This document shows, piece by piece, positions 1-64,000 of a stretch of DNA of 64,000 nt. The stretch is taken from positions 1,116,001 to 1,180,000 of the forward strand of contig NZ_NMUN01000004.1 of NCBI RefSeq assembly GCF_002812725.1, given 5' to 3'. Both the position numbers and the translations under genes were made by a program. Below the pieces are notes generated by a model, which ran no database searches, was not told where the DNA came from, and worked only from the letters and a program-made list of their open reading frames with translations. This DNA is from Microbacterium sp. BR1 (GTDB lineage: Bacteria; Actinomycetota; Actinomycetes; Actinomycetales; Microbacteriaceae). Positions within the stretch are counted from its first letter, which is position 1; every line of letters starts with the position of its first letter.

Positions 1-47
1 CCGCCGGCATAGCCGGAGGCGCCGGAGACGGCTACCTGATAGGGCAT
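1..47 (-). CDS. argC: N-acetyl-gamma-glutamyl-phosphate reductase, N-terminal fragment
   Basis: Only the first 15 codons and part of a 16th lie in the window. They read MPYQVAVSGASGYAGG, the start of the ArgC NADP-binding fold (Gly-rich SGASGYAGG). ArgC reduces N-acetyl-glutamyl phosphate in arginine synthesis. Actinobacteria often carry pheS-pheT-argC in this order, which fits pheST on the same strand further right. A hexamer TAAGGT lies 6 nt before the ATG, so the transcript is probably leaderless. The rest of the gene, and presumably argJ/B/D, lies to the left of the window. Confidence 0.85.
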   Translation of the reverse strand, partial: MPYQVAVSGASGYAG

Positions 48-53
48 GGTTCA

Positions 54-59
54 ACCTTA
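54..59 (-). promoter_or_regulatory. -10 hexamer of a leaderless argC promoter
   Basis: TAAGGT on the minus strand is separated from the argC ATG by 6 nt. That places the transcription start at or next to the A of the start codon. There is no Shine-Dalgarno sequence. No clear ARG box was recognised. Confidence 0.5.
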
Positions 60-78
60 GGGTCTGGGACGATGCGAC

Positions 79-95
79 CCCCGCTCGGAGCGGGG
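79..95 (-). terminator. GC hairpin downstream of the epimerase-like gene
   Basis: CCCCGCT / AGCGGGG is a perfect 7-bp stem with a 3-nt loop, lying between the end of the epimerase-like gene and the argC promoter. It lacks a T-run, as is common for actinobacterial terminators. The rest of 48-313 shows no other convincing feature. Confidence 0.4.
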
Positions 96-313
96 CGCGG
101 GATGACGCGCTGGTTACCGACGGCGACACCCTCCGCTCGACCCGCCGAAGCGGGGAGCGCGGGGTCGCCTAGAGTCGGCGTCCGTCCCGACGTCGGCGCG
201 CACCGGCGAGGCTCACGGGGAGCGTCTCGAGCTGGGTGGCGGCCGAAGGCATGGGCCGACGATAGCGGCCGGGACTCAGCATCCGCAAATCCGCGGGGCC
301 GCGCGGGCGAGCG

Positions 314-1303
314 TCAGCGCGCGAGGTCGGCGAGCAGCGCGAGTTCGTCCGCACGGGTCATGCCCGCAAGCCGTTCGCGGTCCAGACCCCGCGCCCGTTC
401 GGCCCAGAGCGCCCGCTCGAGGGTGTTCCGGATGCTCCGGAGCCGGCCACCCGCCGCGAGGTAGGCTCCATTCGAGCGCGTCATGAATCCGGGCATGCCC
501 GGTGGCAACCACAGCGGAAGCGAACGCGGGCCCGCCCAGGGCGCGACGCCCTGCGCGGTGAGCCACTCGCCGTCGGCCTCGACGAGTGCCCCGGTGTGCC
601 CGGCGACCTCGCGGGCGAGCGCGAGCATCCCACCGAGGGGCACCGACTCCCCCACCGCGTTGGCGGTGCCGTGCCATCCGTCCATGCCGCGCGCGACGAC
701 GAAGTCGGTCAGGTCGTCGACGTCGATCACCTGGGCGCGGGCCGCCTCCAGCGGAGGCGCGAGGACCGCGCCGTCGCCCGCGAGAGCGAAACGCCCCACC
801 CAGTACCCGAAGCGGTCCGTGGGGTCGCCCGGCCCGACGATCAGCCCGGGGCGCACGATCGCGGCACGGTCGCCGAGCACGGAGCGGACGGATGCCTCGG
901 CCGCGGCCTTCGCGCGCGAGTAGTCGTACTCGTCCTCGGGCGTACCGGGCGCCGCGGGTTCGCTGAGCGGCGCGCTCTCGTCCGCACCGACCTCGACGTT
1001 GCTCGCGTATGCGGACACGGACGAGACGTATGTCCAATGCCGGGCCCGCGTCACGAGGCCGTCCACCGCCGCGGCGACGTGGTCGGGGATGGACGAGATC
1101 TCGACGACCTCGTCCCAGTCGCGGCCCGTCACCGCGGTATAGGCACCGGGATCCGCGCGGTCCGCGACCACCAGTTCTGCACCCGGCGGCGCAGGCCGCG
1201 CACCGCGGGCGAGGCAGGTGACGGATGCCCCGGCATCCACCCACCGTCGCGCGATCGCGCCGCTGAGCCATCCGGTGCCACCGAGAATCAGAACGTCGGT
1301 CAT
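314..1303 (-). CDS. NAD(P)-dependent epimerase/dehydratase family protein (atypical SDR)
   Basis: 329 aa. The N-terminus has the Rossmann motif GGTGWLSG (residues 8-15). A YSRAK pair (Tyr128, Lys132) with an upstream YVSSVSAY segment matches the catalytic Ser/Tyr/Lys of extended short-chain dehydrogenases that act on nucleotide sugars or similar substrates. The C-terminal substrate domain is short and gives no clue to substrate. The ATG start has only a weak purine-rich upstream sequence. It stands alone: the gene behind it (YhgE-like) is 214 nt away across an inverted repeat. It is part of the block that separates pheT from argC. Fold assignment is firm; substrate is unknown. Confidence 0.75.
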   Translation of the reverse strand: MTDVLILGGTGWLSGAIARRWVDAGASVTCLARGARPAPPGAELVVADRADPGAYTAVTGRDWDEVVEISSIPDHVAAAVDGLVTRARHWTYVSSVSAYASNVEVGADESAPLSEPAAPGTPEDEYDYSRAKAAAEASVRSVLGDRAAIVRPGLIVGPGDPTDRFGYWVGRFALAGDGAVLAPPLEAARAQVIDVDDLTDFVVARGMDGWHGTANAVGESVPLGGMLALAREVAGHTGALVEADGEWLTAQGVAPWAGPRSLPLWLPPGMPGFMTRSNGAYLAAGGRLRSIRNTLERALWAERARGLDRERLAGMTRADELALLADLAR

Positions 1304-1381
1304 CCGTTCATCCCATCAGACGTGCGCCGCCGACGCGACGGGTCCGAATGCGACGTTGTCGCCGACGGCAAGCCGTGGCGG

Positions 1382-1400
1382 CGGACAGTATTCCGGATGA
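1382..1400. repeat. Copy A of the GTACTGTCCGG palindrome (left arm of an inverted pair)
   Basis: CGGACAGTATTCCGGATGA. It differs by one base from the reverse complement of copy B at 1464-1482, giving a 101-bp segment with 19-bp inverted ends about 80 nt upstream of the epimerase-like start codon. The core is itself nearly palindromic, resembling a TetR-type operator. It could be an operator pair or the ends of a small mobile element. Confidence 0.55.
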
Positions 1401-1463
1401 ATCGGGCTCCGTCCCACGCCCGGGCGCGCCATTCCGCGGGTGCCTCACGTACCGCGCCTCCTT

Positions 1464-1482
1464 CATCCGGAGTACTGTCCGG
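1464..1482. repeat. Copy B of the GTACTGTCCGG palindrome (right arm)
   Basis: TCATCCGGAGTACTGTCCG, the inverted partner of copy A, lying 35 nt beyond the stop codon of the YhgE-like gene. The core CCGGAGTACTGTCCGG is shared exactly with the third copy at 6495-6510. The 1304-1517 gap holds nothing else recognisable. Confidence 0.55.
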
Positions 1483-1517
1483 CGACTCGCCGTGAAAGCC
1501 TCCCGACAGCCCGCGCC

Positions 1518-3350
1518 CTAGGCCTTCGACGGAACGACGGATGCGCGGGCCCGCGCGACCGCCGCGACAGCACCGAGGGCCGCGACACCCGCCCAGATCA
1601 CGAGGCCGATCGCCGCCTGCAGCACGGCATGCAGCGAACCGCCGAGCAGGGCTTGCGTGCCCTGCAGCCCGAGGCTGAGCGGCAGCAGCGCGAGCGGCCC
1701 CGCGGCGATCGAATCCGCCGGCACCGGTCCGGCGATGCCCGCCGCGACGACCTGCACACCGAGCGCGACGACCGAGACGACCAGCCCCGCCCGACCGAGC
1801 AGACCGCAGAGCGCCTGGTGCACGAGAGCGAAGCACACCGACATCACGATCGAGAGCGCGAACGCGACGGCCATGCGATCGGGCGCGACACCCAGGAGCG
1901 CCACACCGACCCAGACCAGCAGGGCCTGGACGATCCCGACCACGGCACCGACGATCGCCGCCTGCCCCGCGATGCGACGGGCCGAGGCGGGCGTGCCGAG
2001 CGCCGCGCGCGAGAACGGAGCCACCACGAGCGAGGTCGCGAGCGCACCTAACCAGAGCGCGACGGGCACGAGTGCCGCCACGGCCGCCGCGCGGGCGCTG
2101 GAGGGACCCCCGACCGAGGCCGTGTCTACGCCGATGGGATCGGCGACGACCCCCGCGATCGTCTTCTGCTGATCTGCGGAGTACGCGGGGATGTCCGCGG
2201 CGGCGGTGTCGAGTCCCGATGCGAGCGCTCCCGATCCGGTCGCCAGTTCTCCGAGTCCCGCCCGCAGTTCGCCGGCTCCCTCGGCCAGGGCGCGCGCCCC
2301 CGCAGCGGCCTCCGCCTCGGCCTGGGCGAGCTGCCCGAGTCCGACAGCGACGGGTGCCGCGACTTCGGCGAGCGCTCCCGCACCGATCGCGACGGCCGCC
2401 GCATCGACGGAGTCTCCCGCCAGGGCGCCGGCGTGCGTCTGCAGCCGCGCGGCGGCGGCCGCGGCCTGCGCCCGCAGGGCCGTGATGTCGGCGAGGAGGT
2501 CCCCCGCCGGCCGCGCGGGGTCGAGCGCGATGAGCGCCGCGATCGCATCCAGCTCGGCCACACCGAGATCCTGCGCGAGAGCAAGTTCTTCCGCGACGAG
2601 GGCCTCGGCCGCCACGGACGCCGCGAGAGCTGCGGTGTCGGCCGATGCGGCTCCGCTGAGGGTGCCCAGGTCCCGCGCGCCCTGGGGCAGGGCGTCGAGG
2701 ATCCGCGCGATCTCGCCGATCCCGGCGGCCAGGTCGGAGCTGCCCGCCTCGATCCCGCCGGCGCCCTCGCCCGCGCCCTCGATACCCGAGGTCAGTTCTT
2801 TCGCACCGGATGCCGCCTGCCCGAGCGATCCCGACAGCTCCGCGAAAGCGCCCAGAGTGCCGGCGACGTACCCCGAGGTCAACTCGGCCGCGACACCGCG
2901 GGGCAACCCGGCAGCGACCGCGTCCGCAACCCTTCCCTCGACGAAGCCGTGGCGCGTGCTGGTCTGCACCTGCAGCTGAGCCACCGTCGGGTCAGCCGAG
3001 CCGAGCGTCGCGACGTTCTGGGAGAAGTCGGCGGGGATCGTCACGATCGCCTGGAAGCTGCCGTCGGTCAGTCCCGCCGACGCCGTACTCGCGTCCGTCA
3101 GCGTCCAGGTCAGGCCGTCCGGGCTCGTCAGAAGGTTCTCGGTGAGCAGCTTGCCCGCCGCCACGGGTTCTCCGGCCTGCTCGATCGGTGTGTCGAGATT
3201 CACGATCGCGGCCGACAGCGTCTCGTCGCTGCGGTGCGGCAGCATCGTGAGCAGGATGATCAGCGGAGCGGCCACGGCGAGCACGATGATGGCCGCGGCA
3301 CGCCGACGGGATCCGGCGGGAGCGGGGACGAGGCTCCAGAAGCTGGTCAC
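1518..3350 (-). CDS. YhgE/Pip-type membrane protein
   Basis: 610 aa from a GTG start that overlaps the MMPL stop codon by 4 nt (GTGA), so the two genes are translationally coupled. A longer open frame upstream was not used because it runs inside the MMPL gene. There is one N-terminal membrane helix (about 18-38), then a long Ala/Gly-rich extracytoplasmic region with repeated SG.GELATGSGALASG-like stretches, and about five C-terminal helices, the layout of the YhgE/Pip family (phage-infection-protein, ESX/ABC-2-like membrane proteins). No catalytic motif is visible. The coupling implies joint work with the MMPL protein, perhaps in exporting lipid or a small hydrophobic compound; the substrate is unknown. 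Confidence 0.75.
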   Translation of the reverse strand: MTSFWSLVPAPAGSRRRAAAIIVLAVAAPLIILLTMLPHRSDETLSAAIVNLDTPIEQAGEPVAAGKLLTENLLTSPDGLTWTLTDASTASAGLTDGSFQAIVTIPADFSQNVATLGSADPTVAQLQVQTSTRHGFVEGRVADAVAAGLPRGVAAELTSGYVAGTLGAFAELSGSLGQAASGAKELTSGIEGAGEGAGGIEAGSSDLAAGIGEIARILDALPQGARDLGTLSGAASADTAALAASVAAEALVAEELALAQDLGVAELDAIAALIALDPARPAGDLLADITALRAQAAAAAARLQTHAGALAGDSVDAAAVAIGAGALAEVAAPVAVGLGQLAQAEAEAAAGARALAEGAGELRAGLGELATGSGALASGLDTAAADIPAYSADQQKTIAGVVADPIGVDTASVGGPSSARAAAVAALVPVALWLGALATSLVVAPFSRAALGTPASARRIAGQAAIVGAVVGIVQALLVWVGVALLGVAPDRMAVAFALSIVMSVCFALVHQALCGLLGRAGLVVSVVALGVQVVAAGIAGPVPADSIAAGPLALLPLSLGLQGTQALLGGSLHAVLQAAIGLVIWAGVAALGAVAAVARARASVVPSKA

Positions 3351-6220
3351 GAGCGACTCCTCTCGAGTGCGGCGGCATCGACGCGCACCGAGACGACGAC
3401 GCGATCGGTGACCGGCACGAGCTCGTCGTCGACCGCGAGCACGGCCGTCGCCGGCGCGTCCAGCCGGCCCAGCACCGCGGCCACGACCTGCGGCGATCTC
3501 CCGCGCAGGTCGACCACGACGAGCGGCAGGCCGGACGACAGCGCGACCGCCACGGCGAGCGCCCACCGCCCGGCATCGTCCAGCCGCGCGACGAGGGTCT
3601 CGGGTCCCGTCTCGGCACCCACGGGTGCGCCGACGACGTCGATGAGGGCGTCGAAGGCCCGCGCGGCATCGTGTGTGCGTGCGGGCAGTTCGCGACGCGA
3701 GACACCGTTCAGGCGCAGCATCCCCTTCAGGTACTCGCCGACGGACTCGGCGTCCACGGCGGGGGACGCCATCTCGACGTGGGCACTCCGCGCCGCCAGC
3801 GCACGCCGCTCGAACGGCAGCAGACGACCCTGCACGGCCACGGAGCCCTCGACGTCGCCGGACCTCCCCGCCAGCACGGCGCTCACCCGGTCGGCGTGCT
3901 CGCCCCGCACCAGCAGCACCGCACGCGCGGGTACGCCGAATGATGCGGGCTCGAGGCCCCCGAAGGAGGCATCCTGCGCGTGCACACCCTCAGCTCGCTG
4001 CTCGTCACCGTCCCGCCACGTGCGCTGGGCGAGCATCCGCTGCACCGCGTCGCCCTCGATGTCGGCATCGGGCAACACGCGCGCGAGCCCGCGTGGCAGC
4101 CACCACGCGCGGTCGCCGAGCAGCGCCATGAGAGCCGGCACCAGGGTCATCCGCACGACGAACGCGTCGATCAGCACACCCACCGCCAGCGCGAGGGCGA
4201 TCGGCTGGATGATGGCGTTGCCCCCGGGGACGAAGGAGAAGAAGACGGAGAACATGATGAGGGCCGCGGCCGTCACCACGCGCGCGGAGGCCGAGAACCC
4301 CTCGAGCACGGATGCCCGGGCATCCCCCGTCGCCGCGTAGCGCTCACGCATCCGCGAGACGAGGAAGACGTGGTAATCCATCGCCAGGCCGAACAGCACG
4401 GCCATCACCAGGATCGGCATGAAGCTGATCACCGGGCCCACCTTCCCGACGCCGAGCAGGTCAGCCGCCCACCCCCACTCGAAGACGGCCGTCGACACGC
4501 CGAGCGCGGCACCCACCGTCAGCAGGTAGCCGAACGTCGCCGTCACGGGAACCGCGATCGAGCGGAACATGATCATCAGCAGCAGCAGGCACAGCCCGAC
4601 GACGACAAGGGCGAACGGCAGGAGCGCCGCGCCCAACCGGTCGGAGATGTCGATGGCGAGCGCCGTCTCACCCGTGACCTGGAACCCGAAACCGTGCGCG
4701 GTCTCGAAGGCCGGCGCCAGGTCGCGCAGCCGCTGCACGAGGTCGCCCGTCTCAGCCGAACTCGGCGCGCTGGTGGGGGTGATCGTCAGCACCGCGAGGT
4801 CGAGCGCCTCGTTGGGGAACGCCTGCGACGTCGTGGCGACGCCCTCGACCGACCCGAACTCGCCGTCGAGGGCGTCGAGCGCCTGCTCGACATCGAGCGT
4901 GCGGGAGATGTCCGACGTGATCAGCAAGGGGCCGTTGAATCCCGGACCGAACCCCTCGTCCAGCAGGTCGTAGGCGACGCGCGGCGGTGAGCCCGCCGGG
5001 TCGTACCCGGCATCCGGAAGCGTCAACCGCATCCCCGCGGCCGGCACGGCCAGGGCGAGCAGCACGACCACGACGATCGCCGCGGTGGCGAGCGGCGCCC
5101 GCGTCGCGATCCGCGCCCACGCGGGGCCCCGCTTCCGCGCATCCGGCTCGGCTTTCCCCGTCCGCTCCGCGCGCTTCCGCCGCGGCTTCGGGATGAGTCG
5201 CCGGCCGCACAGGGTCAGGATCGCCGGGAGGAGCGTGACGGCCACCGCCAACGCGCAGAGCACGGCCGCGGCGGCGCCGAGCCCCATGACCGTCAGAAAC
5301 GGGATGCCCGCGACCGCGAGCCCCAGCAGGGCGATCATGACGGTCAGGCCCGCGAAGACGACCGCCGTTCCCGCCGTCGCGATCGCCACGGCGACGGATT
5401 CGGCGACCGCCATGCCCTGCCGGAGGTTGCCACGATGCCGCGACGTGATGAGCAGCGCGTAGTCGATCCCCACCGCGAGGCCCAGCATCGTCGCAAGCAC
5501 GGGAGCGGTGGCCTGCACCGGCGCGAAGGCTGCGACGATCGTGATCGAGCTCGTCGCGACGCCGACGCCGATCGCCGCGGTGATGAGCGGCATCCCGGCG
5601 GCCAGCAGCGAGCCGAAGGTCACGGCCAGCACGACGTACGCGATCGCCATCCCGACCAGCTCCGTCCAATCGACGCCGGATGCGGCGGTCGGCACGATCC
5701 CCGAAACCGCCACCTGCAGACCGGCCTGGGTCAGCGGCGCCGTCGCCTCGTCGACCGCAGTGACCAGACTGGCCGGAATCGCATCGGCGGCGTCCGAGAG
5801 CTGCACGGCGATGAACGCCATCCGCCCCTCCGACGACACCTGGTCGGCGACGCCCGTGCCCGCGGGAGAGGAACCGCTCGCTGGCATCGGATACGGGCAT
5901 CCGACGTTCGTCACCCCCGCGACGACGGCCAGGCTCTCGCAGGCCGCGCCGATGGCATCCGCCTCGTCCGAGATCGCGGATCCGTTCGGGGCGACGACCA
6001 CGACACGTCCGCTCGCGCCGCTCAGCTGCGGAAAACGCTGCTCCAGGGTGTCGAGCGCGGCCTGGGCCTGAGTGCCGGGGATGTCGAAGGAGGACTGCAG
6101 GTGGTTGCCGAGCGCTGCGGCCGCGGTGCCACCACCGACGGCCAGGATGAGCCACGCGGCCAGCACCCACCACCGCCGTCGGGCGCAGAATCGACCTATT
6201 CGATAGAGAACGGAGGACAT
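3347..6220 (-). CDS. MMPL-family RND transporter with C-terminal degenerate ABC-ATPase-like domain
   Basis: 957 aa. Residues 1 to about 715 form a normal MMPL/RND transporter: a first helix, an extracytoplasmic loop, a six-helix block, a second loop and a second helix block. MMPL proteins use the proton gradient to move lipids or hydrophobic molecules out of the cell. Residues about 765-957 are an extra cytoplasmic part that follows the order of an ABC nucleotide-binding domain (VEGSVAVQGRLLPFERR, then ALAVAVALSSG, then LVVVDLRG). The Walker A loop has decayed to VRGEHADR and the Walker B acidic pair is lost. The tail overlaps the YhgE-like gene by 4 nt. The MMPL part is certain; the pseudo-ATPase reading is by eye. 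Confidence 0.85.
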   Translation of the reverse strand: MSSVLYRIGRFCARRRWWVLAAWLILAVGGGTAAAALGNHLQSSFDIPGTQAQAALDTLEQRFPQLSGASGRVVVVAPNGSAISDEADAIGAACESLAVVAGVTNVGCPYPMPASGSSPAGTGVADQVSSEGRMAFIAVQLSDAADAIPASLVTAVDEATAPLTQAGLQVAVSGIVPTAASGVDWTELVGMAIAYVVLAVTFGSLLAAGMPLITAAIGVGVATSSITIVAAFAPVQATAPVLATMLGLAVGIDYALLITSRHRGNLRQGMAVAESVAVAIATAGTAVVFAGLTVMIALLGLAVAGIPFLTVMGLGAAAAVLCALAVAVTLLPAILTLCGRRLIPKPRRKRAERTGKAEPDARKRGPAWARIATRAPLATAAIVVVVLLALAVPAAGMRLTLPDAGYDPAGSPPRVAYDLLDEGFGPGFNGPLLITSDISRTLDVEQALDALDGEFGSVEGVATTSQAFPNEALDLAVLTITPTSAPSSAETGDLVQRLRDLAPAFETAHGFGFQVTGETALAIDISDRLGAALLPFALVVVGLCLLLLMIMFRSIAVPVTATFGYLLTVGAALGVSTAVFEWGWAADLLGVGKVGPVISFMPILVMAVLFGLAMDYHVFLVSRMRERYAATGDARASVLEGFSASARVVTAAALIMFSVFFSFVPGGNAIIQPIALALAVGVLIDAFVVRMTLVPALMALLGDRAWWLPRGLARVLPDADIEGDAVQRMLAQRTWRDGDEQRAEGVHAQDASFGGLEPASFGVPARAVLLVRGEHADRVSAVLAGRSGDVEGSVAVQGRLLPFERRALAARSAHVEMASPAVDAESVGEYLKGMLRLNGVSRRELPARTHDAARAFDALIDVVGAPVGAETGPETLVARLDDAGRWALAVAVALSSGLPLVVVDLRGRSPQVVAAVLGRLDAPATAVLAVDDELVPVTDRVVVSVRVDAAALERSRS

Positions 6221-6552
6221 CTCCGACGACTCCTCATCCCGGGCTCAGCCCGACCCCCCACGACCCCATCGGGACTACTCTGGCAGAACAGCACGGTGTC
6301 GATGAGACACCCCGCGCGTGGCGGGTCGTCTCGGGTCGGATGCCTCGCTGTGGCAGCGATCGGAACAGCGGGGCGTTGGATGCCCGAGGCAGACGCGTCC
6401 GCATGATCCGCGGACACAACTCCGGAAGATCTCGGCTCTGAACAGCGGAGAGCCCGTCTTTCCGCGGATGCCGATGAGGGTGGCCGCGGTTGTTCCGGAG
6501 TACTGTCCGGCTGAGCACCGCGGTCCTCCGCGGCGACAGCCGGGCCGACGCG
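6221..6552. other. 332-nt gap between pheT and the MMPL operon
   Basis: No gene is supported here on either strand. It must hold the promoter of the MMPL-YhgE operon and any pheST terminator. A GAGGAG element lies about 10 nt before the MMPL ATG. The only striking signal is the palindrome at 6494-6510. No T-tailed hairpin is obvious. Confidence 0.6.
6494..6510. promoter_or_regulatory. Copy C of the GTACTGTCCGG palindrome
   Basis: TCCGGAGTACTGTCCGG. Its arms CCGGA/TCCGG flank a near-symmetric GTACTG centre, as in TetR-family operators. It lies 274 nt upstream of the MMPL start and just past the pheT stop, and shares its core with copy B at the other end of the MMPL-YhgE module. No TetR gene is present in the window. 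Confidence 0.5.
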
Positions 6553-9099
6553 TCAGTCGCGGATGCTGGCGCCGAAGCGCTCGGCGGCCACGGCGACACC
6601 CGCGAGCTTGGCGTCGGACGCCTCCGCGGCCGTGAGCGTGCGGTCGGGAGCCCGGAAGCGCAGTGCGAACGTGAGGCTCTTCGACCCCTCGGGCACCCCC
6701 GTGCCGCGGTAGTCGTCGACCAGCCGCACCGACTCGAGCAACTCCACCGCACCCTGCGCGAGTGCGGCGCGCACCTCGGCGGCGGGAACGTCCGCGCCCA
6801 CGACGAGCGAGACATCCTGCGTCGCCGCGGGGAACCCCGACAGCGACGCCGCGACGACACGCGACGACACGAGCGAGAGCAGCAGGTCGAGGTTCAGCTC
6901 CGCGACGATCACGCGACCGGGAAGATCGGATGCCTCGGCCACCGCCGGCAGCAGTTCACCGACGTATCCGACCTCGACACGCGTCTGATCGGGGGTGTCC
7001 ACCGACAGCACACCGGTTCGGCCCGGGTGCAGAGCAGCCCGAGCGCCCTGGGCTACGTCGATCGAGACGCCGGCCGCCGCCGCGATGACGCGCACGGCGT
7101 CGAGCGCCGCACCCAGATCGGCGGGCTCGGCTGCACGGCCGGGCTGCTTGGGCGCGAGGTTGCCGGTCAGCAGAACCGCGACGTGCCGGGGCTGGGGCGG
7201 GATCGACGCGTTCAGCTCGGCCAGCACGTCGTCGCTCGGACGCTCGGCGAGCGGCGGCACGAACGACGTGCCGTACTCGACCCCGGGCTCGGGCGCGAAC
7301 ACGCTGTCCGTCTCGAAGATCGTCAGGTCCGTGAGGCCGCGCGAGAGGTTGCGATGCGCGACCTGCAGCAGCGCGGGCACGAGCGAACGGCGCAGGAAAG
7401 GCGCCTGGCCGTCGAGAGGGTTCGCGAGCTTGATGCTCGGCAGGTGCTCGCCGGATGCCGAGCCGTGCAAGTCGTTCAGGGCCTCGGTCGTGAACGGGAA
7501 CGACGGGGTCTCGACGAAGCCGGCCGCGGCGAGCGCGTTCGCGACACGACGACGGCCCTGCTGAGCCTCGGTCAGACCGCGGCCCGACGGCGGGGTCGGC
7601 AGCACCGACGGGATCTGGTCGTACCCCTCGATACGCGCGACCTCTTCGGCGAGCGTCCACTTGTCGGTCAGGTCCGGGCGCCACGTCGGCGGCGTCACGA
7701 GGTCGTCAGACTCGCGTTCCCGCACGTCGCACCCGATCATCTCGAGCGCCGCGCGGATCTGTTCCGGGGCGTACTCCACACCGATGACGGAGGAGACGAA
7801 CCCACGCGGCAGTTCGATCGCGGGGGCCGAGTAGGCATGCATCAGCGCGCCGCCCGCGCGGGTGTCGGTCCCGCCCGCGAGTTCGACCATCAGTTCGGCA
7901 ACCCGCGCCGCCGCGACGAACGGGATAGCGGGGTCGACACCGCGCTCGAAGCGGCGGGATGCCTCGGACGGCAGCTTGTGCCGTCGGGCCGTGCGCGCGA
8001 TCGTGACCGTGTCGAACGTCGCCGCCTCGATCAGGACGTTGCGCGTGGCATCCGTCATCTCGGTCGTACCGCCGCCCATCACGCCGGCGAGTCCGATCGG
8101 GCCCGACTCGTCGGTGATTAGCAGGTCTTCCGGGCTGAGGTCGCGCACCTTGCCGTCGAGCGTCTCGAGCTTCTCGCCCACGGTCGCGCGGCGCACCGTG
8201 ATGCCGCCCTGCAGCCTGTCGAGGTCGTACCCGTGGATCGGCTGACCGAGCTCGAGCATGACGTAGTTCGTGATGTCGATCAGGATGCCGAGCGAGCGGA
8301 TGCCCGCGAGCGTGAGCCGCGCGATCATCCACGGCGGCGTGGGCCGAGTCGGGTCGACGTCGCGCACGATGCGCGCCACGAATTCGGATGCGCCGACGCG
8401 GCCGCGGATCGGGGTGTCGTCGACGACCGCGACGGAGAAGGCGCTCTCGTCGGTCAGGTTGACCTCGCCCCACACCTTCGCGCCCGGGTCTCGGAAGGCC
8501 GCGCCGGTCGAGTGCGAATACTCGCGAGCAACGCCACGGATCGACAGCGCGTATCCGCGGTCGGGCGTGACATTGATCTCGACCGCGACGTCGTCGAGCC
8601 CGAGCAGCGCGATCGCGTCGGTCCCGACGGGGGCGTCGATGCCCAGTTCGGCCAGGCGCAGGATGCCGGCGTGCTCGTCGCCGAGACCCAGCTCGCGCGC
8701 CGAGGCGATCATGCCGTCCGACACATGACCGTAGGTCTTGCGCGCGGCGATCGGGAACGGCCCGGGCAGCACGGCGCCGGGCAGGGTCACGACGACCTTG
8801 TCACCGACGAAGAAGTTGCCGGCGCCGCAGACGATGCCGTGCACCGCCGGACCGCCGTCCGCGGCGGTCTCGCCCTCCGGCGCGACCTGCACCTGACACC
8901 AGCGGATCGTCTTGCCGTTCGACTGCGGCTCCTCTTCGAACGAGAGCACCTCGCCGACGACGACGGGACCCGTCACCTCGAACCGATGGACGTCCTCCTC
9001 TTCGAACCCGACGCGCACGAGAGCTTCGAGCACGTCCTCGGGCGACGCATCCGTCGGCACATCGACGTACTCACGCAACCACGACAGCGGAACGCGCAT
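6553..9099 (-). CDS. pheT: Phenylalanyl-tRNA synthetase beta subunit
   Basis: 848 aa, the usual size. It starts MRVPLSWLREYVD at an ATG that overlaps the pheS stop by one base (TGATG); the longer open frame upstream is inside pheS. Domains in order are an OB-fold tRNA-binding domain (about 40-150), B3/B4 editing, B5, the catalytic-like core, and a C-terminal anticodon-binding FDX-ACB domain. With PheS it forms the (alpha-beta)2 enzyme that charges tRNA-Phe. It is translationally coupled to pheS. No T-box or attenuator peptide is evident upstream of the pair. Confidence 0.97.
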   Translation of the reverse strand: MRVPLSWLREYVDVPTDASPEDVLEALVRVGFEEEDVHRFEVTGPVVVGEVLSFEEEPQSNGKTIRWCQVQVAPEGETAADGGPAVHGIVCGAGNFFVGDKVVVTLPGAVLPGPFPIAARKTYGHVSDGMIASARELGLGDEHAGILRLAELGIDAPVGTDAIALLGLDDVAVEINVTPDRGYALSIRGVAREYSHSTGAAFRDPGAKVWGEVNLTDESAFSVAVVDDTPIRGRVGASEFVARIVRDVDPTRPTPPWMIARLTLAGIRSLGILIDITNYVMLELGQPIHGYDLDRLQGGITVRRATVGEKLETLDGKVRDLSPEDLLITDESGPIGLAGVMGGGTTEMTDATRNVLIEAATFDTVTIARTARRHKLPSEASRRFERGVDPAIPFVAAARVAELMVELAGGTDTRAGGALMHAYSAPAIELPRGFVSSVIGVEYAPEQIRAALEMIGCDVRERESDDLVTPPTWRPDLTDKWTLAEEVARIEGYDQIPSVLPTPPSGRGLTEAQQGRRRVANALAAAGFVETPSFPFTTEALNDLHGSASGEHLPSIKLANPLDGQAPFLRRSLVPALLQVAHRNLSRGLTDLTIFETDSVFAPEPGVEYGTSFVPPLAERPSDDVLAELNASIPPQPRHVAVLLTGNLAPKQPGRAAEPADLGAALDAVRVIAAAAGVSIDVAQGARAALHPGRTGVLSVDTPDQTRVEVGYVGELLPAVAEASDLPGRVIVAELNLDLLLSLVSSRVVAASLSGFPAATQDVSLVVGADVPAAEVRAALAQGAVELLESVRLVDDYRGTGVPEGSKSLTFALRFRAPDRTLTAAEASDAKLAGVAVAAERFGASIRD

Positions 9100-10139
9100 C
9101 AGACCACCATCCCGAACTGCTCGCTGAAGCGGACATCGCCCTCGGCCATGTCGCGCATGTCCTGCACGTCGCTGCGGAACATCAGCGTCCGCTCGATGCC
9201 CATCCCGAACGCGAAGCCCGAGTACACCTCGGGGTCGATGCCCGCGGCCCGGAGGACGTTGGGGTTGACCATTCCGCAGCCGCCCCACTCGATCCAGCGC
9301 GCACCGCCCTTGAAGGTCGGGTGCCAGAGGTCGAGTTCGGCCGAGGGCTCGGTGAACGGGAAGTAGTTGGCGCGGAAGCGGGTCTTCGCCTCGGGCCCGA
9401 ACAGAACGCGCGCGGCGTGGTCGAGCGTGCCCTTGAGATGCGCCATCGTGATGCCCTTGTCGATCACGAGCCCCTCGAACTGCGTGAAGACGGGCAGGTG
9501 CGTCGAGTCGAACTCGTCGGTGCGGTAGACCCGGCCCGGGCAGAGCACGTAGATCGGGATGTCGCGCTCGAGCATCGAGCGGACCTGCACGGGGCTCGTG
9601 TGCGTGCGCATGACGAGGTGACGGTCGACCGGGTCGACGAAGAAGGTGTCCTGCATCTGACGTGCCGGGTGGTCGACGTCGAAGTTGAGGGCGTCGAAGT
9701 TGAACCACTCGTGCTCGAGCTCGGGTCCCTCGGCGATCTCCCACCCCATGCCGACGAAGATGTCGCTGACCTGATCCTGCAGCAGGGTGAGCGGATGCCT
9801 CGCGCCCACGCGCGTCCGGGACGCCACAGCGGTGATGTCGATCCGCTCCGCCTCGAGCCGGGCGGCCGTCTCGGCCTCGACCAGCTCCGCCTCGCGCGCG
9901 GCGAGCGCCTGCGCGACACGTCCGCGGGCCTGGCCCATGAGCTTGCCGAACTCGGCCTTCTGGTCCTTCGGCACATCGCGCATGCGGGAGTTCAGCTGGG
10001 CGAGGGGCGAACCCTCCCCCGCGTGTGCGGCGCGCGCGGCCTTGACGGCGGTGGTGTCGCCGGCCGACGCGATGGCCTCGAGCGCTGCCGCGACCGCGGC
10101 GTCCACGGCTTCAGGGGTGATCTCAGGAGTGTCGGACAC
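9099..10139 (-). CDS. pheS: Phenylalanyl-tRNA synthetase alpha subunit
   Basis: 346 aa with an N-terminal coiled-coil tRNA-binding arm and a class II catalytic core. The sequences THTSPVQ, GRVYR.DEFD and the C-terminal FGMGIERT (motif 3) are all present. The start is a GTG reached 8 nt after TAGACT, a -10-like hexamer, so the mRNA has almost no leader. Its stop codon overlaps the pheT ATG. Confidence 0.97.
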   Translation of the reverse strand: MSDTPEITPEAVDAAVAAALEAIASAGDTTAVKAARAAHAGEGSPLAQLNSRMRDVPKDQKAEFGKLMGQARGRVAQALAAREAELVEAETAARLEAERIDITAVASRTRVGARHPLTLLQDQVSDIFVGMGWEIAEGPELEHEWFNFDALNFDVDHPARQMQDTFFVDPVDRHLVMRTHTSPVQVRSMLERDIPIYVLCPGRVYRTDEFDSTHLPVFTQFEGLVIDKGITMAHLKGTLDHAARVLFGPEAKTRFRANYFPFTEPSAELDLWHPTFKGGARWIEWGGCGMVNPNVLRAAGIDPEVYSGFAFGMGIERTLMFRSDVQDMRDMAEGDVRFSEQFGMVV

Positions 10140-10190
10140 GAGACGCGAGTCTACCGGGGCCGGATGCCCGGGCCCGGCCGTGCCCGTCTT

Positions 10191-11114
10191 TCAGGCGCCC
10201 CGATCGTCCCGCTTCTGAACGTCCTCTTCTCGCTGCGCCACGATCAGCTGGGTGTTCGTGCCACCCTCGCGCTGCAAAGGCGCGACGGCGGCCGCGGCCG
10301 CGATCACGCCGGGGGAAGAACGCAGGCGAAGCTCGACCCACTTCGCGATACCCGAGAGCAACAGACACAGCCCGATGTAGATGATGGCCGCGACGATGCC
10401 GGCCTGCAGGATCGGCCGTCCATAGGTGCCCTGGCTGCCGATGAGCTTCGCGAAGGCCAGGAGCTCGGGGTAGGTGATGATGAACCCGAGCGCCGTGTCC
10501 TTCAGCGTCACGACGAGCTGCGCGATGATCACGGGCAGCATCGAGCGCACCGCCTGCGGCAGCAGCACGAACGCCATGACGCCGCTCTTGCGCAGGCCGA
10601 TGGCGTACGCTGCCTCGCCCTGTCCGCGAGGCAGCGCCTCGACGCCCGCCCGCAGAACCTCGGACAGGACAGACCCGTTGTAGACCATGAGCGGGATGAC
10701 GACCGCCCAGTAGACCTCGACGTTGATGCCGACCACGGGAAGCCCGTAGTACATCAACAGCATGAGCACGAGGACCGGTATCGCCCGGAAGACCTCGACG
10801 ACGGCCATCACGGGAACGCGGATCCAGGCGTGATCCGACAGGCGCCCGATGGCGAGCACGAATCCCAGCAGCACCGCGAGCGCCCCCGCGGCGGCGAAGG
10901 CCGCCAGCGTGCGCCCCGTGGCCTCGGCGATCTGCACCCAGACCGCGGAGAACGAGAAGACGTACCACTTCTCGGCCGAGAACTGACCCGTGACCGCGAA
11001 ACGGTAGACCACGAAACCGATGAGCCCCAGGATGATCAGGACGGTGGCAGCGCCGATCAGCCGGTTGCGCAGAACTGCGCGCGGTCCGGGCACGTCGTAG
11101 AGCACGGAGGTCAT
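10191..11114 (-). CDS. gluD: Glutamate ABC transporter permease (GluD-like)
   Basis: 307 aa integral membrane permease of the HisMQ/GlnP type with five or six helices. The ATP-binding-protein contact loop (EAA-type) is EALPRGQGEAAYAIGLRKSG. The ATG (MTSVLYDVPG) overlaps the gluC stop by 4 nt (ATGA), which decides the start over an in-frame upstream codon. It has extra N- and C-terminal cytoplasmic tails compared with GluC, as in the Corynebacterium glutamate system. It is the last gene of gluABCD. Confidence 0.9.
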   Translation of the reverse strand: MTSVLYDVPGPRAVLRNRLIGAATVLIILGLIGFVVYRFAVTGQFSAEKWYVFSFSAVWVQIAEATGRTLAAFAAAGALAVLLGFVLAIGRLSDHAWIRVPVMAVVEVFRAIPVLVLMLLMYYGLPVVGINVEVYWAVVIPLMVYNGSVLSEVLRAGVEALPRGQGEAAYAIGLRKSGVMAFVLLPQAVRSMLPVIIAQLVVTLKDTALGFIITYPELLAFAKLIGSQGTYGRPILQAGIVAAIIYIGLCLLLSGIAKWVELRLRSSPGVIAAAAAVAPLQREGGTNTQLIVAQREEDVQKRDDRGA

Positions 11115-11758
11115 CGCGCGATCCTCCATCGGTTCTCGAGAGTTCGCTGGAGCCACGAGAGCAGGAACACCAGCGCCACGAAGATCGCCGCGACCCAGAG
11201 CAGCACGACGAGGGCGTTCTCGCCCTGCTCGCTCATGACGGCACGGATGCGGCCGAGTTCGGCGACCGAGAAGCCCGCCGCGACGGTCGTGTTCTTCAGG
11301 AGGGCAATGAGCACGCTCATCAGCGGTGGCACGACAGATCGGAACGCCTGCGGGAGGACCACGTACCCCATGACCTGCGAGAACGGGAGGCCGATCGCCC
11401 GGGCCGCCTCGGCTTGGCCCACGGGCACCGTATTGATGCCCGAGCGCAGCACCTCGGCCACGTAGGTGGCGGTATACAGCCCCAGAGCGAGGATGCCCAG
11501 ATACAGGAAATCAAGGGTTGGCAGGCCGAGCTGGGGGTAGCCGAACGCGAAGAAGAAGAAGACCAGCGTGAGGGGGGTGTTGCGAACGGTGTTGACGTAG
11601 ACCGTTCCCACGGCCCGCGCGATCGGTACGGGCGAGACGCGGGCAGCCCCGACGATCGTTCCGAGGATCAGCGCGAGAATCCCGCCCCCGAAGAAGAGGA
11701 TCAGGGTGTTGCGCATCGCCTCAACCCAGATGGGGAGGTGATCGAAGATGACGCCCAT
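11111..11758 (-). CDS. gluC: Glutamate ABC transporter permease (GluC-like)
   Basis: 215 aa permease of the polar amino-acid uptake family, with the EAA-type loop VPVGQAEAARAIGLPFSQ. The start ATG (MGVIFDHLP) follows AGGAAGGA at a 7-nt spacing; the longer open frame was rejected. It forms the membrane channel with GluD. It sits behind a strong hairpin that separates it from gluB and may lower its expression relative to the binding protein. Confidence 0.9.
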   Translation of the reverse strand: MGVIFDHLPIWVEAMRNTLILFFGGGILALILGTIVGAARVSPVPIARAVGTVYVNTVRNTPLTLVFFFFAFGYPQLGLPTLDFLYLGILALGLYTATYVAEVLRSGINTVPVGQAEAARAIGLPFSQVMGYVVLPQAFRSVVPPLMSVLIALLKNTTVAAGFSVAELGRIRAVMSEQGENALVVLLWVAAIFVALVFLLSWLQRTLENRWRIAR

Positions 11759-11794
11759 GCGTCCGTCCTTCCTGGTACCTCGAGCAACGAGAGG

Positions 11795-11825
11795 ATTGCG
11801 GGGGCGGGTCGTCGAGACCCGCCCC
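11795..11825 (-). terminator. Intercistronic GC hairpin between gluB and gluC
   Basis: A perfect 13-bp stem (GCGGGGGCGGGTC / GACCCGCCCCCGC) with a 5-nt loop lies in the 76-nt gap. It overlaps neither gene and has no T-tract. It fits a partial terminator or mRNA-protecting structure that lets the binding-protein gene be expressed more than the permease genes. Confidence 0.65.
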
Positions 11826-11834
11826 CGCGGCGAA

Positions 11835-12731
11835 CTAGTCGACCGTGGGCTGCTCGACCTCAATGCCCGACGAACCGAGGTTCTTGTCGAAGATCGCCTG
11901 CCAGATCTCGCCTCCGTCGGTGAAGAGCGTGTTGATGTGCTCTTGCAGCGCGGTGTCGCCCTTGGTCAGGCCGACGCCGTAGCGCTCCTCGCTGAACGGC
12001 TCACCGACGACCTTGAGGTTCTCGGGGTCCTGAGCCGCGTAGCCGATCAGGATCGCTTCGTCCGTCGTGACGACATCGACGACACCTGAGAGGAGCGCCT
12101 CGACGCACTCGGAATAGCTGTTGAACTCACGCGTCGGCACCTCCGGGTAGTTCGTCCGGATGTTCTGGATCGGCGTCGAACCCGTTGCCGAGCAGACCGT
12201 CGTGTCGGCGCTCAGGTCCTCGACGCTCGCGATGTCGCTGTCCGCGGCGACGAGCAAGCCCTGGCCCGTGACGAAGTAAGGGCCCGCGAAGTCGATCAGT
12301 TCCTTGCGCTTGTCGGTGATCGAGTACGTCCCGACGTAGTAGTCGACGTCGCCGTTCACGATCGCCTGCTCGCGTGCTGAGGAGTCCACGCGGATGAACT
12401 CGATGTTGTCTTCGTCCACGCCGAGCGACGCCGCGATCCAGCGTGCGATGTCGATGTCGAATCCCGTGCGCTCGCTCGTGACGACGTCGAGGTAACCGAG
12501 TCCCGGCTGGTCTTCCTTCACACCGACGACGACCTTGCCGTCAGAAGAAATCCGGTCGAACGTCGGGCTGCCCTCGAGGGACACATCGTCCGCGACCTCG
12601 AACCAGGCGGTGCCCTCGTCCGTCCCTTCGCCCTCGCTGGGGGCTGCGGTGGGGGTGCCGCTGTTACAGGCCGTGAGCGCGAGCGCCGCGACCCCGACGA
12701 TCGCGAGTGCTCCGAATCGTGACTTACGCAT
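11835..12731 (-). CDS. gluB: Glutamate-binding lipoprotein of ABC transporter (GluB-like)
   Basis: 298 aa. It is made as a lipoprotein: basic N-terminus, hydrophobic stretch and lipobox LTAC with the acylated cysteine at position 22, then a Ser/Glu-rich linker. The body is a family 3 solute-binding protein (DRISSDGKVVVGVKEDQPG; GFDIDIARWIA), anchored outside the membrane. The ATG follows AGGAGGA at about 7 nt; the longer frame lacks a lipoprotein signal at its start. It is second in gluABCD, 88 nt after gluA. Confidence 0.93.
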   Translation of the reverse strand: MRKSRFGALAIVGVAALALTACNSGTPTAAPSEGEGTDEGTAWFEVADDVSLEGSPTFDRISSDGKVVVGVKEDQPGLGYLDVVTSERTGFDIDIARWIAASLGVDEDNIEFIRVDSSAREQAIVNGDVDYYVGTYSITDKRKELIDFAGPYFVTGQGLLVAADSDIASVEDLSADTTVCSATGSTPIQNIRTNYPEVPTREFNSYSECVEALLSGVVDVVTTDEAILIGYAAQDPENLKVVGEPFSEERYGVGLTKGDTALQEHINTLFTDGGEIWQAIFDKNLGSSGIEVEQPTVD

Positions 12732-12819
12732 GTGCTGTCCTCCTGGGTTTCGTATATTTCGATATCCCGCGAACGGTGCATGCCCGCGGAAGCGTGTCAG
12801 AACCTGATGGTCGCGTGCG

Positions 12820-13590
12820 TCAGTGCGTGATGAGTTTGGACAGGAAGTCCTTCGCACGATCCGTCTCCGGATGCGTGAAGAAGTCGTCGGGCTTCTGGTC
12901 TTCGAGGATCTTGCCGTCGGCCATGAACACGACCCGATCGGCGGCCTTGCGGGCGAAGCCCATCTCGTGGGTGACGACGATCATCGTCATGCCGTCCCGG
13001 GCGAGGCCGACCATCACATCCAGAACCTCGTTGATCATCTCGGGGTCGAGAGCGCTCGTCGGCTCATCGAACAACATGACCTTGGGGTTCATGGCCAGCG
13101 CTCGGGCGATGGCGACACGCTGCTGCTGACCGCCCGACAACTGCGCCGGGAGCTTGGATGCCTGATGCCCGACGCCGACCCGATCGAGCAGAACCTTGGC
13201 CTCGCGCTCCGCGTCCGCCTTCTTCATCTTGCGGACCTTGATCGGCCCGAGGGTGACGTTCTCGAGGATCGTCAGGTGCGCGAAGAGATTGAACGACTGG
13301 AACACCATCCCCACGTCGGCGCGCAGGTTGGCGAGCCCCTTGCCCTCCCTGGGCAGCTCTCTCCCGTCGATCGTGATGGACCCACTCGTAATCGTCTCGA
13401 GGCGGTTGATCGTGCGGCAGAGCGTCGACTTGCCAGAACCCGAGGGACCGATCACGACGACGACCTCGCCCTCGTTGACCGTCAGATCGATGTCGGTGAG
13501 CGCCTGGAAGTCGCCGTAGTGCTTCTGGACGTCCCTCAGAACGACGAGGGGCACACCCGTCTGCACGTGATTGGTGCCGTTGGATACCAT
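12820..13590 (-). CDS. gluA: Glutamate ABC transporter ATP-binding protein (GluA-like)
   Basis: 256 aa ABC ATPase with Walker [11 protein letters not shown]-loop VFQSFNLF, signature LSGGQQQR, Walker [13 protein letters not shown] and the switch His in VVTHEMGFA, typical of GlnQ-type amino-acid importers. I chose the ATG at 13590, not an in-frame GTG two codons earlier, because TAGGGT lies exactly 6 nt before the ATG (leaderless pattern) and there is no ribosome-binding site. It heads the gluABCD operon. Confidence 0.93.
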
Positions 13591-13643
13591 CGGCACACCC
13601 TAGGAGCGGACGACCCCCAGCGGCAGGGGGTTGACATGTCCCC

Positions 13644-14462
13644 TCAGCGGTGCGTGGGCGGAGTGGACCGCTGCGCGAATGCGCTCTCGTACAGGCACAC
13701 GCTCGCCGCGGTAGCCAGGTTCAGCGATTCCGCACGCCCGTAGATGGGCAGCCGCAGGGCACGGTCGGCCAGGGTGAGCGCGGCGTCCTCGAGACCTCGC
13801 GCTTCATTCCCGAACAGCCATGCGGTCGGCTCGGCGAGCAGTCCCTCATCACGTGCGGCGAGCAGATCCTCGCCCTTCACGTCAGCGGCGAGGACGCGAA
13901 GGCCCGCCCCGCGAGCGAGCCCGAGCACGGGCGCGAGCTCGACGCTGAGCGCGATCGGCAGGTGGAACAGGGACCCCGTCGTGGCGCGCACGACCTTGGG
14001 GTTGTACGGGTCGACGGTGCGGCCGGTCAACACGACGGCGTCGGCGCCCGCGGCATCCGCTGCCCGGATGATCGTGCCGAGGTTGCCGGGATCGCGCACC
14101 TCTTCGCACACGGCGATCAGGCGCGGGGATGCTGCGAAGACATCTCGGACCGAGACCGGGAACTGACGCGCCACGGCGATGACGCCCTGGGGTGTGACGG
14201 TGTCGGCCATGGCATCGAGCACCGCCTCGGTGGCGTAATCGATCTCGAGGCCGACGCCGGACGCCAGATCACGCAGTTCGCCGTGACGATCGATGGCCGA
14301 CGGCGTCGCGAAGAGTTCGACGATCGCGTCGGGCCGATAGGTCAGGGCCTCGCGGACGGCCTGCGGCCCTTCGAGGAGGAAAAGGCCTGTCTCTCCGCGG
14401 GCGCTCCGCTTGGTGAGCTTTGCCACGGCGCGCACGCGCGGTGAGCGCGGGTTCTCGAGCAC
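13644..14462 (-). CDS. TrmH/SpoU-family RNA 2'-O-methyltransferase
   Basis: About 272 aa. An N-terminal substrate-binding domain (ARGETGLFLLEGPQAVREAL) is followed by a SPOUT domain with the knot motifs VRDPGNLGTIIRAADAAG, WLFGNEARGL and LNLATAASVCLYE. It transfers methyl from S-adenosyl-methionine to a ribose in 23S rRNA or tRNA; the exact nucleotide cannot be read from sequence. The start is taken as the GTG at 14462 because TAGACT lies 6 nt upstream; another GTG two codons earlier directly abuts that hexamer. Confidence 0.87.
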   Translation of the reverse strand: MLENPRSPRVRAVAKLTKRSARGETGLFLLEGPQAVREALTYRPDAIVELFATPSAIDRHGELRDLASGVGLEIDYATEAVLDAMADTVTPQGVIAVARQFPVSVRDVFAASPRLIAVCEEVRDPGNLGTIIRAADAAGADAVVLTGRTVDPYNPKVVRATTGSLFHLPIALSVELAPVLGLARGAGLRVLAADVKGEDLLAARDEGLLAEPTAWLFGNEARGLEDAALTLADRALRLPIYGRAESLNLATAASVCLYESAFAQRSTPPTHR

Positions 14463-14504
14463 GTGCACAGTCTAGGGCGCCGCGGTCATGCGCCCGTGAA
14501 CGCC

Positions 14505-14539
14505 GAAGGCCCCGCTCTCGAGATGAGAGCGGGGCCTTC
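14505..14539 (-). terminator. Terminator of the infC-rpmI-rplT operon
   Basis: A perfect 15-bp inverted repeat (GAAGGCCCCGCTCTC / GAGAGCGGGGCCTTC) with a 5-nt loop lies between rplT and the next gene. It lacks a long T-tail, as is usual in this phylum. Confidence 0.8.
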
Positions 14540-14595
14540 GAACGAACAGCGGCTAACGCGGACGCCTTCGGCGCCGACGTGCGGTGCCGTTTGGA

Positions 14596-14982
14596 CTACG
14601 CGGATGCCTTGGGCGCCGACGTGTCGGCGGGCAGGGCGGCCTTGGCCGTGGCGACGAGCGAGGCGAACGTGGCGGGCTCGTTGACCGCGAGCTCGGCGAG
14701 CATGCGACGGTCGACCTGCACACCAGCGAGGCCGAGGCCCTGGATGAAGCGGTTGTACGTCAGGCCGTTCTGGCGGGACGCGGCGTTGATGCGCTGGATC
14801 CACAGACGACGGAAGTCGCCCTTGCGCTTGCGGCGGTCACGGTACGCATAGACGAGCGAGTGGGTGACCTGCTCCTTGGCCTTGCGGTACAGGCGCGAAC
14901 GCTGTCCGCGGTAACCGGAGGCGCGCTCGAGGATGACGCGACGCTTCTTGTGGGCGTTTACTGCCCGCTTGACTCTAGCCAT
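14596..14982 (-). CDS. rplT: 50S ribosomal protein L20
   Basis: 128 aa, starting [15 protein letters not shown], with the strongly basic N-terminal extension and the conserved [10 protein letters not shown] and LNGLTY-like (QNGLTYNRF) region. It binds 23S rRNA early in large-subunit assembly. It is third in infC-rpmI-rplT, 31 nt after rpmI. An Ala/Pro-rich C-terminal tail (about 10 aa) extends past the usual end. Confidence 0.97.
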
Positions 14983-15013
14983 TTGTCTTGTTTCCTATCC
15001 TGATTCGGCGCGC

Positions 15014-15208
15014 TCAGCGACCGAGAAGCTTCTTGGCGACCTTGGTGTCGGCCTTGGACAGGACCTGGTCCTGGTTCAGGCGACGCGTGCGACGGCTCGA
15101 CTTGCCCTCGAGGTTGTGGCGCATTCCGGCCTGCTGCTTCTTGAGCTTTCCGCTGCCGGTGATCTTGAAGCGCTTCTTGGCACCCGAGTGGGTCTTCTGC
15201 TTCGGCAT
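15014..15208 (-). CDS. rpmI: 50S ribosomal protein L35
   Basis: 64 aa, starting [14 protein letters not shown], the L35 hallmark, and ending KVAKKLLGR. The short frame lies at the end of a much longer open frame; the ATG was chosen from the family start and the upstream purine-rich AAAGGAAAACG. It lies between infC and rplT. Confidence 0.97.
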
Positions 15209-15282
15209 CTCGTTTTCCTTTGCTGAGGCCCCGGAGGGCGTCGTGGGTGTGCACCCGCCGGGGCGGGAGTGGTGTGAGGGTC

Positions 15283-15903
15283 CTACTCGGCGACCGATTC
15301 GGCCGTCTCGGACTCGGGCTTGGGACCGCGAGCCTCGCGCGCAGCCTGCTTGCTCGCGTCGCGCTTGGCGTTCTGCTCGGTCTTGACCTCGGACTTGTTC
15401 TTGTGCGGTGCGACGACCATGACCATGTTGCGACCGTCGATCGTGGGGTTCGACTCGACCGTGCCGAACTCGGCGACATCCTCGGCGAACTTCCGCAGAA
15501 GACGCACGCCCTGCTCGGGACGCGACTGCTCGCGACCGCGGAAGAGGATCATCGCCTTGACCTTGTCTCCGGTCTTGAGGAAGCCCTCGGCGCGCTTGCG
15601 CTTGGTCTCGTAGTCGTGCTCGTCGATCTTCAGACGGAAGCGGACCTCTTTGAGGACCGTGTTCGCCTGGTTGCGGCGAGCTTCCTTGGCCTTCTGCGCG
15701 GCCTCGTACTTGAACTTCCCGTAATCCATGATCTTGACCACGGGCGGCTTCGAGTTGGGGGCCACCTCGACCAGGTCGAGCTCTGCCTCCTGCGCGAGGC
15801 GTAGCGCTGCCTCGATGCGGACGACACCGATCTGCTCTCCTGCGGGGCCGACGAGTCGGACCTCGGGCACGCGGATGCGGTCGTTGGTGCGGGGATCGCT
15901 GAT
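15283..15903 (-). CDS. infC: Translation initiation factor IF-3, starting at AUC
   Basis: 206 aa if read from [23 protein letters not shown] Shine-Dalgarno AGAGGAG lies 6 nt before the ATC, and the IF-3 family begins here. The in-frame ATG 57 nt further up would add residues with no counterpart and lies in a folded leader. IF3 binds the 30S subunit and rejects starts other than AUG/GUG/UUG; a rare AUC start lets it limit its own synthesis, as known for the AUU start of E. coli infC. An N-domain, a [11 protein letters not shown] linker and a C-domain are present, plus a Lys/Ala-rich tail (residues about 175-206). Confidence 0.92.
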
Positions 15904-15928
15904 GCGGAACTCCTCTAGATCTGGGTAA

Positions 15929-16004
15929 CCGCACGACGGAGCCGTGCGGGGTGGAAGCACCCGGAGACGAGAGTTTCCGGGTGAAGCGAACGTCGCATTC
16001 CACC
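15929..16004 (-). promoter_or_regulatory. Folded 5' leader of the infC operon
   Basis: Two structures lie just upstream of infC. The first is a 7-bp hairpin (CCGCACG at 15929-15935 with CGTGCGG at 15943-15949). The second is a nested element: outer 7-bp stem GGTGGAA/TTCCACC (15950-15956 with 15998-16004) enclosing an 8-bp hairpin CACCCGGA/TCCGGGTG (15958-15965 with 15976-15983). Leaders of infC-rpmI-rplT operons are often bound by L20 or IF3 for autoregulation; which applies here is unknown. Confidence 0.55.
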
Positions 16005-16188
16005 CGGCGCGGTATCGAAACAGCCCGCCGGCTTTGTGCCCAGACCACCGAATGCCTCAGATCGAGACGAGCCAGCGGAGCACGTGGACCCGGTAGCCTG
16101 ACCTATGGTCGGCGCGGGTGGGATGCGAATCCTCTTCGAACCGAGACAGAAGTCCCGGAGCCCGCAGAAGTCTAGCAGAGAGCGACAC

Positions 16189-16602
16189 GTGAGCACGATT
16201 CCCCCCGAAGACAACGTCCGAGTCGGCAACGAACCGGATGCCGCCACGCAAGCTCGCTGGGAGGAACAAGAACGCGCAGCCTCGGCCGCAACCCGCGACA
16301 TCGCGGACGTTCCCGCCGTCGAGGTCATCACGACGACCGCCGTCCATCTGCTGAGTGCCGCCGCTGTCAAGACCGGCCTCGCCGATGACCCGGGCAACCA
16401 GACCGACCTCGACGAGGCCCGCAAGCTCATCAACGCCCTGGCAGGCCTCATCACCGCGGCCGCACCCGAGGTGAGCGACATGCACGCCCGCTCGCTGCGC
16501 GATGGCCTGCGGTCGGTTCAGCTGGCGTTCCGCGAGGCATCCGTCATCCCCGATCCCATCGGTAAGGGACCGGGCGAGAAGTGGACCGGGCCCGTCACCT
16601 GA
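16189..16602 (+). CDS. DUF1844 domain protein
   Basis: 137 aa. The C-terminal two-thirds (LLSAAAVKTGLADDPGNQTD ... ARKLINALAGLITAA) matches the DUF1844 family, small helical proteins of unknown function found across bacteria. The GTG start (VSTIPPEDNVRVG) follows a purine-rich AGAGAGCGA. It is divergent from infC, and actinobacterial genomes commonly keep this gene beside infC. No catalytic residue stands out. Confidence 0.8.
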   Translation: MSTIPPEDNVRVGNEPDAATQARWEEQERAASAATRDIADVPAVEVITTTAVHLLSAAAVKTGLADDPGNQTDLDEARKLINALAGLITAAAPEVSDMHARSLRDGLRSVQLAFREASVIPDPIGKGPGEKWTGPVT

Positions 16603-16618
16603 CCCGGCGCCCCGAGCG

Positions 16619-17422
16619 TCAGGTGGCCGAGCGCTCCAGCCGAACCGTGAGCGAGTCGACGAGCGTCGCGATGCGGTCGTCCGCCGCCCAGCGCTGAGCC
16701 AGGCGCGCGAGCACGGGGTCGAGTTCTTGACGCTCGAGGCCCCGCAGCAGACTCAGCCGGACGATCGTCTCGGGGCCGCGGAGACGCGCGGAGGGGTCTC
16801 CCGGTTCGAGCACGATGTCGACCGCGGCCAGCTCCGTCGCGATCGACTCGAGGAATGCCTGCCGCACCTCGACCGACTCCGACGACGGGATCCACGACTC
16901 GCCGTGCGCGAGCGCCCACACCGCGGGCCTGCGGATGACGAACTCGGTCTCGGAGCCCGGGTCGACCACGATCAGGTCGGTGCCCTCCCCCACGGCGGCC
17001 TGTGCCACCCGCGCGACGGGCGTCGGGATCGGCCTGGCCGAGGCATCCCACGCCTGCATCGCGGCGACGCTCGAGAACGCGGGAAGGACCGTCCTCCCGT
17101 CGGGGGCGGCCACCGTCACGATCGAGAGCTCCTGGGTCTTGTCGACGGTCAGCCCCGACGGCGCAACGCCGGTCTCGCCCCGCTCGGCGATCAACGGGAC
17201 GAGCAACCGCACGGCCCGCAGCGCGTCGACCACGGCCGCCTGGCCCACCTCGCCCGCACGAAAGGCGGCGAGGGCTGCGAGGAACGCCTCGGGCGCCGAC
17301 CCGTCGTCGTCGGCGTGCGGGTTCGGTTGGAAAGCGCGCCCCTCCCACGGGACGCCCGCGGAGTCGGCGCCGTGCGTGTGCCCGGTGCTGCTCGCGTCGT
17401 CCGGATCAGCCGGCCGCGACAT
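16619..17422 (-). CDS. SseB-family protein
   Basis: 267 aa. The central part ([57 protein letters not shown]) is the SseB N-terminal domain, found in proteins of uncertain role. The first 30 residues are Asp/Ser/His-rich and probably unstructured. The ATG start lies within the last 17 nt of hisA, so it is the fifth gene of the his transcript. The link to histidine synthesis seems positional only. Confidence 0.8.
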
Positions 17423-18152
17423 CCAACGCCTCGGCCAGCGTGAACGCTCCCGCATACAGGGCCCGACCCACGATCGCGCCCTCGACGCCGAGCGGGACCA
17501 ATTCTCGGAGCGCTGCGATGTCATCGAGGCTCGAGACGCCACCCGAGGCCACGACGGGCTTCGGCGTACGTGACGTCACCTGGCGGAGCAGGTCGAGGTT
17601 CGGGCCCTTGAGCGTGCCGTCCTTCGTGACGTCGGTGACGACGTAACGGCTGCAGCCGGCGGCCTCGAGGCGGTCGAGGACCGTCCAGAGGTCGCCACCT
17701 TCTTCGGTCCAGCCGCGCGCGGCGAGGGTCGTCCCACGAACGTCGAGTCCGACGGCGATGGCCTCGCCGTAGCGGGCGATCACGTCGGCCGCCCACTCGG
17801 GGTTCTCGAGCGCGGCGGTGCCCAGGTTGATGCGGCTCGCACCGCTGTCGAGGGCGGCCTCGAGCGAGCGGTCATCACGGATGCCCCCCGACAGCTCGAC
17901 GCGCACCCCCTTGACCTGCTTGATCACCTTGCGCAGGACCGAGGTGTTGTTCCCGCGGCCAAACGCGGCGTCGAGGTCGACGAGGTGGATCCACGTCGCA
18001 CCCTGGCGGGCGAAGTCGAGCGCCGCGTCGACGGGGTCGCCATGGAAGGTCTCGGTGCCGGCCTCGCCCTGAGTCAGGCGAACGGCCTTACCCCCAGCGA
18101 CATCGACGGCGGGAAGGAGGACGAGCTCGGGTGTGGCGGAGAAGTCGTTCAT
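17406..18152 (-). CDS. priA: Phosphoribosyl isomerase HisA/PriA
   Basis: 248 aa (beta/alpha)8 barrel. The two catalytic aspartates are in [10 protein letters not shown] and [11 protein letters not shown]. It isomerises ProFAR in histidine synthesis. Actinobacterial members usually also do the TrpF step, and the sequence has the PriA-like start and RGWTEEGG loop, so dual function is likely but not proved. GAGGATCC precedes the ATG. It overlaps the SseB gene downstream. Confidence 0.93.
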
Positions 18153-18239
18153 GGATCCTCGTGCGTGGGCGGATGCGCCGGTTTGACACCGGATCCGGCA
18201 GCCGCGGGACGCGGGCCGGGGGCCGGATGGGCACGAAGC

Positions 18240-18911
18240 CTAGATTTTAGTCTCGGGCAGCCCGTCGATCCAATTCGCCAGCAGGCGGATGCCCGCGGCA
18301 CCGGACTTCTCGGGGTGGAACTGGGTCGCCGAGAGCGGACCGTTCTCGACGGCGGCGAGGAAGGGTGCGCCGTAGTCGGTCCAGGTCAGGTGCGGGCTCG
18401 CGAAGGGTCCGTCCGCCTCGAGCGACCACTCCTGGACGCCGAACGAGTGCACGAAGTAGAACCGTTCGTCTTCGAGCCCGGCGAAGAGCTTCGATCCCGG
18501 GTCGGGGCGAACCGTGTTCCAGCCCATGTGGGGCAGAACGGGGGCGTCGAGTTCGCGCACGACGCCCGGCCACTCCCCCATGCCCTCGGTGTCGACGCCC
18601 CGCTCCACGCCCAACTCGAACAGCACCTGCATGCCGACGCAGATGCCGAGGACGGGACGCCCGCCGGCCAGGCGGCGATCGATCAGGCGATCCCCGCCGC
18701 TCGCACGGAGGGCCTCCATCACGGCTCGAAACGCACCGACGCCCGGCACGACGAGACCGTCGGCCTCGAGCACCAGCTGCGGGTCCGATGTCAGACGCGC
18801 GTCAGCGCCCGCCGCCTGCAGCGCCTTGACGGCCGAGTGGATGTTGCCGGATCCGTAGTCGAGGACGGCGACGACGGGCCGACGCACATCGGACACAGAG
18901 GCATCCGTCAC
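18240..18911 (-). CDS. hisH: Imidazole glycerol phosphate synthase, glutaminase subunit
   Basis: 223 aa class I glutamine amidotransferase. The nucleophile Cys is in [11 protein letters not shown] and the His/Glu pair in QFHPEKSG. It makes ammonia for HisF, which is not in this window. The ATG overlaps the hisB stop by 4 nt. The 87 nt to hisA hold no obvious signal. Confidence 0.95.
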
Positions 18912-19510
18912 AGCGCGCCCTTGGTGCTCGGGATCCCCTCCACGAGGGGATCGAGCGACTTGGCCTGGCGGAACGCGCGCGCGAATGCCTTGTACTCGGC
19001 CTCGGCGATGTGGTGGGGGTCACGTCCTTCGAGAACGCGGACGTGCACCGTGAGTCCGCCATTGAACGCGATCGCCTCGAACGTGTGGCGGACGAGCGAA
19101 CCCGTGAAGTGACCGCCGATCAGGTGGTGTTCGAACCCGGCGGGCTCGCCGGAGTGCACCAGATAGGGACGGCCCGAAATGTCGACGACGGCCTGCGCGA
19201 GCGCTTCGTCGAGCGGCACGAGCGCGTCGCCGTAGCGGGAGATACCGGCCTTGTCGCCGAGCGCCTCGCGGATGGCGATGCCCAGCACGATCGAGACGTC
19301 CTCGACGGTGTGGTGCGCGTCGATCTGCGTGTCGCCCGTCGCCTTCACCGTCAGGTCGGTCAGCGAGTGCTTCGCGAACGCCGTCAGCATGTGGTCGAAG
19401 AACGGCACGGTCGTGTCGATGCTGCTGCGACCGGTCCCGTCGAGGTCGATCTCGAGGTCGACGGATGACTCACTCGTGCGACGAGTCCTGCTCGCCGTGC
19501 GCCTGCTCAT
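18908..19510 (-). CDS. hisB: Imidazoleglycerol-phosphate dehydratase
   Basis: 200 aa monofunctional enzyme without the phosphatase domain found in enterobacteria. The metal-binding motifs [14 protein letters not shown] and [14 protein letters not shown] are intact, as are FDHML and GGHF. It overlaps hisC upstream and hisH downstream by 4 nt each. The first 15 residues are Arg/Ser-rich and precede the conserved core. Confidence 0.96.
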
Positions 19511-20592
19511 GCCTGCGAGTCTATCGACGCGAGTTGGTCGAGGAATGCTGTGGTCTCATCCTCGGTACCGGCCGAGACGCGCAGCGTCCCGGGCAGCCCG
19601 ACGTCGCGCACGAGCACGCCGCGCTCGAATAGCGCGCGCCACGTCGCGGCGGGATCGGCGACCCCGCCGAACAGGATGAAGTTCGTCCAGGACTCGTACG
19701 GCTCGTACCCGAGGGCGGATAGCGTCGCACCCATCCGATCGCGCTGCTGGACGATGTCGTCGACCATCGCCAGCATGGTGTCGGAGTGACGCAGCGCGCC
19801 GAGCGCCGCGGCCTGCGTGAGCGAACTCAGGTGGTACGGCAGCCGCACCAACCGCAACGCATCGATGAAGGCGGGGTCTGCGGCGAGATAGCCGACACGG
19901 GCCCCCGCGAACGCGAACGCCTTGCTCATCGTGCGCGAGACCGCCAGTCGCGGGCGGTCGTGCAGGAGCGTCAGCGCCGAGCGCTGATCGTGCGGCGCGA
20001 ACTCCCAGTACGCCTCGTCGACGACGACGACACCACGGGAGGCTTCGTACACCGCCTCGATGACCTCGATCGGCATCGGCGTGCCCGTGGGGTTGTTCGG
20101 GGAGCAGAGGAAGATCACATCGGGGTCGGCTTCGGCGACCTGCTCGGCAGCGAACTCCGGGGTGAGGGTGAAGTCGTGTCCGCGCTCGCCCGCGATCCAT
20201 CCCGCACCCGTGCCGGACGCCAGGAGCGGGTACATCGAGTACGTCGGGCCGAACCCGAAGGCCGTGCGGCCGGGGCCCCCGAACGCCTGCAGAACGTGCT
20301 GGAGCACTTCGTTCGAGCCGTTCGCCGCCCAGATGTTCTGCGATGTCAGGCCGTGACCGAGGTAGTCCGCGAAAGCCTCGCGGAGCGCATCGAAATCACG
20401 ATCGGGATAGCGGTTGATCTCGCGCAGCGCGACGGCGATGCCGTCCAGGATGTCGTCGGCCACCTCTTGCGGGACGGGGTGCGTGTTCTCGTTGACGTTC
20501 AACGCGATCGGCACGCTGGCCTGGGGTGCCCCGTAGGGCGTCTTTCCCCGGAGATCGTCACGGAGAGGGAGGTCTTCGAGGGATGCGCTCAC
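19507..20592 (-). CDS. hisC: Histidinol-phosphate aminotransferase
   Basis: 361 aa fold-type I PLP aminotransferase. The PLP lysine is in [12 protein letters not shown], with the conserved [16 protein letters not shown] and VVDEAYWEF. It is the first gene of hisCBHA. The start is the GTG at 20592 ([10 protein letters not shown]) because TAGCAT lies exactly 7 nt upstream, the leaderless pattern seen across this window; an in-frame ATG three codons earlier falls inside that hexamer. Confidence 0.93.
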
Positions 20593-20685
20593 CCCTCCCA
20601 TGCTACGACGCACGGGACTCGCGACGTGTTCCGGGCGGGAGGTGCCCCGACGCGTTCGCGTGGGGGCCCGCGACGCAGCGGGGGC

Positions 20686-21033
20686 TCAGGACGTGAACTC
20701 GGCGGGGATCGCGATGCGCTGCCCCGCGTCCACGGTCGACGAACCGAGCGCGTTCAACCGAACGATCTCATCCACGACGTCGCGCGGGTCGGCCGCGGGC
20801 GCCACCTCGAGCGCGATCGACCAGAGCGAGTCACCCGGTTCCACCAGAACCGTCGTGAACTCACCCGCGGGCGCCGACGCGCTGCGGGATGCGAGCGCCT
20901 CGCCACCGGCGAGGACGCCGATGAAAACGGCGACCGCGAGCGGCAGCGACACCATGCCGACGATCACGCGGCGACCACGCGCCGTCATGCGCAGGCGGGT
21001 GTGCGATGGCATCGACATGAGTGCGGTCGTCAT
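20686..21033 (-). CDS. LysM-domain membrane protein next to lexA (YneA/ChiZ-like)
   Basis: 115 aa. A single transmembrane helix (about 22-47) is followed by a LysM peptidoglycan-binding domain (EPGDSLWSIALEVAP ... VDAGQRIAIP). AGGAGGAC precedes the ATG; the longer open frame upstream was rejected. Small LysM membrane proteins divergent from lexA are known as SOS-induced division inhibitors (YneA in Bacillus, ChiZ/Rv2719c in Mycobacterium, DivS in Corynebacterium). The same position and layout support that role, with a LexA-box-like palindrome on its promoter. Confidence 0.8.
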   Translation of the reverse strand: MTTALMSMPSHTRLRMTARGRRVIVGMVSLPLAVAVFIGVLAGGEALASRSASAPAGEFTTVLVEPGDSLWSIALEVAPAADPRDVVDEIVRLNALGSSTVDAGQRIAIPAEFTS

Positions 21034-21164
21034 CTTGTCCTCCTGGATCGTGTGGTGCTGAGTGGCGCGGGTTGAGAAGACTTCACGCGATGCCGGAAAG
21101 CCCGTTCGCGAGTCCAGCTCCGCATCCGACTCTCGGCCGGGAGAGCCGGATGCGAAGTTGTGTT

Positions 21165-21197
21165 CCGAAGTTATCTTCGAGTGTTGCATCTTGTCAA
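21165..21197 (-). promoter_or_regulatory. Promoter of the LysM gene with overlapping LexA-box-like palindrome
   Basis: On the minus strand TTGACA (21197-21192) is followed after 18 nt by TAACTT (21173-21168). The -10 region sits in the palindrome CGAAGATAACTTCG (21179-21166). The actinobacterial LexA consensus is TCGAAC-N4-GTTCGA; here the inner C/G pair is swapped, so 9 of 12 positions match. Confidence 0.55.
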
Positions 21198-21238
21198 GTC
21201 CTTCTGCGCCTCTGTGTGGCCCGAATCGATCGACACGC

Positions 21239-21254
21239 TCGAACAGATGTGCCG
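21239..21254 (+). promoter_or_regulatory. LexA-box-like site upstream of lexA
   Basis: TCGAACAGATGTGCCG has a perfect left half-site and matches 9 of 12 consensus positions. It lies about 20 nt before a candidate -10 (TAGTGT, 21274-21279), a position that would block RNA polymerase, which fits autoregulation of lexA. The remainder of 21034-21369 shows no gene. Confidence 0.5.
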
Positions 21255-21369
21255 AAAACGACCGAGGACCGGATAGTGTTTCGATGGTCGCGCTGGTGCA
21301 AGAGCAGTACACCAGCGACCACCGACATCGCATCGAGAGCGACGCCACGTACGGCGGGAGGAGCACGAC

Positions 21370-22152
21370 ATGACGCTTGAACCCTGGGACTCCGCCCTGG
21401 CCGATCCGGACGCCGACCTGGGCTCCGATGCAGTCACCGACGCACGCGGCGAGGTCGCCGCGGATGCCTCCGATGTCGGCGAGACGACCGAACCGCGTGC
21501 GCGCACGCGGCGTCGCAAGAGCCTGAGCGACAAGCAGCTGGCGATCCTCGAGGTGATCCAGCGTTCGGTCCAGTCGCACGGCTATCCGCCGAGCATGCGC
21601 GAGATCGGAGACGCCGTCGGCCTGCGTTCGCTCTCGAGCGTGACGCACCAGCTCAACCAGCTCGAGCTCTCGGGGTACCTTCGTCGCGACTCCGGCAAGA
21701 CGCGCGCCATCGAGGTCTTGATCGACCTTCCCGGCAGTGCGGCAGAGAATCCCGCCGACTCCGCGCCCCCGGTCGGCGACGCGGCCATGGTCCCTCTCGT
21801 CGGGCGCATCGCCGCCGGCGTGCCGATAACTGCCGATCAGCAGGTGGAAGAGGTCTTCCCGCTCCCCCGTCAGCTCGTGGGCAAGGGCGAGCTGTTCATG
21901 CTGCGTGTCTCCGGCGAGTCGATGATCGACGCGGCGATCTGCGACGGCGACTGGGTCGTCGTCCGCACACAGGCGACGGCCGAGAACGGCGACATCGTCG
22001 CGGCCATGCTCGACGGTGAGGCGACGGTCAAGACCTTCCGCCGTCGCGACGGACACACGTGGCTCCTGCCCCGCAACAGCGCGTTCGAGCCGATCCTCGG
22101 CGATCACGCGACCGTTCTGGGCAAGGTCGTCGCGGTCCTGCGCGCCGTCTGA
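21370..22152 (+). CDS. lexA: LexA repressor
   Basis: 260 aa. A winged helix-turn-helix (about 51-115: [26 protein letters not shown]) is followed by an S24 self-cleavage domain. The scissile bond is Ala149-Gly150 (RIAAGVPI), the nucleophile Ser184 (GESMID) and the base Lys221 (ATVKTF). Activated RecA triggers its cleavage and opens the SOS regulon. An N-terminal acidic extension of about 45 residues precedes the core. GGAGGAG lies about 6 nt upstream of the ATG. Confidence 0.97.
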
Positions 22153-22223
22153 CGCCCCATCACGGCATCCGGCGCCGTGCGTGAGGAACTGCGCGGAGAC
22201 GCTTCGGAGCGGTATAAGGGGAT

Positions 22224-23618
22224 GTGACCAACCCCACTCCTGCTCCCGCGAACGCAGCGGATGCCGCACGTCGGCTCGCCGAACTCGAAGCCGAGAACGC
22301 ACGCCTCCGCTCCCGACTCGGAGAGACGCCGTCCCGCCCGGAGCGCGTGTCGCGGCCTCGCCGGGGCACGTGGCGAGCTGTTCTCTCGTCTGCCCTGATC
22401 GTGATCGCAGCCCTGCTGGTGCCCGTCTCGATCGTGTCGGCATGGGCACGAACCGAGCTCGTCGACGAGACCGCGTTCGTGGCGACCTTCGCGCCGCTCG
22501 CGCAGGACCCCGCTGTGCAGGCTCTGATCGTCGATCAAGCGACCGCGGCGATCGACGAATCCCTCGATCTGCAGGGCCTCACCGACGATCTGTTCGACGG
22601 GATCGAGGGTCTCGGGCTGCCGCCCCGCGCAACGGCAGCGATCGATCTGCTGCGCGGTCCGGCGGTCGAGGGGCTCCGCGGCCTGGTGGGCACATCCGTC
22701 ACGCAGCTCGTGGAATCGGACGTGTTCGCCTCGGTCTGGGAGACGGCCCTCCGCGCGAGTCACCGCGGCCTCGCCGCCGCGGCGACGGGAACGACGCAGA
22801 CGGGCGCCGTGACCATCAGCGACTCCGGCGAGGTGGGGATCTCGCTCGCGCCGATCATCGACGAAGTGAAGGACCGGCTGGTGGCGCAGGGCGTGGGATT
22901 CGCCTCCGCGATTCCGTCTGTGGACCGGACGATCGTCCTCGTCCAGAGCGACGCGCTCGTGAGCGTCCGCATCGTCTACGGGATCGCAGCGACCGTCGGA
23001 TGGTGGCTGCCGCTCGTGACCCTCGCGCTGTTCATCGGCGGGGTGCTCCTCGCTCGCCGCAAGAGCGTCGCCCTCGTCGGGACGGGCGTGGCCATCGCCA
23101 TCGGCGGGGGTACCCTCGCCGTGGCCCTCGCGGTCGGCGCCACCGTGGCCTCGATCGCGGCGTCGCGGCTCGCGATCCCCATCACGGCGGTCGACGCCAT
23201 CTACGCGCAGATCGTCACGGCGATGCGCGACACCGCCGCGGTCATCGCGCTGATCGGTGTGCTCCTCGCCCTTCTCGCGTGGGTGCAGGGGCGCAGCAAC
23301 GCTGCCGTCGCCATCCGTACCGGCGCCACGGGCGTCAACCACCGCCTGCGGTCGTCCCTGCGCTCCAGCGGCGTCGACACCGGCCGCGTCGGACGCTGGA
23401 TGTACACCTATCGCGTCCTGGTGCGCGTTGTGCTCGCCGCGCTTGCGATCCTGTGGCTGCTGGCGCTCCGCCCGCTCTCGATCGGCGATGTCTCGCTCGT
23501 CCTCGTCGTCGCGCTCCTGGCCTGGTGGGCGACCGAACTCGCGCAGAACGAGCCGGAGGTCGTCGAAGCCGCGCCGGCCGAAGCCGAGGACGTCGAACCC
23601 GATCGCGCCACGGTGTAG
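22224..23618 (+). CDS. Conserved actinobacterial membrane protein of unknown function
   Basis: 464 aa. A short predicted coiled coil (ARRLAELEAENARLRSRLGE) precedes a first membrane helix (about 52-75). A large extracytoplasmic domain (about 76-250, ELVDETAFVATFAPLAQDPAVQ) is followed by about five helices and an acidic cytoplasmic tail. No catalytic motif is recognisable. The GTG follows AAGGGGAT. It is 71 nt after lexA on the same strand, so co-transcription is possible. Function unknown. Confidence 0.75.
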   Translation: MTNPTPAPANAADAARRLAELEAENARLRSRLGETPSRPERVSRPRRGTWRAVLSSALIVIAALLVPVSIVSAWARTELVDETAFVATFAPLAQDPAVQALIVDQATAAIDESLDLQGLTDDLFDGIEGLGLPPRATAAIDLLRGPAVEGLRGLVGTSVTQLVESDVFASVWETALRASHRGLAAAATGTTQTGAVTISDSGEVGISLAPIIDEVKDRLVAQGVGFASAIPSVDRTIVLVQSDALVSVRIVYGIAATVGWWLPLVTLALFIGGVLLARRKSVALVGTGVAIAIGGGTLAVALAVGATVASIAASRLAIPITAVDAIYAQIVTAMRDTAAVIALIGVLLALLAWVQGRSNAAVAIRTGATGVNHRLRSSLRSSGVDTGRVGRWMYTYRVLVRVVLAALAILWLLALRPLSIGDVSLVLVVALLAWWATELAQNEPEVVEAAPAEAEDVEPDRATV

Positions 23619-23669
23619 CGCGCCCGGACCGGCACCCGTGGTGTCGGCCGCGCCGCGTAGCCTGTCGGG

Positions 23670-25604
23670 ATGACCACGATCCTGCCTTTCGGAACCTGGC
23701 CCTCCCCCATTTCGGCTGCCGAAGTCACGTCCTCCGCACCACGCATCGACGGCGCACGATTCGTCGGCGACGAGGTGTGGTGGAGCGAGTCACTGCCGCA
23801 GGAACGCGGCAGGACGGCCATCCTGCGGCGCGCGATCGAAGCCGACGCGGAAGCGGACGCCGACGTGGTCCTTCCCGGGCCGTGGAGCGCACGTTCGCGC
23901 GTCCACGAGTACGGGGGCGGCGCGTGGACGATCGATGACGACGGGACGCTCTACTTCGTCGAGCAGTCCGATCAGCGCGTCTGGCGGCTGGGCGCAGACG
24001 GCGAACCGCGTGCGCTCACGGTCGAGGCCCCGGGCACGCACTACGGCGACCTCACCTGGGCGAACGGACGGCTCCTCGCGGTGCGCGAGACGGCGCGCGA
24101 CGGGCGTGTACCCGAACGTGCCATCGTCGAGATCAGCTCGGTGGCGGTCGAGGATGCGGCACCCTCTGCGGGCACGCCCCTGGCATCCGGCTACGACTTC
24201 CTCGCCTACCCGCGTCTCTCCCCCGACGGCGACCGCTTGGCGTTCATCGGATGGAACCACCCGAACATGCCGTGGGAGGCGACGCAGCTCGTCGTCCTCG
24301 ACATCAGGACCGGCGCCGTCGGTATCGTCGCGGGCAGTGCTCACGAATCGGTCCTGCAGCCGGAATGGACCGGTCCGGACGAACTCACCTATTCGACCGA
24401 CCGCTCGGGGCGGTGGACGCTCGAGCGGCGACGCCTGGGCGGGCTCCCGGAGCCCACCGCCGCCGAGAGCTCCGACGCGGACACCGGCGGGCCGCTCTGG
24501 AACCTCGGCGCGCGATGGTTCGCCCCGCTCGACGACGGGCGGATCCTGGCGGTGCGCACGCACGGCCGTGACGAGCTCGTCGTGGAGGACACGGACGGCG
24601 GGGCCCGAAGCATCCGCACGCCGCTGTCCGCGCAGGTGCTGATTCGCGACGTGAGCGGCACGCGCGCGCTCGTCACGGGTGCCGGCGCCACGACCCCTTC
24701 CGGTCTCTGGCTGGTCGATGTCGACGATCCGGGCAGGGCCCGACCCCTGCGCGGTGGGGTGTCCGACCGGAGCGACGGTTGGCTGCCCGAGGCCATCGCG
24801 ATGACGTTCGACGGACCCAGCGGACCCGTACACGCCTTCGCGTACCCTCCCTCCAATCCGGGGGTCGAGGGTCCCGCGGACGAACGACCCCCGTACATCG
24901 TCACCGTGCACGGCGGGCCCACCGCGCACGTCGCGGGCGAGGCGTCCCCCGCTGTCGCCTACTTCACGAGCCGCGGTGTCGGCGTGCTCGACGTCAATTA
25001 CGGCGGGTCGAGCGGCTACGGCCGCGCGTACCGCGAGCGCCTCGCCGGGCAGTGGGGAATCGTGGACGTCCAGGACGTCGTGGCGGCAGCCGAAGGACTC
25101 GTCGCCGCGGGGTTCGCCGATGGCGCCCGGCTGGCGATCAAGGGCGGGTCCGCCGGTGGATGGACCGTCCTGTCCGCCCTGACGACATCGAAGACGTTCT
25201 CGGCGGGCATCAGCCGCTACGGAGTCGCCGATCTGCGCGCCCTCGCCGCCGATACGCACGATTTCGAGGCGCACTACCTGGACGGACTCGTCGGGCCGCT
25301 CCCCGACGCCGAGCCCGTGTACGAGGCACGATCTCCGCTCGGCCGCATCGATGACCTGAGCGTTCCCGTGCTGCTGCTGCAGGGTGCGGATGACCCGGTC
25401 GTGCCTCCCGCGCAGGCCTACGCCATGCGCGACGCCCTCGCCGCGAAGGGCATCAGCCACGCGCTCGTCGTGTACGAGGGCGAGTCGCACGGCTTCCGTC
25501 GCGCCGAGACCATCCAGCACGCCCTCGAGAGCGAACTGAGCTTCCTCGGCCAGGTGTTCGGTTTCGCAACGCCGGGCGTGCCCGTCCTGCCTCTCGAGGA
25601 CTGA
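23670..25604 (+). CDS. S9-family prolyl oligopeptidase-type peptidase
   Basis: 644 aa. An N-terminal beta-propeller (to about residue 380) is followed by an alpha/beta-hydrolase catalytic domain. The nucleophile Ser494 sits in GGSAGGW, Asp575 in GADDPVVP and His607 in ESHGF, in the right order and spacing for dipeptidyl- or acylaminoacyl-peptidases. There is no signal peptide, so it acts in the cytoplasm on short peptides. TAGCCT lies 6 nt before the ATG, a leaderless start. Confidence 0.92.
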   Translation: MTTILPFGTWPSPISAAEVTSSAPRIDGARFVGDEVWWSESLPQERGRTAILRRAIEADAEADADVVLPGPWSARSRVHEYGGGAWTIDDDGTLYFVEQSDQRVWRLGADGEPRALTVEAPGTHYGDLTWANGRLLAVRETARDGRVPERAIVEISSVAVEDAAPSAGTPLASGYDFLAYPRLSPDGDRLAFIGWNHPNMPWEATQLVVLDIRTGAVGIVAGSAHESVLQPEWTGPDELTYSTDRSGRWTLERRRLGGLPEPTAAESSDADTGGPLWNLGARWFAPLDDGRILAVRTHGRDELVVEDTDGGARSIRTPLSAQVLIRDVSGTRALVTGAGATTPSGLWLVDVDDPGRARPLRGGVSDRSDGWLPEAIAMTFDGPSGPVHAFAYPPSNPGVEGPADERPPYIVTVHGGPTAHVAGEASPAVAYFTSRGVGVLDVNYGGSSGYGRAYRERLAGQWGIVDVQDVVAAAEGLVAAGFADGARLAIKGGSAGGWTVLSALTTSKTFSAGISRYGVADLRALAADTHDFEAHYLDGLVGPLPDAEPVYEARSPLGRIDDLSVPVLLLQGADDPVVPPAQAYAMRDALAAKGISHALVVYEGESHGFRRAETIQHALESELSFLGQVFGFATPGVPVLPLED

Positions 25605-25710
25605 GAGGGGCGTAGGGAGCCGCTCACCTGGCAGTGGGCGCGACGAACCAGGCCCGCGAACGACGACGCGTGCCAGCGGAATCGCCCGAGACGACCGGGG
25701 CGGGCCGCGG

Positions 25711-27279
25711 TCAGCGCAGGAACGGGGCCAGTTCGGCGGCCAGGCGTGCGGAAACGTGCGCGTGCAGCGCCGTGCCACCCTCTTCGTGCCCTTCGGAGAC
25801 GATCAGGCCCGAGTCGTGGGCCGCCGACACCAGGTCGCCCCGGTCGTACGGCACGAGCGCGCGCACCTCGACGGCGGGCAGCGGCAGCGCTGCCTCGACA
25901 GCGGCGCGCAGTTCGTCGATGCCCTCGCCCGTGCGGGACGACACGAACAGCGCGTCCGGCACGAGCCCGCGCAGCACCATCCGGTCGTCGGGACCGACCA
26001 GGTCGGCCTTGTTGAACACCACGATCTCGTGCGCATCGCGCGTGCCCGCCTCGGCCATGACGTCGCGGACCGTCGCGAGTTGGCTCGCGGGGTCGGGGTG
26101 CGCGGCGTCGACGACGTGCAGCACGACGTCCGCGCCCGCGACCTCTTCGAGCGTCGAGCGGAATGCCTCGACGAGCTGGTGCGGCAGGTTGCGGACGAAC
26201 CCGACCGTGTCGGTGAGCGTGTAGACGCGTCCGTCGACCGTCTCGGAGCGGCGGACCGTGGCATCCAGGGTCGCGAACAGGGCGTTCTCGACCAGCACGC
26301 CCGCGCTCGTCAGCCGGTTGAGCAGGCTCGACTTGCCGGCGTTCGTGTACCCGGCGATCGCGACGGACGGGATCGTGTTGCGGGTGCGCTCGGCGCGCTT
26401 GGCCTCACGGGCCGGGGCGAAATCGCGGATCTGACGGCGCAACAGCGCCATCTTCGTGCGAATGCGACGACGGTCCAGCTCGATCTTCGTCTCACCGGGT
26501 CCACGCGAGCCCATTCCCGCGCCGCCCGCACCGACCTGGCCACCGGCCTGGCGGGACATCGAGTCACCCCAACCACGCAGGCGCGGGAGCAGGTATTCGA
26601 GCTGTGCGAGCTCGACCTGCGCCTTGCCCTCGCGGCTCTTGGCGTGCTGGCTGAAGATGTCGAGTATGACGGTGGTGCGATCGATCACCTTGACCTTGAC
26701 GACATCCTCGAGCGCACGCCGCTGGCTGGGCGCGAGCTCGGTGTCGGCGATGACGGTGTCGGCTCCGACAGCCGCCACCAGGTCGCGCAACTCGTGCGCC
26801 TTGCCGCTCCCGAGATAGGTCGCGGGATCCGGATGGGGTCGGCGCTGCAGCACGGCGTCGAGCACGATCGCCCCGGCCGTCTCTGCCAGGGCGGCGAGCT
26901 CGCGCAACGAGTTCTCGGCGTCCTCCTGCTCGCCCTGCGGGTACACACCCACGAGCACGACGTTCTCGAGGCGGAGCTGGCGGTACTCGACCTCGGTGAC
27001 GTCTTCGAGCTCGGTCGAGAGCCCCGGCACGCGCCGGAGCGCCTGGCGGTCTTCGCGGTCCCACTGATCCCCGTCCGAGGACGCACCCGCCGTCGTCGAA
27101 GCATCCTGCAGAGCCTGCGCTGCCCCGAAGGTGCGCAGGCCGGAACGAGACTGGGCGCGCGCCAGAACCCGCGCGACGACATCGTCGGACGCGTAGTCGA
27201 TCGTGTCCGCACCCGTGCTCTGGGCCGCGTCTTCGTGGGTTCCCGCGACATCGCCGGGGGGTGAAATCCTGTCGGTCAT
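25711..27279 (-). CDS. hflX: Ribosome-associated GTPase HflX
   Basis: 522 aa. An N-terminal HflX domain (YLGSGKAHELRDLV; RTTVILDIFSQHAKSREGK; GPGETKIELDRRRI) precedes a G domain with GYTNAGKSSL (G1), DTVGFVRNLP (G3) and NKADLV (G4). HflX splits and rescues stalled ribosomes. The first 90 residues are a low-complexity extension. The ATG (MTDRIS) follows GAGAGGAAA, preferred over an ATG seven codons earlier. It converges with the S9 peptidase gene across a 106-nt gap without a clear terminator. Confidence 0.95.
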   Translation of the reverse strand: MTDRISPPGDVAGTHEDAAQSTGADTIDYASDDVVARVLARAQSRSGLRTFGAAQALQDASTTAGASSDGDQWDREDRQALRRVPGLSTELEDVTEVEYRQLRLENVVLVGVYPQGEQEDAENSLRELAALAETAGAIVLDAVLQRRPHPDPATYLGSGKAHELRDLVAAVGADTVIADTELAPSQRRALEDVVKVKVIDRTTVILDIFSQHAKSREGKAQVELAQLEYLLPRLRGWGDSMSRQAGGQVGAGGAGMGSRGPGETKIELDRRRIRTKMALLRRQIRDFAPAREAKRAERTRNTIPSVAIAGYTNAGKSSLLNRLTSAGVLVENALFATLDATVRRSETVDGRVYTLTDTVGFVRNLPHQLVEAFRSTLEEVAGADVVLHVVDAAHPDPASQLATVRDVMAEAGTRDAHEIVVFNKADLVGPDDRMVLRGLVPDALFVSSRTGEGIDELRAAVEAALPLPAVEVRALVPYDRGDLVSAAHDSGLIVSEGHEEGGTALHAHVSARLAAELAPFLR

Positions 27280-27406
27280 GTATTTCCTCTCCGGATGCAT
27301 CGCACCCGCAATGGGGCGGTTCAGGCATCCGTGGTCGTCGTGTCCGCGCGACGTCGTAAAACTCTAGCCTCCCGCGCGACACGGGTACTCCGCTACGCTC
27401 GCACCC

Positions 27407-28051
27407 ATGGCGAGCGACCACTACTTCTCTGCGAGTCCCGCCAGCGCCGAGAATCTCCGTCAGATCCGCGTCCAGCTGGACGGCCGGACTGTCGAACTGA
27501 CGACCGCTGGCGGGGTCTTCAGCCCCGACCGCCTGGATGCCGGGACCGCCGTGCTTCTCGCGAACACTCCCGCCGCTCCGGCCGGGGGCCACCTTCTCGA
27601 TCTCGGGTCAGGTTGGGGGCCGGTTGCCCTCACCCTGGCGATGCAGTCTCCGCACGCGACCGTGTGGGCCGTGGACGTCAACGAGCGAGCCCTCGACCTG
27701 GTGCGCCGGAACGCCGAAAAGCTGGGACTCGTCAATGTCAACGCCGTGCTGCCCGATGGTGTTCCCGACGACGTGGCGTTTCGAAGCATCCGGTCGAATC
27801 CCCCGATTCGCGTCGGCAAGAACGAACTGCACGGTCTGCTCGAGCGCTGGATCCCACGACTCGACGAACGCAGCGATGCGTGGCTGGTCGTGCAGCGGAA
27901 TCTCGGTTCGGATTCACTGCAGCGCTGGCTCGCGGCGACATTCGAGCGTGGGTTCAGTGTGCATCGGGCCGCGACCGGCCGCGGGTACCGGGTGCTCCGC
28001 GTCCGTCGACACGGCTCACCGCCGACCACGCCCCTCGACATCGTCGGCTGA
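27407..28051 (+). CDS. RsmC-like class I methyltransferase
   Basis: 214 aa. The S-adenosyl-methionine motif I is LDLGSGWGP, and the target-base motif is SNPPIRVGK (the NPP-x type used for guanine N2 in 16S rRNA by RsmC/RsmD). N-terminal FSPDRLDAGTAVLL is typical of this family. It is shorter than E. coli RsmC because the N-terminal pseudo-domain is missing, as in many Gram-positives. TACGCT lies 7 nt before the ATG. The exact methylated base is inferred. Confidence 0.85.
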   Translation: MASDHYFSASPASAENLRQIRVQLDGRTVELTTAGGVFSPDRLDAGTAVLLANTPAAPAGGHLLDLGSGWGPVALTLAMQSPHATVWAVDVNERALDLVRRNAEKLGLVNVNAVLPDGVPDDVAFRSIRSNPPIRVGKNELHGLLERWIPRLDERSDAWLVVQRNLGSDSLQRWLAATFERGFSVHRAATGRGYRVLRVRRHGSPPTTPLDIVG

Positions 28052-28291
28052 GGCATCCTCCGCTTCGGTTCGGATTGCGGACTGCCCGACACGGACGGCC
28101 ACCGCTTTGCCACGCTGAACCACGTGACGGCTGCAGTTCGCGGCATCCGCTACGTCCATCGGCGGCGCGGATGCGGAACCGTGGAGCCGCCACGGGAACG
28201 AACGGATGCACGGGGTGCGACGCCAGGAGCGGCGGGCGGGACGGACGAGACCGACCGGAGCCCAGGCCAGAGGAACGAGACCGGCCGACGG
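28052..28291. other. Gap between convergent rsmC-like and dapF genes
   Basis: 240 nt with no supported gene. Several GC-rich short inverted repeats are present but none forms a clear terminator. Confidence 0.4.
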
Positions 28292-29164
28292 TCAGGCGAG
28301 GGCCACGTCACCCGAGTAGACGAGCACCGCCGGGCCCGACAGCAGCACGTGCAACGCGTCGTCGCGGGGAACCATCCGGACCCCGAGTGTTCCGCCCGGA
28401 ACGTCCACGCGCCATGCGTCCGGGGCCCCGGCTCCCGCCCAGTGCCGGACGGCCAGCGCCGCCGCGGCAACACCCGTGCCGCAGCTGAGGGTCTCGCCGA
28501 CGCCGCGCTCGAAGACGCGCATCCGGATCACACCCACCCCGTCCTGCACGAGGGGCTCGGCCGGCACCACGAACTCCACGTTGGCGCCCGCGGCCGGCTC
28601 GGGGTCGAGCACCGGTTTGTAGGTCAATTCGAGTGCCTCGAGCTCGTCCTCACCGGGCAGAGCCACGACGACGTGCGGGTTCCCCACATCGATGCCGAGA
28701 CCGGGTCGGGCGACGCTCAGACCACGCGCGCGCACGGTCGGCGCACGCTCGTCCACGATCCATGCGCCCAGATCGGCCTCGAACCCGTTCGCCGAGCGGG
28801 TCACCGCCTTGACGCCCGCCCGGGTGCCGATCGCGATACCGTCCGGGCCGATCGCGGCCAGGCCCGACTCGGCCAGGTAGTGCGCGAAGACACGGATGCC
28901 GTTGCCGCACATCTCGGCCTTCGAGCCATCCGCGTTGCGATAGTCCATGAACCACTCGGCGCCCGCCGCGAGAGCGGACGCCCCCTCGTCGATGGCAGCG
29001 GAGCGGACGACGCGCAGGATGCCGTCGGCTCCGATGCCGAAGCGTCGGTCGCACAGGGCGGCGACCTGATCGTCCGTCAGAGACAGTGCCCCGTCCGGAT
29101 CGGCGACGATCACGAAGTCGTTGCCCGTGCCGTGACCTTTGGTGAATGTGACGGTCCCGGGCAT
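28292..29164 (-). CDS. dapF: Diaminopimelate epimerase
   Basis: 290 aa. The two active-site cysteines are in [14 protein letters not shown] and [12 protein letters not shown], and the start KGHGTGNDF is typical. It converts LL- to meso-diaminopimelate for lysine and possibly for cell-wall peptides. The ATG (MPGTVTF) is preferred over an in-frame GTG two codons up because TAGACT lies 7 nt before it. It begins 30 nt after miaA. Confidence 0.95.
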
Positions 29165-29194
29165 GCGCACGAGTCTATCCGCGTCCGCCGGGGC

Positions 29195-30142
29195 TCAGTC
29201 GGCGAGCACCAGCCGCGCCGTGGCCTGGCCTGCGGGGAGCCAACGAACGTCGGCATAGCGGCGGAACCACGAGACCTGTCGGCGTGCGTACCGCCGTGTC
29301 AGCGCCTGGGTCTGCGCGATCGCCTCGCCGCGGTCGACGTGTCCGGCCAGCTGCGCCAATGCCTGCGCGTAGCCGATCGCCCGGCGCGCCGTGGTGCCGC
29401 GCTCGAGCCCCTCGGACCGCAACGCCTCGACCTCGTCGAGCAGACCCTGTGCCCACATGTCCTCGACCCGCGCGTCCAACCGCTCGACCAACACGGATCG
29501 TTCCTCGTGCAGACCGATCACGGTCGACGGATGCCAGGCCACCGGCTCGTCCGGAAGCGCCGCGCCGTGTGTCGCGCTCCCCTGCGCCAGCACCTCGAGA
29601 GCCCGCACCACCCGGCGACCGTTGCGCGCATCGATTCGCGCGGCTGTGGCGGGATCCTGTTCGCGCAACCGGGCGAACAGGATACCGGGCCCGTGCGCCT
29701 CGAGCTCGGCCTCGAGTTCGGCGCGGAGTGCTTCGTCGCGCGGCGGGAACGAGAAGTCATACAGCACGCTGGAGACGTAGAGCCCCGAACCTCCGACCAG
29801 GATGGCGTGCGCGCCCCGTGCGTGAATGTCGTCGATCGCCCGTCGGGCCTCGACCTGATAGGCGGCCACCGCGGCATCCTCGTCCACGGACAGGACGTCG
29901 AGCAGATGGTGCGCGACGCCGCGCCGCTCGGACAGCGGCAGCTTGGCCGTGCCGATGTCCATGCCCCGGTACAACTGCATCGCATCGGCGTTGACGATCT
30001 CGGCGGGTTCGCCGCGCGCCGCGAGGGCTTCCGCCAGGCCGAGCGAGAGCGCACTCTTGCCCGTGCCCGTCGCGCCGACGACCGCGAAGAGTCGGGGGGC
30101 CCCGTGATCGGTCCCGGCGACCCGAGCCGACGCTGCGCTCAC
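29195..30142 (-). CDS. miaA: tRNA dimethylallyltransferase
   Basis: 315 aa. P-loop GATGTGKSA is near the start, with the conserved [17 protein letters not shown], a DIHARG-type swinging domain and the C-terminal [18 protein letters not shown]. It adds a dimethylallyl group to A37 of tRNAs reading U-first codons; MiaB then thiolates the same base. The GTG start overlaps the miaB stop by 4 nt (GTGA); the open frame upstream lies inside miaB and was rejected. Confidence 0.96.
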
Positions 30143-31701
30143 GCTCGGGGCGGGAACACGGGCAGACCGAGCGACACCGCGCGGGGTGCGCCGGCCGTTC
30201 CGCCTGACCCGCCGGCGGGTGCGGGCACCGCGCAGGACTCGGCCTGCGTGCGGTCCCACGCATCGCCCGCGCGCGTGCGACGGATGCGCAGCGGGGCGCC
30301 GTCCGGTGAGTCCGCAAGCAGATAGAACGGCGCCGCGTGCGTCACGACGGCGGTCACGATGTCGCCGGGGCGAGGCGTCTCGGACCCCTCGGGCAGTTCG
30401 ACGTGCACCAGACGGTTGTCTTCGGCGCGTCCCGTCAGGCGGTGGGTTGCCGCATCCTTCTTGCCCTCGCCGGTCGAGACCAGCACGTTGACCTCGCGGC
30501 CGACCTGGGCCTGATTCTCTTCGAGCGAGATGCGGTCTTGCAGCGCAACGAGCCGCTCATAGCGCTCCTGCACGACGGCCTTCGGCACCTGGTCGGGCAT
30601 CGTCGCGGCGGGCGTGCCCTCGCGGATCGAGTACTGGAACGTGAAGGCGCTGGCGAAACGCGCCTGCTCGACGACGCGGAGCGTTTCGGCGAAGTCCTCT
30701 TCCGTCTCACCCGGGAACCCGACGATGATGTCGGTCGTGATCGCGGCGTTCGGGATGCGCGCGCGGACCCGGTCGAGAATCCCGAGGAACCTCTCGCTGC
30801 GGTAGGAGCGGCGCATGGCCTTGAGGATGCGGTCGCTGCCCGATTGCAGCGGCATGTGCAGCTGCGGCATGACGGACGGCGTCTCGGCCATCGCGTCGAT
30901 CACATCGTCGGTGAACGCGGCAGGGTGGGGGCTCGTGAACCGGATGCGCTCGAGTCCGCGAATCTCGCCCGCGGCACGCAGCAGCTTGCCGAACGCGTGA
31001 CGGTCACCGAATTCGACGCCGTACGAGTTGACGTTCTGCCCGAGCAGCGTGACCTCGATCGCGCCGTCGTCGACGAGCAGGCTGACCTCTTCGAGGATGT
31101 CGCCCGGTCGTCGGTCCCGCTCCTTGCCGCGGAGCGTCGGGACGATGCAGAACGTGCAGGTGTTGTTGCAGCCGACCGAGATCGACACCCAGCCGCTGTA
31201 CACCGAGTCGCGCTTGGTCGGGAGCGTCGACGGGAAGACCTCGAGCGATTCGAGGATCTCGAGCTCGGCTTCGCCGTTGTGCCGGGCGCGTTCGAGCAGG
31301 CGCGGCAGCGAACCCATGTTGTGCGTCCCGAAGACGACGTCCACCCAGGGCGCCTTGTCGAGCACCGCCTGCTTGTCCATCTGTGCGAGGCACCCGCCGA
31401 CGGCGATCTGCATGCCGTCCTTACGTCGTTTGACGGATGCCAGGTGCCCGAGTGTGCCGTAGAGCTTGCCCGACGCGTTCTCGCGGACCGCGCACGTGTT
31501 GATGATGACGACATCTGCTTCGGACCCGGCATCCGCGCGAACGTATCCGGCGCTCTCGAGCGATCCGGAGAGGCGCTCGGAGTCGTGGACGTTCATCTGA
31601 CAGCCGAAGGTACGCACCTCGTAGGTGCGGGCGACACCGTCGTCGGCGCGTGCGGCCGGAGATGGCGCGATGAGCGTGGGCGCGCTGGAGAGGGTCGACA
31701 T
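30139..31701 (-). CDS. miaB: tRNA-2-methylthio-N6-dimethylallyladenosine synthase
   Basis: 520 aa radical-SAM enzyme. An N-terminal UPF0004 domain carries three cysteines ([25 protein letters not shown]) for the auxiliary iron-sulphur cluster. The radical-SAM triad CNNTCTFC follows, then a TRAM domain. It adds a methylthio group at C2 of the base modified by MiaA. About 60 Pro/Gly/Ala-rich residues at the C-terminus go beyond the TRAM domain. TAGAAT lies 9 nt before the ATG. Confidence 0.96.
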
Positions 31702-31755
31702 GATCCGCCCATTCTACGAGCCCCCATCACCGCGAGGCTCTGGGCGGCGTCAGCG

Positions 31756-31828
31756 TCGCCGAAACGCCCCATTTGCGGCGAAACACCATGTCGCCGGGCG
31801 TCTCGCAACAGATGGGGTGTTTCGGCGA
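31756..31828. repeat. Long palindromic element between recX and miaB
   Basis: Outer arms TCGCCGAAACGCCCCAT (31756-31772) and ATGGGGTGTTTCGGCGA (31812-31828) pair over 17 bp with one G-U. Inside, TTGCG/CGCAA (31773-31777 with 31804-31808) extends the stem, and GGCGA/TCGCC (31777-31781 with 31791-31795) forms an alternative inner hairpin. The word CGAAAC(G/A)CC occurs three times counting both strands. It could end recAX transcription, or be a REP-like dispersed palindrome. Confidence 0.6.
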
Positions 31829-31845
31829 TGGGGACGGGTGCGGTG

Positions 31846-32586
31846 TCAGCGGAAGCGCACGCCGGATGCTCCGACGCCGGCCTCGTCGAGGGCCTGCTTG
31901 GCTGCGGTCATGGCCATCGATCCGCCGAATCCGCGGCGCGACAGCTGACCGTGCAAACGACGCACCGCGGCCTCGCGATCGAGCGAACCCATCGAACGGG
32001 CCTTCTGCCGTGCGAAGTCCAGGGCACGCTCCGCCTCGTCATCCGGGAGCTCGTCGAGCGCGGCATCGACGACCTCGCGCGAGATGCCGCGACCCGACAG
32101 CGTCTGCGAGATGGCCCGGCGCCCCTGACCCTTTCGGCTCGTCGCGGCATACACGAGCTGCTCGGCGAGACGCGCGTCGTCGAGGTAGCCCCGCGCCTCG
32201 AAGTCCGCGACGACACCTTCGATGGTGTCGGCGTCGAGGCCGCGCTCCGACAGAAGTCCCGTCGCCTCTTTCGCCGAGAGTTGACGTGTCCGCAGCCGCT
32301 TCACCAGCGCCTGCGTCGCCCCTTCCACGTCCGCACCGGGCTCATCGTCCGGCTGGTCATCATCGTCCAGTTGGTCATCGCGCGCCACGATCGGGACTGG
32401 AAGACGCTTCGAGTCAGCGGTGGGCTCATCCTCGGCCCAGTACGCGGGAGAGAACGCCACGCGCTTCGAGGGCGCTGCCACCCGTCTCTCGGGTGCGGCC
32501 TGCCCGCGCTGGGGCTCCGCACCCGGGAGATAGGTGACGGGGGCCAGGCGCTCGCCCCCATCACCGCCACTGGTCGGCACGATCAC
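31846..32586 (-). CDS. recX: RecX regulatory protein
   Basis: 246 aa. The C-terminal 150 residues are RecX three-helix repeats ([53 protein letters not shown]). RecX caps RecA filaments. The first 90 residues are Pro/Asp-rich and probably disordered, ending in a run of acidic residues. The GTG start overlaps the recA stop by 4 nt. Confidence 0.92.
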
Positions 32587-33638
32587 GCCGGGCGACGCTG
32601 AGCGAGCTCGTCGTCGGCCGCGACCTGCGGCAGAGCCTTGGGCATGCCGATGCCGAGCTTCTGCTTGATCTTGTGCTCGATCTCGTCGGCGGTGTCGGGG
32701 TTCTTCAGCAGGAAGTTGCGGGCGTTCTCTTTACCCTGTCCCAGCTGCTCCCCCTCGTACGTGTACCAGGCGCCGGACTTCTTGACGATCATGTGCTCGA
32801 CACCGAAATCGATCAGCGAACCCTCGCGTGAGATACCGGTGCCATAGAGGATGTCGAACTCGGCCTGCTTGAACGGCGGGGCCATCTTGTTCTTGACGAC
32901 CTTGACGCGCGTGCGGTTACCGACGGCATCCGAGCCGTCCTTGAGCGTCTCGATGCGGCGGATGTCGAGGCGGACCGAAGCGTAGAACTTGAGCGCCTTA
33001 CCGCCGGCCGTGGTTTCGGGAGAACCGAAGAACACGCCGATCTTCTCGCGGAGCTGGTTGATGAAGATCATCGTCGTGTTGGTCTGGTTCAGACCACCCG
33101 TCAGCTTGCGAAGCGCCTGCGACATGAGGCGCGCCTGCAGACCGACGTGGGAGTCACCCATCTCGCCCTCGATCTCGGCGCGCGGCACGAGGGCCGCGAC
33201 CGAGTCGATCACGATGAGGTCGATCGAGCCCGAGCGGATCAGCATGTCGGCGATCTCGAGCGCCTGCTCACCCGTGTCGGGCTGCGAGACGAGCAACTGG
33301 TCGATGTCGACGCCGAGCTTCATGGCGTATTCGGGGTCGAGTGCATGCTCGGCGTCGATGAAGGCAGCGATGCCGCCCGCGCGCTGGGCGTTTGCGATGG
33401 CGTGCAGCGTCAGGGTCGTTTTACCCGACGACTCGGGACCGTAGATCTCGATGATGCGGCCGCGGGGCAGCCCGCCGACGCCGAGGGCGACATCGAGGGC
33501 GATGGAGCCGGTCGGAATGACCTCGACCGGGGCGCGTTCGTCGCTGCCCAGGCGCATGACCGAGCCTTTTCCGAACTGGCGGTCGATCTGTGCGAGGGCC
33601 GATTCAAGGGCCTTCTCGCGGTCGGCGGGGTTGGGCAT
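32583..33638 (-). CDS. recA: Recombinase RecA
   Basis: 351 aa. Walker A is GPESSGKTT (67-75) and Walker [11 protein letters not shown]. The loop L2 region [17 protein letters not shown] and the C-terminal acidic end are intact. It is needed for homologous recombination and LexA cleavage. AAGGAG precedes the ATG; an upstream extension of the frame was rejected. It is co-transcribed with recX. Confidence 0.98.
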
Positions 33639-33687
33639 GGGATGCTCCTTCTGTCTCGCGGTCCATCGCCTGCAGTCTGTCGCGCGG

Positions 33688-33704
33688 CCGGATCGGCGAT
33701 CCGG
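33688..33704 (-). promoter_or_regulatory. Hairpin in the recA 5' leader
   Basis: CCGGATC/GATCCGG, a perfect 7-bp stem with a 3-nt loop, lies 50 nt before the recA start. It is inside the probable recA mRNA leader and could modulate translation or mRNA life. Role unknown. Confidence 0.35.
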
Positions 33705-33836
33705 ATACTTCGACAAGGCGTGAGCGGGGCTCGGTGTGCTTCTCACGTTAGGAAGGGCCTCCGACATCCGTCGTTCGGCCAGTCACCTTCGTGGAGAAAC
33801 CGCACCTCGTCCACCTGTGCAGGAGCTTATCCAGCG

Positions 33837-33852
33837 ACGAACATAGTTTCGA
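33837..33852 (-). promoter_or_regulatory. LexA-box-like site about 200 nt upstream of recA
   Basis: Minus strand TCGAAACTATGTTCGT matches 10 of 12 fixed positions of TCGAAC-N4-GTTCGA, the best such site I see in the window. It lies between recA and the end of the MarR-family gene, so it most plausibly controls recAX. The distance implies a leader of roughly 180 nt. Confidence 0.6.
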
Positions 33853-33902
33853 CTAATGCGTGGGCGTGTCGTCGAAGACTTCCACGACCATGGCGCCACG
33901 CC

Positions 33903-34355
33903 TCAGGGGAGGGGATCGAGTGCCCGCGCCATCCGCTGCAGGAAATCCGCGATGATGGCGAGCTGATCGGCGTCATAGTCTCCCGCGATCTCGCGCATCG
34001 CGCCGAGGTGTCCCCCGAAATGCCGATAGAACGTGGCCCGCGAGTGATCGGTCAACACGACGACACGCGCCCGCCGATCGGTGGGATGCGGCTTCCGTTC
34101 GACGTGGCCCGCCGCGGACAGCCGATCGACCATCTTGGACGTCGATGCCGTCGAGATGCGAAGGTGTCGGGCGAGATCGTGCGGACTCACATCGGATCCG
34201 CGACGCTCCCACTCGACCATCATGCGGAGCGCGCGCAGGTCGGTGAGGTTCATCGCCATCTCGTCCCCGACTTCGCCGTGCATGCGGTCGAGGGCGTCGC
34301 CCAGGCTGCGCAGCGCGAGGAGCGCCGACCGCACGGGATCTTGCTGCTCAGTCAA
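33903..34355 (-). CDS. crtR: MarR-family regulator of the carotenoid operon (CrtR-like)
   Basis: 150 aa winged-helix protein (LTDLRALRMMV; LARHLRISTASTSKMVDRLSAAGHVERKPHPTDRRARVVVLT). It is divergent from idi-crtE. In Corynebacterium glutamicum the divergent MarR protein CrtR represses the crt operon and is released by geranylgeranyl diphosphate; the same arrangement argues for that role here. The start is a TTG (TTG ACT GAG) with GAGGGGG about 10 nt upstream; a GTG seven codons later is an alternative. Confidence 0.85.
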   Translation of the reverse strand: MTEQQDPVRSALLALRSLGDALDRMHGEVGDEMAMNLTDLRALRMMVEWERRGSDVSPHDLARHLRISTASTSKMVDRLSAAGHVERKPHPTDRRARVVVLTDHSRATFYRHFGGHLGAMREIAGDYDADQLAIIADFLQRMARALDPLP

Positions 34356-34359
34356 CGCG

Positions 34360-34389
34360 TGGACACCCCCTCGGGCTCATGTGTATCAT
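34360..34389 (+). promoter_or_regulatory. Promoter of the carotenoid operon
   Basis: TGGACA (34360-34365) and TATCAT (34384-34389) are separated by 18 nt and point toward idi. The expected start point is near 34396, immediately before the palindromic operator. Confidence 0.5.
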
Positions 34390-34400
34390 CGGGAGACAGC

Positions 34401-34428
34401 GATTAGCTAGCTAAGCTAGCGAATTAAC
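34401..34428. promoter_or_regulatory. Palindromic operator between crtR and idi
   Basis: TTAGCTAGCTAA (34403-34414) is a perfect 12-bp palindrome, and GCTAGC recurs at 34415-34420 after a further A. It is unusually A/T-rich for this genome, lies just downstream of the idi promoter and within the crtR promoter region, and is the natural site for the MarR-family repressor. Confidence 0.65.
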
Positions 34429-34442
34429 AGGGGAGCACGTAT

Positions 34443-35003
34443 ATGCCCGACACCGACGACGTTGTCCTCCTCGACGAGGCGGGAAACGAGATCGGGACCG
34501 CTCCGAAGGCCAGCGTCCACGGTACCGATACGGCGCTGCATCTCGCATTCTCGTGCCACGTCGTCGATGACGAGGGCCGGATCCTGGTCACGCGACGCGC
34601 GCTGGACAAGCAGACCTGGCCCGGTGTGTGGACGAACTCGTTCTGCGGACACCCGAGGCCTGCCGAGCCCGTCGTCTCGGCGGTGCGTCGACGTGCGGAG
34701 CACGAACTCGGGATCGGCGTCACGTCGCTCGAGCTGGCCCTGCCCCTGTTCCGGTACCGCGCCGTCGACGCGAGCGGCATCGTCGAGCACGAGATCTGCC
34801 CGGTCTACACGGCACGCACGGTCGACGAGCTCGTTCTCAACCCGAACGAGGTCGTCGATGCCATGTGGGTACGACCCGAGGATCTCGCACGCTCTCTCGA
34901 GGCCACGCCCTGGGCGTTCAGCCCGTGGCTCGTTCTTCAGGCTCAGCAGCTGGACCTGTTCGCGGCATACCGTTCCGTAGGCGATCGCCGTCTCGCGTCA
35001 TGA
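34443..35003 (+). CDS. idi: Isopentenyl-diphosphate isomerase, type I
   Basis: 186 aa Nudix-fold enzyme. The active-site Cys is in TNSFCGHPRPAE, the Glu in EHEICPVY, and the Nudix-like helix is RRRAEHELGIGV. It interconverts IPP and DMAPP, supplying precursors to the genes that follow. GGGGAG lies 8 nt before the ATG. It is the first gene of the carotenoid operon, 10 nt before crtE. Confidence 0.96.
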   Translation: MPDTDDVVLLDEAGNEIGTAPKASVHGTDTALHLAFSCHVVDDEGRILVTRRALDKQTWPGVWTNSFCGHPRPAEPVVSAVRRRAEHELGIGVTSLELALPLFRYRAVDASGIVEHEICPVYTARTVDELVLNPNEVVDAMWVRPEDLARSLEATPWAFSPWLVLQAQQLDLFAAYRSVGDRRLAS

Positions 35004-35013
35004 GCCCCTTTTC

Positions 35014-36090
35014 ATGAGCCTGATCTCCACCAGCCTGCTCAGCACCGACGCCCGGGCACAGATCGATACGACGATCGATGGCGCCCTCGCGCGCATAGAT
35101 CGTCGTGCTCAGCCATTCGGGGGCGTTTTCGCCGAGCTCGGCGCCGCCATCCATCGCGCGGCGCGGGGCGGCAAGCGATTCCGGCCGGCGCTCGTCGTGG
35201 CGACGTTCGAGTCGCTCGGCGGTGACGCGTCGACGAACGGATGCGTCTATCCCGTCGCCGCGGCGTTCGAGCTGCTGCATGCCGCATTCCTCATGCACGA
35301 CGACATCCTCGATCACGACACCATGCGTCGTGGTGTGCCGAACGTGTCGGGCGAGTTCCGGTCCTACGCGTCGCGGTGGGGAGCGGATGCCTCGGGCGCT
35401 GCGCTCGTCGGAGACGCCGCTGGCCTTCTCGCGGGCGACCTGCTGCTGCACGAGTCCCAGCGCTTGATCGCACTGTGCCCCGCGTCCGACGACGAGCGCG
35501 CGCGTCTTCTCGATCTGCTCGACGAGGCCGTCCTCGTGTCGGCCGCGGGAGAGCTGGCGGATGTCGCGCACTCGGTGCTCGACGAAGAACCCGCGGCCTC
35601 CGACATCCTGGCCGTGACGCACGACAAGACGGCCGTGTACTCGTTCGCGGCACCGCTTCGTGCGGGCGCGCTGTTGGCCGGGGCGACCCCCGAGACCGAG
35701 ACGATGCTGGCGCAGTTCGGCAGCCGACTCGGGCTCGCGTATCAACTCGTCGACGATCTGATCGGCGCGTTCGGCACGGACGAGCAGGCAGGTCGCCCCG
35801 CGGGGGCCGACCTGCGCGAGGCGAAGCAGACGGCCCTCATCGCCTTGGCGCGGGCTACCGCATCCTGGTCGGAGGTGAGCGACGCGCTCGCCCTGGCGCA
35901 CACCGGACCGATCGCCGTGCGGCACGCGCAGGACGTGCTCGATGGCAGCGGCGCACGCCGCGAACTCGAGCGCCTCGTGAACAGCGCTCTGGCGGAAGCC
36001 CGCGCACTGGTCGTAGCGGGTCGGCTGCCGCCCGCCACGGCGCGGCTGCTCGGCGACCTCGTCAGCGCCGTGGAAGCCCGGATCCCGTGA
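35014..36090 (+). CDS. crtE: Geranylgeranyl diphosphate synthase
   Basis: 358 aa all-helical prenyl transferase. The first Asp-rich motif is MHDDILDHD and the second DDLIGAFG, together holding the magnesium ions. Chain length C20 is inferred from context. The ATG follows idi closely with only a weak ribosome-binding site, suggesting re-initiation. The stop overlaps the crtB GTG by 3-4 nt. Confidence 0.93.
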   Translation: MSLISTSLLSTDARAQIDTTIDGALARIDRRAQPFGGVFAELGAAIHRAARGGKRFRPALVVATFESLGGDASTNGCVYPVAAAFELLHAAFLMHDDILDHDTMRRGVPNVSGEFRSYASRWGADASGAALVGDAAGLLAGDLLLHESQRLIALCPASDDERARLLDLLDEAVLVSAAGELADVAHSVLDEEPAASDILAVTHDKTAVYSFAAPLRAGALLAGATPETETMLAQFGSRLGLAYQLVDDLIGAFGTDEQAGRPAGADLREAKQTALIALARATASWSEVSDALALAHTGPIAVRHAQDVLDGSGARRELERLVNSALAEARALVVAGRLPPATARLLGDLVSAVEARIP

Positions 36091-37073
36091 CCCGGCGCCC
36101 ATCGTCCGGCGGATCGTCCCCCGGCCCTGGCGGATCGCCCCCCGACGCGACCGGACTCGACCTGTACGACCGCACCGCACGAGCCGCGGCCGACACCGTG
36201 ATCGCCCGGTACTCGACCTCGTTCGGGTTCGCCTCTCGCCTGTTGGGGCCACGCGTTCGCCCGCACGTGCGCAGCATCTATGCGCTGGTCCGCGTCGCCG
36301 ACGAGATCGTCGATGGACCGGCGCGCGAGGCGGGACTGACCGCCGCGGAAGAATCCCTCGAACTCGACGCGCTCGAGGCTCAGACGCTCGAGGCGATCCG
36401 CACCGGCTTCAGCGCAAACCTGATCGTCCACGCGTTCGCCCTGACCGCCCGCGAGTGCGCGATCGGCGAGTCGCTCGTCCGCCCCTTCTTCGCGTCGATG
36501 CGCACCGACATCACGGTCTCGGAGCACGACACGGCATCACACGACGCCTACGTCTACGGATCGGCCGAGGTCGTGGGCCTGATGTGCTTGCAGTCGTTCG
36601 TCAACGCGGGCAGCGCGACGCCCGGGCCGGCCGAGCCCGAGATCGTCGCGGGCGCCCGCCGCCTCGGCGCGGCATTCCAGAACGTCAACTTCCTGCGCGA
36701 CGCCGGCCACGACAGCGGCACGCTCGGGCGGGACTACCTCGGTCTCGACGGTTCGCCGACGACCCGGACCGCCGTGCTCGACGACATCGACGCAGACCTC
36801 GCCGCCGCGGCATCCGTCATCCCACGCCTGCCGCGCGACTGCCGACGCGCCGTCACGTGCGCGCACGATCTGTTCGCCGAGTTGAGCGCGCGTCTGCGAC
36901 GAGCGGATGCCTCGCCCGGCCGGGTCCGCGTGCCGAACCCGGTGAAGGCGCTGCTGTTCGCACGCGCGGCATCCGGGGCCCGCCCGCGGCCGCCGCGACG
37001 GGCGAAACGCGCATCGACCGGCCACCCCTCCCCCCGCGCACAGCGGCCACCGACGCCAGGAGCACGCTCATGA
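36087..37073 (+). CDS. crtB: Phytoene synthase
   Basis: 328 aa squalene/phytoene synthase. The GTG start overlaps the crtE stop (GTGA). The helices carry YALVRVADEIVDG (DxxxD site) and FQNVNFLRDAGHD (second Asp-rich site). It joins two GGPP molecules into phytoene. A Pro/Gly-rich start (about 20 aa) and an Arg/Pro-rich tail (about 40 aa) lie outside the fold. Confidence 0.95.
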   Translation: MTRRPSSGGSSPGPGGSPPDATGLDLYDRTARAAADTVIARYSTSFGFASRLLGPRVRPHVRSIYALVRVADEIVDGPAREAGLTAAEESLELDALEAQTLEAIRTGFSANLIVHAFALTARECAIGESLVRPFFASMRTDITVSEHDTASHDAYVYGSAEVVGLMCLQSFVNAGSATPGPAEPEIVAGARRLGAAFQNVNFLRDAGHDSGTLGRDYLGLDGSPTTRTAVLDDIDADLAAAASVIPRLPRDCRRAVTCAHDLFAELSARLRRADASPGRVRVPNPVKALLFARAASGARPRPPRRAKRASTGHPSPRAQRPPTPGARS

Positions 37074-38644
37074 GCACCGCCGAACGAGTCGTCGTGATCG
37101 GCGGGGGCATCGCGGGTCTCGCGACGGCCACGCTGCTGGCCGCGGACGGGCACTCCGTCACGCTGTTCGAGGCACGGGATGACCTGGGTGGCCGCGCCGG
37201 ATCGTGGGAGCGCGACGGCTTCCGCTTCGACACGGGACCGAGCTGGTATCTCATGCCCGAGGTGTTCGACCACTTCTTCCGGCTGCTCGGCACGAGTTCG
37301 GAGCGAGAACTCGACCTCGTCCGCCTGGACCCCGCGTATCGCGTCTACACGGAGGGCGACCCCGAGCCCCTCGAGATCCGGTCGGGCGTCGAACACGTCG
37401 CGGAGCTCTTCGAAGACATCGAACCCGGCTCGGGTGCCGTCCTGCGCGAGTACCTCGCGTCGGCGCAGGACGCCTACGAATTGGCCGTCACGCGGTTCCT
37501 CTACGACTCCTACGCCTCGACCACGGGCCTGCGGGATCCCGCACTGCTTCGTCGCCTGCCCCAGCTGCTCCCCCTGCTCACGCGCCCGCTGCACCGCCAT
37601 ATCGAGAGCCGTTTCCACGATCCTCGGCTGCGCCAGGTCCTCGGCTATCCCGCCGTCTTCCTCGGCGGTTCGCCGTTCGACGTGCCGAGCCTGTACCACC
37701 TCATGAGTCACCTCGACCTGGGCGATTCGGTCGCGTATCCGATGGGCGGGTTCACGACGATCATCGACGCGATCGCGCGCCTCGCCCGCGAGCGGGGCGT
37801 TGCGATCGAGACCGGCTCTCCGGTCGTCGCGATCGAAACCGCCGGTCCGCGGGCGGTCGGCGTCCGGGTTCAGGATGCCTCGGGTGCATCGCGCTTCGTA
37901 CCCGCCGACATCGTGGTGGGCGCCGGCGATCTCCATCATCTCGAGACCGAGCTGCTGCCGCCCGAGCGCCAGACGTATCCCGAGTCCTGGTGGAAGAAGC
38001 GCACGCCGAGCCCCGGCGCTCTGCTGCTGCTGCTCGGTGTCGAGGGCGAGCTCCCGCGCCTGGCGCACCACACGCTGGTCTTCACGCAGGACTGGCGCGG
38101 CAACTTCGATGCGATCTTCGGCGATGAGCCGTACGTGCCCGATCCGGCCTCGCTCTACGTCTGCCGCCCCAGCGCCACCGATCCGTCGGTCGCACCGGCC
38201 GGTCACGAGAACCTCTTCGTGCTCGTCCCGATGCCCGCGGACATCGCGCTCGGCCACGGCGGTGTCGACGGCACCGGCGACCCGCGCATCGAGGCCGCGG
38301 CCGATGCCGTGATCGATCAGATCGCCGCGTGGACGGGCATCCCCGACCTCGCCGACCGCATCGTCGTGCGTCGCACGATCGCGCCGGCCGACTTCGCGGC
38401 CGACCTGCACACCTGGCGCGGCAACTCCCTCGGGCTTTCGCACACGTTGCTCCAGAGCGCCGTATTCCGTCCGCGGAATGCCTCGCGCAGGGTCGACGGG
38501 CTGCTCTACGCCGGTGCCGATGTCCTGCCCGGCATCGGTCTGCCGATGTGCCTCATCTCGGCCGAGCTCGTGCTCAAGCGCGTGCGCGGCGACGACGGTG
38601 CGGGAAGGCTGCCGGAGCCGGTTCTCGACACCGTGGGAGACTGA
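37070..38644 (+). CDS. crtI: Phytoene desaturase
   Basis: 524 aa. The N-terminal FAD site is VVIGGGIAGLATATLLAADG with GGRAGSWERDGFRFDTGPSW, and the C-terminal CrtI signature is LLYAGADVLPGIGLPMCLIS. It converts phytoene to lycopene. AGGAG lies 8 nt before the ATG, which overlaps the crtB stop by 4 nt. Confidence 0.96.
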   Translation: MSTAERVVVIGGGIAGLATATLLAADGHSVTLFEARDDLGGRAGSWERDGFRFDTGPSWYLMPEVFDHFFRLLGTSSERELDLVRLDPAYRVYTEGDPEPLEIRSGVEHVAELFEDIEPGSGAVLREYLASAQDAYELAVTRFLYDSYASTTGLRDPALLRRLPQLLPLLTRPLHRHIESRFHDPRLRQVLGYPAVFLGGSPFDVPSLYHLMSHLDLGDSVAYPMGGFTTIIDAIARLARERGVAIETGSPVVAIETAGPRAVGVRVQDASGASRFVPADIVVGAGDLHHLETELLPPERQTYPESWWKKRTPSPGALLLLLGVEGELPRLAHHTLVFTQDWRGNFDAIFGDEPYVPDPASLYVCRPSATDPSVAPAGHENLFVLVPMPADIALGHGGVDGTGDPRIEAAADAVIDQIAAWTGIPDLADRIVVRRTIAPADFAADLHTWRGNSLGLSHTLLQSAVFRPRNASRRVDGLLYAGADVLPGIGLPMCLISAELVLKRVRGDDGAGRLPEPVLDTVGD

Positions 38645-38648
38645 ACGC

Positions 38649-39011
38649 GTGCCGGGCCTGTACCTTCTCGCGATCCTCGTCTCGACGGCGGGAATGGCCC
38701 TGATCGATCGCCGCTTCCGGCTCGCGTTCTGGGTCGCTCGCGGGCGCACGCTCGCGACCGTCGCGATCGGTGTCGCCTTCTTTCTCGCCTGGGACGCCGC
38801 GGGCATCATCAGCGGGGTATTCGTCAAGGGCGACAGCCCGCTCTACACGGGCATCGTCCTCGCTCCGGAACTGCCGGTCGAAGAGGTGTTCTTCCTCGCG
38901 TTCCTCTGCTATCTCGCTCTCGTCTGCGCGGCCGCCGGGATGCGCGTGCTCGGCCGCCGGGATGCCCCCGAAGCCCGAGCATCCGAAACCGAGGGAAGCG
39001 CCCGCGGATGA
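38649..39011 (+). CDS. crtYe: C50 carotenoid epsilon-cyclase subunit CrtYe
   Basis: 120 aa, three membrane helices. PVEEVFFLAF is the PxE(E/D)-type cyclase motif. C50 cyclases of actinobacteria are heterodimers of two such small proteins. A GTG starts 5 nt after crtI, and the end overlaps crtYf by 4 nt. Confidence 0.88.
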   Translation: MPGLYLLAILVSTAGMALIDRRFRLAFWVARGRTLATVAIGVAFFLAWDAAGIISGVFVKGDSPLYTGIVLAPELPVEEVFFLAFLCYLALVCAAAGMRVLGRRDAPEARASETEGSARG

Positions 39012-39313
39012 CATACCCGCTCATCGTCGTCCCGTTCCTGCTGCTCGCGGCCGTCGTCACGGCCGTCACGATCCGCCGCGAGCGATTCGGCCGGCGAATG
39101 GCCGCGTCCGCACTCGCCGCACTCGTCTTGCTGGCCCTCACGGCCGTCTTCGACAACATCATGATCGCGGCCGGGCTGTTCACCTACCCGAGCGAGCACC
39201 TGAGCGGTCTGCACATCGGGCTCGCTCCGATCGAGGACTTCTCGTACCCCCTCGCCGCCGCCTTCCTGATCCCGGCCGTCTGGACGCTCCTGACCCCGAG
39301 GAAGCCCGCATGA
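39008..39313 (+). CDS. crtYf: C50 carotenoid epsilon-cyclase subunit CrtYf
   Basis: 101 aa, about three membrane helices, with FDNIMIAAGLFTYP and APIEDFSYPLAAAF, the second subunit's motif. With CrtYe it closes both end rings of the C50 carotenoid. Both its ends overlap the neighbouring genes by 4 nt. Confidence 0.88.
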   Translation: MTYPLIVVPFLLLAAVVTAVTIRRERFGRRMAASALAALVLLALTAVFDNIMIAAGLFTYPSEHLSGLHIGLAPIEDFSYPLAAAFLIPAVWTLLTPRKPA

Positions 39314-40203
39314 GCGGGGCGGAGCGCATCGGTCTCGGCCGAGTCATCCGCACCCTCTTCGTGTCGTCCCGGCCGATCAGCTGGGTCAACACGGCATTTC
39401 CCTTCGCGGCCGCGTACCTGGTCGCGACGCGCCAGATCGATGGCGCCCTCATCGTCGGCACGATCTTCTTCCTGATCCCCTACAACCTCGCGATGTACGG
39501 CATCAACGACGTCTTCGACTACGAGTCCGACCTGCGCAACCCGCGCAAGGGCGGCGCGCACGGTGCCGTGCTGGATCGACGCCTGCATCCGGTCACCCTG
39601 TGGGCGGCGGGCCTGTCGTGCCTGCCCTTCGTCGTCTATCTCGTGTGGGTCGGAGCCCCCCTCTCGTGGCTCGTGCTGGCGACCAGCCTGTTCTTCGTCG
39701 TGTTCTACTCCGCTCCCCCGCTGCGCCTCAAAGAGGTTCCGTTCGCGGACTCGGTGACCTCGAGCATCCACTTCTTCTCGCCCGAAGTGTACGGCCTCGT
39801 TTTGGCGGGTGTCGTGTGGACACCGGGGCTGGTTGCGATCGTCGTCGCGTTCGCCCTCTGGGGCGTTGCTTCGCACGCCTTCGGCGCGGTGCAGGATGTC
39901 TCGGCCGACCGGCAAGCCGGAATCTCGTCCATCGCGACGGCGCGGGGCGCGGCCTGGACCGTTCGCTTCGCCCTGGTCTGCTACGCGCTCGCGGGCGTCG
40001 TGATGCTCGCCGCCGAGTGGCCCGGGCCGCTCGCCGGACTGCTCGTGATCCCGTACCTGGTCGCCGTATGGCCGTACCGGAGTGTCAGCGATGCTGCGTC
40101 GCACGAGGCCACGCGGGGCTGGCGCGCATTCCTGTGGATCAACCAGCTGGCGGGCTTCGGCGTCACGCTGCTGCTGATCTGGTGGTGGCTTCTCACCGGC
40201 TGA
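39310..40203 (+). CDS. crtEb: Lycopene elongase (prenyltransferase)
   Basis: 297 aa UbiA-family membrane prenyltransferase. The Asp-rich site is INDVFDYESD and a second is QDVSADRQAGISS. It adds C5 units to both ends of lycopene to give the C50 skeleton, the step that distinguishes decaprenoxanthin-type pathways. Last gene of the operon; a hairpin follows. Confidence 0.93.
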   Translation: MSGAERIGLGRVIRTLFVSSRPISWVNTAFPFAAAYLVATRQIDGALIVGTIFFLIPYNLAMYGINDVFDYESDLRNPRKGGAHGAVLDRRLHPVTLWAAGLSCLPFVVYLVWVGAPLSWLVLATSLFFVVFYSAPPLRLKEVPFADSVTSSIHFFSPEVYGLVLAGVVWTPGLVAIVVAFALWGVASHAFGAVQDVSADRQAGISSIATARGAAWTVRFALVCYALAGVVMLAAEWPGPLAGLLVIPYLVAVWPYRSVSDAASHEATRGWRAFLWINQLAGFGVTLLLIWWWLLTG

Positions 40204-40260
40204 CCCGGCCCGCCGCTCGCATCGACCACACCGGTCGTGTCGGCGGCCCGTGACGACGAA

Positions 40261-40289
40261 GACGGTGCCGCCCGAAGGGCGACACCGTC
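40261..40289. terminator. Bidirectional terminator between crtEb and the UPF0182 gene
   Basis: GACGGTG (40261-40267) pairs with CACCGTC (40283-40289), and CGCCC pairs with GGGCG inside, closed by a GAA loop. It lies between two convergent stop codons. Confidence 0.75.
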
Positions 40290-40303
40290 TCGTGCAAGGT
40301 GGA

Positions 40304-43231
40304 TCAGCCGGCGGACAGCGCGAGCAACCGGTCGATCGCGTCCGTCAGGCGGGCGTCCGCCGCGCCGAACGCGGCCCAGTCTCCCGCCTGCAGGGCCGCA
40401 TCGCGGTCCAGCATCGCCTGGCGAGCTTCATTGAGCAGCGCCTGCTCCTGGACGTCGACGGTCGACCCGCCGCCGTCCGAGGGGTTCGACGGCTGCGCGC
40501 TCGGGTCACCGGGCGTCGCGCTGGGGTCGGGTTCGACCGCGCCATCCCCCGCATCGGCGCCGGAGTCGCCACCGAAGAGCGTGTCGAGCGCCTCGTTCAG
40601 CGTGTCCTCGAAGGCGATCTCGTCGCCGAACGCGACGAGAACCTTCTGCAGGGTCGGCAGCTGCGTGCCACCGGACGACTGGACGAAGACGGGCTGCACG
40701 TACAGGAATCCGCCGCCGACCGGGAGGGTCAGGAGGTTTCCGTTGAGCACCTCGGACTGTCCCTGCCGCAACAGGTTGATCTGGGAGGAGACCACCGGGT
40801 CGGCGTTGAAGGTGTTCTGCACCTGGCCGGGGCCGGGCACCGTCGTATCGGCGCTCACGACGAGCATCCGCAGCTTGCCGTACCCCTCGGCCTTGACCCC
40901 GTTATCGGATCCGGCGTCGGCATCCACCGCGAGGTAACCCGTCAGGATGTTGCGCGACGCGGTGCCCGTTCCGGGCGGGATGAACGTCGTGAACATCGAG
41001 AACGACGGTGCCGTCTGGCCCGGCATCTGCATCGTGAGGTAGTACGGCGGCTGCAGGCGCGTCGAGGTCGAGTCCTGCGGATCCGTGGGCGTCGACCAGG
41101 CGTTGTCGCGCTGGTAGAACGACTGCGCGTCGTCGACGTGGTATTGGCCGAGCGTTGCTCGCTGCACCTTGAACAGATCGGTCGGGTATCGGACGTGGCT
41201 GACGAGTTCGGCCGACATCTCGCTGATCGGCTTGACCGTGCTGGGGTACACCTTCTGCCACGCCTGGATGAGCGGGTCTTCCGGGTCCCACGCGTACAGC
41301 GTCACGCTGCCGTCGTAGGCATCGACCGTCGCCTTGACCGAGTTGCGGATGTAGTTGATGTCGTCGATCGTGAACCGCGGCGTCGGGTTCGTCGTGTCGG
41401 CGATCGCGTCGGACAGGCTGACCGTGCGCGAATAGGGGAAGGTCGACGCGGTCGTGTATCCGTCGACGATCCAGACGATGCGGCCGTCGACGACGCTCGG
41501 GTACGGGTCGTTGTCGAGGTCGAGGTACGGCGCCGCCTTCTGAACACGGGTCTTCGGATCCCGGTCGTAGAGGATCTGCGAGTCCGCGTTGACGTAGTCC
41601 GAGAGCAGGATGTCGGTGGACTGGAACTTGAGCGCGTAGATCAGCTTGTCGAAGAGCGTGCCGATCTTCGGTCCGCCATCTCCGTCGAACGTGGTCTTCG
41701 TCTCGCTCTGGCCCTCAGAGCCGCGCGGGTAGTCGAGCTCCACGGGGGCCGTGCCCTCCGGCGCGCCGACGATGGAATACAGGGGTGATGCCTCACCGAA
41801 GTAGACGCGGGGCTCGAAGTTCTCGCTCTCGCTGAGGAATCCGGTCGCCGGGATGCCTCGCTCGAGGAAGACGGGGTTGCCGTCGGTCGTCCGCTGGTTG
41901 CCCGCGGCGACGACGAGGCCGTAGCCGTGCGTGTAGACGACGGTGCGGTTCTGCCACGTGCCCGCGGTGCCCAGGGCATCCATGTCCAGTTCACGTACCG
42001 AGACCACCGTGTCCTGCGACTTGCCGTCGATCTCGTAGCGGTCGACATCGAGCGGGTCGGTGAACTGGTAGTAGGCGCGGAACTGCTCGAGCTGGCGAAC
42101 CGTCGGGCTGATGATCGCGGGGTCCATGATGCGGATGGACGCTGTCGTCTGCGCGTCCGCGCGCAACGCGCCGGGCTCGGCAGCCGTCACGGCGGTCGTC
42201 TCGGTCTTCTCGAGTCCATCGATGCCGTAGGCGACCTTGGTCATGTCGAGGTTCCGCTCGATGTACTGCTGCTCGAGCGAGAACTCGTTCGGCGCGACCT
42301 GGAAACGATCGACGATCCAGGGATAGCCGACTCCGACGACGATCGCCGAGACGATCAGGAGGGCCGTGCCGATCAGCGGGAAGCGCCAGCGACCGATGAT
42401 GGCCGTGACGAAGAAGAGCAGCGCGACGAATGCGGCGATGCCCGCCAGGATCGCCTGTCCGGGGATGACCGCGTTGACGCCCGTGTAGCCGGGGCCCGTG
42501 ATCAGGTCGCCCGTTTCGCTCAGCGTCTTGTAGCGGTCGAGCCACAGGCTGGCCGCCTGGGCGACCAGGTAGAGCCCCGCGAGGATCGCGAGCTGGATGC
42601 GTGCGGACTTCGAGATCCGCAGCTCCCAGCGCCCGCCCTCGCGCTGGCCCACGCGCACGGAGCCGTAGAGGTACGAGACGACGGCGGTCAGGCCGAGGCA
42701 GATCAGCAGGATGGCGGAGGCGAAACCGAGCGCTGCGCTGTAGAACGGCATCGCGAACAGATAGAAGCCGGTGTCGAGACCGAACTGCGGGTCCGTCATG
42801 TCGGTGGTGACGCCATTCATCCACAGCCAGACGGTCTCCCACTGGGTCGACGCCGAGAAGCCCGCGAAGAAACCGAAGAAGACGGGGATTCCCCACATCG
42901 CCAGGCGCCGGAGGGGTTCGACGACCTCTTGGTAGCGATCGAGCTGGCTCGACAGCCGCGCGTACACCGGACGGAGCCGGTAGGCGAGCTGGATCGTCAG
43001 CCAGACCGGGATGGCCATGGCGAGGAACCCGATGACGAACATCGTCGCGCGGGCGAGCCACTGCGTCACCAGCACCGAGTCGAACCCGATCTGCCGGTAC
43101 CACATGAAGTCTGCGTACAGGGAAGCGAAGATGAAGAACCCGACGAGCAGTACCGCGATGATGACCAGAGAAATGGTCACGACGCGTCGTGTAGTGCGGG
43201 GGGCCGCTGGCTTCGAGGAAGTCGTGGTCAC
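40304..43231 (-). CDS. UPF0182-family large membrane protein
   Basis: 975 aa. About seven helices in the first 320 residues (MTTTSSKPAA ... LYADFMWYRQIGFDSV), then a large extracytoplasmic domain and a Pro/Ser/Gly/Asp-rich segment (about 880-935) before a final helical stretch. This is the actinobacterial/cyanobacterial UPF0182 family, function unknown. TAGACT lies 6 nt before the GTG start (leaderless). The gene beyond it (PDZ protease) is in the same direction, a common arrangement. Confidence 0.9.
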   Translation of the reverse strand: MTTTSSKPAAPRTTRRVVTISLVIIAVLLVGFFIFASLYADFMWYRQIGFDSVLVTQWLARATMFVIGFLAMAIPVWLTIQLAYRLRPVYARLSSQLDRYQEVVEPLRRLAMWGIPVFFGFFAGFSASTQWETVWLWMNGVTTDMTDPQFGLDTGFYLFAMPFYSAALGFASAILLICLGLTAVVSYLYGSVRVGQREGGRWELRISKSARIQLAILAGLYLVAQAASLWLDRYKTLSETGDLITGPGYTGVNAVIPGQAILAGIAAFVALLFFVTAIIGRWRFPLIGTALLIVSAIVVGVGYPWIVDRFQVAPNEFSLEQQYIERNLDMTKVAYGIDGLEKTETTAVTAAEPGALRADAQTTASIRIMDPAIISPTVRQLEQFRAYYQFTDPLDVDRYEIDGKSQDTVVSVRELDMDALGTAGTWQNRTVVYTHGYGLVVAAGNQRTTDGNPVFLERGIPATGFLSESENFEPRVYFGEASPLYSIVGAPEGTAPVELDYPRGSEGQSETKTTFDGDGGPKIGTLFDKLIYALKFQSTDILLSDYVNADSQILYDRDPKTRVQKAAPYLDLDNDPYPSVVDGRIVWIVDGYTTASTFPYSRTVSLSDAIADTTNPTPRFTIDDINYIRNSVKATVDAYDGSVTLYAWDPEDPLIQAWQKVYPSTVKPISEMSAELVSHVRYPTDLFKVQRATLGQYHVDDAQSFYQRDNAWSTPTDPQDSTSTRLQPPYYLTMQMPGQTAPSFSMFTTFIPPGTGTASRNILTGYLAVDADAGSDNGVKAEGYGKLRMLVVSADTTVPGPGQVQNTFNADPVVSSQINLLRQGQSEVLNGNLLTLPVGGGFLYVQPVFVQSSGGTQLPTLQKVLVAFGDEIAFEDTLNEALDTLFGGDSGADAGDGAVEPDPSATPGDPSAQPSNPSDGGGSTVDVQEQALLNEARQAMLDRDAALQAGDWAAFGAADARLTDAIDRLLALSAG

Positions 43232-43331
43232 TCCACCAGTCTAGGCGCCCGGTTTCGCGCGCAGTCCGTGCGCAGACCGGGAGAAGGCCGGGTAACCGGC
43301 CACGTTTCGATTACGGCGGCGTCATCGCGCG

Positions 43332-44450
43332 TCAAGGAACAGCGCACGCGGGGAGCGCATCGAGGTCCCCGCCGTCGCGAACGGCGTCGAGCGCGGTGAT
43401 CGCATCATCGAGCTCGGCCACCGAGAACACGCGCAGGCCGGACGGGATGTGCCCCACGACCTCGTCGCAGTTCGCCGCCGGCGCCAGGAAGTACTCCGCC
43501 CCCGCTCCCCGTGCTCCGTAGAGCTTCTGTCGGATGCCGCCGATCGGGCCGACGACGCCGTCCGCCGTGATCGTTCCGGTGCCGGCCACCTGGCGCCCGC
43601 CGTTCAGCTCGTCGGGGGTCATGGTGTCGATGATGCCGAGGGCGAACATCAGGCCGGCGCTCGGTCCGCCCACGTTGTCGAGCTGGATCGTGACCTGGAC
43701 CGGGAAGTCGTAGTCGAGGATCGTGGACACGCCGATCTGCCAGGCGGAATCGTCCTCGCTGTAGACGGGACTCACCTCGACGGTCTGCTCGGCGCCGCCG
43801 CGCTCGATCGTCAGAGCGACGGGCGCCCCGTCCCCCTGCTGAATGATGTCGCGCAGTTGTGTGACGTCGCTGATGGGCTGCCCGTTCGCGGCGGTGACGA
43901 CGTCGTCCGCCCGGAGCACACCCTCGGCCGGAGAACCCTCGGGCAGCGAGTGGATCCGTACGCGCGAGTCGACCTCGTATCCGAGTTCGCGCAGCGCCGC
44001 CACGGTGGCCTCGTGCTGCGAGTCCACCATCAGCTGCGCGTTCTGCTCAGTGCGCTGCTCGCTCGTCTGGCCCGCGGGGAACACCGAGTCGAGCGGGACG
44101 ACGGCTCGGGAGCGGTCGAACCAGGCCCCGATGAGCTCGAGCCACGTGGGGGTCCGCTCGCGATTCCCCACCACCTGGACGGTCGTCAGGTCGAGCGCGC
44201 CCGTGGTGTCGAACGTCTCGGCGCCCTCCACCTCGATGAGCGGAACGGCGGTCCCGTCCGCGCCGGTAGCCGTCCCGAGCGTGTTGTACACGGGTCCGGG
44301 CTGTTGGATCACGTATCCGGTGGGCAGGAACGTCAGGGCCGCCAGGCACACAAGGGCAACCGCGAGCGCGATGATGCCGACCCGGGTCGACCGCCGCAGC
44401 GGCGGTCGCTGCGCGGGCACGACCTGGAGGTTCTCGTCGAACAGCGCCAC
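43332..44450 (-). CDS. PDZ domain and Lon-type (S16) protease, YlbL-like
   Basis: 372 aa. One N-terminal membrane helix (about 24-46), then a PDZ domain (LPEGSPAEGVLRADDVVTAANGQ), then an S16 protease fold with the catalytic Ser in VGGPSAGLMFAL and Lys in IGGIRQKLYGA. Such proteins face outside the membrane and degrade or process membrane-associated substrates. The GTG start follows AAAGG. It is divergent from the zincin-fold gene, sharing a 153-nt promoter region. Confidence 0.9.
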   Translation of the reverse strand: MALFDENLQVVPAQRPPLRRSTRVGIIALAVALVCLAALTFLPTGYVIQQPGPVYNTLGTATGADGTAVPLIEVEGAETFDTTGALDLTTVQVVGNRERTPTWLELIGAWFDRSRAVVPLDSVFPAGQTSEQRTEQNAQLMVDSQHEATVAALRELGYEVDSRVRIHSLPEGSPAEGVLRADDVVTAANGQPISDVTQLRDIIQQGDGAPVALTIERGGAEQTVEVSPVYSEDDSAWQIGVSTILDYDFPVQVTIQLDNVGGPSAGLMFALGIIDTMTPDELNGGRQVAGTGTITADGVVGPIGGIRQKLYGARGAGAEYFLAPAANCDEVVGHIPSGLRVFSVAELDDAITALDAVRDGGDLDALPACAVP

Positions 44451-44603
44451 GGTGGGACCTTTCTTCGCTCGCCCGGGAGGGAGCGGGACTTCGGGCGCCG
44501 TTCGCGAACGGCGTAAGCAATGCGGGCTCGACCCCGGCGGGGTCACAGTCGGCTGCGACTAGCGTAGAACCACCCACCCGAACGACGCTGAAAGGCGGCT
44601 GAA

Positions 44604-46001
44604 GTGCCTGGCGACGAGAACCCCGAGGAAGACTTCGAAGAGCTCCTGCGTCGCATGCTGGGCGGCGGCGGGCAGATCGATCCCGCTCAGTTCGAACGGC
44701 TCACCGGCATGCCGCTGGACCCCGCCATGATGGCCATGGTTCAGCAGCAGTTGCGCGGCGCGATGGCGGCCGGGGACGGCATCCCGTGGGGTGTCGCGGA
44801 GCAGCAGGCACTGCAGCTCGCCCGGAGCGGCGGGCTGAGCGTGACCGATGGCGACCGCGTCGACCTGGACGGTGCGCTGACGCTCGCGAACCTGTGGCTG
44901 AGCGAGGCGACCGTCATCTCGGACCTCGCGCAGAGCCCCCGCATCATGACGCGTGCCGAGTGGGTCACCGCGACGCTTCCCGTCTGGCAGGAGTTCGCCG
45001 AACCCGTCGCGACGAGCATCACGGATGCCTTGACGCGCACCCTTGCCGAGCAGGCACCGGAAGAGCTCAAGCCGCTGCTGCAGGGCGCCGGCAAGGTCAT
45101 GCGCTCACTCGGCGGTTCGCTCTTCGCGACCCAGCTCGGCCAGGTCGTCGGTCAGCTCTCGACCGAGGTGATCAGCGGCGGCGACGTCGGCATCCCCGTG
45201 ATGCCCGCCGGTGAGGCGGCGATCCTGCCGCAGAACTTCGCCGATTTCGGTCGCGACCTCGACATCGCCGAGGATCAGCTCGCGCTGGCCGCGGCGGTGC
45301 GCGAGCTCGCCCACGCCCGTCTCTTCCGCCACGCGAAGTGGCTGCGCCTGCACGTCCTGTCGCAGGTGACCGAGTTCGCCCGCGGCATCGACGTCGACAC
45401 GGACGCACTGGAGGACCTCGCGTCGCGCTTCGACCCCTCGCGCCCGGACGAACTGCGGACGGCGCTCGAGAGCGGCGCCCTGCTGCCCGAGCACACCGAG
45501 GCCCAGCGGGCCGCCCTGTCCCGTCTCGAGAACCTGCTCGCGACCGTCGAGGGTTGGGTCGACGTCGTCACGGAAGATGCGACGGCGCGCCTGCCCAAGG
45601 CCGCCGCGATCGCCGAGACCGTTCGCCGCCGCCGCGCCGCGGGCGGGCCCGCGGAGCAGGCGCTGGCCTCGCTCGTCGGGCTGGAGCTGCGGCCGCGGCG
45701 CCTGCGCGAAGCGGCGGCGATGTGGCGGGCCATCACGAATGCGGTCGGCGTGGAGGCACGCGATTCGCTATGGGACTACGCGGACTTCATGCCCACGTCG
45801 GAAGACATCGACGACCCCTCACGGATCATCGAGACGCTCCGTCGCCGCGCGCTCGGTGACGCGGCGCCCGAGGCGGAGCTCGACGAGCTGGACGACGCGA
45901 TCGCCCGCATTCTGGCCGGTGAAGAATCGGCCGATCCGCGCTCGGACCCCGACGCGGGGCCGGACGAGCAATCCGAGGACGGCACGAACCCCGAGCGCTG
46001 A
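44604..46001 (+). CDS. Zincin-fold protein (DUF2342 / putative zinc-dependent metalloprotease)
   Basis: 465 aa helical protein of the actinobacterial DUF2342 family (LRGAMAAGDGIPWG; GGSLFATQLGQVVGQLS; PAGEAAILPQNFADFGRDL). Family members are called zinc proteases or F420-associated hydrolases. The signature here is VRELAHARLFRHAKWL, that is RELAH where HExxH is expected, so activity is doubtful. The GTG follows AAAGG; the Asp/Glu-rich C-terminus is disordered. A UPF0182-YlbL-DUF2342 group is common in this phylum. Confidence 0.75.
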   Translation: MPGDENPEEDFEELLRRMLGGGGQIDPAQFERLTGMPLDPAMMAMVQQQLRGAMAAGDGIPWGVAEQQALQLARSGGLSVTDGDRVDLDGALTLANLWLSEATVISDLAQSPRIMTRAEWVTATLPVWQEFAEPVATSITDALTRTLAEQAPEELKPLLQGAGKVMRSLGGSLFATQLGQVVGQLSTEVISGGDVGIPVMPAGEAAILPQNFADFGRDLDIAEDQLALAAAVRELAHARLFRHAKWLRLHVLSQVTEFARGIDVDTDALEDLASRFDPSRPDELRTALESGALLPEHTEAQRAALSRLENLLATVEGWVDVVTEDATARLPKAAAIAETVRRRRAAGGPAEQALASLVGLELRPRRLREAAAMWRAITNAVGVEARDSLWDYADFMPTSEDIDDPSRIIETLRRRALGDAAPEAELDELDDAIARILAGEESADPRSDPDAGPDEQSEDGTNPER

Positions 46002-46115
46002 GGTGGCGACGGGGGCCGACACCGCCCGTCCTCCACAGGGCTCCCCGACCGTCACCTGTCGCCGCACCCTGTGGAATCTCGCGGCCGGACTCGACCCAGA
46101 CGACACAATCGCGGA

Positions 46116-47012
46116 ATGACCGTGATGCTTCGCCTCGATCCGACCCGTACCCCGCTGTGGCGCGATGCGACCACGATGCAGCTCGGTGAACACGCTCAGA
46201 CGCGGTTGACGGATGTCTCACCCTGGCAGGAGCGGCTGCTGTTCGAGCTCACCCGGGGTCTGCCCGAGTCGGGTCTCGACGTGTGGGCGGACCTCAAGCG
46301 GGTTCACCCGCGAGAGGTCCGCGCTTTTCTCGCCCGTCTGGGCGACGCGCTGACACGCACCGACCTCGAGAGCCGGAGCGCGCCGGGCGGCATCCTGCTC
46401 GAGGCGCCGCGGGGCGGCTCGAGCGATCCGGTCGTCGTCGCCATGCGGATGGCGCTGGAAGCGTCCGGGTACTCGGTCACGGTCGTCGAAGAAGCGGACC
46501 CCGGCGAACACGATCGCGCCGCGGCCGAGGCATCCGGTGCGGATCTCGTCGTCCTTGTCGCCCGACACGTCCTCGACCCGCGGCGGGCATCGCCGCACCT
46601 GCGCGCCGATCGCGTTCACCTGCCCGTTCTGGTCGGCGGAGCCGGGATCGTCGTCGGCCCCCTCATCGTGCCCGGCGTGACGGCTTGCATCACCTGCCTG
46701 CACCTCGAACGCCGCGACGCCGATCGCGCCTGGCCGATGCTCGCCCTCCAGCTGCTCTCGGCCGGAGCGCCCGTGCCCGCGCCCGAACTCGTCCACGAGA
46801 GCGCGGCCGCACTGGTCCGAATCCTCGCGGACCCCGGCGGCGCGGAGGGATGTTCGGTGACGCTTACCGCGGGGGGCGAGCGCCGACGGATGACGCACCG
46901 GCCGCACGATGAGTGCGGATGCCGAGCTCCTGAAGGAAACGTGACGGCTCCCGCTCAGCTCTCCCGTTCCCGGCAGACCACGACAACGAGACAGACCGCC
47001 GTGCCCGCGTGA
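46116..47012 (+). CDS. Cyclodehydratase / ThiF-like orphan protein
   Basis: 298 aa. It has the layout of actinobacterial proteins annotated as cyclodehydratase or TOMM leader-peptide-binding protein: an N-terminal winged-helix-like part (TPLWRDATTMQLGEH), a Rossmann-like centre, a zinc-type pair in GVTACITCLHLERRDADRAWP and a C-terminal DECGC. No precursor peptide or partner cyclase is nearby. The ATG (MTVMLRLDP) has CACAAT 6 nt upstream. The last 149 nt overlap uvrD2 on the other strand. Assignment is tentative. Confidence 0.6.
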   Translation: MTVMLRLDPTRTPLWRDATTMQLGEHAQTRLTDVSPWQERLLFELTRGLPESGLDVWADLKRVHPREVRAFLARLGDALTRTDLESRSAPGGILLEAPRGGSSDPVVVAMRMALEASGYSVTVVEEADPGEHDRAAAEASGADLVVLVARHVLDPRRASPHLRADRVHLPVLVGGAGIVVGPLIVPGVTACITCLHLERRDADRAWPMLALQLLSAGAPVPAPELVHESAAALVRILADPGGAEGCSVTLTAGGERRRMTHRPHDECGCRAPEGNVTAPAQLSRSRQTTTTRQTAVPA

Positions 47013-48732
47013 TCGCGACGTACAGCAGCCGGCGTTCCTCGTCGATCTGCTCGAGCCCGCGCGCGTACGAGATCGGCAACAGACCCTCCGACAGTCCGAT
47101 CACGTGCACATGGTCCCACTCGAGACCCTTGGCCGCGTGAATCGTCGCGAGCGTCACGGTACGCAGCCCCGGATCGTGCTGGTCCCGGGCGCGCGCCTGC
47201 AGGTCATCCGTGAAAGCACGCAGGGTCGTCCCCGGCGGCGCGTTCTCGGCCAGGCGCAGCAGCGTCGCGCGTGCCTCCCACGCGTCGCGCAGCGCACCGC
47301 CGGCCGGGGGCGGGGTCTCGGTGTAGCCACGGGAGCGCAGCAGATCACGGACGACGGGCACGAGGTCACCGGAACCGCCCGCGACGGACTCACCCCGCAG
47401 CACGAGCACGGCGTCGCGCACCTCGGGCAGCTCGAAGAACCGCTTACCGCCGAGCACCGTCGCGGCGATGTCGTGGGCGGCGAGCGCGCGCTGCAGAGCC
47501 GCCGATTGCGAATGCGCCCGGTAGAGCACGGCGAATCCCTCGGGGGTCTCGCCGCCGTCGAGGCGCCGTTTGATGTTCCGTGCGACCGCCGTCGCCTCGG
47601 CATCGTCGTCGGGATGCATGGCCGTCGTCGCCGGCGGCCGTGCCTGCGTCTCCGGTGTGTTCGGACGCGGTGTGCTCGAACGCGGTGTGTTCGAACGCGG
47701 TGTGTTCGAACGTGCCGCGGGCGCGCTCGGGGCATATGAACTCGATGCCGCGTCGGCTTCGCCCCCACGGCTTCCCGCCTCGGAGCCCGCCGCGACCAGC
47801 TCGAGGGCGCCCGGACGACCGCGCATCAGGGCATTCGCGGTCGCGAGGACGGGCGGTTCGGAGCGGTAGTTGCGCTCGAGACGCACCATCAGGGCACCGG
47901 GGTGGTGCCGCTCGAAGTCGAGCAGGAACCGCGGATCGGCTCCGGCGAAGGAGTAGATCGTCTGGCTCGCGTCACCGACGACGCACAGGTCGTTGCGCTC
48001 GCCCAGCCAGAGTCCGAGCAGTCGCTCTTGGAGCGGCGACACATCCTGATACTCGTCGACCGTGAAGTGCCGGTACTGCTCGCGCACCGCTCGCGCGACG
48101 CGCGGCTCGGACTCGATCATTCCCGCGCAGGCGAGCAGGATGTCTTCGAAGTCGAGCTGCCGCCGCTCGTCCTTGAGCTTCTCGTAGGCCTCGTGCAGCG
48201 CGACGACGGCGTCGGGGCTGAGGCGTCCGAGACCCGGACGGCCCGCGCGCGCGTAGTCCTCGATCGTGCGGAGCGTGACCTTGCGCCACTCGATCTCGGA
48301 CGCCACGTCGCGCAGTGTCGCCCCGTCGAGGGTGAGGCGGAGTCCGCTTGCCGCGTCCGACAGCGCGCGCACCTTGTTCGACAGGACGGGCGGCGCAGAC
48401 TCGCCCCCCGCGACGGTCGGCCAGAAGTAGTTGAGCTGTGCGAGCGCGGCCGCGTGGAACGTGCGCGCAGAGACGCCCTCGATGCCGAGCGAGCGCAGGC
48501 GTCCGCGCATCTCACCAGCCGCACGCGTCGTGAACGTGACCGCCATGACCCGCGAGGGAGAGTACATCCCGCTGTCGACGCCGTAGGCGATGCGGTGCGT
48601 GATCACGCGCGTCTTGCCCGAACCCGCCCCGGCGAGGACGCAGACGGGTCCGCGAACCGCGAGGACCGCCTCGCGCTGATGCTCGTCGAGGTCTCGCAGG
48701 GCGCGCTCGGCCCCCCCTGTGGGATCCGTCAT
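46864..48732 (-). CDS. uvrD2: UvrD-family DNA helicase (UvrD2-like, short form)
   Basis: 622 aa superfamily 1A helicase. Walker A is AGAGSGKTR, motif II VDEYQDVSP, motif III GDASQTIYSFAGAD, motif V TIHAAKGLEWDHV and motif VI LYVAITRARR. Mycobacterial UvrD2 (about 700 aa) carries a C-terminal HRDC domain; here the protein stops soon after motif VI. Residues about 341-360 are four pentapeptide repeats (15-bp DNA repeat). The ATG overlaps the nudC stop. The adnAB-nudC-uvrD2 order matches Mycobacterium. Confidence 0.93.
   Translation of the reverse strand: MTDPTGGAERALRDLDEHQREAVLAVRGPVCVLAGAGSGKTRVITHRIAYGVDSGMYSPSRVMAVTFTTRAAGEMRGRLRSLGIEGVSARTFHAAALAQLNYFWPTVAGGESAPPVLSNKVRALSDAASGLRLTLDGATLRDVASEIEWRKVTLRTIEDYARAGRPGLGRLSPDAVVALHEAYEKLKDERRQLDFEDILLACAGMIESEPRVARAVREQYRHFTVDEYQDVSPLQERLLGLWLGERNDLCVVGDASQTIYSFAGADPRFLLDFERHHPGALMVRLERNYRSEPPVLATANALMRGRPGALELVAAGSEAGSRGGEADAASSSYAPSAPAARSNTPRSNTPRSSTPRPNTPETQARPPATTAMHPDDDAEATAVARNIKRRLDGGETPEGFAVLYRAHSQSAALQRALAAHDIAATVLGGKRFFELPEVRDAVLVLRGESVAGGSGDLVPVVRDLLRSRGYTETPPPAGGALRDAWEARATLLRLAENAPPGTTLRAFTDDLQARARDQHDPGLRTVTLATIHAAKGLEWDHVHVIGLSEGLLPISYARGLEQIDEERRLLYVAITRARRSVSLSWSAGNGRAEREPSRFLQELGIRTHRAAGASSVGARPPR
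47653..47712. repeat. 15-bp tandem repeat inside uvrD2 (four units)
   Basis: Units CGGTGTGTTCGAACG repeat four times head to tail with one or two substitutions in the first two units. They keep the reading frame and encode repeats of the type RSNTP in a linker region. The array could expand or contract without a frameshift. Confidence 0.85.
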
Positions 48733-49643
48733 CGATCCGTGACCCGTTCGAGCCAGCGCTCGATGAGCCCGCGCGAGATGGAGGATGCCCCGGGCAGAAC
48801 CACGTCGCCATCACCCGCGAGCGCCCGCTCGATCTCGTCCGGTTCGAACCACCGCACATCGACGATCTCGGATCCATCGGGTCGCGCGGCCGCCGAGTCT
48901 TCGGTCGACGCGAGGTATCCGAGCATCAGCGAGCGCGGGTAGGGCCACGCCTGCGAGCCGACGTATTCGAGAGCCGAGATGCGCACGCCGGACTCTTCTT
49001 CGATCTCGCGCACGAGGGATTCCTCGGCCGACTCCCCCGCCTCGACGAACCCCGCGAAGCACGAGTAGCGCCCGGCTGGCCATGCGGCGTTCGACCCCAG
49101 CAGCAGGCGCTCGCCGTCGGTCACCGCGACGATCACGGCCGGGTCCGTGCGGGGAAAGTGCTCGCGTCCGCACGCGGGGCAATGCCGCGACCATCCGGCG
49201 TTCCGCAGTTCGGTGCGCGTGCCGCAGGCGGGGCAGAACGGAGCATCTTGGATCCAGCGCGCCAGGGACAGGGCCTCGACGAAGAAGGCTCCGTTCTCGG
49301 GGTCCAGCGTGCCACCCACGTCACGCAGCTCGACCCAGCCGCCCTCCGGCTCGAACGGTGCAGCATCCGCTTCGTCGTCCTCGATCAGCGCGAGCAGCAC
49401 GGCGCCGAGCGCGTCGCGACCGAGGAACGCGACGATCGCGGCGGGCTCGAGTGTCGCGGCGGGGACCAGCACGAGCACGCCGGATGCGTCGAGGGGCGCG
49501 CGACCCCGTCGCAGCACGAGAACCCGCGCGTCGGGCTCGTCGGCGAGGACGGTCAGGGCATCCGCGAGATCACGATCGATGGCCGATCGGTCGATCGGAG
49601 AGACCGGGGGCGTGATCACCCTGGGCAAGCCCGGGACCGTCAT
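48729..49643 (-). CDS. nudC: NADH pyrophosphatase NudC
   Basis: 304 aa. A zinc ribbon (FCPACGTR ... HCPACGREH) is followed by a Nudix box with GFVEAGES and REIEEESG. The downstream SQAWPYPRSLM is the NudC-type SQPWPFPxS signature. It splits NAD(H) and can remove NAD caps from RNA. AGAGG precedes the ATG. Confidence 0.95.
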   Translation of the reverse strand: MTVPGLPRVITPPVSPIDRSAIDRDLADALTVLADEPDARVLVLRRGRAPLDASGVLVLVPAATLEPAAIVAFLGRDALGAVLLALIEDDEADAAPFEPEGGWVELRDVGGTLDPENGAFFVEALSLARWIQDAPFCPACGTRTELRNAGWSRHCPACGREHFPRTDPAVIVAVTDGERLLLGSNAAWPAGRYSCFAGFVEAGESAEESLVREIEEESGVRISALEYVGSQAWPYPRSLMLGYLASTEDSAAARPDGSEIVDVRWFEPDEIERALAGDGDVVLPGASSISRGLIERWLERVTDR

Positions 49644-49706
49644 GGATGACCTCTTTCGCGGGCGTGGCGCGGGTAGTGCGTGCGAGGACCGACCTACCCT
49701 GGGGGC

Positions 49707-51128
49707 ATGACTGGCTCCCCTCTCACTTTAGCCGCGTCGGTGAGCGCAGCCCTGCCCGAGGCCGCGGTCGTCTCGGCGGCAGCTCTCTCGACCGGCGAGG
49801 GCGGCCGCTACGACAGCGCCGTCGTCGGGCTGGACGACGGATCGTCCGTCGTCGTGCGCGCGCCGGTGGATGCCTCTGCCGCCAGCGACCTCGCCACCGA
49901 GGCTCTCGCCCTGCGCGCCCTCACCCCGGGCGCCCGTGCCCTGCTGCCCTTCGTCGCACCCCGTCCGCTCGGCGAAGTCGCGCTCCCCGAGGGCCGTGCC
50001 CTGCTCACCGACATGGTTCCGGGCTACCGCGTCGAGGCGGGCGACCTGCCCGCGGGCCCCGGCGCCGCAACGTCGATCGGCATCGCGCTCGCGGCCCTGC
50101 ATGCACTGCCCGCCTCCGTCGTTCGCGCCGAGGGACTCCCCGTCAAGTCCGCCGAAGAGGTCCGAGAAGCCGTCGTCGCGCTCATCGAACGCGCCGCATC
50201 GACGCGTCGGCTCCCCGTGGCGCTCGCCACACGCTGGCGGCGTGCCGCCGAAGACGAGGCGCTGTGGCGATTCGAACCGTGCGTCGTGCTCGGTGACGCG
50301 GTCGCTGCCTCTTTCCGCTTCGAGGATCGCGACGGGTTCCCGACCGTTTCCGGCCTGCTGGGCTGGAGCCGCTTCAGCGTCGGCGACCCGGCCGTCGACC
50401 TGCAATGGCTGGCCGCGGCTCCCGACGCCGCCGACGACGTGTATGCCGCGTATGTCTCCGCCGCGCACCGCTCGCCCGACCCGGATCTGCGCACCCGTGC
50501 CCGGCTCTACGCCGAGCTGGAGTTCGCGAAGTGGCTGCTCCACGGTCATGAACAGCGCCGCGAGGACGTCGTGGACGACGCGGTTGCGCTCCTCGACGCT
50601 CTCGTCGACGGACTCGGAGATGCCGCGACGCGCCTCGACCCGGTCGCCGTCGTGGGTGTGGACGATGCGATCGCCGTCCTCGCCGACACGCCCGTCACCA
50701 GGGCGGTCGCCGAGGACGATGGAAGCATCTCGATGCAGACCGACGCCTACGACCCGGCGATGGTGTCGCTGTTCGTGGCCGCAGCTCGCGCGCACGAGAC
50801 CGGCGATGTCGGTGCACCGGCAGCCGCAGCCGAGCTCGCCGAGGACGCATCCCGTCACGACGTCCCCCCGCTGCCGGGCTCCTCGGACGTTTCGGCCGCC
50901 GAGATGGAGACCGCACCGATCGACGTGAGCGGCTGGGGCGACCTGCGTCAGAGCGTCGATTCGACGGACTCGGATGACGCTGCGGGCTCCGCCGATGCGG
51001 TGGCTCCGGCGGGCTCCGTCACCGATCCCGACGTCGTGCCGGATACGGATGTCCCAGACGAAGAGATCGAGGCAGCACGGGCCTCGCGTGCCGCGTTCCA
51101 GCGCTGGGCGAGGTCGGCCTCCGAGTAG
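49707..51128 (+). CDS. Phosphotransferase-fold (APH/kinase-like) protein
   Basis: 473 aa. The first 300 residues have the aminoglycoside-phosphotransferase/kinase fold (GRYDSAVVGLDDGSSVVVRAP; FVAPRPLGEV; SVGDPAVDLQWLAA). The catalytic segment expected as HGDL-x3-N reads LGDAVAASF, and the metal-binding Asp of the next motif reads GWSRF, so it may be inactive. The last 120 residues are acidic and unstructured, ending RAAFQRWARSASE. TACCCT lies 6 nt before the ATG. The end overlaps adnB on the other strand by 181 nt. Confidence 0.7.
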   Translation: MTGSPLTLAASVSAALPEAAVVSAAALSTGEGGRYDSAVVGLDDGSSVVVRAPVDASAASDLATEALALRALTPGARALLPFVAPRPLGEVALPEGRALLTDMVPGYRVEAGDLPAGPGAATSIGIALAALHALPASVVRAEGLPVKSAEEVREAVVALIERAASTRRLPVALATRWRRAAEDEALWRFEPCVVLGDAVAASFRFEDRDGFPTVSGLLGWSRFSVGDPAVDLQWLAAAPDAADDVYAAYVSAAHRSPDPDLRTRARLYAELEFAKWLLHGHEQRREDVVDDAVALLDALVDGLGDAATRLDPVAVVGVDDAIAVLADTPVTRAVAEDDGSISMQTDAYDPAMVSLFVAAARAHETGDVGAPAAAAELAEDASRHDVPPLPGSSDVSAAEMETAPIDVSGWGDLRQSVDSTDSDDAAGSADAVAPAGSVTDPDVVPDTDVPDEEIEAARASRAAFQRWARSASE

Positions 51129-54100
51129 ACGCCGTCTCCGCGCAGGATCAGATCGTCGCCCACGTAGTACAGGACGACGTCGATCTGATCGAGGGGCACG
51201 CCCCGGGCCTTGTGGTAGGCCAGCCGGTACAGGGCGAGCTGCAGCATCCGCTCTTCGCGCTCCGCGGGCGAACGCGGCGGGCGACCCGTCTTCCAGTCGA
51301 CGATCTCGATGCGTCCGTCGCGATCATCGCGGCGATACACGGCATCGAGCTTGCAGATGACGACGCGACCCGGGCCGCCCGCCTCGGGAAGGGCGAAGTC
51401 GATCTCGGTCTCCACCTCGAGAGGCCGCAGCGGACCCCACTCCGATCGCTCGAAGTTCGCGCGCAGGCGTTCGAGATCGGCCGCGTCCTCGACGGACGCT
51501 TCGGAGTCGGTCGGGTCGTCATCCCGCTCCCACAGCGCCTCGTCGATCGAGCCTCCAGCGCCGCTGCGCCCCGACCGTTGCTCGACCCAGGAGTGGAACA
51601 GCGTGCCCAGGCGCGTCTGCCGGTACGGTCGCTCCGGCATGGGGCGCGCGATCGCCGCCACGGTTCCCGTGTAGTCGGTGACGAAGTCCTTGAAGCGAGA
51701 GGCGGGGATGCGTGTCGGCGCCGCGTGCCGGGGGCCCTGCGCGCGCATGTCACGCTCGGCGAGCAGGCGCGCCAGCAACTCATCGGGTTCGGGATCGGCC
51801 CGCGTCGCCGCGTGCTCGACGCTCGCCGCCGCGGCGCGGACGATTGGCCCGCGCGCGCCGAGGGGATCGAGGGGCCACGAGAGCACCTGCCCGCCCCTCT
51901 CGAGATACGGGTTGTCGCCCGGGTCCGCGGGCTCGATCGGCGGCATCCCGAGCGCCTCGACAATCTCGACGAGGTAGGGGCTCGGGTCGCGGGGCTTGCT
52001 CTGCCCACCCCACTGCGAACCCGTCAGCAGCAGATCCGAACGGGCCCGGGTAACCGCGACGTACGCCAGCCGCCGCTCCTCTGCCTTCTGGTGATCGCGC
52101 ACCCCGTCGCGGTAGGCGGCGATGGCCTTGCGCAGCGCGGCGCGGTCGGGGTCCGCACCGGGGCGCCAATCCAGCACCGGCAGCGCATCGCGGTCGCCGC
52201 GGAAGGCGTAGGGCAGAACACCGAATCCGAGCCATCCGGCCACCGACCGCGGGGCCTTGGGCAGTTCGTCCTGCACGAGCCGCACGACGGCCACCGCATC
52301 CCATTCGAGACCCTTCGAGCCGTGGACGGTCAGCAGCTGTACGACGCCGGGCTGGGGCGGCTCGGGACGCGGCATGAGCTCGTCGGTCTCTTCGGCATGG
52401 TCGAGCCAGGCGAGCAGGCTGCCGATCGAGCCGCGCTCGTCGGCCGTGAGAAATGCGCGCACCTCGTCGAGGAAGGCGCGCAGTTGTGCCGAGGCGACGC
52501 GCGCGGGCCCGCGGGTCTCGTTCGCGGCGAGCTCGATGTCGAGGCGCAGTTCGAGCTCGATCGTGCGGATCAGGTCGGGGATCGGCTGAGCCACCGCGCG
52601 CCGCAGCCGTCCGAGCATCTCGCCCGCCTCGCGCAGGCGGGCGCGGCCGGCGGGAGTGATTTCGGCGATGAGGCGGTAGTCGTCGCGCACGGTGCGGACG
52701 AACTCGAGGGCATCGACCAGCGAAGGCTGCTCGTCGGCACCGGCCGAGCCGCGCACGCGCGCGGCCAGCTCGGCCGGGAGCGGCGCGAGCGAACCGTCGC
52801 GCCTCGCGAGCGCGTCCGCCAGGGCATGCAGAGCCGCGAGGTCGGCCACACCGATCGCGAAACGCGGTCCCGACAGCAACCGGATCAACGACGACCCCTG
52901 CGAGGGGTCGTGCACCACCCGCAGCGCCGCGACGACGTCGACGACTTCGGGGGTCGTCAGCAGGCCGCCGAGCCCCAGGATGCGATGCGGCACGTCGTGC
53001 CGCGCCAGTGCCTCGGCGAAGGCGTTCATGTGCCTCTTGGTGCGGAACAGCACAGCCCCCGAGTGGGCACGGGGCGTGGCGGAGTCCGCCTGCGCCGCAT
53101 CATGGTGGGCCCGCACGTCGACGAACCAGCGCGCGACCGCATCGGCCTCGTCGTCGATCGTCTTCTCGAAGCGGCACTGAACGCGCCCGTGGGCCGCACC
53201 GGGTCGAGCCCCCAGAGCACCGACCGGAACCCCGCGGTGCTCCGCGCCCGCGACGAGCCGGTTCGCGGCGGTCAGGATGCTCAGGTCGTTGCGCCAGCTG
53301 ATCATCAGGCTGAATCGACCACATGCGGCTCGGTGCGCGAAGGCACCCGGGAAAGCGCCCAGGTTGTCGGCGGATGCCCCGCGCCAGCCGTAGATCGACT
53401 GGTTGGGGTCACCCACAGCCATCACCGCGGAGTCGCGGAAGACCTCGGCGAGCAGGCGTGTCTGGATCACGGACGTGTCCTGATACTCGTCGAGCAGCAC
53501 GACGCGGTACTGCTCACGGAGGTGCTCGGCGACCTCGGGCGCACGCTCGATGATCTCGAGGGCCCCGGCGACCTGGTCGGCGAAGTCGAGCGTGTCCTCG
53601 GCGCGCTTACGGGTGGCGTAGTCGTCGACGAGGCCGGCGAGCACGGGAAGCCCGCTCATCGCCGCGTGGAATTTCTCGATGTCGCCGGGGTTCGCCAGGG
53701 CGGGGTTCGTCAGGGGCTCGAGCGCCGCGGCCCACTCGTCACCGAAGCGGGCCACGCTCGCGGCATCGACGCGGTTGTCGAGCAGTTCGCCCGCCAGCCG
53801 GTGCACGGCATCGACGACGCTCGCGAACGCCTCCCCCCGCTCCGACAGGCGTTCGTCCTCGGATGCCACGACCACCCGCCGCGCGAGCAACCACGACCCG
53901 GACTGGCTCATGAGCGCCGCATCCGGGTCGCGGCCGATCCGCGGGCCGTGCTCGCGCACGATCGCGTCGGCGAACGCATTGTAGGTCGAGACTCGAGGGC
54001 GCGACAGCAAGACCTCGCCCGCCGCATCCTCTTCCGGGGGAACGGCCGCGAGCGCCTCGGCGAGACCGTCGACGAAAGCCACCAGCTCGGCGCGGCGCGC

Positions 54101-54586
54101 ACGCGGGGGCAGGGCACCCGCCCGTGCCCAGAACCCGGCGAGGGTGCCGTCCGCCGCGAGGGCATCGAGGTGCGGCAGCAGCCCACGCCGAGCGAACTCG
54201 TCGATGCCCGCGAGCCGCTGATCGATCCGTTCGGCGAGCTCGCCCGCGGCCTTGCGGGTGAACGTCAGCCCGAGCACCTCGTCGCGGCGCACGTGACCGT
54301 TCGCGACGAGCCACACGACCCGTCCCGACATCGTCTCGGTCTTGCCGCTGCCCGCCCCCGCGACGACCAGGGCAGGCGTGGGCGGTGCCTCGATGACGGC
54401 GCGCTGGTCGGGGGTGGGGCTGGGCAGACCCAGCGCCGCCGAGATGACGGGGGCCGAGAGGCCCATCCCGCCCGGCCAGACCGCGACGGGCGGCGCGGAG
54501 ACATCCGGGGCGACGCTCCCGGTGCCCGTGGTGCTCGTGGTGCTCGTGGTGTCGGCGGACACGGCGGGTGGCGGCGTGGAGGTCAC
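50948..54586 (-). CDS. adnB: AdnB-like helicase-nuclease subunit
   Basis: 1212 aa. UvrD-type motor: AGAGSGKT (76-83), VVLLDEYQDTS, GDPNQSIYGWRGAS, TVHGSKGLEWDAV, LAYVAVTRARSD. The C-terminal RecB-like nuclease has VICKLDAVY, IVDWKTGRPP and QLALYRLAY. With AdnA it resects DNA ends in actinobacteria. The first 35 residues are Thr/Ser repeats and the last 40 are low complexity. The GTG start overlaps the adnA stop by 4 nt. Confidence 0.92.
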   Translation of the reverse strand: MTSTPPPAVSADTTSTTSTTGTGSVAPDVSAPPVAVWPGGMGLSAPVISAALGLPSPTPDQRAVIEAPPTPALVVAGAGSGKTETMSGRVVWLVANGHVRRDEVLGLTFTRKAAGELAERIDQRLAGIDEFARRGLLPHLDALAADGTLAGFWARAGALPPRARRAELVAFVDGLAEALAAVPPEEDAAGEVLLSRPRVSTYNAFADAIVREHGPRIGRDPDAALMSQSGSWLLARRVVVASEDERLSERGEAFASVVDAVHRLAGELLDNRVDAASVARFGDEWAAALEPLTNPALANPGDIEKFHAAMSGLPVLAGLVDDYATRKRAEDTLDFADQVAGALEIIERAPEVAEHLREQYRVVLLDEYQDTSVIQTRLLAEVFRDSAVMAVGDPNQSIYGWRGASADNLGAFPGAFAHRAACGRFSLMISWRNDLSILTAANRLVAGAEHRGVPVGALGARPGAAHGRVQCRFEKTIDDEADAVARWFVDVRAHHDAAQADSATPRAHSGAVLFRTKRHMNAFAEALARHDVPHRILGLGGLLTTPEVVDVVAALRVVHDPSQGSSLIRLLSGPRFAIGVADLAALHALADALARRDGSLAPLPAELAARVRGSAGADEQPSLVDALEFVRTVRDDYRLIAEITPAGRARLREAGEMLGRLRRAVAQPIPDLIRTIELELRLDIELAANETRGPARVASAQLRAFLDEVRAFLTADERGSIGSLLAWLDHAEETDELMPRPEPPQPGVVQLLTVHGSKGLEWDAVAVVRLVQDELPKAPRSVAGWLGFGVLPYAFRGDRDALPVLDWRPGADPDRAALRKAIAAYRDGVRDHQKAEERRLAYVAVTRARSDLLLTGSQWGGQSKPRDPSPYLVEIVEALGMPPIEPADPGDNPYLERGGQVLSWPLDPLGARGPIVRAAAASVEHAATRADPEPDELLARLLAERDMRAQGPRHAAPTRIPASRFKDFVTDYTGTVAAIARPMPERPYRQTRLGTLFHSWVEQRSGRSGAGGSIDEALWERDDDPTDSEASVEDAADLERLRANFERSEWGPLRPLEVETEIDFALPEAGGPGRVVICKLDAVYRRDDRDGRIEIVDWKTGRPPRSPAEREERMLQLALYRLAYHKARGVPLDQIDVVLYYVGDDLILRGDGVYSEADLAQRWNAAREARAASISSSGTSVSGTTSGSVTEPAGATASAEPAASSESVESTL

Positions 54587-57500
54587 GAGGCCGACACCGC
54601 CTTGATCGTGTGGATGCGGCAGACGGCGAAGCGGTCCGTCGTGCAGTGCGTGTCGAGGTTCGCATCGAAACGGTCGGACGACATCCCCTCGGCCACGTCG
54701 ATGATCGTGCGCAGGAACGACGTTCGCCGCGCGACATCCATCGGCGCCTGGCGCGCGAGTCTGTAGTGCGTGTTCTTGAGCGTCTTCGAGAGGACGAGCA
54801 GCCGCGCGCCCGCGTTCGCGGCGGGATCGGCGCCGGGCAGCAGCCCTTCCCACAGGGCGAGCTGGTAGGCCGCGAGCTGCGCGTCGTCCGCGACCTTCTC
54901 GTCGGTGAGCTTGTCTTCCGAACGGCCGGTCTTCAGGTCGACCACGACGACACGCTCGGCGACGCCCTCCTCCTTCGTCGGGTCGAGGGCCTCGCCGCGT
55001 CCCGAAGGGTAGACCTCGATGCGATCGACCGATCCGCTCAGCAGGGCGAGCCTGCGGTCCTCGGGCGGACCGTCCCCCACTCCCCCGCCACGCGGGGCTC
55101 CGTCTTCTCCGCCGTGCTCGGCTCCCCGTTCACCGTCCCGGATCGCCCAGACATCCGGCGCCGACTCCACGCCATCCGCACCACCGGCGACGGAATCCAT
55201 GTCGATCGCGAGCCGGAAGCGCGCCTCTGCCCCCACGACACGGCCCTCTTCGCGGTGGAACCGCTCGAGGTACGCGTGCAGTCGATCGACCAGCAGCCCC
55301 GCCCACGCATGCTCTTTGCGGGCCATCCAGGGCGCCTCGAAGTCGAGTTCGCCCCAGCGCCCGTCCACGACCGCCTGCAGGGCAGCGCGATCGCCGCTCG
55401 GCACCTCTTCCATGGCGGCGTGCAGGATCGTCCCGACCCCGGCCGACCACGAACGGGTGTCCCCGCCGAGGGCGCGGATCGCCCAGTCCAGGCCGCAGGC
55501 GTCGAAAGCGTCGAGCTTGGAGGGCGACACGTGCACGGGTGATCGGGCCGGGTCGCGCAGGGGGCCGTTCGAGGATGCCTCGGCCATCCCGTACCACTGA
55601 TGTGGCGCCGCGCCGGGCACGCCGGCCCGCGCGAGCACCACGAGCTGGCCCGCCGCGTGCGCGCGCACCGGCGCCGGGGCGACCGGGGTCGTCAGGGCTC
55701 GCCGGTGCTGCGCGACGAGTCCCCGCAGGGTCAGAGGATGCTCCACCGCACCGGTCGGATCGTCGCTCTCGTCGGGTTCGGGAAAGAAGCTCAGCAGGGG
55801 GCTGGGGCCGCGATCGTCGTCGTCGACCGCCGTAACGGCGAGCCGCGTACGGGCGCGGGAGACGGCCCGGACCAGCAGGCGCAACTCGTCGTGGAGCGCC
55901 GCGCGGCGGCGGTCGAGCGATCCCCCGTTGTCGGGTTCGGCGTGCGCCCCGGTCGAGCGATCCGGCGTGTGGCCCGATGCATCCGGTCCCCCGATGGCCA
56001 GTCCCTCGATGTCGGCCAGCCGCCATTTATCGAGCAGACCGCCCCGCAGGCGCACGTTCGGCCATACGCCGTCCTGCACACCCGCGATCACGACGCCCTC
56101 GAACTGCGTGCCGAGCGCGGCGGCGGGCGTCAGCAGCGCCACCGTCTCGGCGACATCGGGTGAGGTCAGCATGTCTTCGGGGACCTCGCTGTCGACCATG
56201 CGTCGCAGGAACGCTTCCGGTGCCTCGTCCGGCGACGTCTCGACGAAGCGCTTCGCCGCGTCGAAGAGTGCGACCAGAGCGTCGAGCGCGTGGCCGCTCT
56301 CGGCAGAGAGCGTGCCCGGCGTCGTGGCGAGTTCGTGCCACACACGGGCGAGGGGGCGGCCCCCGCCGTCCCGCGCACGATCCCACGCGATCCACAGCAG
56401 ATCGTGCACCGTGGCACCGCGCTGCGCGTCGGCGTGCAGCACGCGCAGCGTCGTCGCGAGCCTCTCGGCCGCCCGCGCCTCGGGCGTGTCGAGCAGCGCG
56501 AGATCGAGCGGGTTCGCCATGGCCTCGTGCAGCAGCTCGCGCGCGGGACGTGTGCCACCGGCGGCGAGTTCGGCGTGGCGAAGACGCGCCCGGAGACGCC
56601 GCAGCCCCACCGCATCCAGTCCGCCGAACGGCGAGAGCAGCGCGGCGGACAGGGCTTCGGAATCGCGGATGTCGGGGGCGCTCATGCCGAGTCGCACGAG
56701 CTGAACGAGGTCACGCACGACGCCCTCGCTGCCCAGTGGACGCGGCAGGCTGGACGACCGCGTCGGCACCTCGCGGGCAGCCAGCTCGGCCTCGAGCTCG
56801 CCGACCTGACGGGTGTCGTGGGCGATCACGGCGAGCGCCGACCACGGGATCTCGTCGACGATGTGCCACTCACGCAGCACCCGCGCGATGCGGTCGATCT
56901 CTTCGTGCGGCGAGGGGGCGATCATCGTGCTCACGCGGGGGTCCGGCGGGAGTTCGGGCCCGGGCGCTCGGCGATGTTCGACACGCCCGGATGCCCCGAT
57001 CGCGGTCGTCACCTCGCGCGCTATCCGCGCCAGCGCGGGCGTCGACCGGTGTTGGTCGTCGAGCACGTGCAGCGCACCGAGGGCGTCGCAGAGCCGCGCG
57101 AACAACTCGGGCGACGCACCGCGGAACGACCCGGAGCCGATGTCGGGATCACCGAACGCCAGCACCGCCACCCCGCGGGCCCGGAGTCCGCGCAGCATCG
57201 CCATGCCGCCGCGCGTGAGCTCTTGGGCATCGTCGACGAGCACGGCACGCAATCGAGCGGGGGGTCCGAGCAGAGCCTCGCCCGCCGCCCCCGAGGGCGC
57301 CGTCGCGAGGATCGCCGCGGCCTCGCGCAGCAGTTCGGCGGGATCGCGATGCTCGGCACGCATGGCGCCCACCGTGAAGCGGTAGTCGGTCACGAACTCC
57401 GCGGCCCCCACCCAGGCATCACGCCCGAGTCTGCGTCCCGCGGATGCCAGCTCGGCGGGCCCGATACCGCGTTCGGTGCACTCGGCGAGCAGTGCCCGCA

Positions 57501-57987
57501 ACTCGGCGCGAAAGGTGCGCGATGCCCGGACGGCCGGACCGAGCGTGGCCGGCCACCGTGAGACGCCGCGCTCGGCATCCCGTTCGTCACCCGCGAGCAG
57601 TTCGGCGATGATGCGGTCCTGGTCGGGCGCCGTCAGCAGGCGCGGCGGCTCGCCGCCGCGCTGCACGGACACGCCGCGGACCAGCTGGAACGCAAAGGAT
57701 GCCATCGAGCGGGCCAGCGGCCCCGGGGTCGCAACCCCGCCGACGAGCGCGAGCCGGTCGCGCAGTGCCGTCGCGGTCTGACGGGTGGGGGTCAGGACGA
57801 GCACTTCGTCCACACCCAGCCCGTCGCGCGCCCCCGCGGCCAGCAGGCGCGCCACGCGCGCCACCAGTGCCTCGGTCTTGCCCGTGCCCGGCCCGCCGAT
57901 CACGACACCCGAGGCATCCGCCGGGAGCGCGACGACGTCGGCCTGTGCCGCGTCGAGGCCGTCCACCCAGCCGCTACCCGTACCCAT
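54583..57987 (-). CDS. adnA: AdnA-like helicase-nuclease subunit
   Basis: 1134 aa. Walker A GGPGTGKTE (31-39) is intact, but motif II is VDDAQ (251-255), motif III GDPDIGSGSFRGA lacks the Gln, and motif VI VSRARTRL is altered. The C-terminal nuclease keeps VVVVDLKTGRSED and QLAAYQLAL, with cysteines at FDACGLDW and HCTTDRFAVC that could hold an iron-sulphur cluster. It is the partner of AdnB. TAGCGT lies 6 nt before the ATG. Confidence 0.9.
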   Translation of the reverse strand: MGTGSGWVDGLDAAQADVVALPADASGVVIGGPGTGKTEALVARVARLLAAGARDGLGVDEVLVLTPTRQTATALRDRLALVGGVATPGPLARSMASFAFQLVRGVSVQRGGEPPRLLTAPDQDRIIAELLAGDERDAERGVSRWPATLGPAVRASRTFRAELRALLAECTERGIGPAELASAGRRLGRDAWVGAAEFVTDYRFTVGAMRAEHRDPAELLREAAAILATAPSGAAGEALLGPPARLRAVLVDDAQELTRGGMAMLRGLRARGVAVLAFGDPDIGSGSFRGASPELFARLCDALGALHVLDDQHRSTPALARIAREVTTAIGASGRVEHRRAPGPELPPDPRVSTMIAPSPHEEIDRIARVLREWHIVDEIPWSALAVIAHDTRQVGELEAELAAREVPTRSSSLPRPLGSEGVVRDLVQLVRLGMSAPDIRDSEALSAALLSPFGGLDAVGLRRLRARLRHAELAAGGTRPARELLHEAMANPLDLALLDTPEARAAERLATTLRVLHADAQRGATVHDLLWIAWDRARDGGGRPLARVWHELATTPGTLSAESGHALDALVALFDAAKRFVETSPDEAPEAFLRRMVDSEVPEDMLTSPDVAETVALLTPAAALGTQFEGVVIAGVQDGVWPNVRLRGGLLDKWRLADIEGLAIGGPDASGHTPDRSTGAHAEPDNGGSLDRRRAALHDELRLLVRAVSRARTRLAVTAVDDDDRGPSPLLSFFPEPDESDDPTGAVEHPLTLRGLVAQHRRALTTPVAPAPVRAHAAGQLVVLARAGVPGAAPHQWYGMAEASSNGPLRDPARSPVHVSPSKLDAFDACGLDWAIRALGGDTRSWSAGVGTILHAAMEEVPSGDRAALQAVVDGRWGELDFEAPWMARKEHAWAGLLVDRLHAYLERFHREEGRVVGAEARFRLAIDMDSVAGGADGVESAPDVWAIRDGERGAEHGGEDGAPRGGGVGDGPPEDRRLALLSGSVDRIEVYPSGRGEALDPTKEEGVAERVVVVDLKTGRSEDKLTDEKVADDAQLAAYQLALWEGLLPGADPAANAGARLLVLSKTLKNTHYRLARQAPMDVARRTSFLRTIIDVAEGMSSDRFDANLDTHCTTDRFAVCRIHTIKAVSAS

Positions 57988-58146
57988 CCCCCCACGCTAA
58001 CGCGGCCCCCCGACACCGCCGTCCGGCAGCGCGCGCTCGACGCGTTCGCCCTCAGCGTGACCGACCCGGGCAGCCCTCACCCACCCGTGTCGTAGAGTTT
58101 CAGAGCAGTCGGGCGTCGTGCCCGGAGAGCAGAGAGGCAGTCACCC

Positions 58147-58371
58147 GTGGAGATTCGCATCGGCATCGCCAACACCGGCCGTGAGCTGAACTTCGAGACG
58201 TCCGAGTCCGCCGAGACCGTTCGTGCAGCCGTCGCGAAGGCACTCGACGCATCCGCCTCGCACGTGTCGTTCGCCGATTCCAAGGGCAATTCCTACATCG
58301 TCCCGACGGCCGCACTGGCGTATGTCGAGCTCGGCACCGAAGAGGCACGCCGCATCGGTTTCGTCGGCTGA
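58147..58371 (+). CDS. DUF3107 family protein
   Basis: 74 aa, MEIRIGIANTGRELNFETSES, a compact beta-alpha protein typical of DUF3107, found in actinobacteria next to adnA-like genes. The GTG follows GAGAGGCAG. TAGAGT (58091-58096) is a likely -10. Function unknown. Confidence 0.85.
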   Translation: MEIRIGIANTGRELNFETSESAETVRAAVAKALDASASHVSFADSKGNSYIVPTAALAYVELGTEEARRIGFVG

Positions 58372-58372
58372 C

Positions 58373-58663
58373 ATGCTGATCGTCCTCGCGCTGGTCGCCG
58401 CGGTCGCGATCGGTATGGCGCTGCACTTCGCCCTGCCGTTGCGCTCCACGCGGGGCGTCGCGCTCGGCCCCCTGCTGGACGCTGCGATCGCCGCGGTGAT
58501 CTACACGAGCCTGACCTGGCTCGGCCTCGCCGAGAGCAACCCCTGGCTGTGGGTCGCGTCGATCGCCATCCCCGCCGTCGTCACCGGCGTCGTGCTCGCG
58601 GTGGTGTCGCGCGCCCGCGCCGCGCACGACGAGCGCGAGCGGATCCGCCTCAAGCTCGTCTGA
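58373..58663 (+). CDS. Small three-helix membrane protein
   Basis: 96 aa. Three helices (MLIVLALVAAVAIGMALHFAL; GPLLDAAIAAVIYTSLTWLG; LWVASIAIPAVVTGVVLAVVS) followed by a basic tail RARAAHDERERIRLK. It begins 2 nt after DUF3107, so the two are co-expressed. No family function is recognised. Confidence 0.7.
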   Translation: MLIVLALVAAVAIGMALHFALPLRSTRGVALGPLLDAAIAAVIYTSLTWLGLAESNPWLWVASIAIPAVVTGVVLAVVSRARAAHDERERIRLKLV

Positions 58664-58685
58664 AAGCTCGACGAGCCGCGCGCGT

Positions 58686-59402
58686 TCAGGCGTTCAGGCC
58701 GACCGCATCCATCCGTCGCGAGTGGGCGGCCATGAGTTCGGTGAACACCGGTTCGACCTTTTCTTCGGCGGCGCGGTCGAGTCCGACGGAGGTCGTGAGC
58801 GCTGCCCGCGCGACGAGCAGGGTGTCGCCCACCAGGCGCCGTCCCCACATCGACAGCAGCGAACGCCATTCCTCGTCGCTCGAGATCGTCGCCGCGATGA
58901 TCTCGACGATCGCGCCGCGGTCGTCATCCGCCTCGAGGATCACGGACACGCGTCGCCCGGTGTCCCCGTACGTCGATGCGAGCGCGTGATAGAAATCGTC
59001 GAGCAGGCCCGCGGTCAGATGCACGCTGAGCAGGGTCTCCATCGGACGTTCGCCATGCGTGACGCGCCGGAACGCGTCGAGCTGCTCACGGAACGGCAGC
59101 ATCACGGTCGTCGGGTCCTCGTCCCGCTCGCGGATGAGCGCGACGATCGCCTGATGTTTGGTCAGCGCGGCGCCGGCGGCGCGTGACAGCGCCTCTTTCT
59201 GCGCCAACTCGGGGGTGGACGTGATCAGCTGCGTCAGGGTCTCGAAGTATCCGAGCTGCAGGTAGGCGGCCTGACCCAGGAAGGTCTGCACGTCGGGCGC
59301 GAGCTCGGAGAAGTCGACCCGGGTCGCGCCGGATGTGTCACCCCGGGATCGGAGGGTCAGCACGCGACGCGGCGTGCGCCGCCGGCGCAACCAATTGAAC
59401 AC
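58686..59402 (-). CDS. Ferritin-like fold protein
   Basis: 238 aa helical protein. An Arg-rich start (MFNWLRRRRTPRR) precedes a four-helix bundle (LGYFETLTQLI; ALTKHQAIVALIRERDED; LLDDFYHALASTY), matching the ferritin-like / MiaE-type group kept beside a DEAD-box helicase in actinobacteria. The usual EExxH metal ligands are not clear, so iron binding is uncertain. TAGGCT lies 6 nt before the GTG start. Confidence 0.75.
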   Translation of the reverse strand: MFNWLRRRRTPRRVLTLRSRGDTSGATRVDFSELAPDVQTFLGQAAYLQLGYFETLTQLITSTPELAQKEALSRAAGAALTKHQAIVALIRERDEDPTTVMLPFREQLDAFRRVTHGERPMETLLSVHLTAGLLDDFYHALASTYGDTGRRVSVILEADDDRGAIVEIIAATISSDEEWRSLLSMWGRRLVGDTLLVARAALTTSVGLDRAAEEKVEPVFTELMAAHSRRMDAVGLNA

Positions 59403-59459
59403 GGGATCAGCCTAGCCGCGGGCGAGGGTGGCCGTTGGGGGCGGCGGAAGAGTCGCGCC

Positions 59460-59602
59460 GCGGAGCCTCGGGTAGGCTGGGACTCGTCCCGGCGTCGGAT
59501 CGGGACCCCGCGCCTGTGGCTGAGTGAAGGGCGTGGATCACCCTTCTTCCCCTCCGGGGGCAAGTACCCAGGCAGCATCTCACTGCCGGACAGGCTCATA
59601 TT
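59460..59602 (+). promoter_or_regulatory. Structured leader of the DEAD-box helicase gene
   Basis: At least three hairpins can be drawn: GAAGGG/CCCTTC (59526-59531 with 59541-59546), CCCC/GGGG (59549-59552 with 59557-59560) and GGCAG/CTGCC (59571-59575 with 59583-59587), all just before the GTG. Leaders of cold-shock RNA helicases are often regulated; I do not recognise a known riboswitch class. Confidence 0.4.
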
Positions 59603-61099
59603 GTGACGACCTTCGCCGAACTCGGTGTCGATCAAGACATCGTCGACGCTCTCGCTTCGAAGGGCATCGTGGATGCCTTCCCGATCCAGGAGCAGACGAT
59701 CCCCCTCGGACTCCCCGGGCAAGACATCATCGGGCAGGCCAAGACCGGCACCGGGAAGACCTTCGGCTTCGGCATCCCCGTCGTCCAGCGTCTCGGACTC
59801 GACCCCTCACCGGGCGTGAAGGCCCTCATCGTCGTCCCGACGCGGGAGCTGGCCGTCCAGGTCTATGAAGACATGGACATGCTCACCTCGAACCGCTCCA
59901 CGAGCGTCGTCGCGATCTACGGCGGCAAGGCGTACGAGGGGCAGATCGACCAGCTGAAGGCCGGCGCGCAGATCGTCGTCGGAACCCCGGGTCGCCTGAT
60001 CGACCTCAACAACCAGCGTCTGCTCGACCTCTCGAACGCGACCGAGGTCGTACTCGACGAGGCCGACAAGATGCTCGATCTCGGCTTCCTGCCCGACATC
60101 GAGAAGATCATCACCAAGGTCTCGCAGATCCGTCACACCCAGCTGTTCTCGGCCACGATGCCCGGGCCGATCGTCGCGCTCGCGCGTCGCTTCATGTCGA
60201 ACCCGATCCACATCCGCGCGACCGACCCCGACGAGGGCCTGACGCAGGCGAACATCAAGCACCTCGTCTACCGCGCGCACTCGCTCGACAAGGACGAGGT
60301 CATCGCCCGCATCCTGCAGGCCGAGGGCCGCGGCAAGACCGTGATCTTCACGCGCACCAAGCGCGCCGCACAGCGCCTGTCGGACGAGCTCGGCGACCGC
60401 GGCTTCAACACCGCGTCGGTGCACGGCGACATGAGCCAGGAGGCGCGCGAGCGTTCGATGGCCGCATTCAAGGCCGGCAAGAAGGATGTCTTGATCGCGA
60501 CGGACGTCGCCGCCCGCGGTATCGACGTCGATGACGTCACGCATGTCATCAACCACACGATCCCCGACGACGAGAAGACCTACCTGCACCGCGCCGGTCG
60601 CACGGGTCGCGCCGGCAAGACGGGCATCGCGGTCACGTTCGTCGACTGGGACGACCTGCACAAGTGGGCGCTCATCAACCGCGCCCTGGAGTTCGGCCAG
60701 CCCGAGCCGACCGAGACGTACTCGTCCAGCCCGCACCTGTTCACCGACCTCGACATCCCCACGGGAACGAAGGGTCGTCTTTCGACCGCACCGCGCACGG
60801 CGGCCGTCAAGACGCAGGAGCCCGCGCGGGAGCGTTCCGGAGCGCCCGCGGGTGACCGTCCGCGTCGTTCACGCTCTCGCTCGCGTTCGGGTGGGAGCGG
60901 CGAGGGCACGGCAGCGGCCTCGCCGAACGTTCCCGCCGATGGCTCGGGTTCCGGTTCCGACGCCCCTCGCACGGAGGGCGGCGGAACGCACGACGGAGGC
61001 GGCAGCGAGCACCACGATGGCCGCCCCGCGCCGTCGCGCCGCCGCCGTCGCCGCCGCTCGGGTGGTTCGTCCGGAGCCCCGACCGCTCCCACCGCGTAA
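59603..61099 (+). CDS. DEAD-box ATP-dependent RNA helicase
   Basis: 498 aa. Q-motif DAFPIQEQTIP, motif I AKTGTGKT, motif Ia PTRELA, motif II VLDEADKML, motif III SAT, motif V TDVAARGIDVDDV and motif VI HRAGRTGRAG are all intact. The last 100 residues are Arg/Gly/Ser-rich, an RNA-binding tail. It remodels RNA, probably in ribosome assembly or the cold. GTG start without an obvious Shine-Dalgarno. Confidence 0.96.
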   Translation: MTTFAELGVDQDIVDALASKGIVDAFPIQEQTIPLGLPGQDIIGQAKTGTGKTFGFGIPVVQRLGLDPSPGVKALIVVPTRELAVQVYEDMDMLTSNRSTSVVAIYGGKAYEGQIDQLKAGAQIVVGTPGRLIDLNNQRLLDLSNATEVVLDEADKMLDLGFLPDIEKIITKVSQIRHTQLFSATMPGPIVALARRFMSNPIHIRATDPDEGLTQANIKHLVYRAHSLDKDEVIARILQAEGRGKTVIFTRTKRAAQRLSDELGDRGFNTASVHGDMSQEARERSMAAFKAGKKDVLIATDVAARGIDVDDVTHVINHTIPDDEKTYLHRAGRTGRAGKTGIAVTFVDWDDLHKWALINRALEFGQPEPTETYSSSPHLFTDLDIPTGTKGRLSTAPRTAAVKTQEPARERSGAPAGDRPRRSRSRSRSGGSGEGTAAASPNVPADGSGSGSDAPRTEGGGTHDGGGSEHHDGRPAPSRRRRRRRSGGSSGAPTAPTA

Positions 61100-61186
61100 C
61101 CCGCGTGCACCGCTGACGGCACGGGATTCGCCATTCGGACCCGATCGAGCCCCCGTGAGAGGGCCTCACCCGCTATCTTGAGCGGT

Positions 61187-61202
61187 GGCGCCCGTAGGCG
61201 CC
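61187..61202 (+). terminator. Hairpin between the DEAD helicase and SHOCT genes
   Basis: GGCGCC-CGTA-GGCGCC, a perfect 6-bp stem with a 4-nt loop. A second weak stem GTGAG/CTCAC lies just upstream (61155-61169). Confidence 0.4.
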
Positions 61203-61227
61203 GATCATCCGATTGAAAGGCACACCC

Positions 61228-61659
61228 GTGCGCATCTTCACCGAGGCTGTCACTCCCATCAGCTACGAGTACCAGGGCTTCTGGGGTTCTTTCTGGGACC
61301 TCATCTGGTGGTTCTTGGCCATCTTCATCTTCTTCGCCTACCTGATGGTCCTGTTCTCGATCATCACCGACCTGTTCCGCGACCACAAGCTCAGCGGGTG
61401 GTGGAAGGCCGTCTGGATCATCGTCCTCCTCCTCACCAACTGGCTCGGCGCGCTGATCTACCTCATCGTCCGCGGTCGGGGTATGGGTGAGCGGAGCGCC
61501 GCGCAGGCCCAGGCCTTCGAGCGCGCGCAGCAGGACTACATCAAGCAGGCCGCCGGAACGAGCCCCGCCGACGAGATCGCCAAGGCGAAGTCGCTCCTCG
61601 ACGCCGGCACGATCACGCAGGCCGAGTACGACCAGATCAAGTCCAAGGCGCTTTCCTGA
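61228..61659 (+). CDS. PLDc_N / SHOCT-domain membrane protein
   Basis: 143 aa. Two membrane helices (WDLIWWFLAIFIFFAYLMVL; WKAVWIIVLLLTNWLGALIY) form a PLDc_N-type domain. A C-terminal SHOCT motif (DEIAKAKSLLDAGTITQAEY) follows. The GTG (VRIFTEAV) follows GAAAGG at 7 nt; an in-frame TTG five codons earlier was rejected. SHOCT domains are oligomerisation tags; the role is unknown. Confidence 0.85.
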   Translation: MRIFTEAVTPISYEYQGFWGSFWDLIWWFLAIFIFFAYLMVLFSIITDLFRDHKLSGWWKAVWIIVLLLTNWLGALIYLIVRGRGMGERSAAQAQAFERAQQDYIKQAAGTSPADEIAKAKSLLDAGTITQAEYDQIKSKALS

Positions 61660-61679
61660 ATCGCCCGACCCGATCGCGA

Positions 61680-61710
61680 GCGGCCCCCGTCCTTTCCGGA
61701 CGGGGGCCGC
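61680..61710 (+). terminator. Strong terminator after the SHOCT gene
   Basis: GCGGCCCCCGTCC / GGACGGGGGCCGC, a perfect 13-bp stem with a TTTCC loop, followed by TTCGTCATATT. Confidence 0.85.
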
Positions 61711-61878
61711 TTCGTCATATTCCGGGACTCCTCACACCACGTCGGCGGCCGTTTTCGACATCCGCGACGTCCGTCGGCTGCGCGGATGCCGCGAAGGCGC
61801 CGATGCGTTGCAGGGCTCGTTCACCGTCCGAAGCGAAGCGGGGCAACGCGTCGCGTCACGGCTCGTCGGACCCGGGCG

Positions 61879-62760
61879 TCAGGGGTACACGGGTGCGATG
61901 CCGGAGCCGAGCGCGATGATGCGCTCGACCATCTCGTCGGAGGTCGTGTTCTCGCCCGGCAGATTCGGCTTGCCGAGGCCGTGGTAGTCGCTCGACCCCG
62001 TCACGATCAGATCGCGCCGCGCGACGACGTCCCGGAGCACCTCGATGCCAGCCGGGGTGTTCTCGCGGTGGCCGAGCTCGAAGCCCGCCAACCCCGCATC
62101 GATCAGCTGCTCGAGATAGGGAACGGGCATCATCCGTCCCCGACCGGCCGTGGTGGGATGCGCGACGATCGGCACCCCGCCCGCGGCGACGACCAGTCGC
62201 ACGGCCGACAGGGGGTCGGGCGCGTAGTGCGGTTCGTAGTAGCCCTCGCGCGGGTGGAGGATCCCCGCGAACGCCTCGGAGCGGTCGAGGGCGAAGCCGC
62301 GCGCGACGAGCGCGTCGGCGATGTGCGGACGACCCACGGTGGCGCCATCGGATGTCTGGGCGACGACGTCCGCCCACGACAGGTCGTAGTCGCGCGAGAT
62401 GTTGCGGACGATGCGTTCGGCCCGGCCCATCCGGTCATCGCGGATGCGTTCCATCTCGGCCCGGAGGGCAGGGTTGTCGGGATCGAACAGGTAGGCGAGC
62501 AGGTGAACGCTCCGCCACTCGTGCTTGGCGCTCAATTCCATGCCCGGGAGCAGCGTCATGCCGAGCGACGTGGTGGCCTCGGCGGCTTCCGCCCACCCGG
62601 CCGTCGTGTCGTGGTCGGTCAGCGCGATCGTCCGGAGCCCGTAGCGGTGCGCCGCGCGCACGACGGTCTCGGGCGGCTCGGTGCCGTCGGATCGCAGCGA
62701 GTGCAGGTGGAGGTCGCTCGGCCCCTCGAATCGCCGCACGACGTCCCGCTGCCCGTTCAT
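61879..62760 (-). CDS. PHP-domain phosphoesterase (RNase AM/YciV-like)
   Basis: 293 aa. PHP metal motifs are DLHLHSLRSDG, LTDHDT, VAHPTTAGR and SDYHG. Family members are trinuclear-metal phosphoesterases; YciV acts on 3',5'-bisphosphate nucleotides and as a 5'-3' exoribonuclease, which is a reasonable role. The ATG lies 7 nt after TACGCT, the leaderless pattern; a much longer open frame upstream was rejected. Confidence 0.9.
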   Translation of the reverse strand: MNGQRDVVRRFEGPSDLHLHSLRSDGTEPPETVVRAAHRYGLRTIALTDHDTTAGWAEAAEATTSLGMTLLPGMELSAKHEWRSVHLLAYLFDPDNPALRAEMERIRDDRMGRAERIVRNISRDYDLSWADVVAQTSDGATVGRPHIADALVARGFALDRSEAFAGILHPREGYYEPHYAPDPLSAVRLVVAAGGVPIVAHPTTAGRGRMMPVPYLEQLIDAGLAGFELGHRENTPAGIEVLRDVVARRDLIVTGSSDYHGLGKPNLPGENTTSDEMVERIIALGSGIAPVYP

Positions 62761-62862
62761 CCCCCCGAGCGTACCCCCGGCGGGTTCCTGACGACCGGCG
62801 TCGTCGACGCCGCCGACGCTCACGTCCGTCGTTCTCCCAGCCACGACTCCTAGAGTCGAAAG

Positions 62863-63888
62863 GTGCTGCGCGTGCTCGGGATCCTCATCGCCGTGCTGTT
62901 CGCGATCGCGACAGCAGTGCTGACGTGGCCGTCCTTCTTCCGGGTCGAGCAGACGTTCCCCGTCGCGCAGATCGTGGCCTTCCGCTCGCTCGTCGCCGTC
63001 GCCTTCGCTCTCGCGACCGTCCTGATGCTGCTCCTCGCGATCGCACGCCCCCTTCGCGGTTTCGCCCTGTCGATGGCCCTGGTCGCCGTGATCGGCACCC
63101 TCGGCAACGGCGCGATCGTCGTGACGCGCGGCACGGGAACGACCGAGCTTCCGGCCGAGACGGCGACGAGCGTCCGCGTCATGACGTGGAACACGGCGGG
63201 CGAGGCGACGGATCCGGTATCCGTCGCGCAGACCGCCGTCGCGATGCAGGCGGACATCGTCTCCCTCCCCGAGACCACGATCGAATCCGGCGAGCAGATC
63301 GCGATCGCCATGCGCGAGCTCGGGCGCCCGATGTGGGCGCACCACGTCGAGTTCAGCACGGGCGTCGACACGTGGGATGCCCGGTCCACCACGCTGCTGA
63401 TCTCGCCCGAGCTGGGCGACTACTCGGTCATCGAGTCCTCGCAAGACGGTTCGAGCAACACGGGCGTTCTGCCCAGCGCCGTGGCGATGCCGATCAACGG
63501 ACAGGGACCGATCGTCGTCGCGGTGCACGCCGTCGCCCCCCGCGAGGACGACATGGAGCACTGGCGCACCGACCTCCGCTGGCTGGCCGATCAGTGCGCC
63601 ACCGGAAACGTCATCATGGCCGGGGACTTCAACGCGACGATCGACCACATGGCACGGCTGGGCGTCGACGGCGGAACACTCGGGTACTGCCACGACGCGG
63701 CATCCGAATCCGGGAACGGCGGCGTCGGCACCTGGACCACGGACCTCCCGGCGCTCGCCGGCGCTCCGATCGACCACGTGCTGTCGACGCCGAACTGGAA
63801 GGCGACGGGATCGATCTTGCTGCGCTCGCTCGACGGTTCCGGCAGCGACCACCGCCCGCTGGTCGTCCAGCTCGAGCCCGCCGGCTGA
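62863..63888 (+). CDS. Membrane-anchored endonuclease/exonuclease/phosphatase family protein
   Basis: 341 aa. Three N-terminal helices (to about residue 90) precede an EEP domain with RVMTWNTAGE, LPETTIESGE, IMAGDFNATIDH and GSDHRPLVV, holding the catalytic Asn, Glu, Asp and His. The fold acts on phosphodiesters; here it faces outside the cell. TAGAGT lies 6 nt before the GTG start. Its stop codon begins a 16-bp repeat array. Confidence 0.9.
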   Translation: MLRVLGILIAVLFAIATAVLTWPSFFRVEQTFPVAQIVAFRSLVAVAFALATVLMLLLAIARPLRGFALSMALVAVIGTLGNGAIVVTRGTGTTELPAETATSVRVMTWNTAGEATDPVSVAQTAVAMQADIVSLPETTIESGEQIAIAMRELGRPMWAHHVEFSTGVDTWDARSTTLLISPELGDYSVIESSQDGSSNTGVLPSAVAMPINGQGPIVVAVHAVAPREDDMEHWRTDLRWLADQCATGNVIMAGDFNATIDHMARLGVDGGTLGYCHDAASESGNGGVGTWTTDLPALAGAPIDHVLSTPNWKATGSILLRSLDGSGSDHRPLVVQLEPAG

Positions 63889-64000
63889 GCCCGCGCCTGC
63901 GCCGCCCGAGGCCGCGCCTGCCTGAGCCCGCACAAGCCTGAGCCCGCACCTGCCGGAGCCCGCACCTGCCTGAGCCCGCACAAGCCTGTGCCCGCGCTTG
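63884..64000. repeat. 16-bp tandem repeat array running off the window
   Basis: Five perfectly phased units fill 63921-64000, of the form CCTGAGCCCGCACAAG or CCTGAGCCCGCACCTG with single-base variants. A degenerate unit lies at 63905-63920, and another at 63884-63899, which contains the TGA of the EEP gene. A 5-nt insert separates the first two. The array continues past the window end. Confidence 0.85.

Follow-up and report, generated by a model that had tools for sequence, protein, structure and literature searches.

A degenerate ABC ATPase-like domain at the C terminus of an MMPL transporter, adjoining a YhgE-like gene in Microbacterium sp. BR1

Results

An MMPL gene and a YhgE-like gene overlap at the locus

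The window, by which we mean the whole 64,000-nucleotide stretch analyzed here (Microbacterium sp. BR1, assembly GCF_002812725.1, contig NZ_NMUN01000004.1, positions 1,116,001 to 1,180,000), carries on its minus strand an MMPL gene followed by a gene for a YhgE-like membrane protein. The border between core and tail in the MMPL protein was taken at about residue 720, and the tail is the last 237 residues. Tail residue 1 is amino acid 721, and the ABC domain corresponds to model residues 17 to 231. The features, in window coordinates, are as follows.

1518..3350, minus strand: YhgE-like membrane protein, 610 amino acids, GTG start, 4-nt overlap with the MMPL stop codon
3347-6220, minus strand: MMPL protein ORF, 957 amino acids
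4061..6220, minus strand: MMPL (RND-type) transporter core, amino acids 1 to 720 (PF03176, 265.5 bits; cutoff, 20.5)
5462..5464, minus strand: Asp253 of the TM4 Asp-Tyr pair (D253-Y254)
4376..4378, minus strand: Asp615 of the TM10 Asp-Tyr pair (D615-Y616)
4013..4057, minus strand: junction helix, joining the MMPL core to the ABC-like domain, amino acids 722 to 736 (model helix, tail residues 2 to 16)
3368-4012, minus strand: degenerate ABC nucleotide-binding domain, about amino acids 737 to 951 (structure model and structure comparison)
3863..3904, minus strand: Walker A equivalent GEHADRVSAVLAGR, amino acids 773 to 786, lacking GK[S/T] (motif alignment)
3563..3583, minus strand: signature motif equivalent LDDAGRW, amino acids 880 to 886 (motif alignment)
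3497..3529, minus strand: Walker B equivalent LPLVVVDLRGR, amino acids 898 to 908 (motif alignment)

The named-genome sample consisted of the best 80 of 575 confirmed loci, among which 63 have a tail of at least 120 amino acids and 17 have a short end. The Asp-Tyr pairs of TM4 and TM10, which we take from MmpL3 to be the proton relay, are conserved among the MMPL rows compared. Both residues are present in TM4 in 59/59 tail-bearing rows that have letters there (4 rows have gaps) and in TM10 in 62/62 (1 gap), as they are in 17/17 tail-less proteins at either position. In a tree of the MMPL cores (80 rows), the 63 tailed rows, with the window protein included and L129 left out, lie on one side of a single branch with a support value of 100, and the tailed or tail-less state requires 1 change, versus a mean of 15.7 after shuffling. 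The L129 MMPL is split over two ORFs.

The tail has the fold of an ABC nucleotide-binding domain

A first-pass annotation, made from the letters alone, had held that the tail follows the order of an ABC nucleotide-binding domain and had proposed structure prediction and a fold search. We modeled the tail from alignment A4 (the tail plus 63 relatives) with a mean pLDDT of 89.3 and a pTM of 0.86, and the order of strands and helices in the model is that of an ABC nucleotide-binding domain. Foldseek returned 1,037 PDB matches at an E value of ≤1e-3. Among the 50 matches listed, 48 are ABC proteins, some assigned by title and others by what we take to be their identity; the titles of 7ekl and 7ekm are silent on this. 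By VIA-align, the tail superimposes on 4yer_A, an ABC ATPase, with a Z score of 18.5 and an rmsd of 2.7 over 200 residues, and 998/998 chains compared, which for the tail are Foldseek's own matches only, reached a Z score of 8 or above. The ABC order was thus borne out by the model and by its ABC structure matches, and the fold search found an ABC ATPase domain. Two details of the annotation also agree with the model: VQGRLLPFERR, assigned to a beta strand, falls on a strand pair (tail residues 70 to 76 and 79 to 81), and the late LVVVD strand is a model strand at tail residues 180 to 184. The domain itself begins earlier than the annotation had placed it, before base 3928 in the reading direction. 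In the junction helix, Glu2 and Gly3 are invariant and Trp15 is almost so among the 64 tails aligned.

Homology to ABC ATPases was also detected at the sequence level with profiles. The A4 profile gave 506 matches among PDB sequences at an E value of ≤1, the best being ABCA3 (2.3e-14); of the 60 matches listed, 59 can be assigned to ABC proteins from their names or known identities, and the remaining one is labeled Lipase B. The A6 profile, built from 17 long-form tails including that of the window, gave 239 matches (best E value, 2.9e-8), with 60/60 of those listed being ABC proteins on the same grounds. The A6 profile match aligns across the signature and Walker B regions and is aligned to TmrB via the LSGGQ region. 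Additionally, two fused relatives pass the Pfam ABC_tran cutoff of 25, namely, L107 (32.1 bits) and L117 (27.7 bits). The window tail alone matched no Pfam or NCBIfam family in scans whose HMMER filters discard most matches above an E value of 0.1, and no match to it was reported at the curated cutoff of PF00005. A PDB search with the single tail yielded three unrelated matches (E values of 0.08 to 0.43), which were rejected. When the profile was restricted to the 12 sequences of the window clade, its best ABC match was not significant (E value, 0.75), which marks the extent of that clade's drift. The sequence link therefore rests on intermediates and on structure. Taking fold and profiles together, we are virtually certain that the tail has an ABC fold and is homologous to ABC ATPases.

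The ATP site of the window tail is degenerate

Motifs were aligned for 95 fused tails (91 of them different), 36 stand-alone ABC-like domains, and the 20 ordinary ABC ATPases of the window genome. Family loci L084, L088, L090, L093, L094, and L096 and the G078 pieces L014, L052, and L053 are not part of the 95-row table, and L164 was left out of alignment A7. The Walker A loop, described earlier as degenerate, indeed reads LLVRGEHADRVSAVLAGR. In the alignment, the window tail has GEHADRVS at Walker A, LDDAGR in place of LSGGQ, and LVVVDL at Walker B; its catalytic Glu is replaced by Leu and its H-loop His by Asp. The Walker B acidic pair had been reported as missing. The Glu is lost, but Asp904 aligns with the Walker B Asp and is the sole ATP site motif residue left in this tail. 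Because LDDAGRWALAVAVALS aligns with the ABC signature and its following helix, more of the domain remains than the first-pass annotation had given.

The Walker A Lys is found in 2/95 fused tails, 10/36 stand-alone domains, and 20/20 ordinary ABC ATPases; the catalytic Glu after Walker B is found in 6/95, 0/36, and 20/20, respectively, and the Walker B Asp is found in 75/95, 18/36, and 20/20. At the H-loop position of the fused tails, His is not among the eight commonest letters. At L107 (Arenivirga flava) and L117 (Diaminobutyricibacter tongyongensis), the tail retains GKS, and loss of the ATP site, judged by motif, is not universal among fused tails, with 2/95 still having GK[S/T]. The broader pattern G[KR][ST] is retained at four fused loci (L107, L117, L131, and L175; L101 denotes the locus also listed as L131). 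On the YhgE tree described below, the Walker A Lys was lost at least ten times within the fused clade if no regain is assumed; plain parsimony, which allows regain, requires three changes over all of the tree's rows. Together, these motifs make it very probable that the window protein does not hydrolyze ATP.

The helical-subdomain stretch measures 77 to 98 residues in the 20 ordinary ABC ATPases and 82 to 119 in the 36 stand-alone domains. Fused tails come in two lengths, with 79 to 112 residues in 48/95 and 27 to 41 residues in 47/95, the latter being without the helical subdomain; the window tail is of the long kind. The two lengths require one change on the YhgE tree (77 fused rows).

A YhgE gene directly follows the tailed MMPL genes

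Within the best 80 of 575 loci, YhgE lies directly downstream of 62/63 tailed MMPL genes, and the contig of the 63rd ends 17 nt on. A search with the window YhgE as the query (E value of ≤1e-4) found YhgE at 0/17 loci of tail-less MMPL proteins in this sample. The start codon of the YhgE frame overlaps the MMPL stop codon by 4 nt in 51/62 cases and by 1 nt in 3, with other arrangements in 8. The order MMPL-tail-YhgE was also found in all 20 of the 20 family loci fetched, including the second copy of the window genome. That genome has six MMPL frames, two of them tailed, and two YhgE matches, each directly behind a tailed MMPL.

YhgE/Pip is known mainly as a phage infection protein. The window YhgE matches TIGR03061 (E value, 1.1e-24; 86.9 bits) and TIGR03062 (4e-18; 65.8 bits) under their cutoffs of 96.15 and 102.2, and the second YhgE copy of the genome passes TIGR03061 with 107.8 bits. 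Against Pfam ABC2_membrane_3, the window protein scores 31.2 bits, just under the cutoff of 31.6, which the homologues at L082 (48.6 bits) and L226 (77.9 bits) pass. The YhgE model (pLDDT, 78.9; pTM, 0.55) has one helix, a long helical region, and then more membrane-type helices; the long helical region is partly of low confidence. The membrane part aligns with ABCG2 by VIA-align with a Z score of 17.4 and an rmsd of 3.0 over 209 residues, where unrelated, mostly helical models can reach about 14. ABCG2, ABCG1, and ABCG5/8 head the VIA-align ranking, with ABCA1 close behind, and the membrane part has the 1 + 5 helix fold, like ABCG and ABCA. In Foldseek, the model matched nothing at an E value of ≤1e-3, the best match being the ABC-2 domain 3cni at 3.1e-3. 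The YhgE profile was also run against the PDB and drew mainly coiled-coil and long-helix proteins because of the heptad region of YhgE; this search was uninformative on the membrane part. As modeled, the YhgE membrane part appears to resemble type V ABC permeases. The likeness of the YhgE-like protein to ABC-2 type membrane subunits, which had been proposed from the sequence, agrees with both the model and the homologues' ABC2_membrane_3 scores. According to one published account, Pip-family homologues include putative ABC-2 transport proteins (PMC3924187). Another describes Mce genes of Mycobacterium avium that have a YhgE/Pip gene upstream, and its passages on this gene mention no pair (PMC12584985).

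Stand-alone relatives of the tail adjoin other YhgE genes

We then considered 40 YhgE loci of the order, none adjoining a tailed MMPL, in stretches of ≤7.5 kb. MMPL was found in 0/40 of them. A stand-alone ABC-like gene adjoins YhgE in 36/40 (36 among L224 to L260), 24 of these genes being recovered with the tail profile and 12 more with profiles built from these. Stand-alone versions beside yhgE-like genes, proposed earlier as something to look for, thus exist at most of the loci examined. No partner gene was found at L261, L262, or L263, and L257 lies at a contig end. Walker A is absent from 22 of the 36 stand-alone domains; the other 14 carry G[KR][ST], with K in 10 of them. With 26/36 lacking the Walker A Lys, the ATP site can be lost independently of fusion.

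A FastTree phylogeny of 116 YhgE proteins splits 77 MMPL-linked proteins from 39 others, 36 of which have a stand-alone domain, by one branch with a support value of 100; L136 and L257 were left out because their YhgE pieces are too short. Partner type changes once on this tree, versus a shuffled mean of 32.6, and the window YhgE is nested among the MMPL-linked rows of the YhgE/Pip tree. In the ABC domain tree, the fused rows likewise require one change, with a support value of only 46. Since 36/40 YhgE loci have a stand-alone domain and 0/40 have an MMPL, the domain is more constantly paired with YhgE than with an MMPL. We are highly confident that YhgE is the constant gene partner and that the stand-alone ABC-like genes are relatives of the tail.

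Tail-bearing MMPL proteins are widespread in Actinomycetota

With the single tail as the query, 2/58 relatives (its own genome included) matched at an E value of ≤0.001, and the one that is not its own has an internal stop. In the genus, 13/366 genomes, its own included, match the tail at an E value of ≤2e-16. In the family, at most 285/398 genomes, in 73/85 genera, match the A2 profile at an E value of ≤1e-4, the 285 being an upper bound since the profile may take in ordinary ABC ATPases. The family matches listed have frames of at least 928 amino acids, except for five of 511 to 693 amino acids. Ordinary ABC ATPases are picked up by the A4 profile too (108/109 genomes at an E value of ≤1e-5), which makes it unusable for tail counts. 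As far as titles tell, all of the best 80 of 575 loci are from Actinomycetota, including Microbacterium, Agromyces, Leifsonia, Rathayibacter, Brevibacterium, Brachybacterium, Propionibacteriaceae, Nocardioides, Saccharopolyspora, and others. The tail-bearing MMPL clade is thus widespread in Actinomycetota, across many families, and the view that such a domain is normally absent from MMPL proteins fails for this clade.

Weak genus-level matches (E values of about 1e-4, frames of 268 to 278 amino acids) were set aside; eight of these loci, L043 to L050, were read. At L044 to L047 and L049, there is a 267-amino-acid ORF starting MLSIGAFAQIGQVTH, which reads as a putative MerR-family regulator; at L043, L048, and L050, gene calling kept no tail-matching ORF. 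MMPL and YhgE matches were absent from all eight of these loci.

The tail evolves more rapidly than the MMPL core

In nine pairs, dN/dS was 0.14 to 0.41 for the tail and 0.05 to 0.17 for the MMPL core, and the tail evolved faster than the core in 9/9. For the window protein and its nearest relative, the values were 0.41 and 0.14. These ratios indicate that the tail is constrained, though less than the core.

The tail is borne by four other Saccharopolyspora loci (L112, L114, L116, and L118), and one published expression data set from this genus bears on the gene pair. In that study, the YhgE gene F1721_04135 of Saccharopolyspora hirsuta was upregulated 3.82-fold after 24 h with cholesterol, and F1721_04140, identified there simply as an MMPL gene, was upregulated 3.33-fold (PMC9782250). 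The two have neighboring locus tags and are among 28 cholesterol-induced genes (PMC9782250).

Discussion

These results show an ABC fold and ABC ancestry for the tail and YhgE as its gene partner. We propose that an ABC domain related to the ABC-like subunit that specifically serves YhgE-type permeases was fused to the MMPL C terminus and lost its ATP-hydrolyzing residues. The dead domain would still dock on the cytoplasmic side as an ABC subunit does, now as a nonhydrolyzing adapter, and would tie YhgE, a putative type V or ABC-2 half transporter, to the MMPL protein, whose proton relay would replace ATP as the energy source of the joint exporter. This reading of the tail, as a pseudo-ATPase adapter between the YhgE permease and the proton-driven MMPL, is the best overall explanation, and we hold the balance to be just in its favor. 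Its parts differ in strength. The tail probably docks directly on YhgE. That the proton-driven MMPL powers or gates YhgE is a tentative step, and that the substrate is lipid-like is a guess of similar standing. The Asp-Tyr relay pairs are retained and the ATP site is lost, so that only the proton engine survives of the two, which suggests a transporter that has swapped ATP drive for proton drive. The fullest form of this idea, in which proton motive force works a type V ABC permease with a dead, MMPL-welded ATPase as the transmission and catalysis has been lost repeatedly, is a speculation that we think rather unlikely to hold as a whole.

A platform role of the tail for YhgE, raised in the first-pass annotation, fits the gene pairing, the split of YhgE by partner, and the ABC-2 or type V look of YhgE. 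The conservation of the putative YhgE coupling loop, a weak test of docking, gave docking no support: its mean entropy is 2.24, versus 1.95 to 2.13 for the six membrane helices, and it is therefore not better conserved than the rest. In ordinary ABC transporters, the helical subdomain helps form the docking groove, and standard docking is therefore hardly possible for the 47/95 fused tails without it.

The best rival to the adapter, although we judge it unlikely, is that the tail acts as a sensor of nucleotide or state, binding a nucleotide or another ligand without hydrolysis and switching the MMPL on or off, with YhgE merely cotranscribed. The Walker B Asp of 75/95 fused tails and the G[KR][ST] of L107, L117, L131, and L175 could serve such binding, and the covalent link to MMPL suits regulation in cis, but both the Walker A Lys and LSGGQ are missing from the window tail. 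Moreover, within the best 80 of 575 loci, every tailed MMPL either adjoins YhgE or lies at a contig end, which is unexpected for a pure MMPL regulator. ABC domains dimerize as a rule, and a somewhat less probable arrangement is that of two transporters in one operon, with the tail aiding MMPL dimers or oligomers as an ATP-free ABC dimer and YhgE working independently. The lack of special conservation in the YhgE coupling loop is in keeping with this, as is the dimerization habit itself; however, YhgE genes that have no tailed MMPL beside them have a stand-alone domain in 36/40 loci and an MMPL in 0/40.

It is improbable that the domain is a jobless relic of an old gene fusion that is drifting away. 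Faster evolution than the core, the loss of motifs, and the missing helical subdomain in 47/95 tails are what such a relic would display, yet dN/dS stays between 0.14 and 0.41 in 9 pairs, the model is confidently folded, and the domain persists across many Actinomycetota families. A relic should also be lost now and then beside a retained YhgE, yet 0/17 tail-less MMPL proteins have YhgE among the best 80 of 575 loci. Finally, an unrelated domain might by chance merely read like an ABC ATPase, as could be thought from the window tail's having no family match of its own and from the 12-sequence profile's having no significant ABC match. Against the A4 and A6 profile matches, the model, its structure matches, and the relatives that pass ABC_tran, we give chance resemblance practically no weight.

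Two superfamilies that are taught separately, RND/MMPL pumps driven by protons and ABC transporters driven by ATP, are here joined in one protein, and it becomes directly testable whether an ABC permease can function when no ATP is hydrolyzed. The clade offers stages of decay, from the GK[S/T]-keeping tails of Arenivirga and Diaminobutyricibacter to the dead window tail. For YhgE/Pip, the pairing supplies a partner gene and points to a likely class of mechanism, and a labeling gap is exposed in that Pfam and NCBIfam name nothing on the window tail. In our literature search, which covered part of broad result sets, no title concerned an MMPL-ABC fusion or MMPL-YhgE as a system. The parts are already known; their combination appears to be new.

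Each part has a known counterpart. MmpL3-type MMPL/RND transporters share the Pfam MMPL domain and the TM4 and TM10 Asp-Tyr pairs with the window protein, whose C-terminal extension of about 237 amino acids is, in contrast, an ABC domain. Type V ABC transporters (ABCG and ABCA) resemble the YhgE membrane part (ABCG2) and the tail (best profile match, ABCA3), but here the nucleotide-binding domain is dead and sits on a separate protein, and YhgE adds a long predicted extramembrane helical region. The YhgE/Pip loci with a stand-alone ABC-like gene share the membrane protein family and the kind of ABC-like domain; they differ in having no MMPL nearby, an unfused domain, and a Walker A Lys in 10/36, versus 2/95 when fused. 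MmpL7-DrrABC of mycobacterial PDIM export is likewise an MMPL plus an ABC transporter, both needed for one envelope lipid, and the authors suggested MmpL7 as a scaffold with DrrABC (PMC11539658). In that system, the Walker motifs of the ABC ATPase are classical, and MmpL7 is stated to be without proton relay residues (PMC11539658). The window system is its mirror: the relay is intact, and the ABC domain is dead and part of the MMPL protein.

Stand-alone ABC-like domains encoded beside YhgE

At the loci where a YhgE gene does not adjoin an MMPL gene with an ABC-like tail, we examined the stand-alone ABC-like domains encoded beside YhgE and found that the Walker A motif was absent from 22 of 36 (L230, L234, L237, L239, L243-L247, L260, and others). 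The two of these tested, those of L234 and L244, matched no Pfam family at an E value of ≤0.1. Judged by sequence, the domains lacking Walker A are a further predicted family of pseudo-ATPases. GKT was kept in the stand-alone domains of L225-L229, L249, L250, L253, and L258, yet these had no LSGGQ, and the aligned rows shown carried Asp or Asn in place of the catalytic Glu; these could be ATPases of a slow or unusual kind.

The window also contains an ordinary ABC ATPase gene, whose PF00005 score is the highest in the genome among the matches listed:

13054-13500, ordinary ABC ATPase gene

At three further loci (L261, L262, and L263), a nearby search for an ABC-like or MMPL partner of YhgE found none; the YhgE proteins of L262 and L263 lie at the base of the MMPL-linked side in the drawn YhgE tree.

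The pair in the same genome and in relatives

A second MMPL-tail and YhgE pair lies on contig 8 of the window's genome, and from its sequence the tail resembles the short form that lacks the helical subdomain:

L082, 4795-9551, second MMPL-tail and YhgE pair

The MMPL open reading frames of L054 (2245-5072) and L129 are each divided between two frames, and L052 is missing a stretch of the MMPL core. Either errors in sequencing or assembly or genuine breaks could account for this.

The flanks of the window's pair were compared with those in relatives:

314-1303, flanking stretch
6553-9744, flanking stretch

In relatives (L033, L034, L036, L037, and others), the pair is flanked by genes that, reading their sequences, we take to be pheT-like and argC-like, and on the argC side the window instead has a presumably epimerase-like open reading frame, likewise named from its sequence, in place of the argC-like gene.
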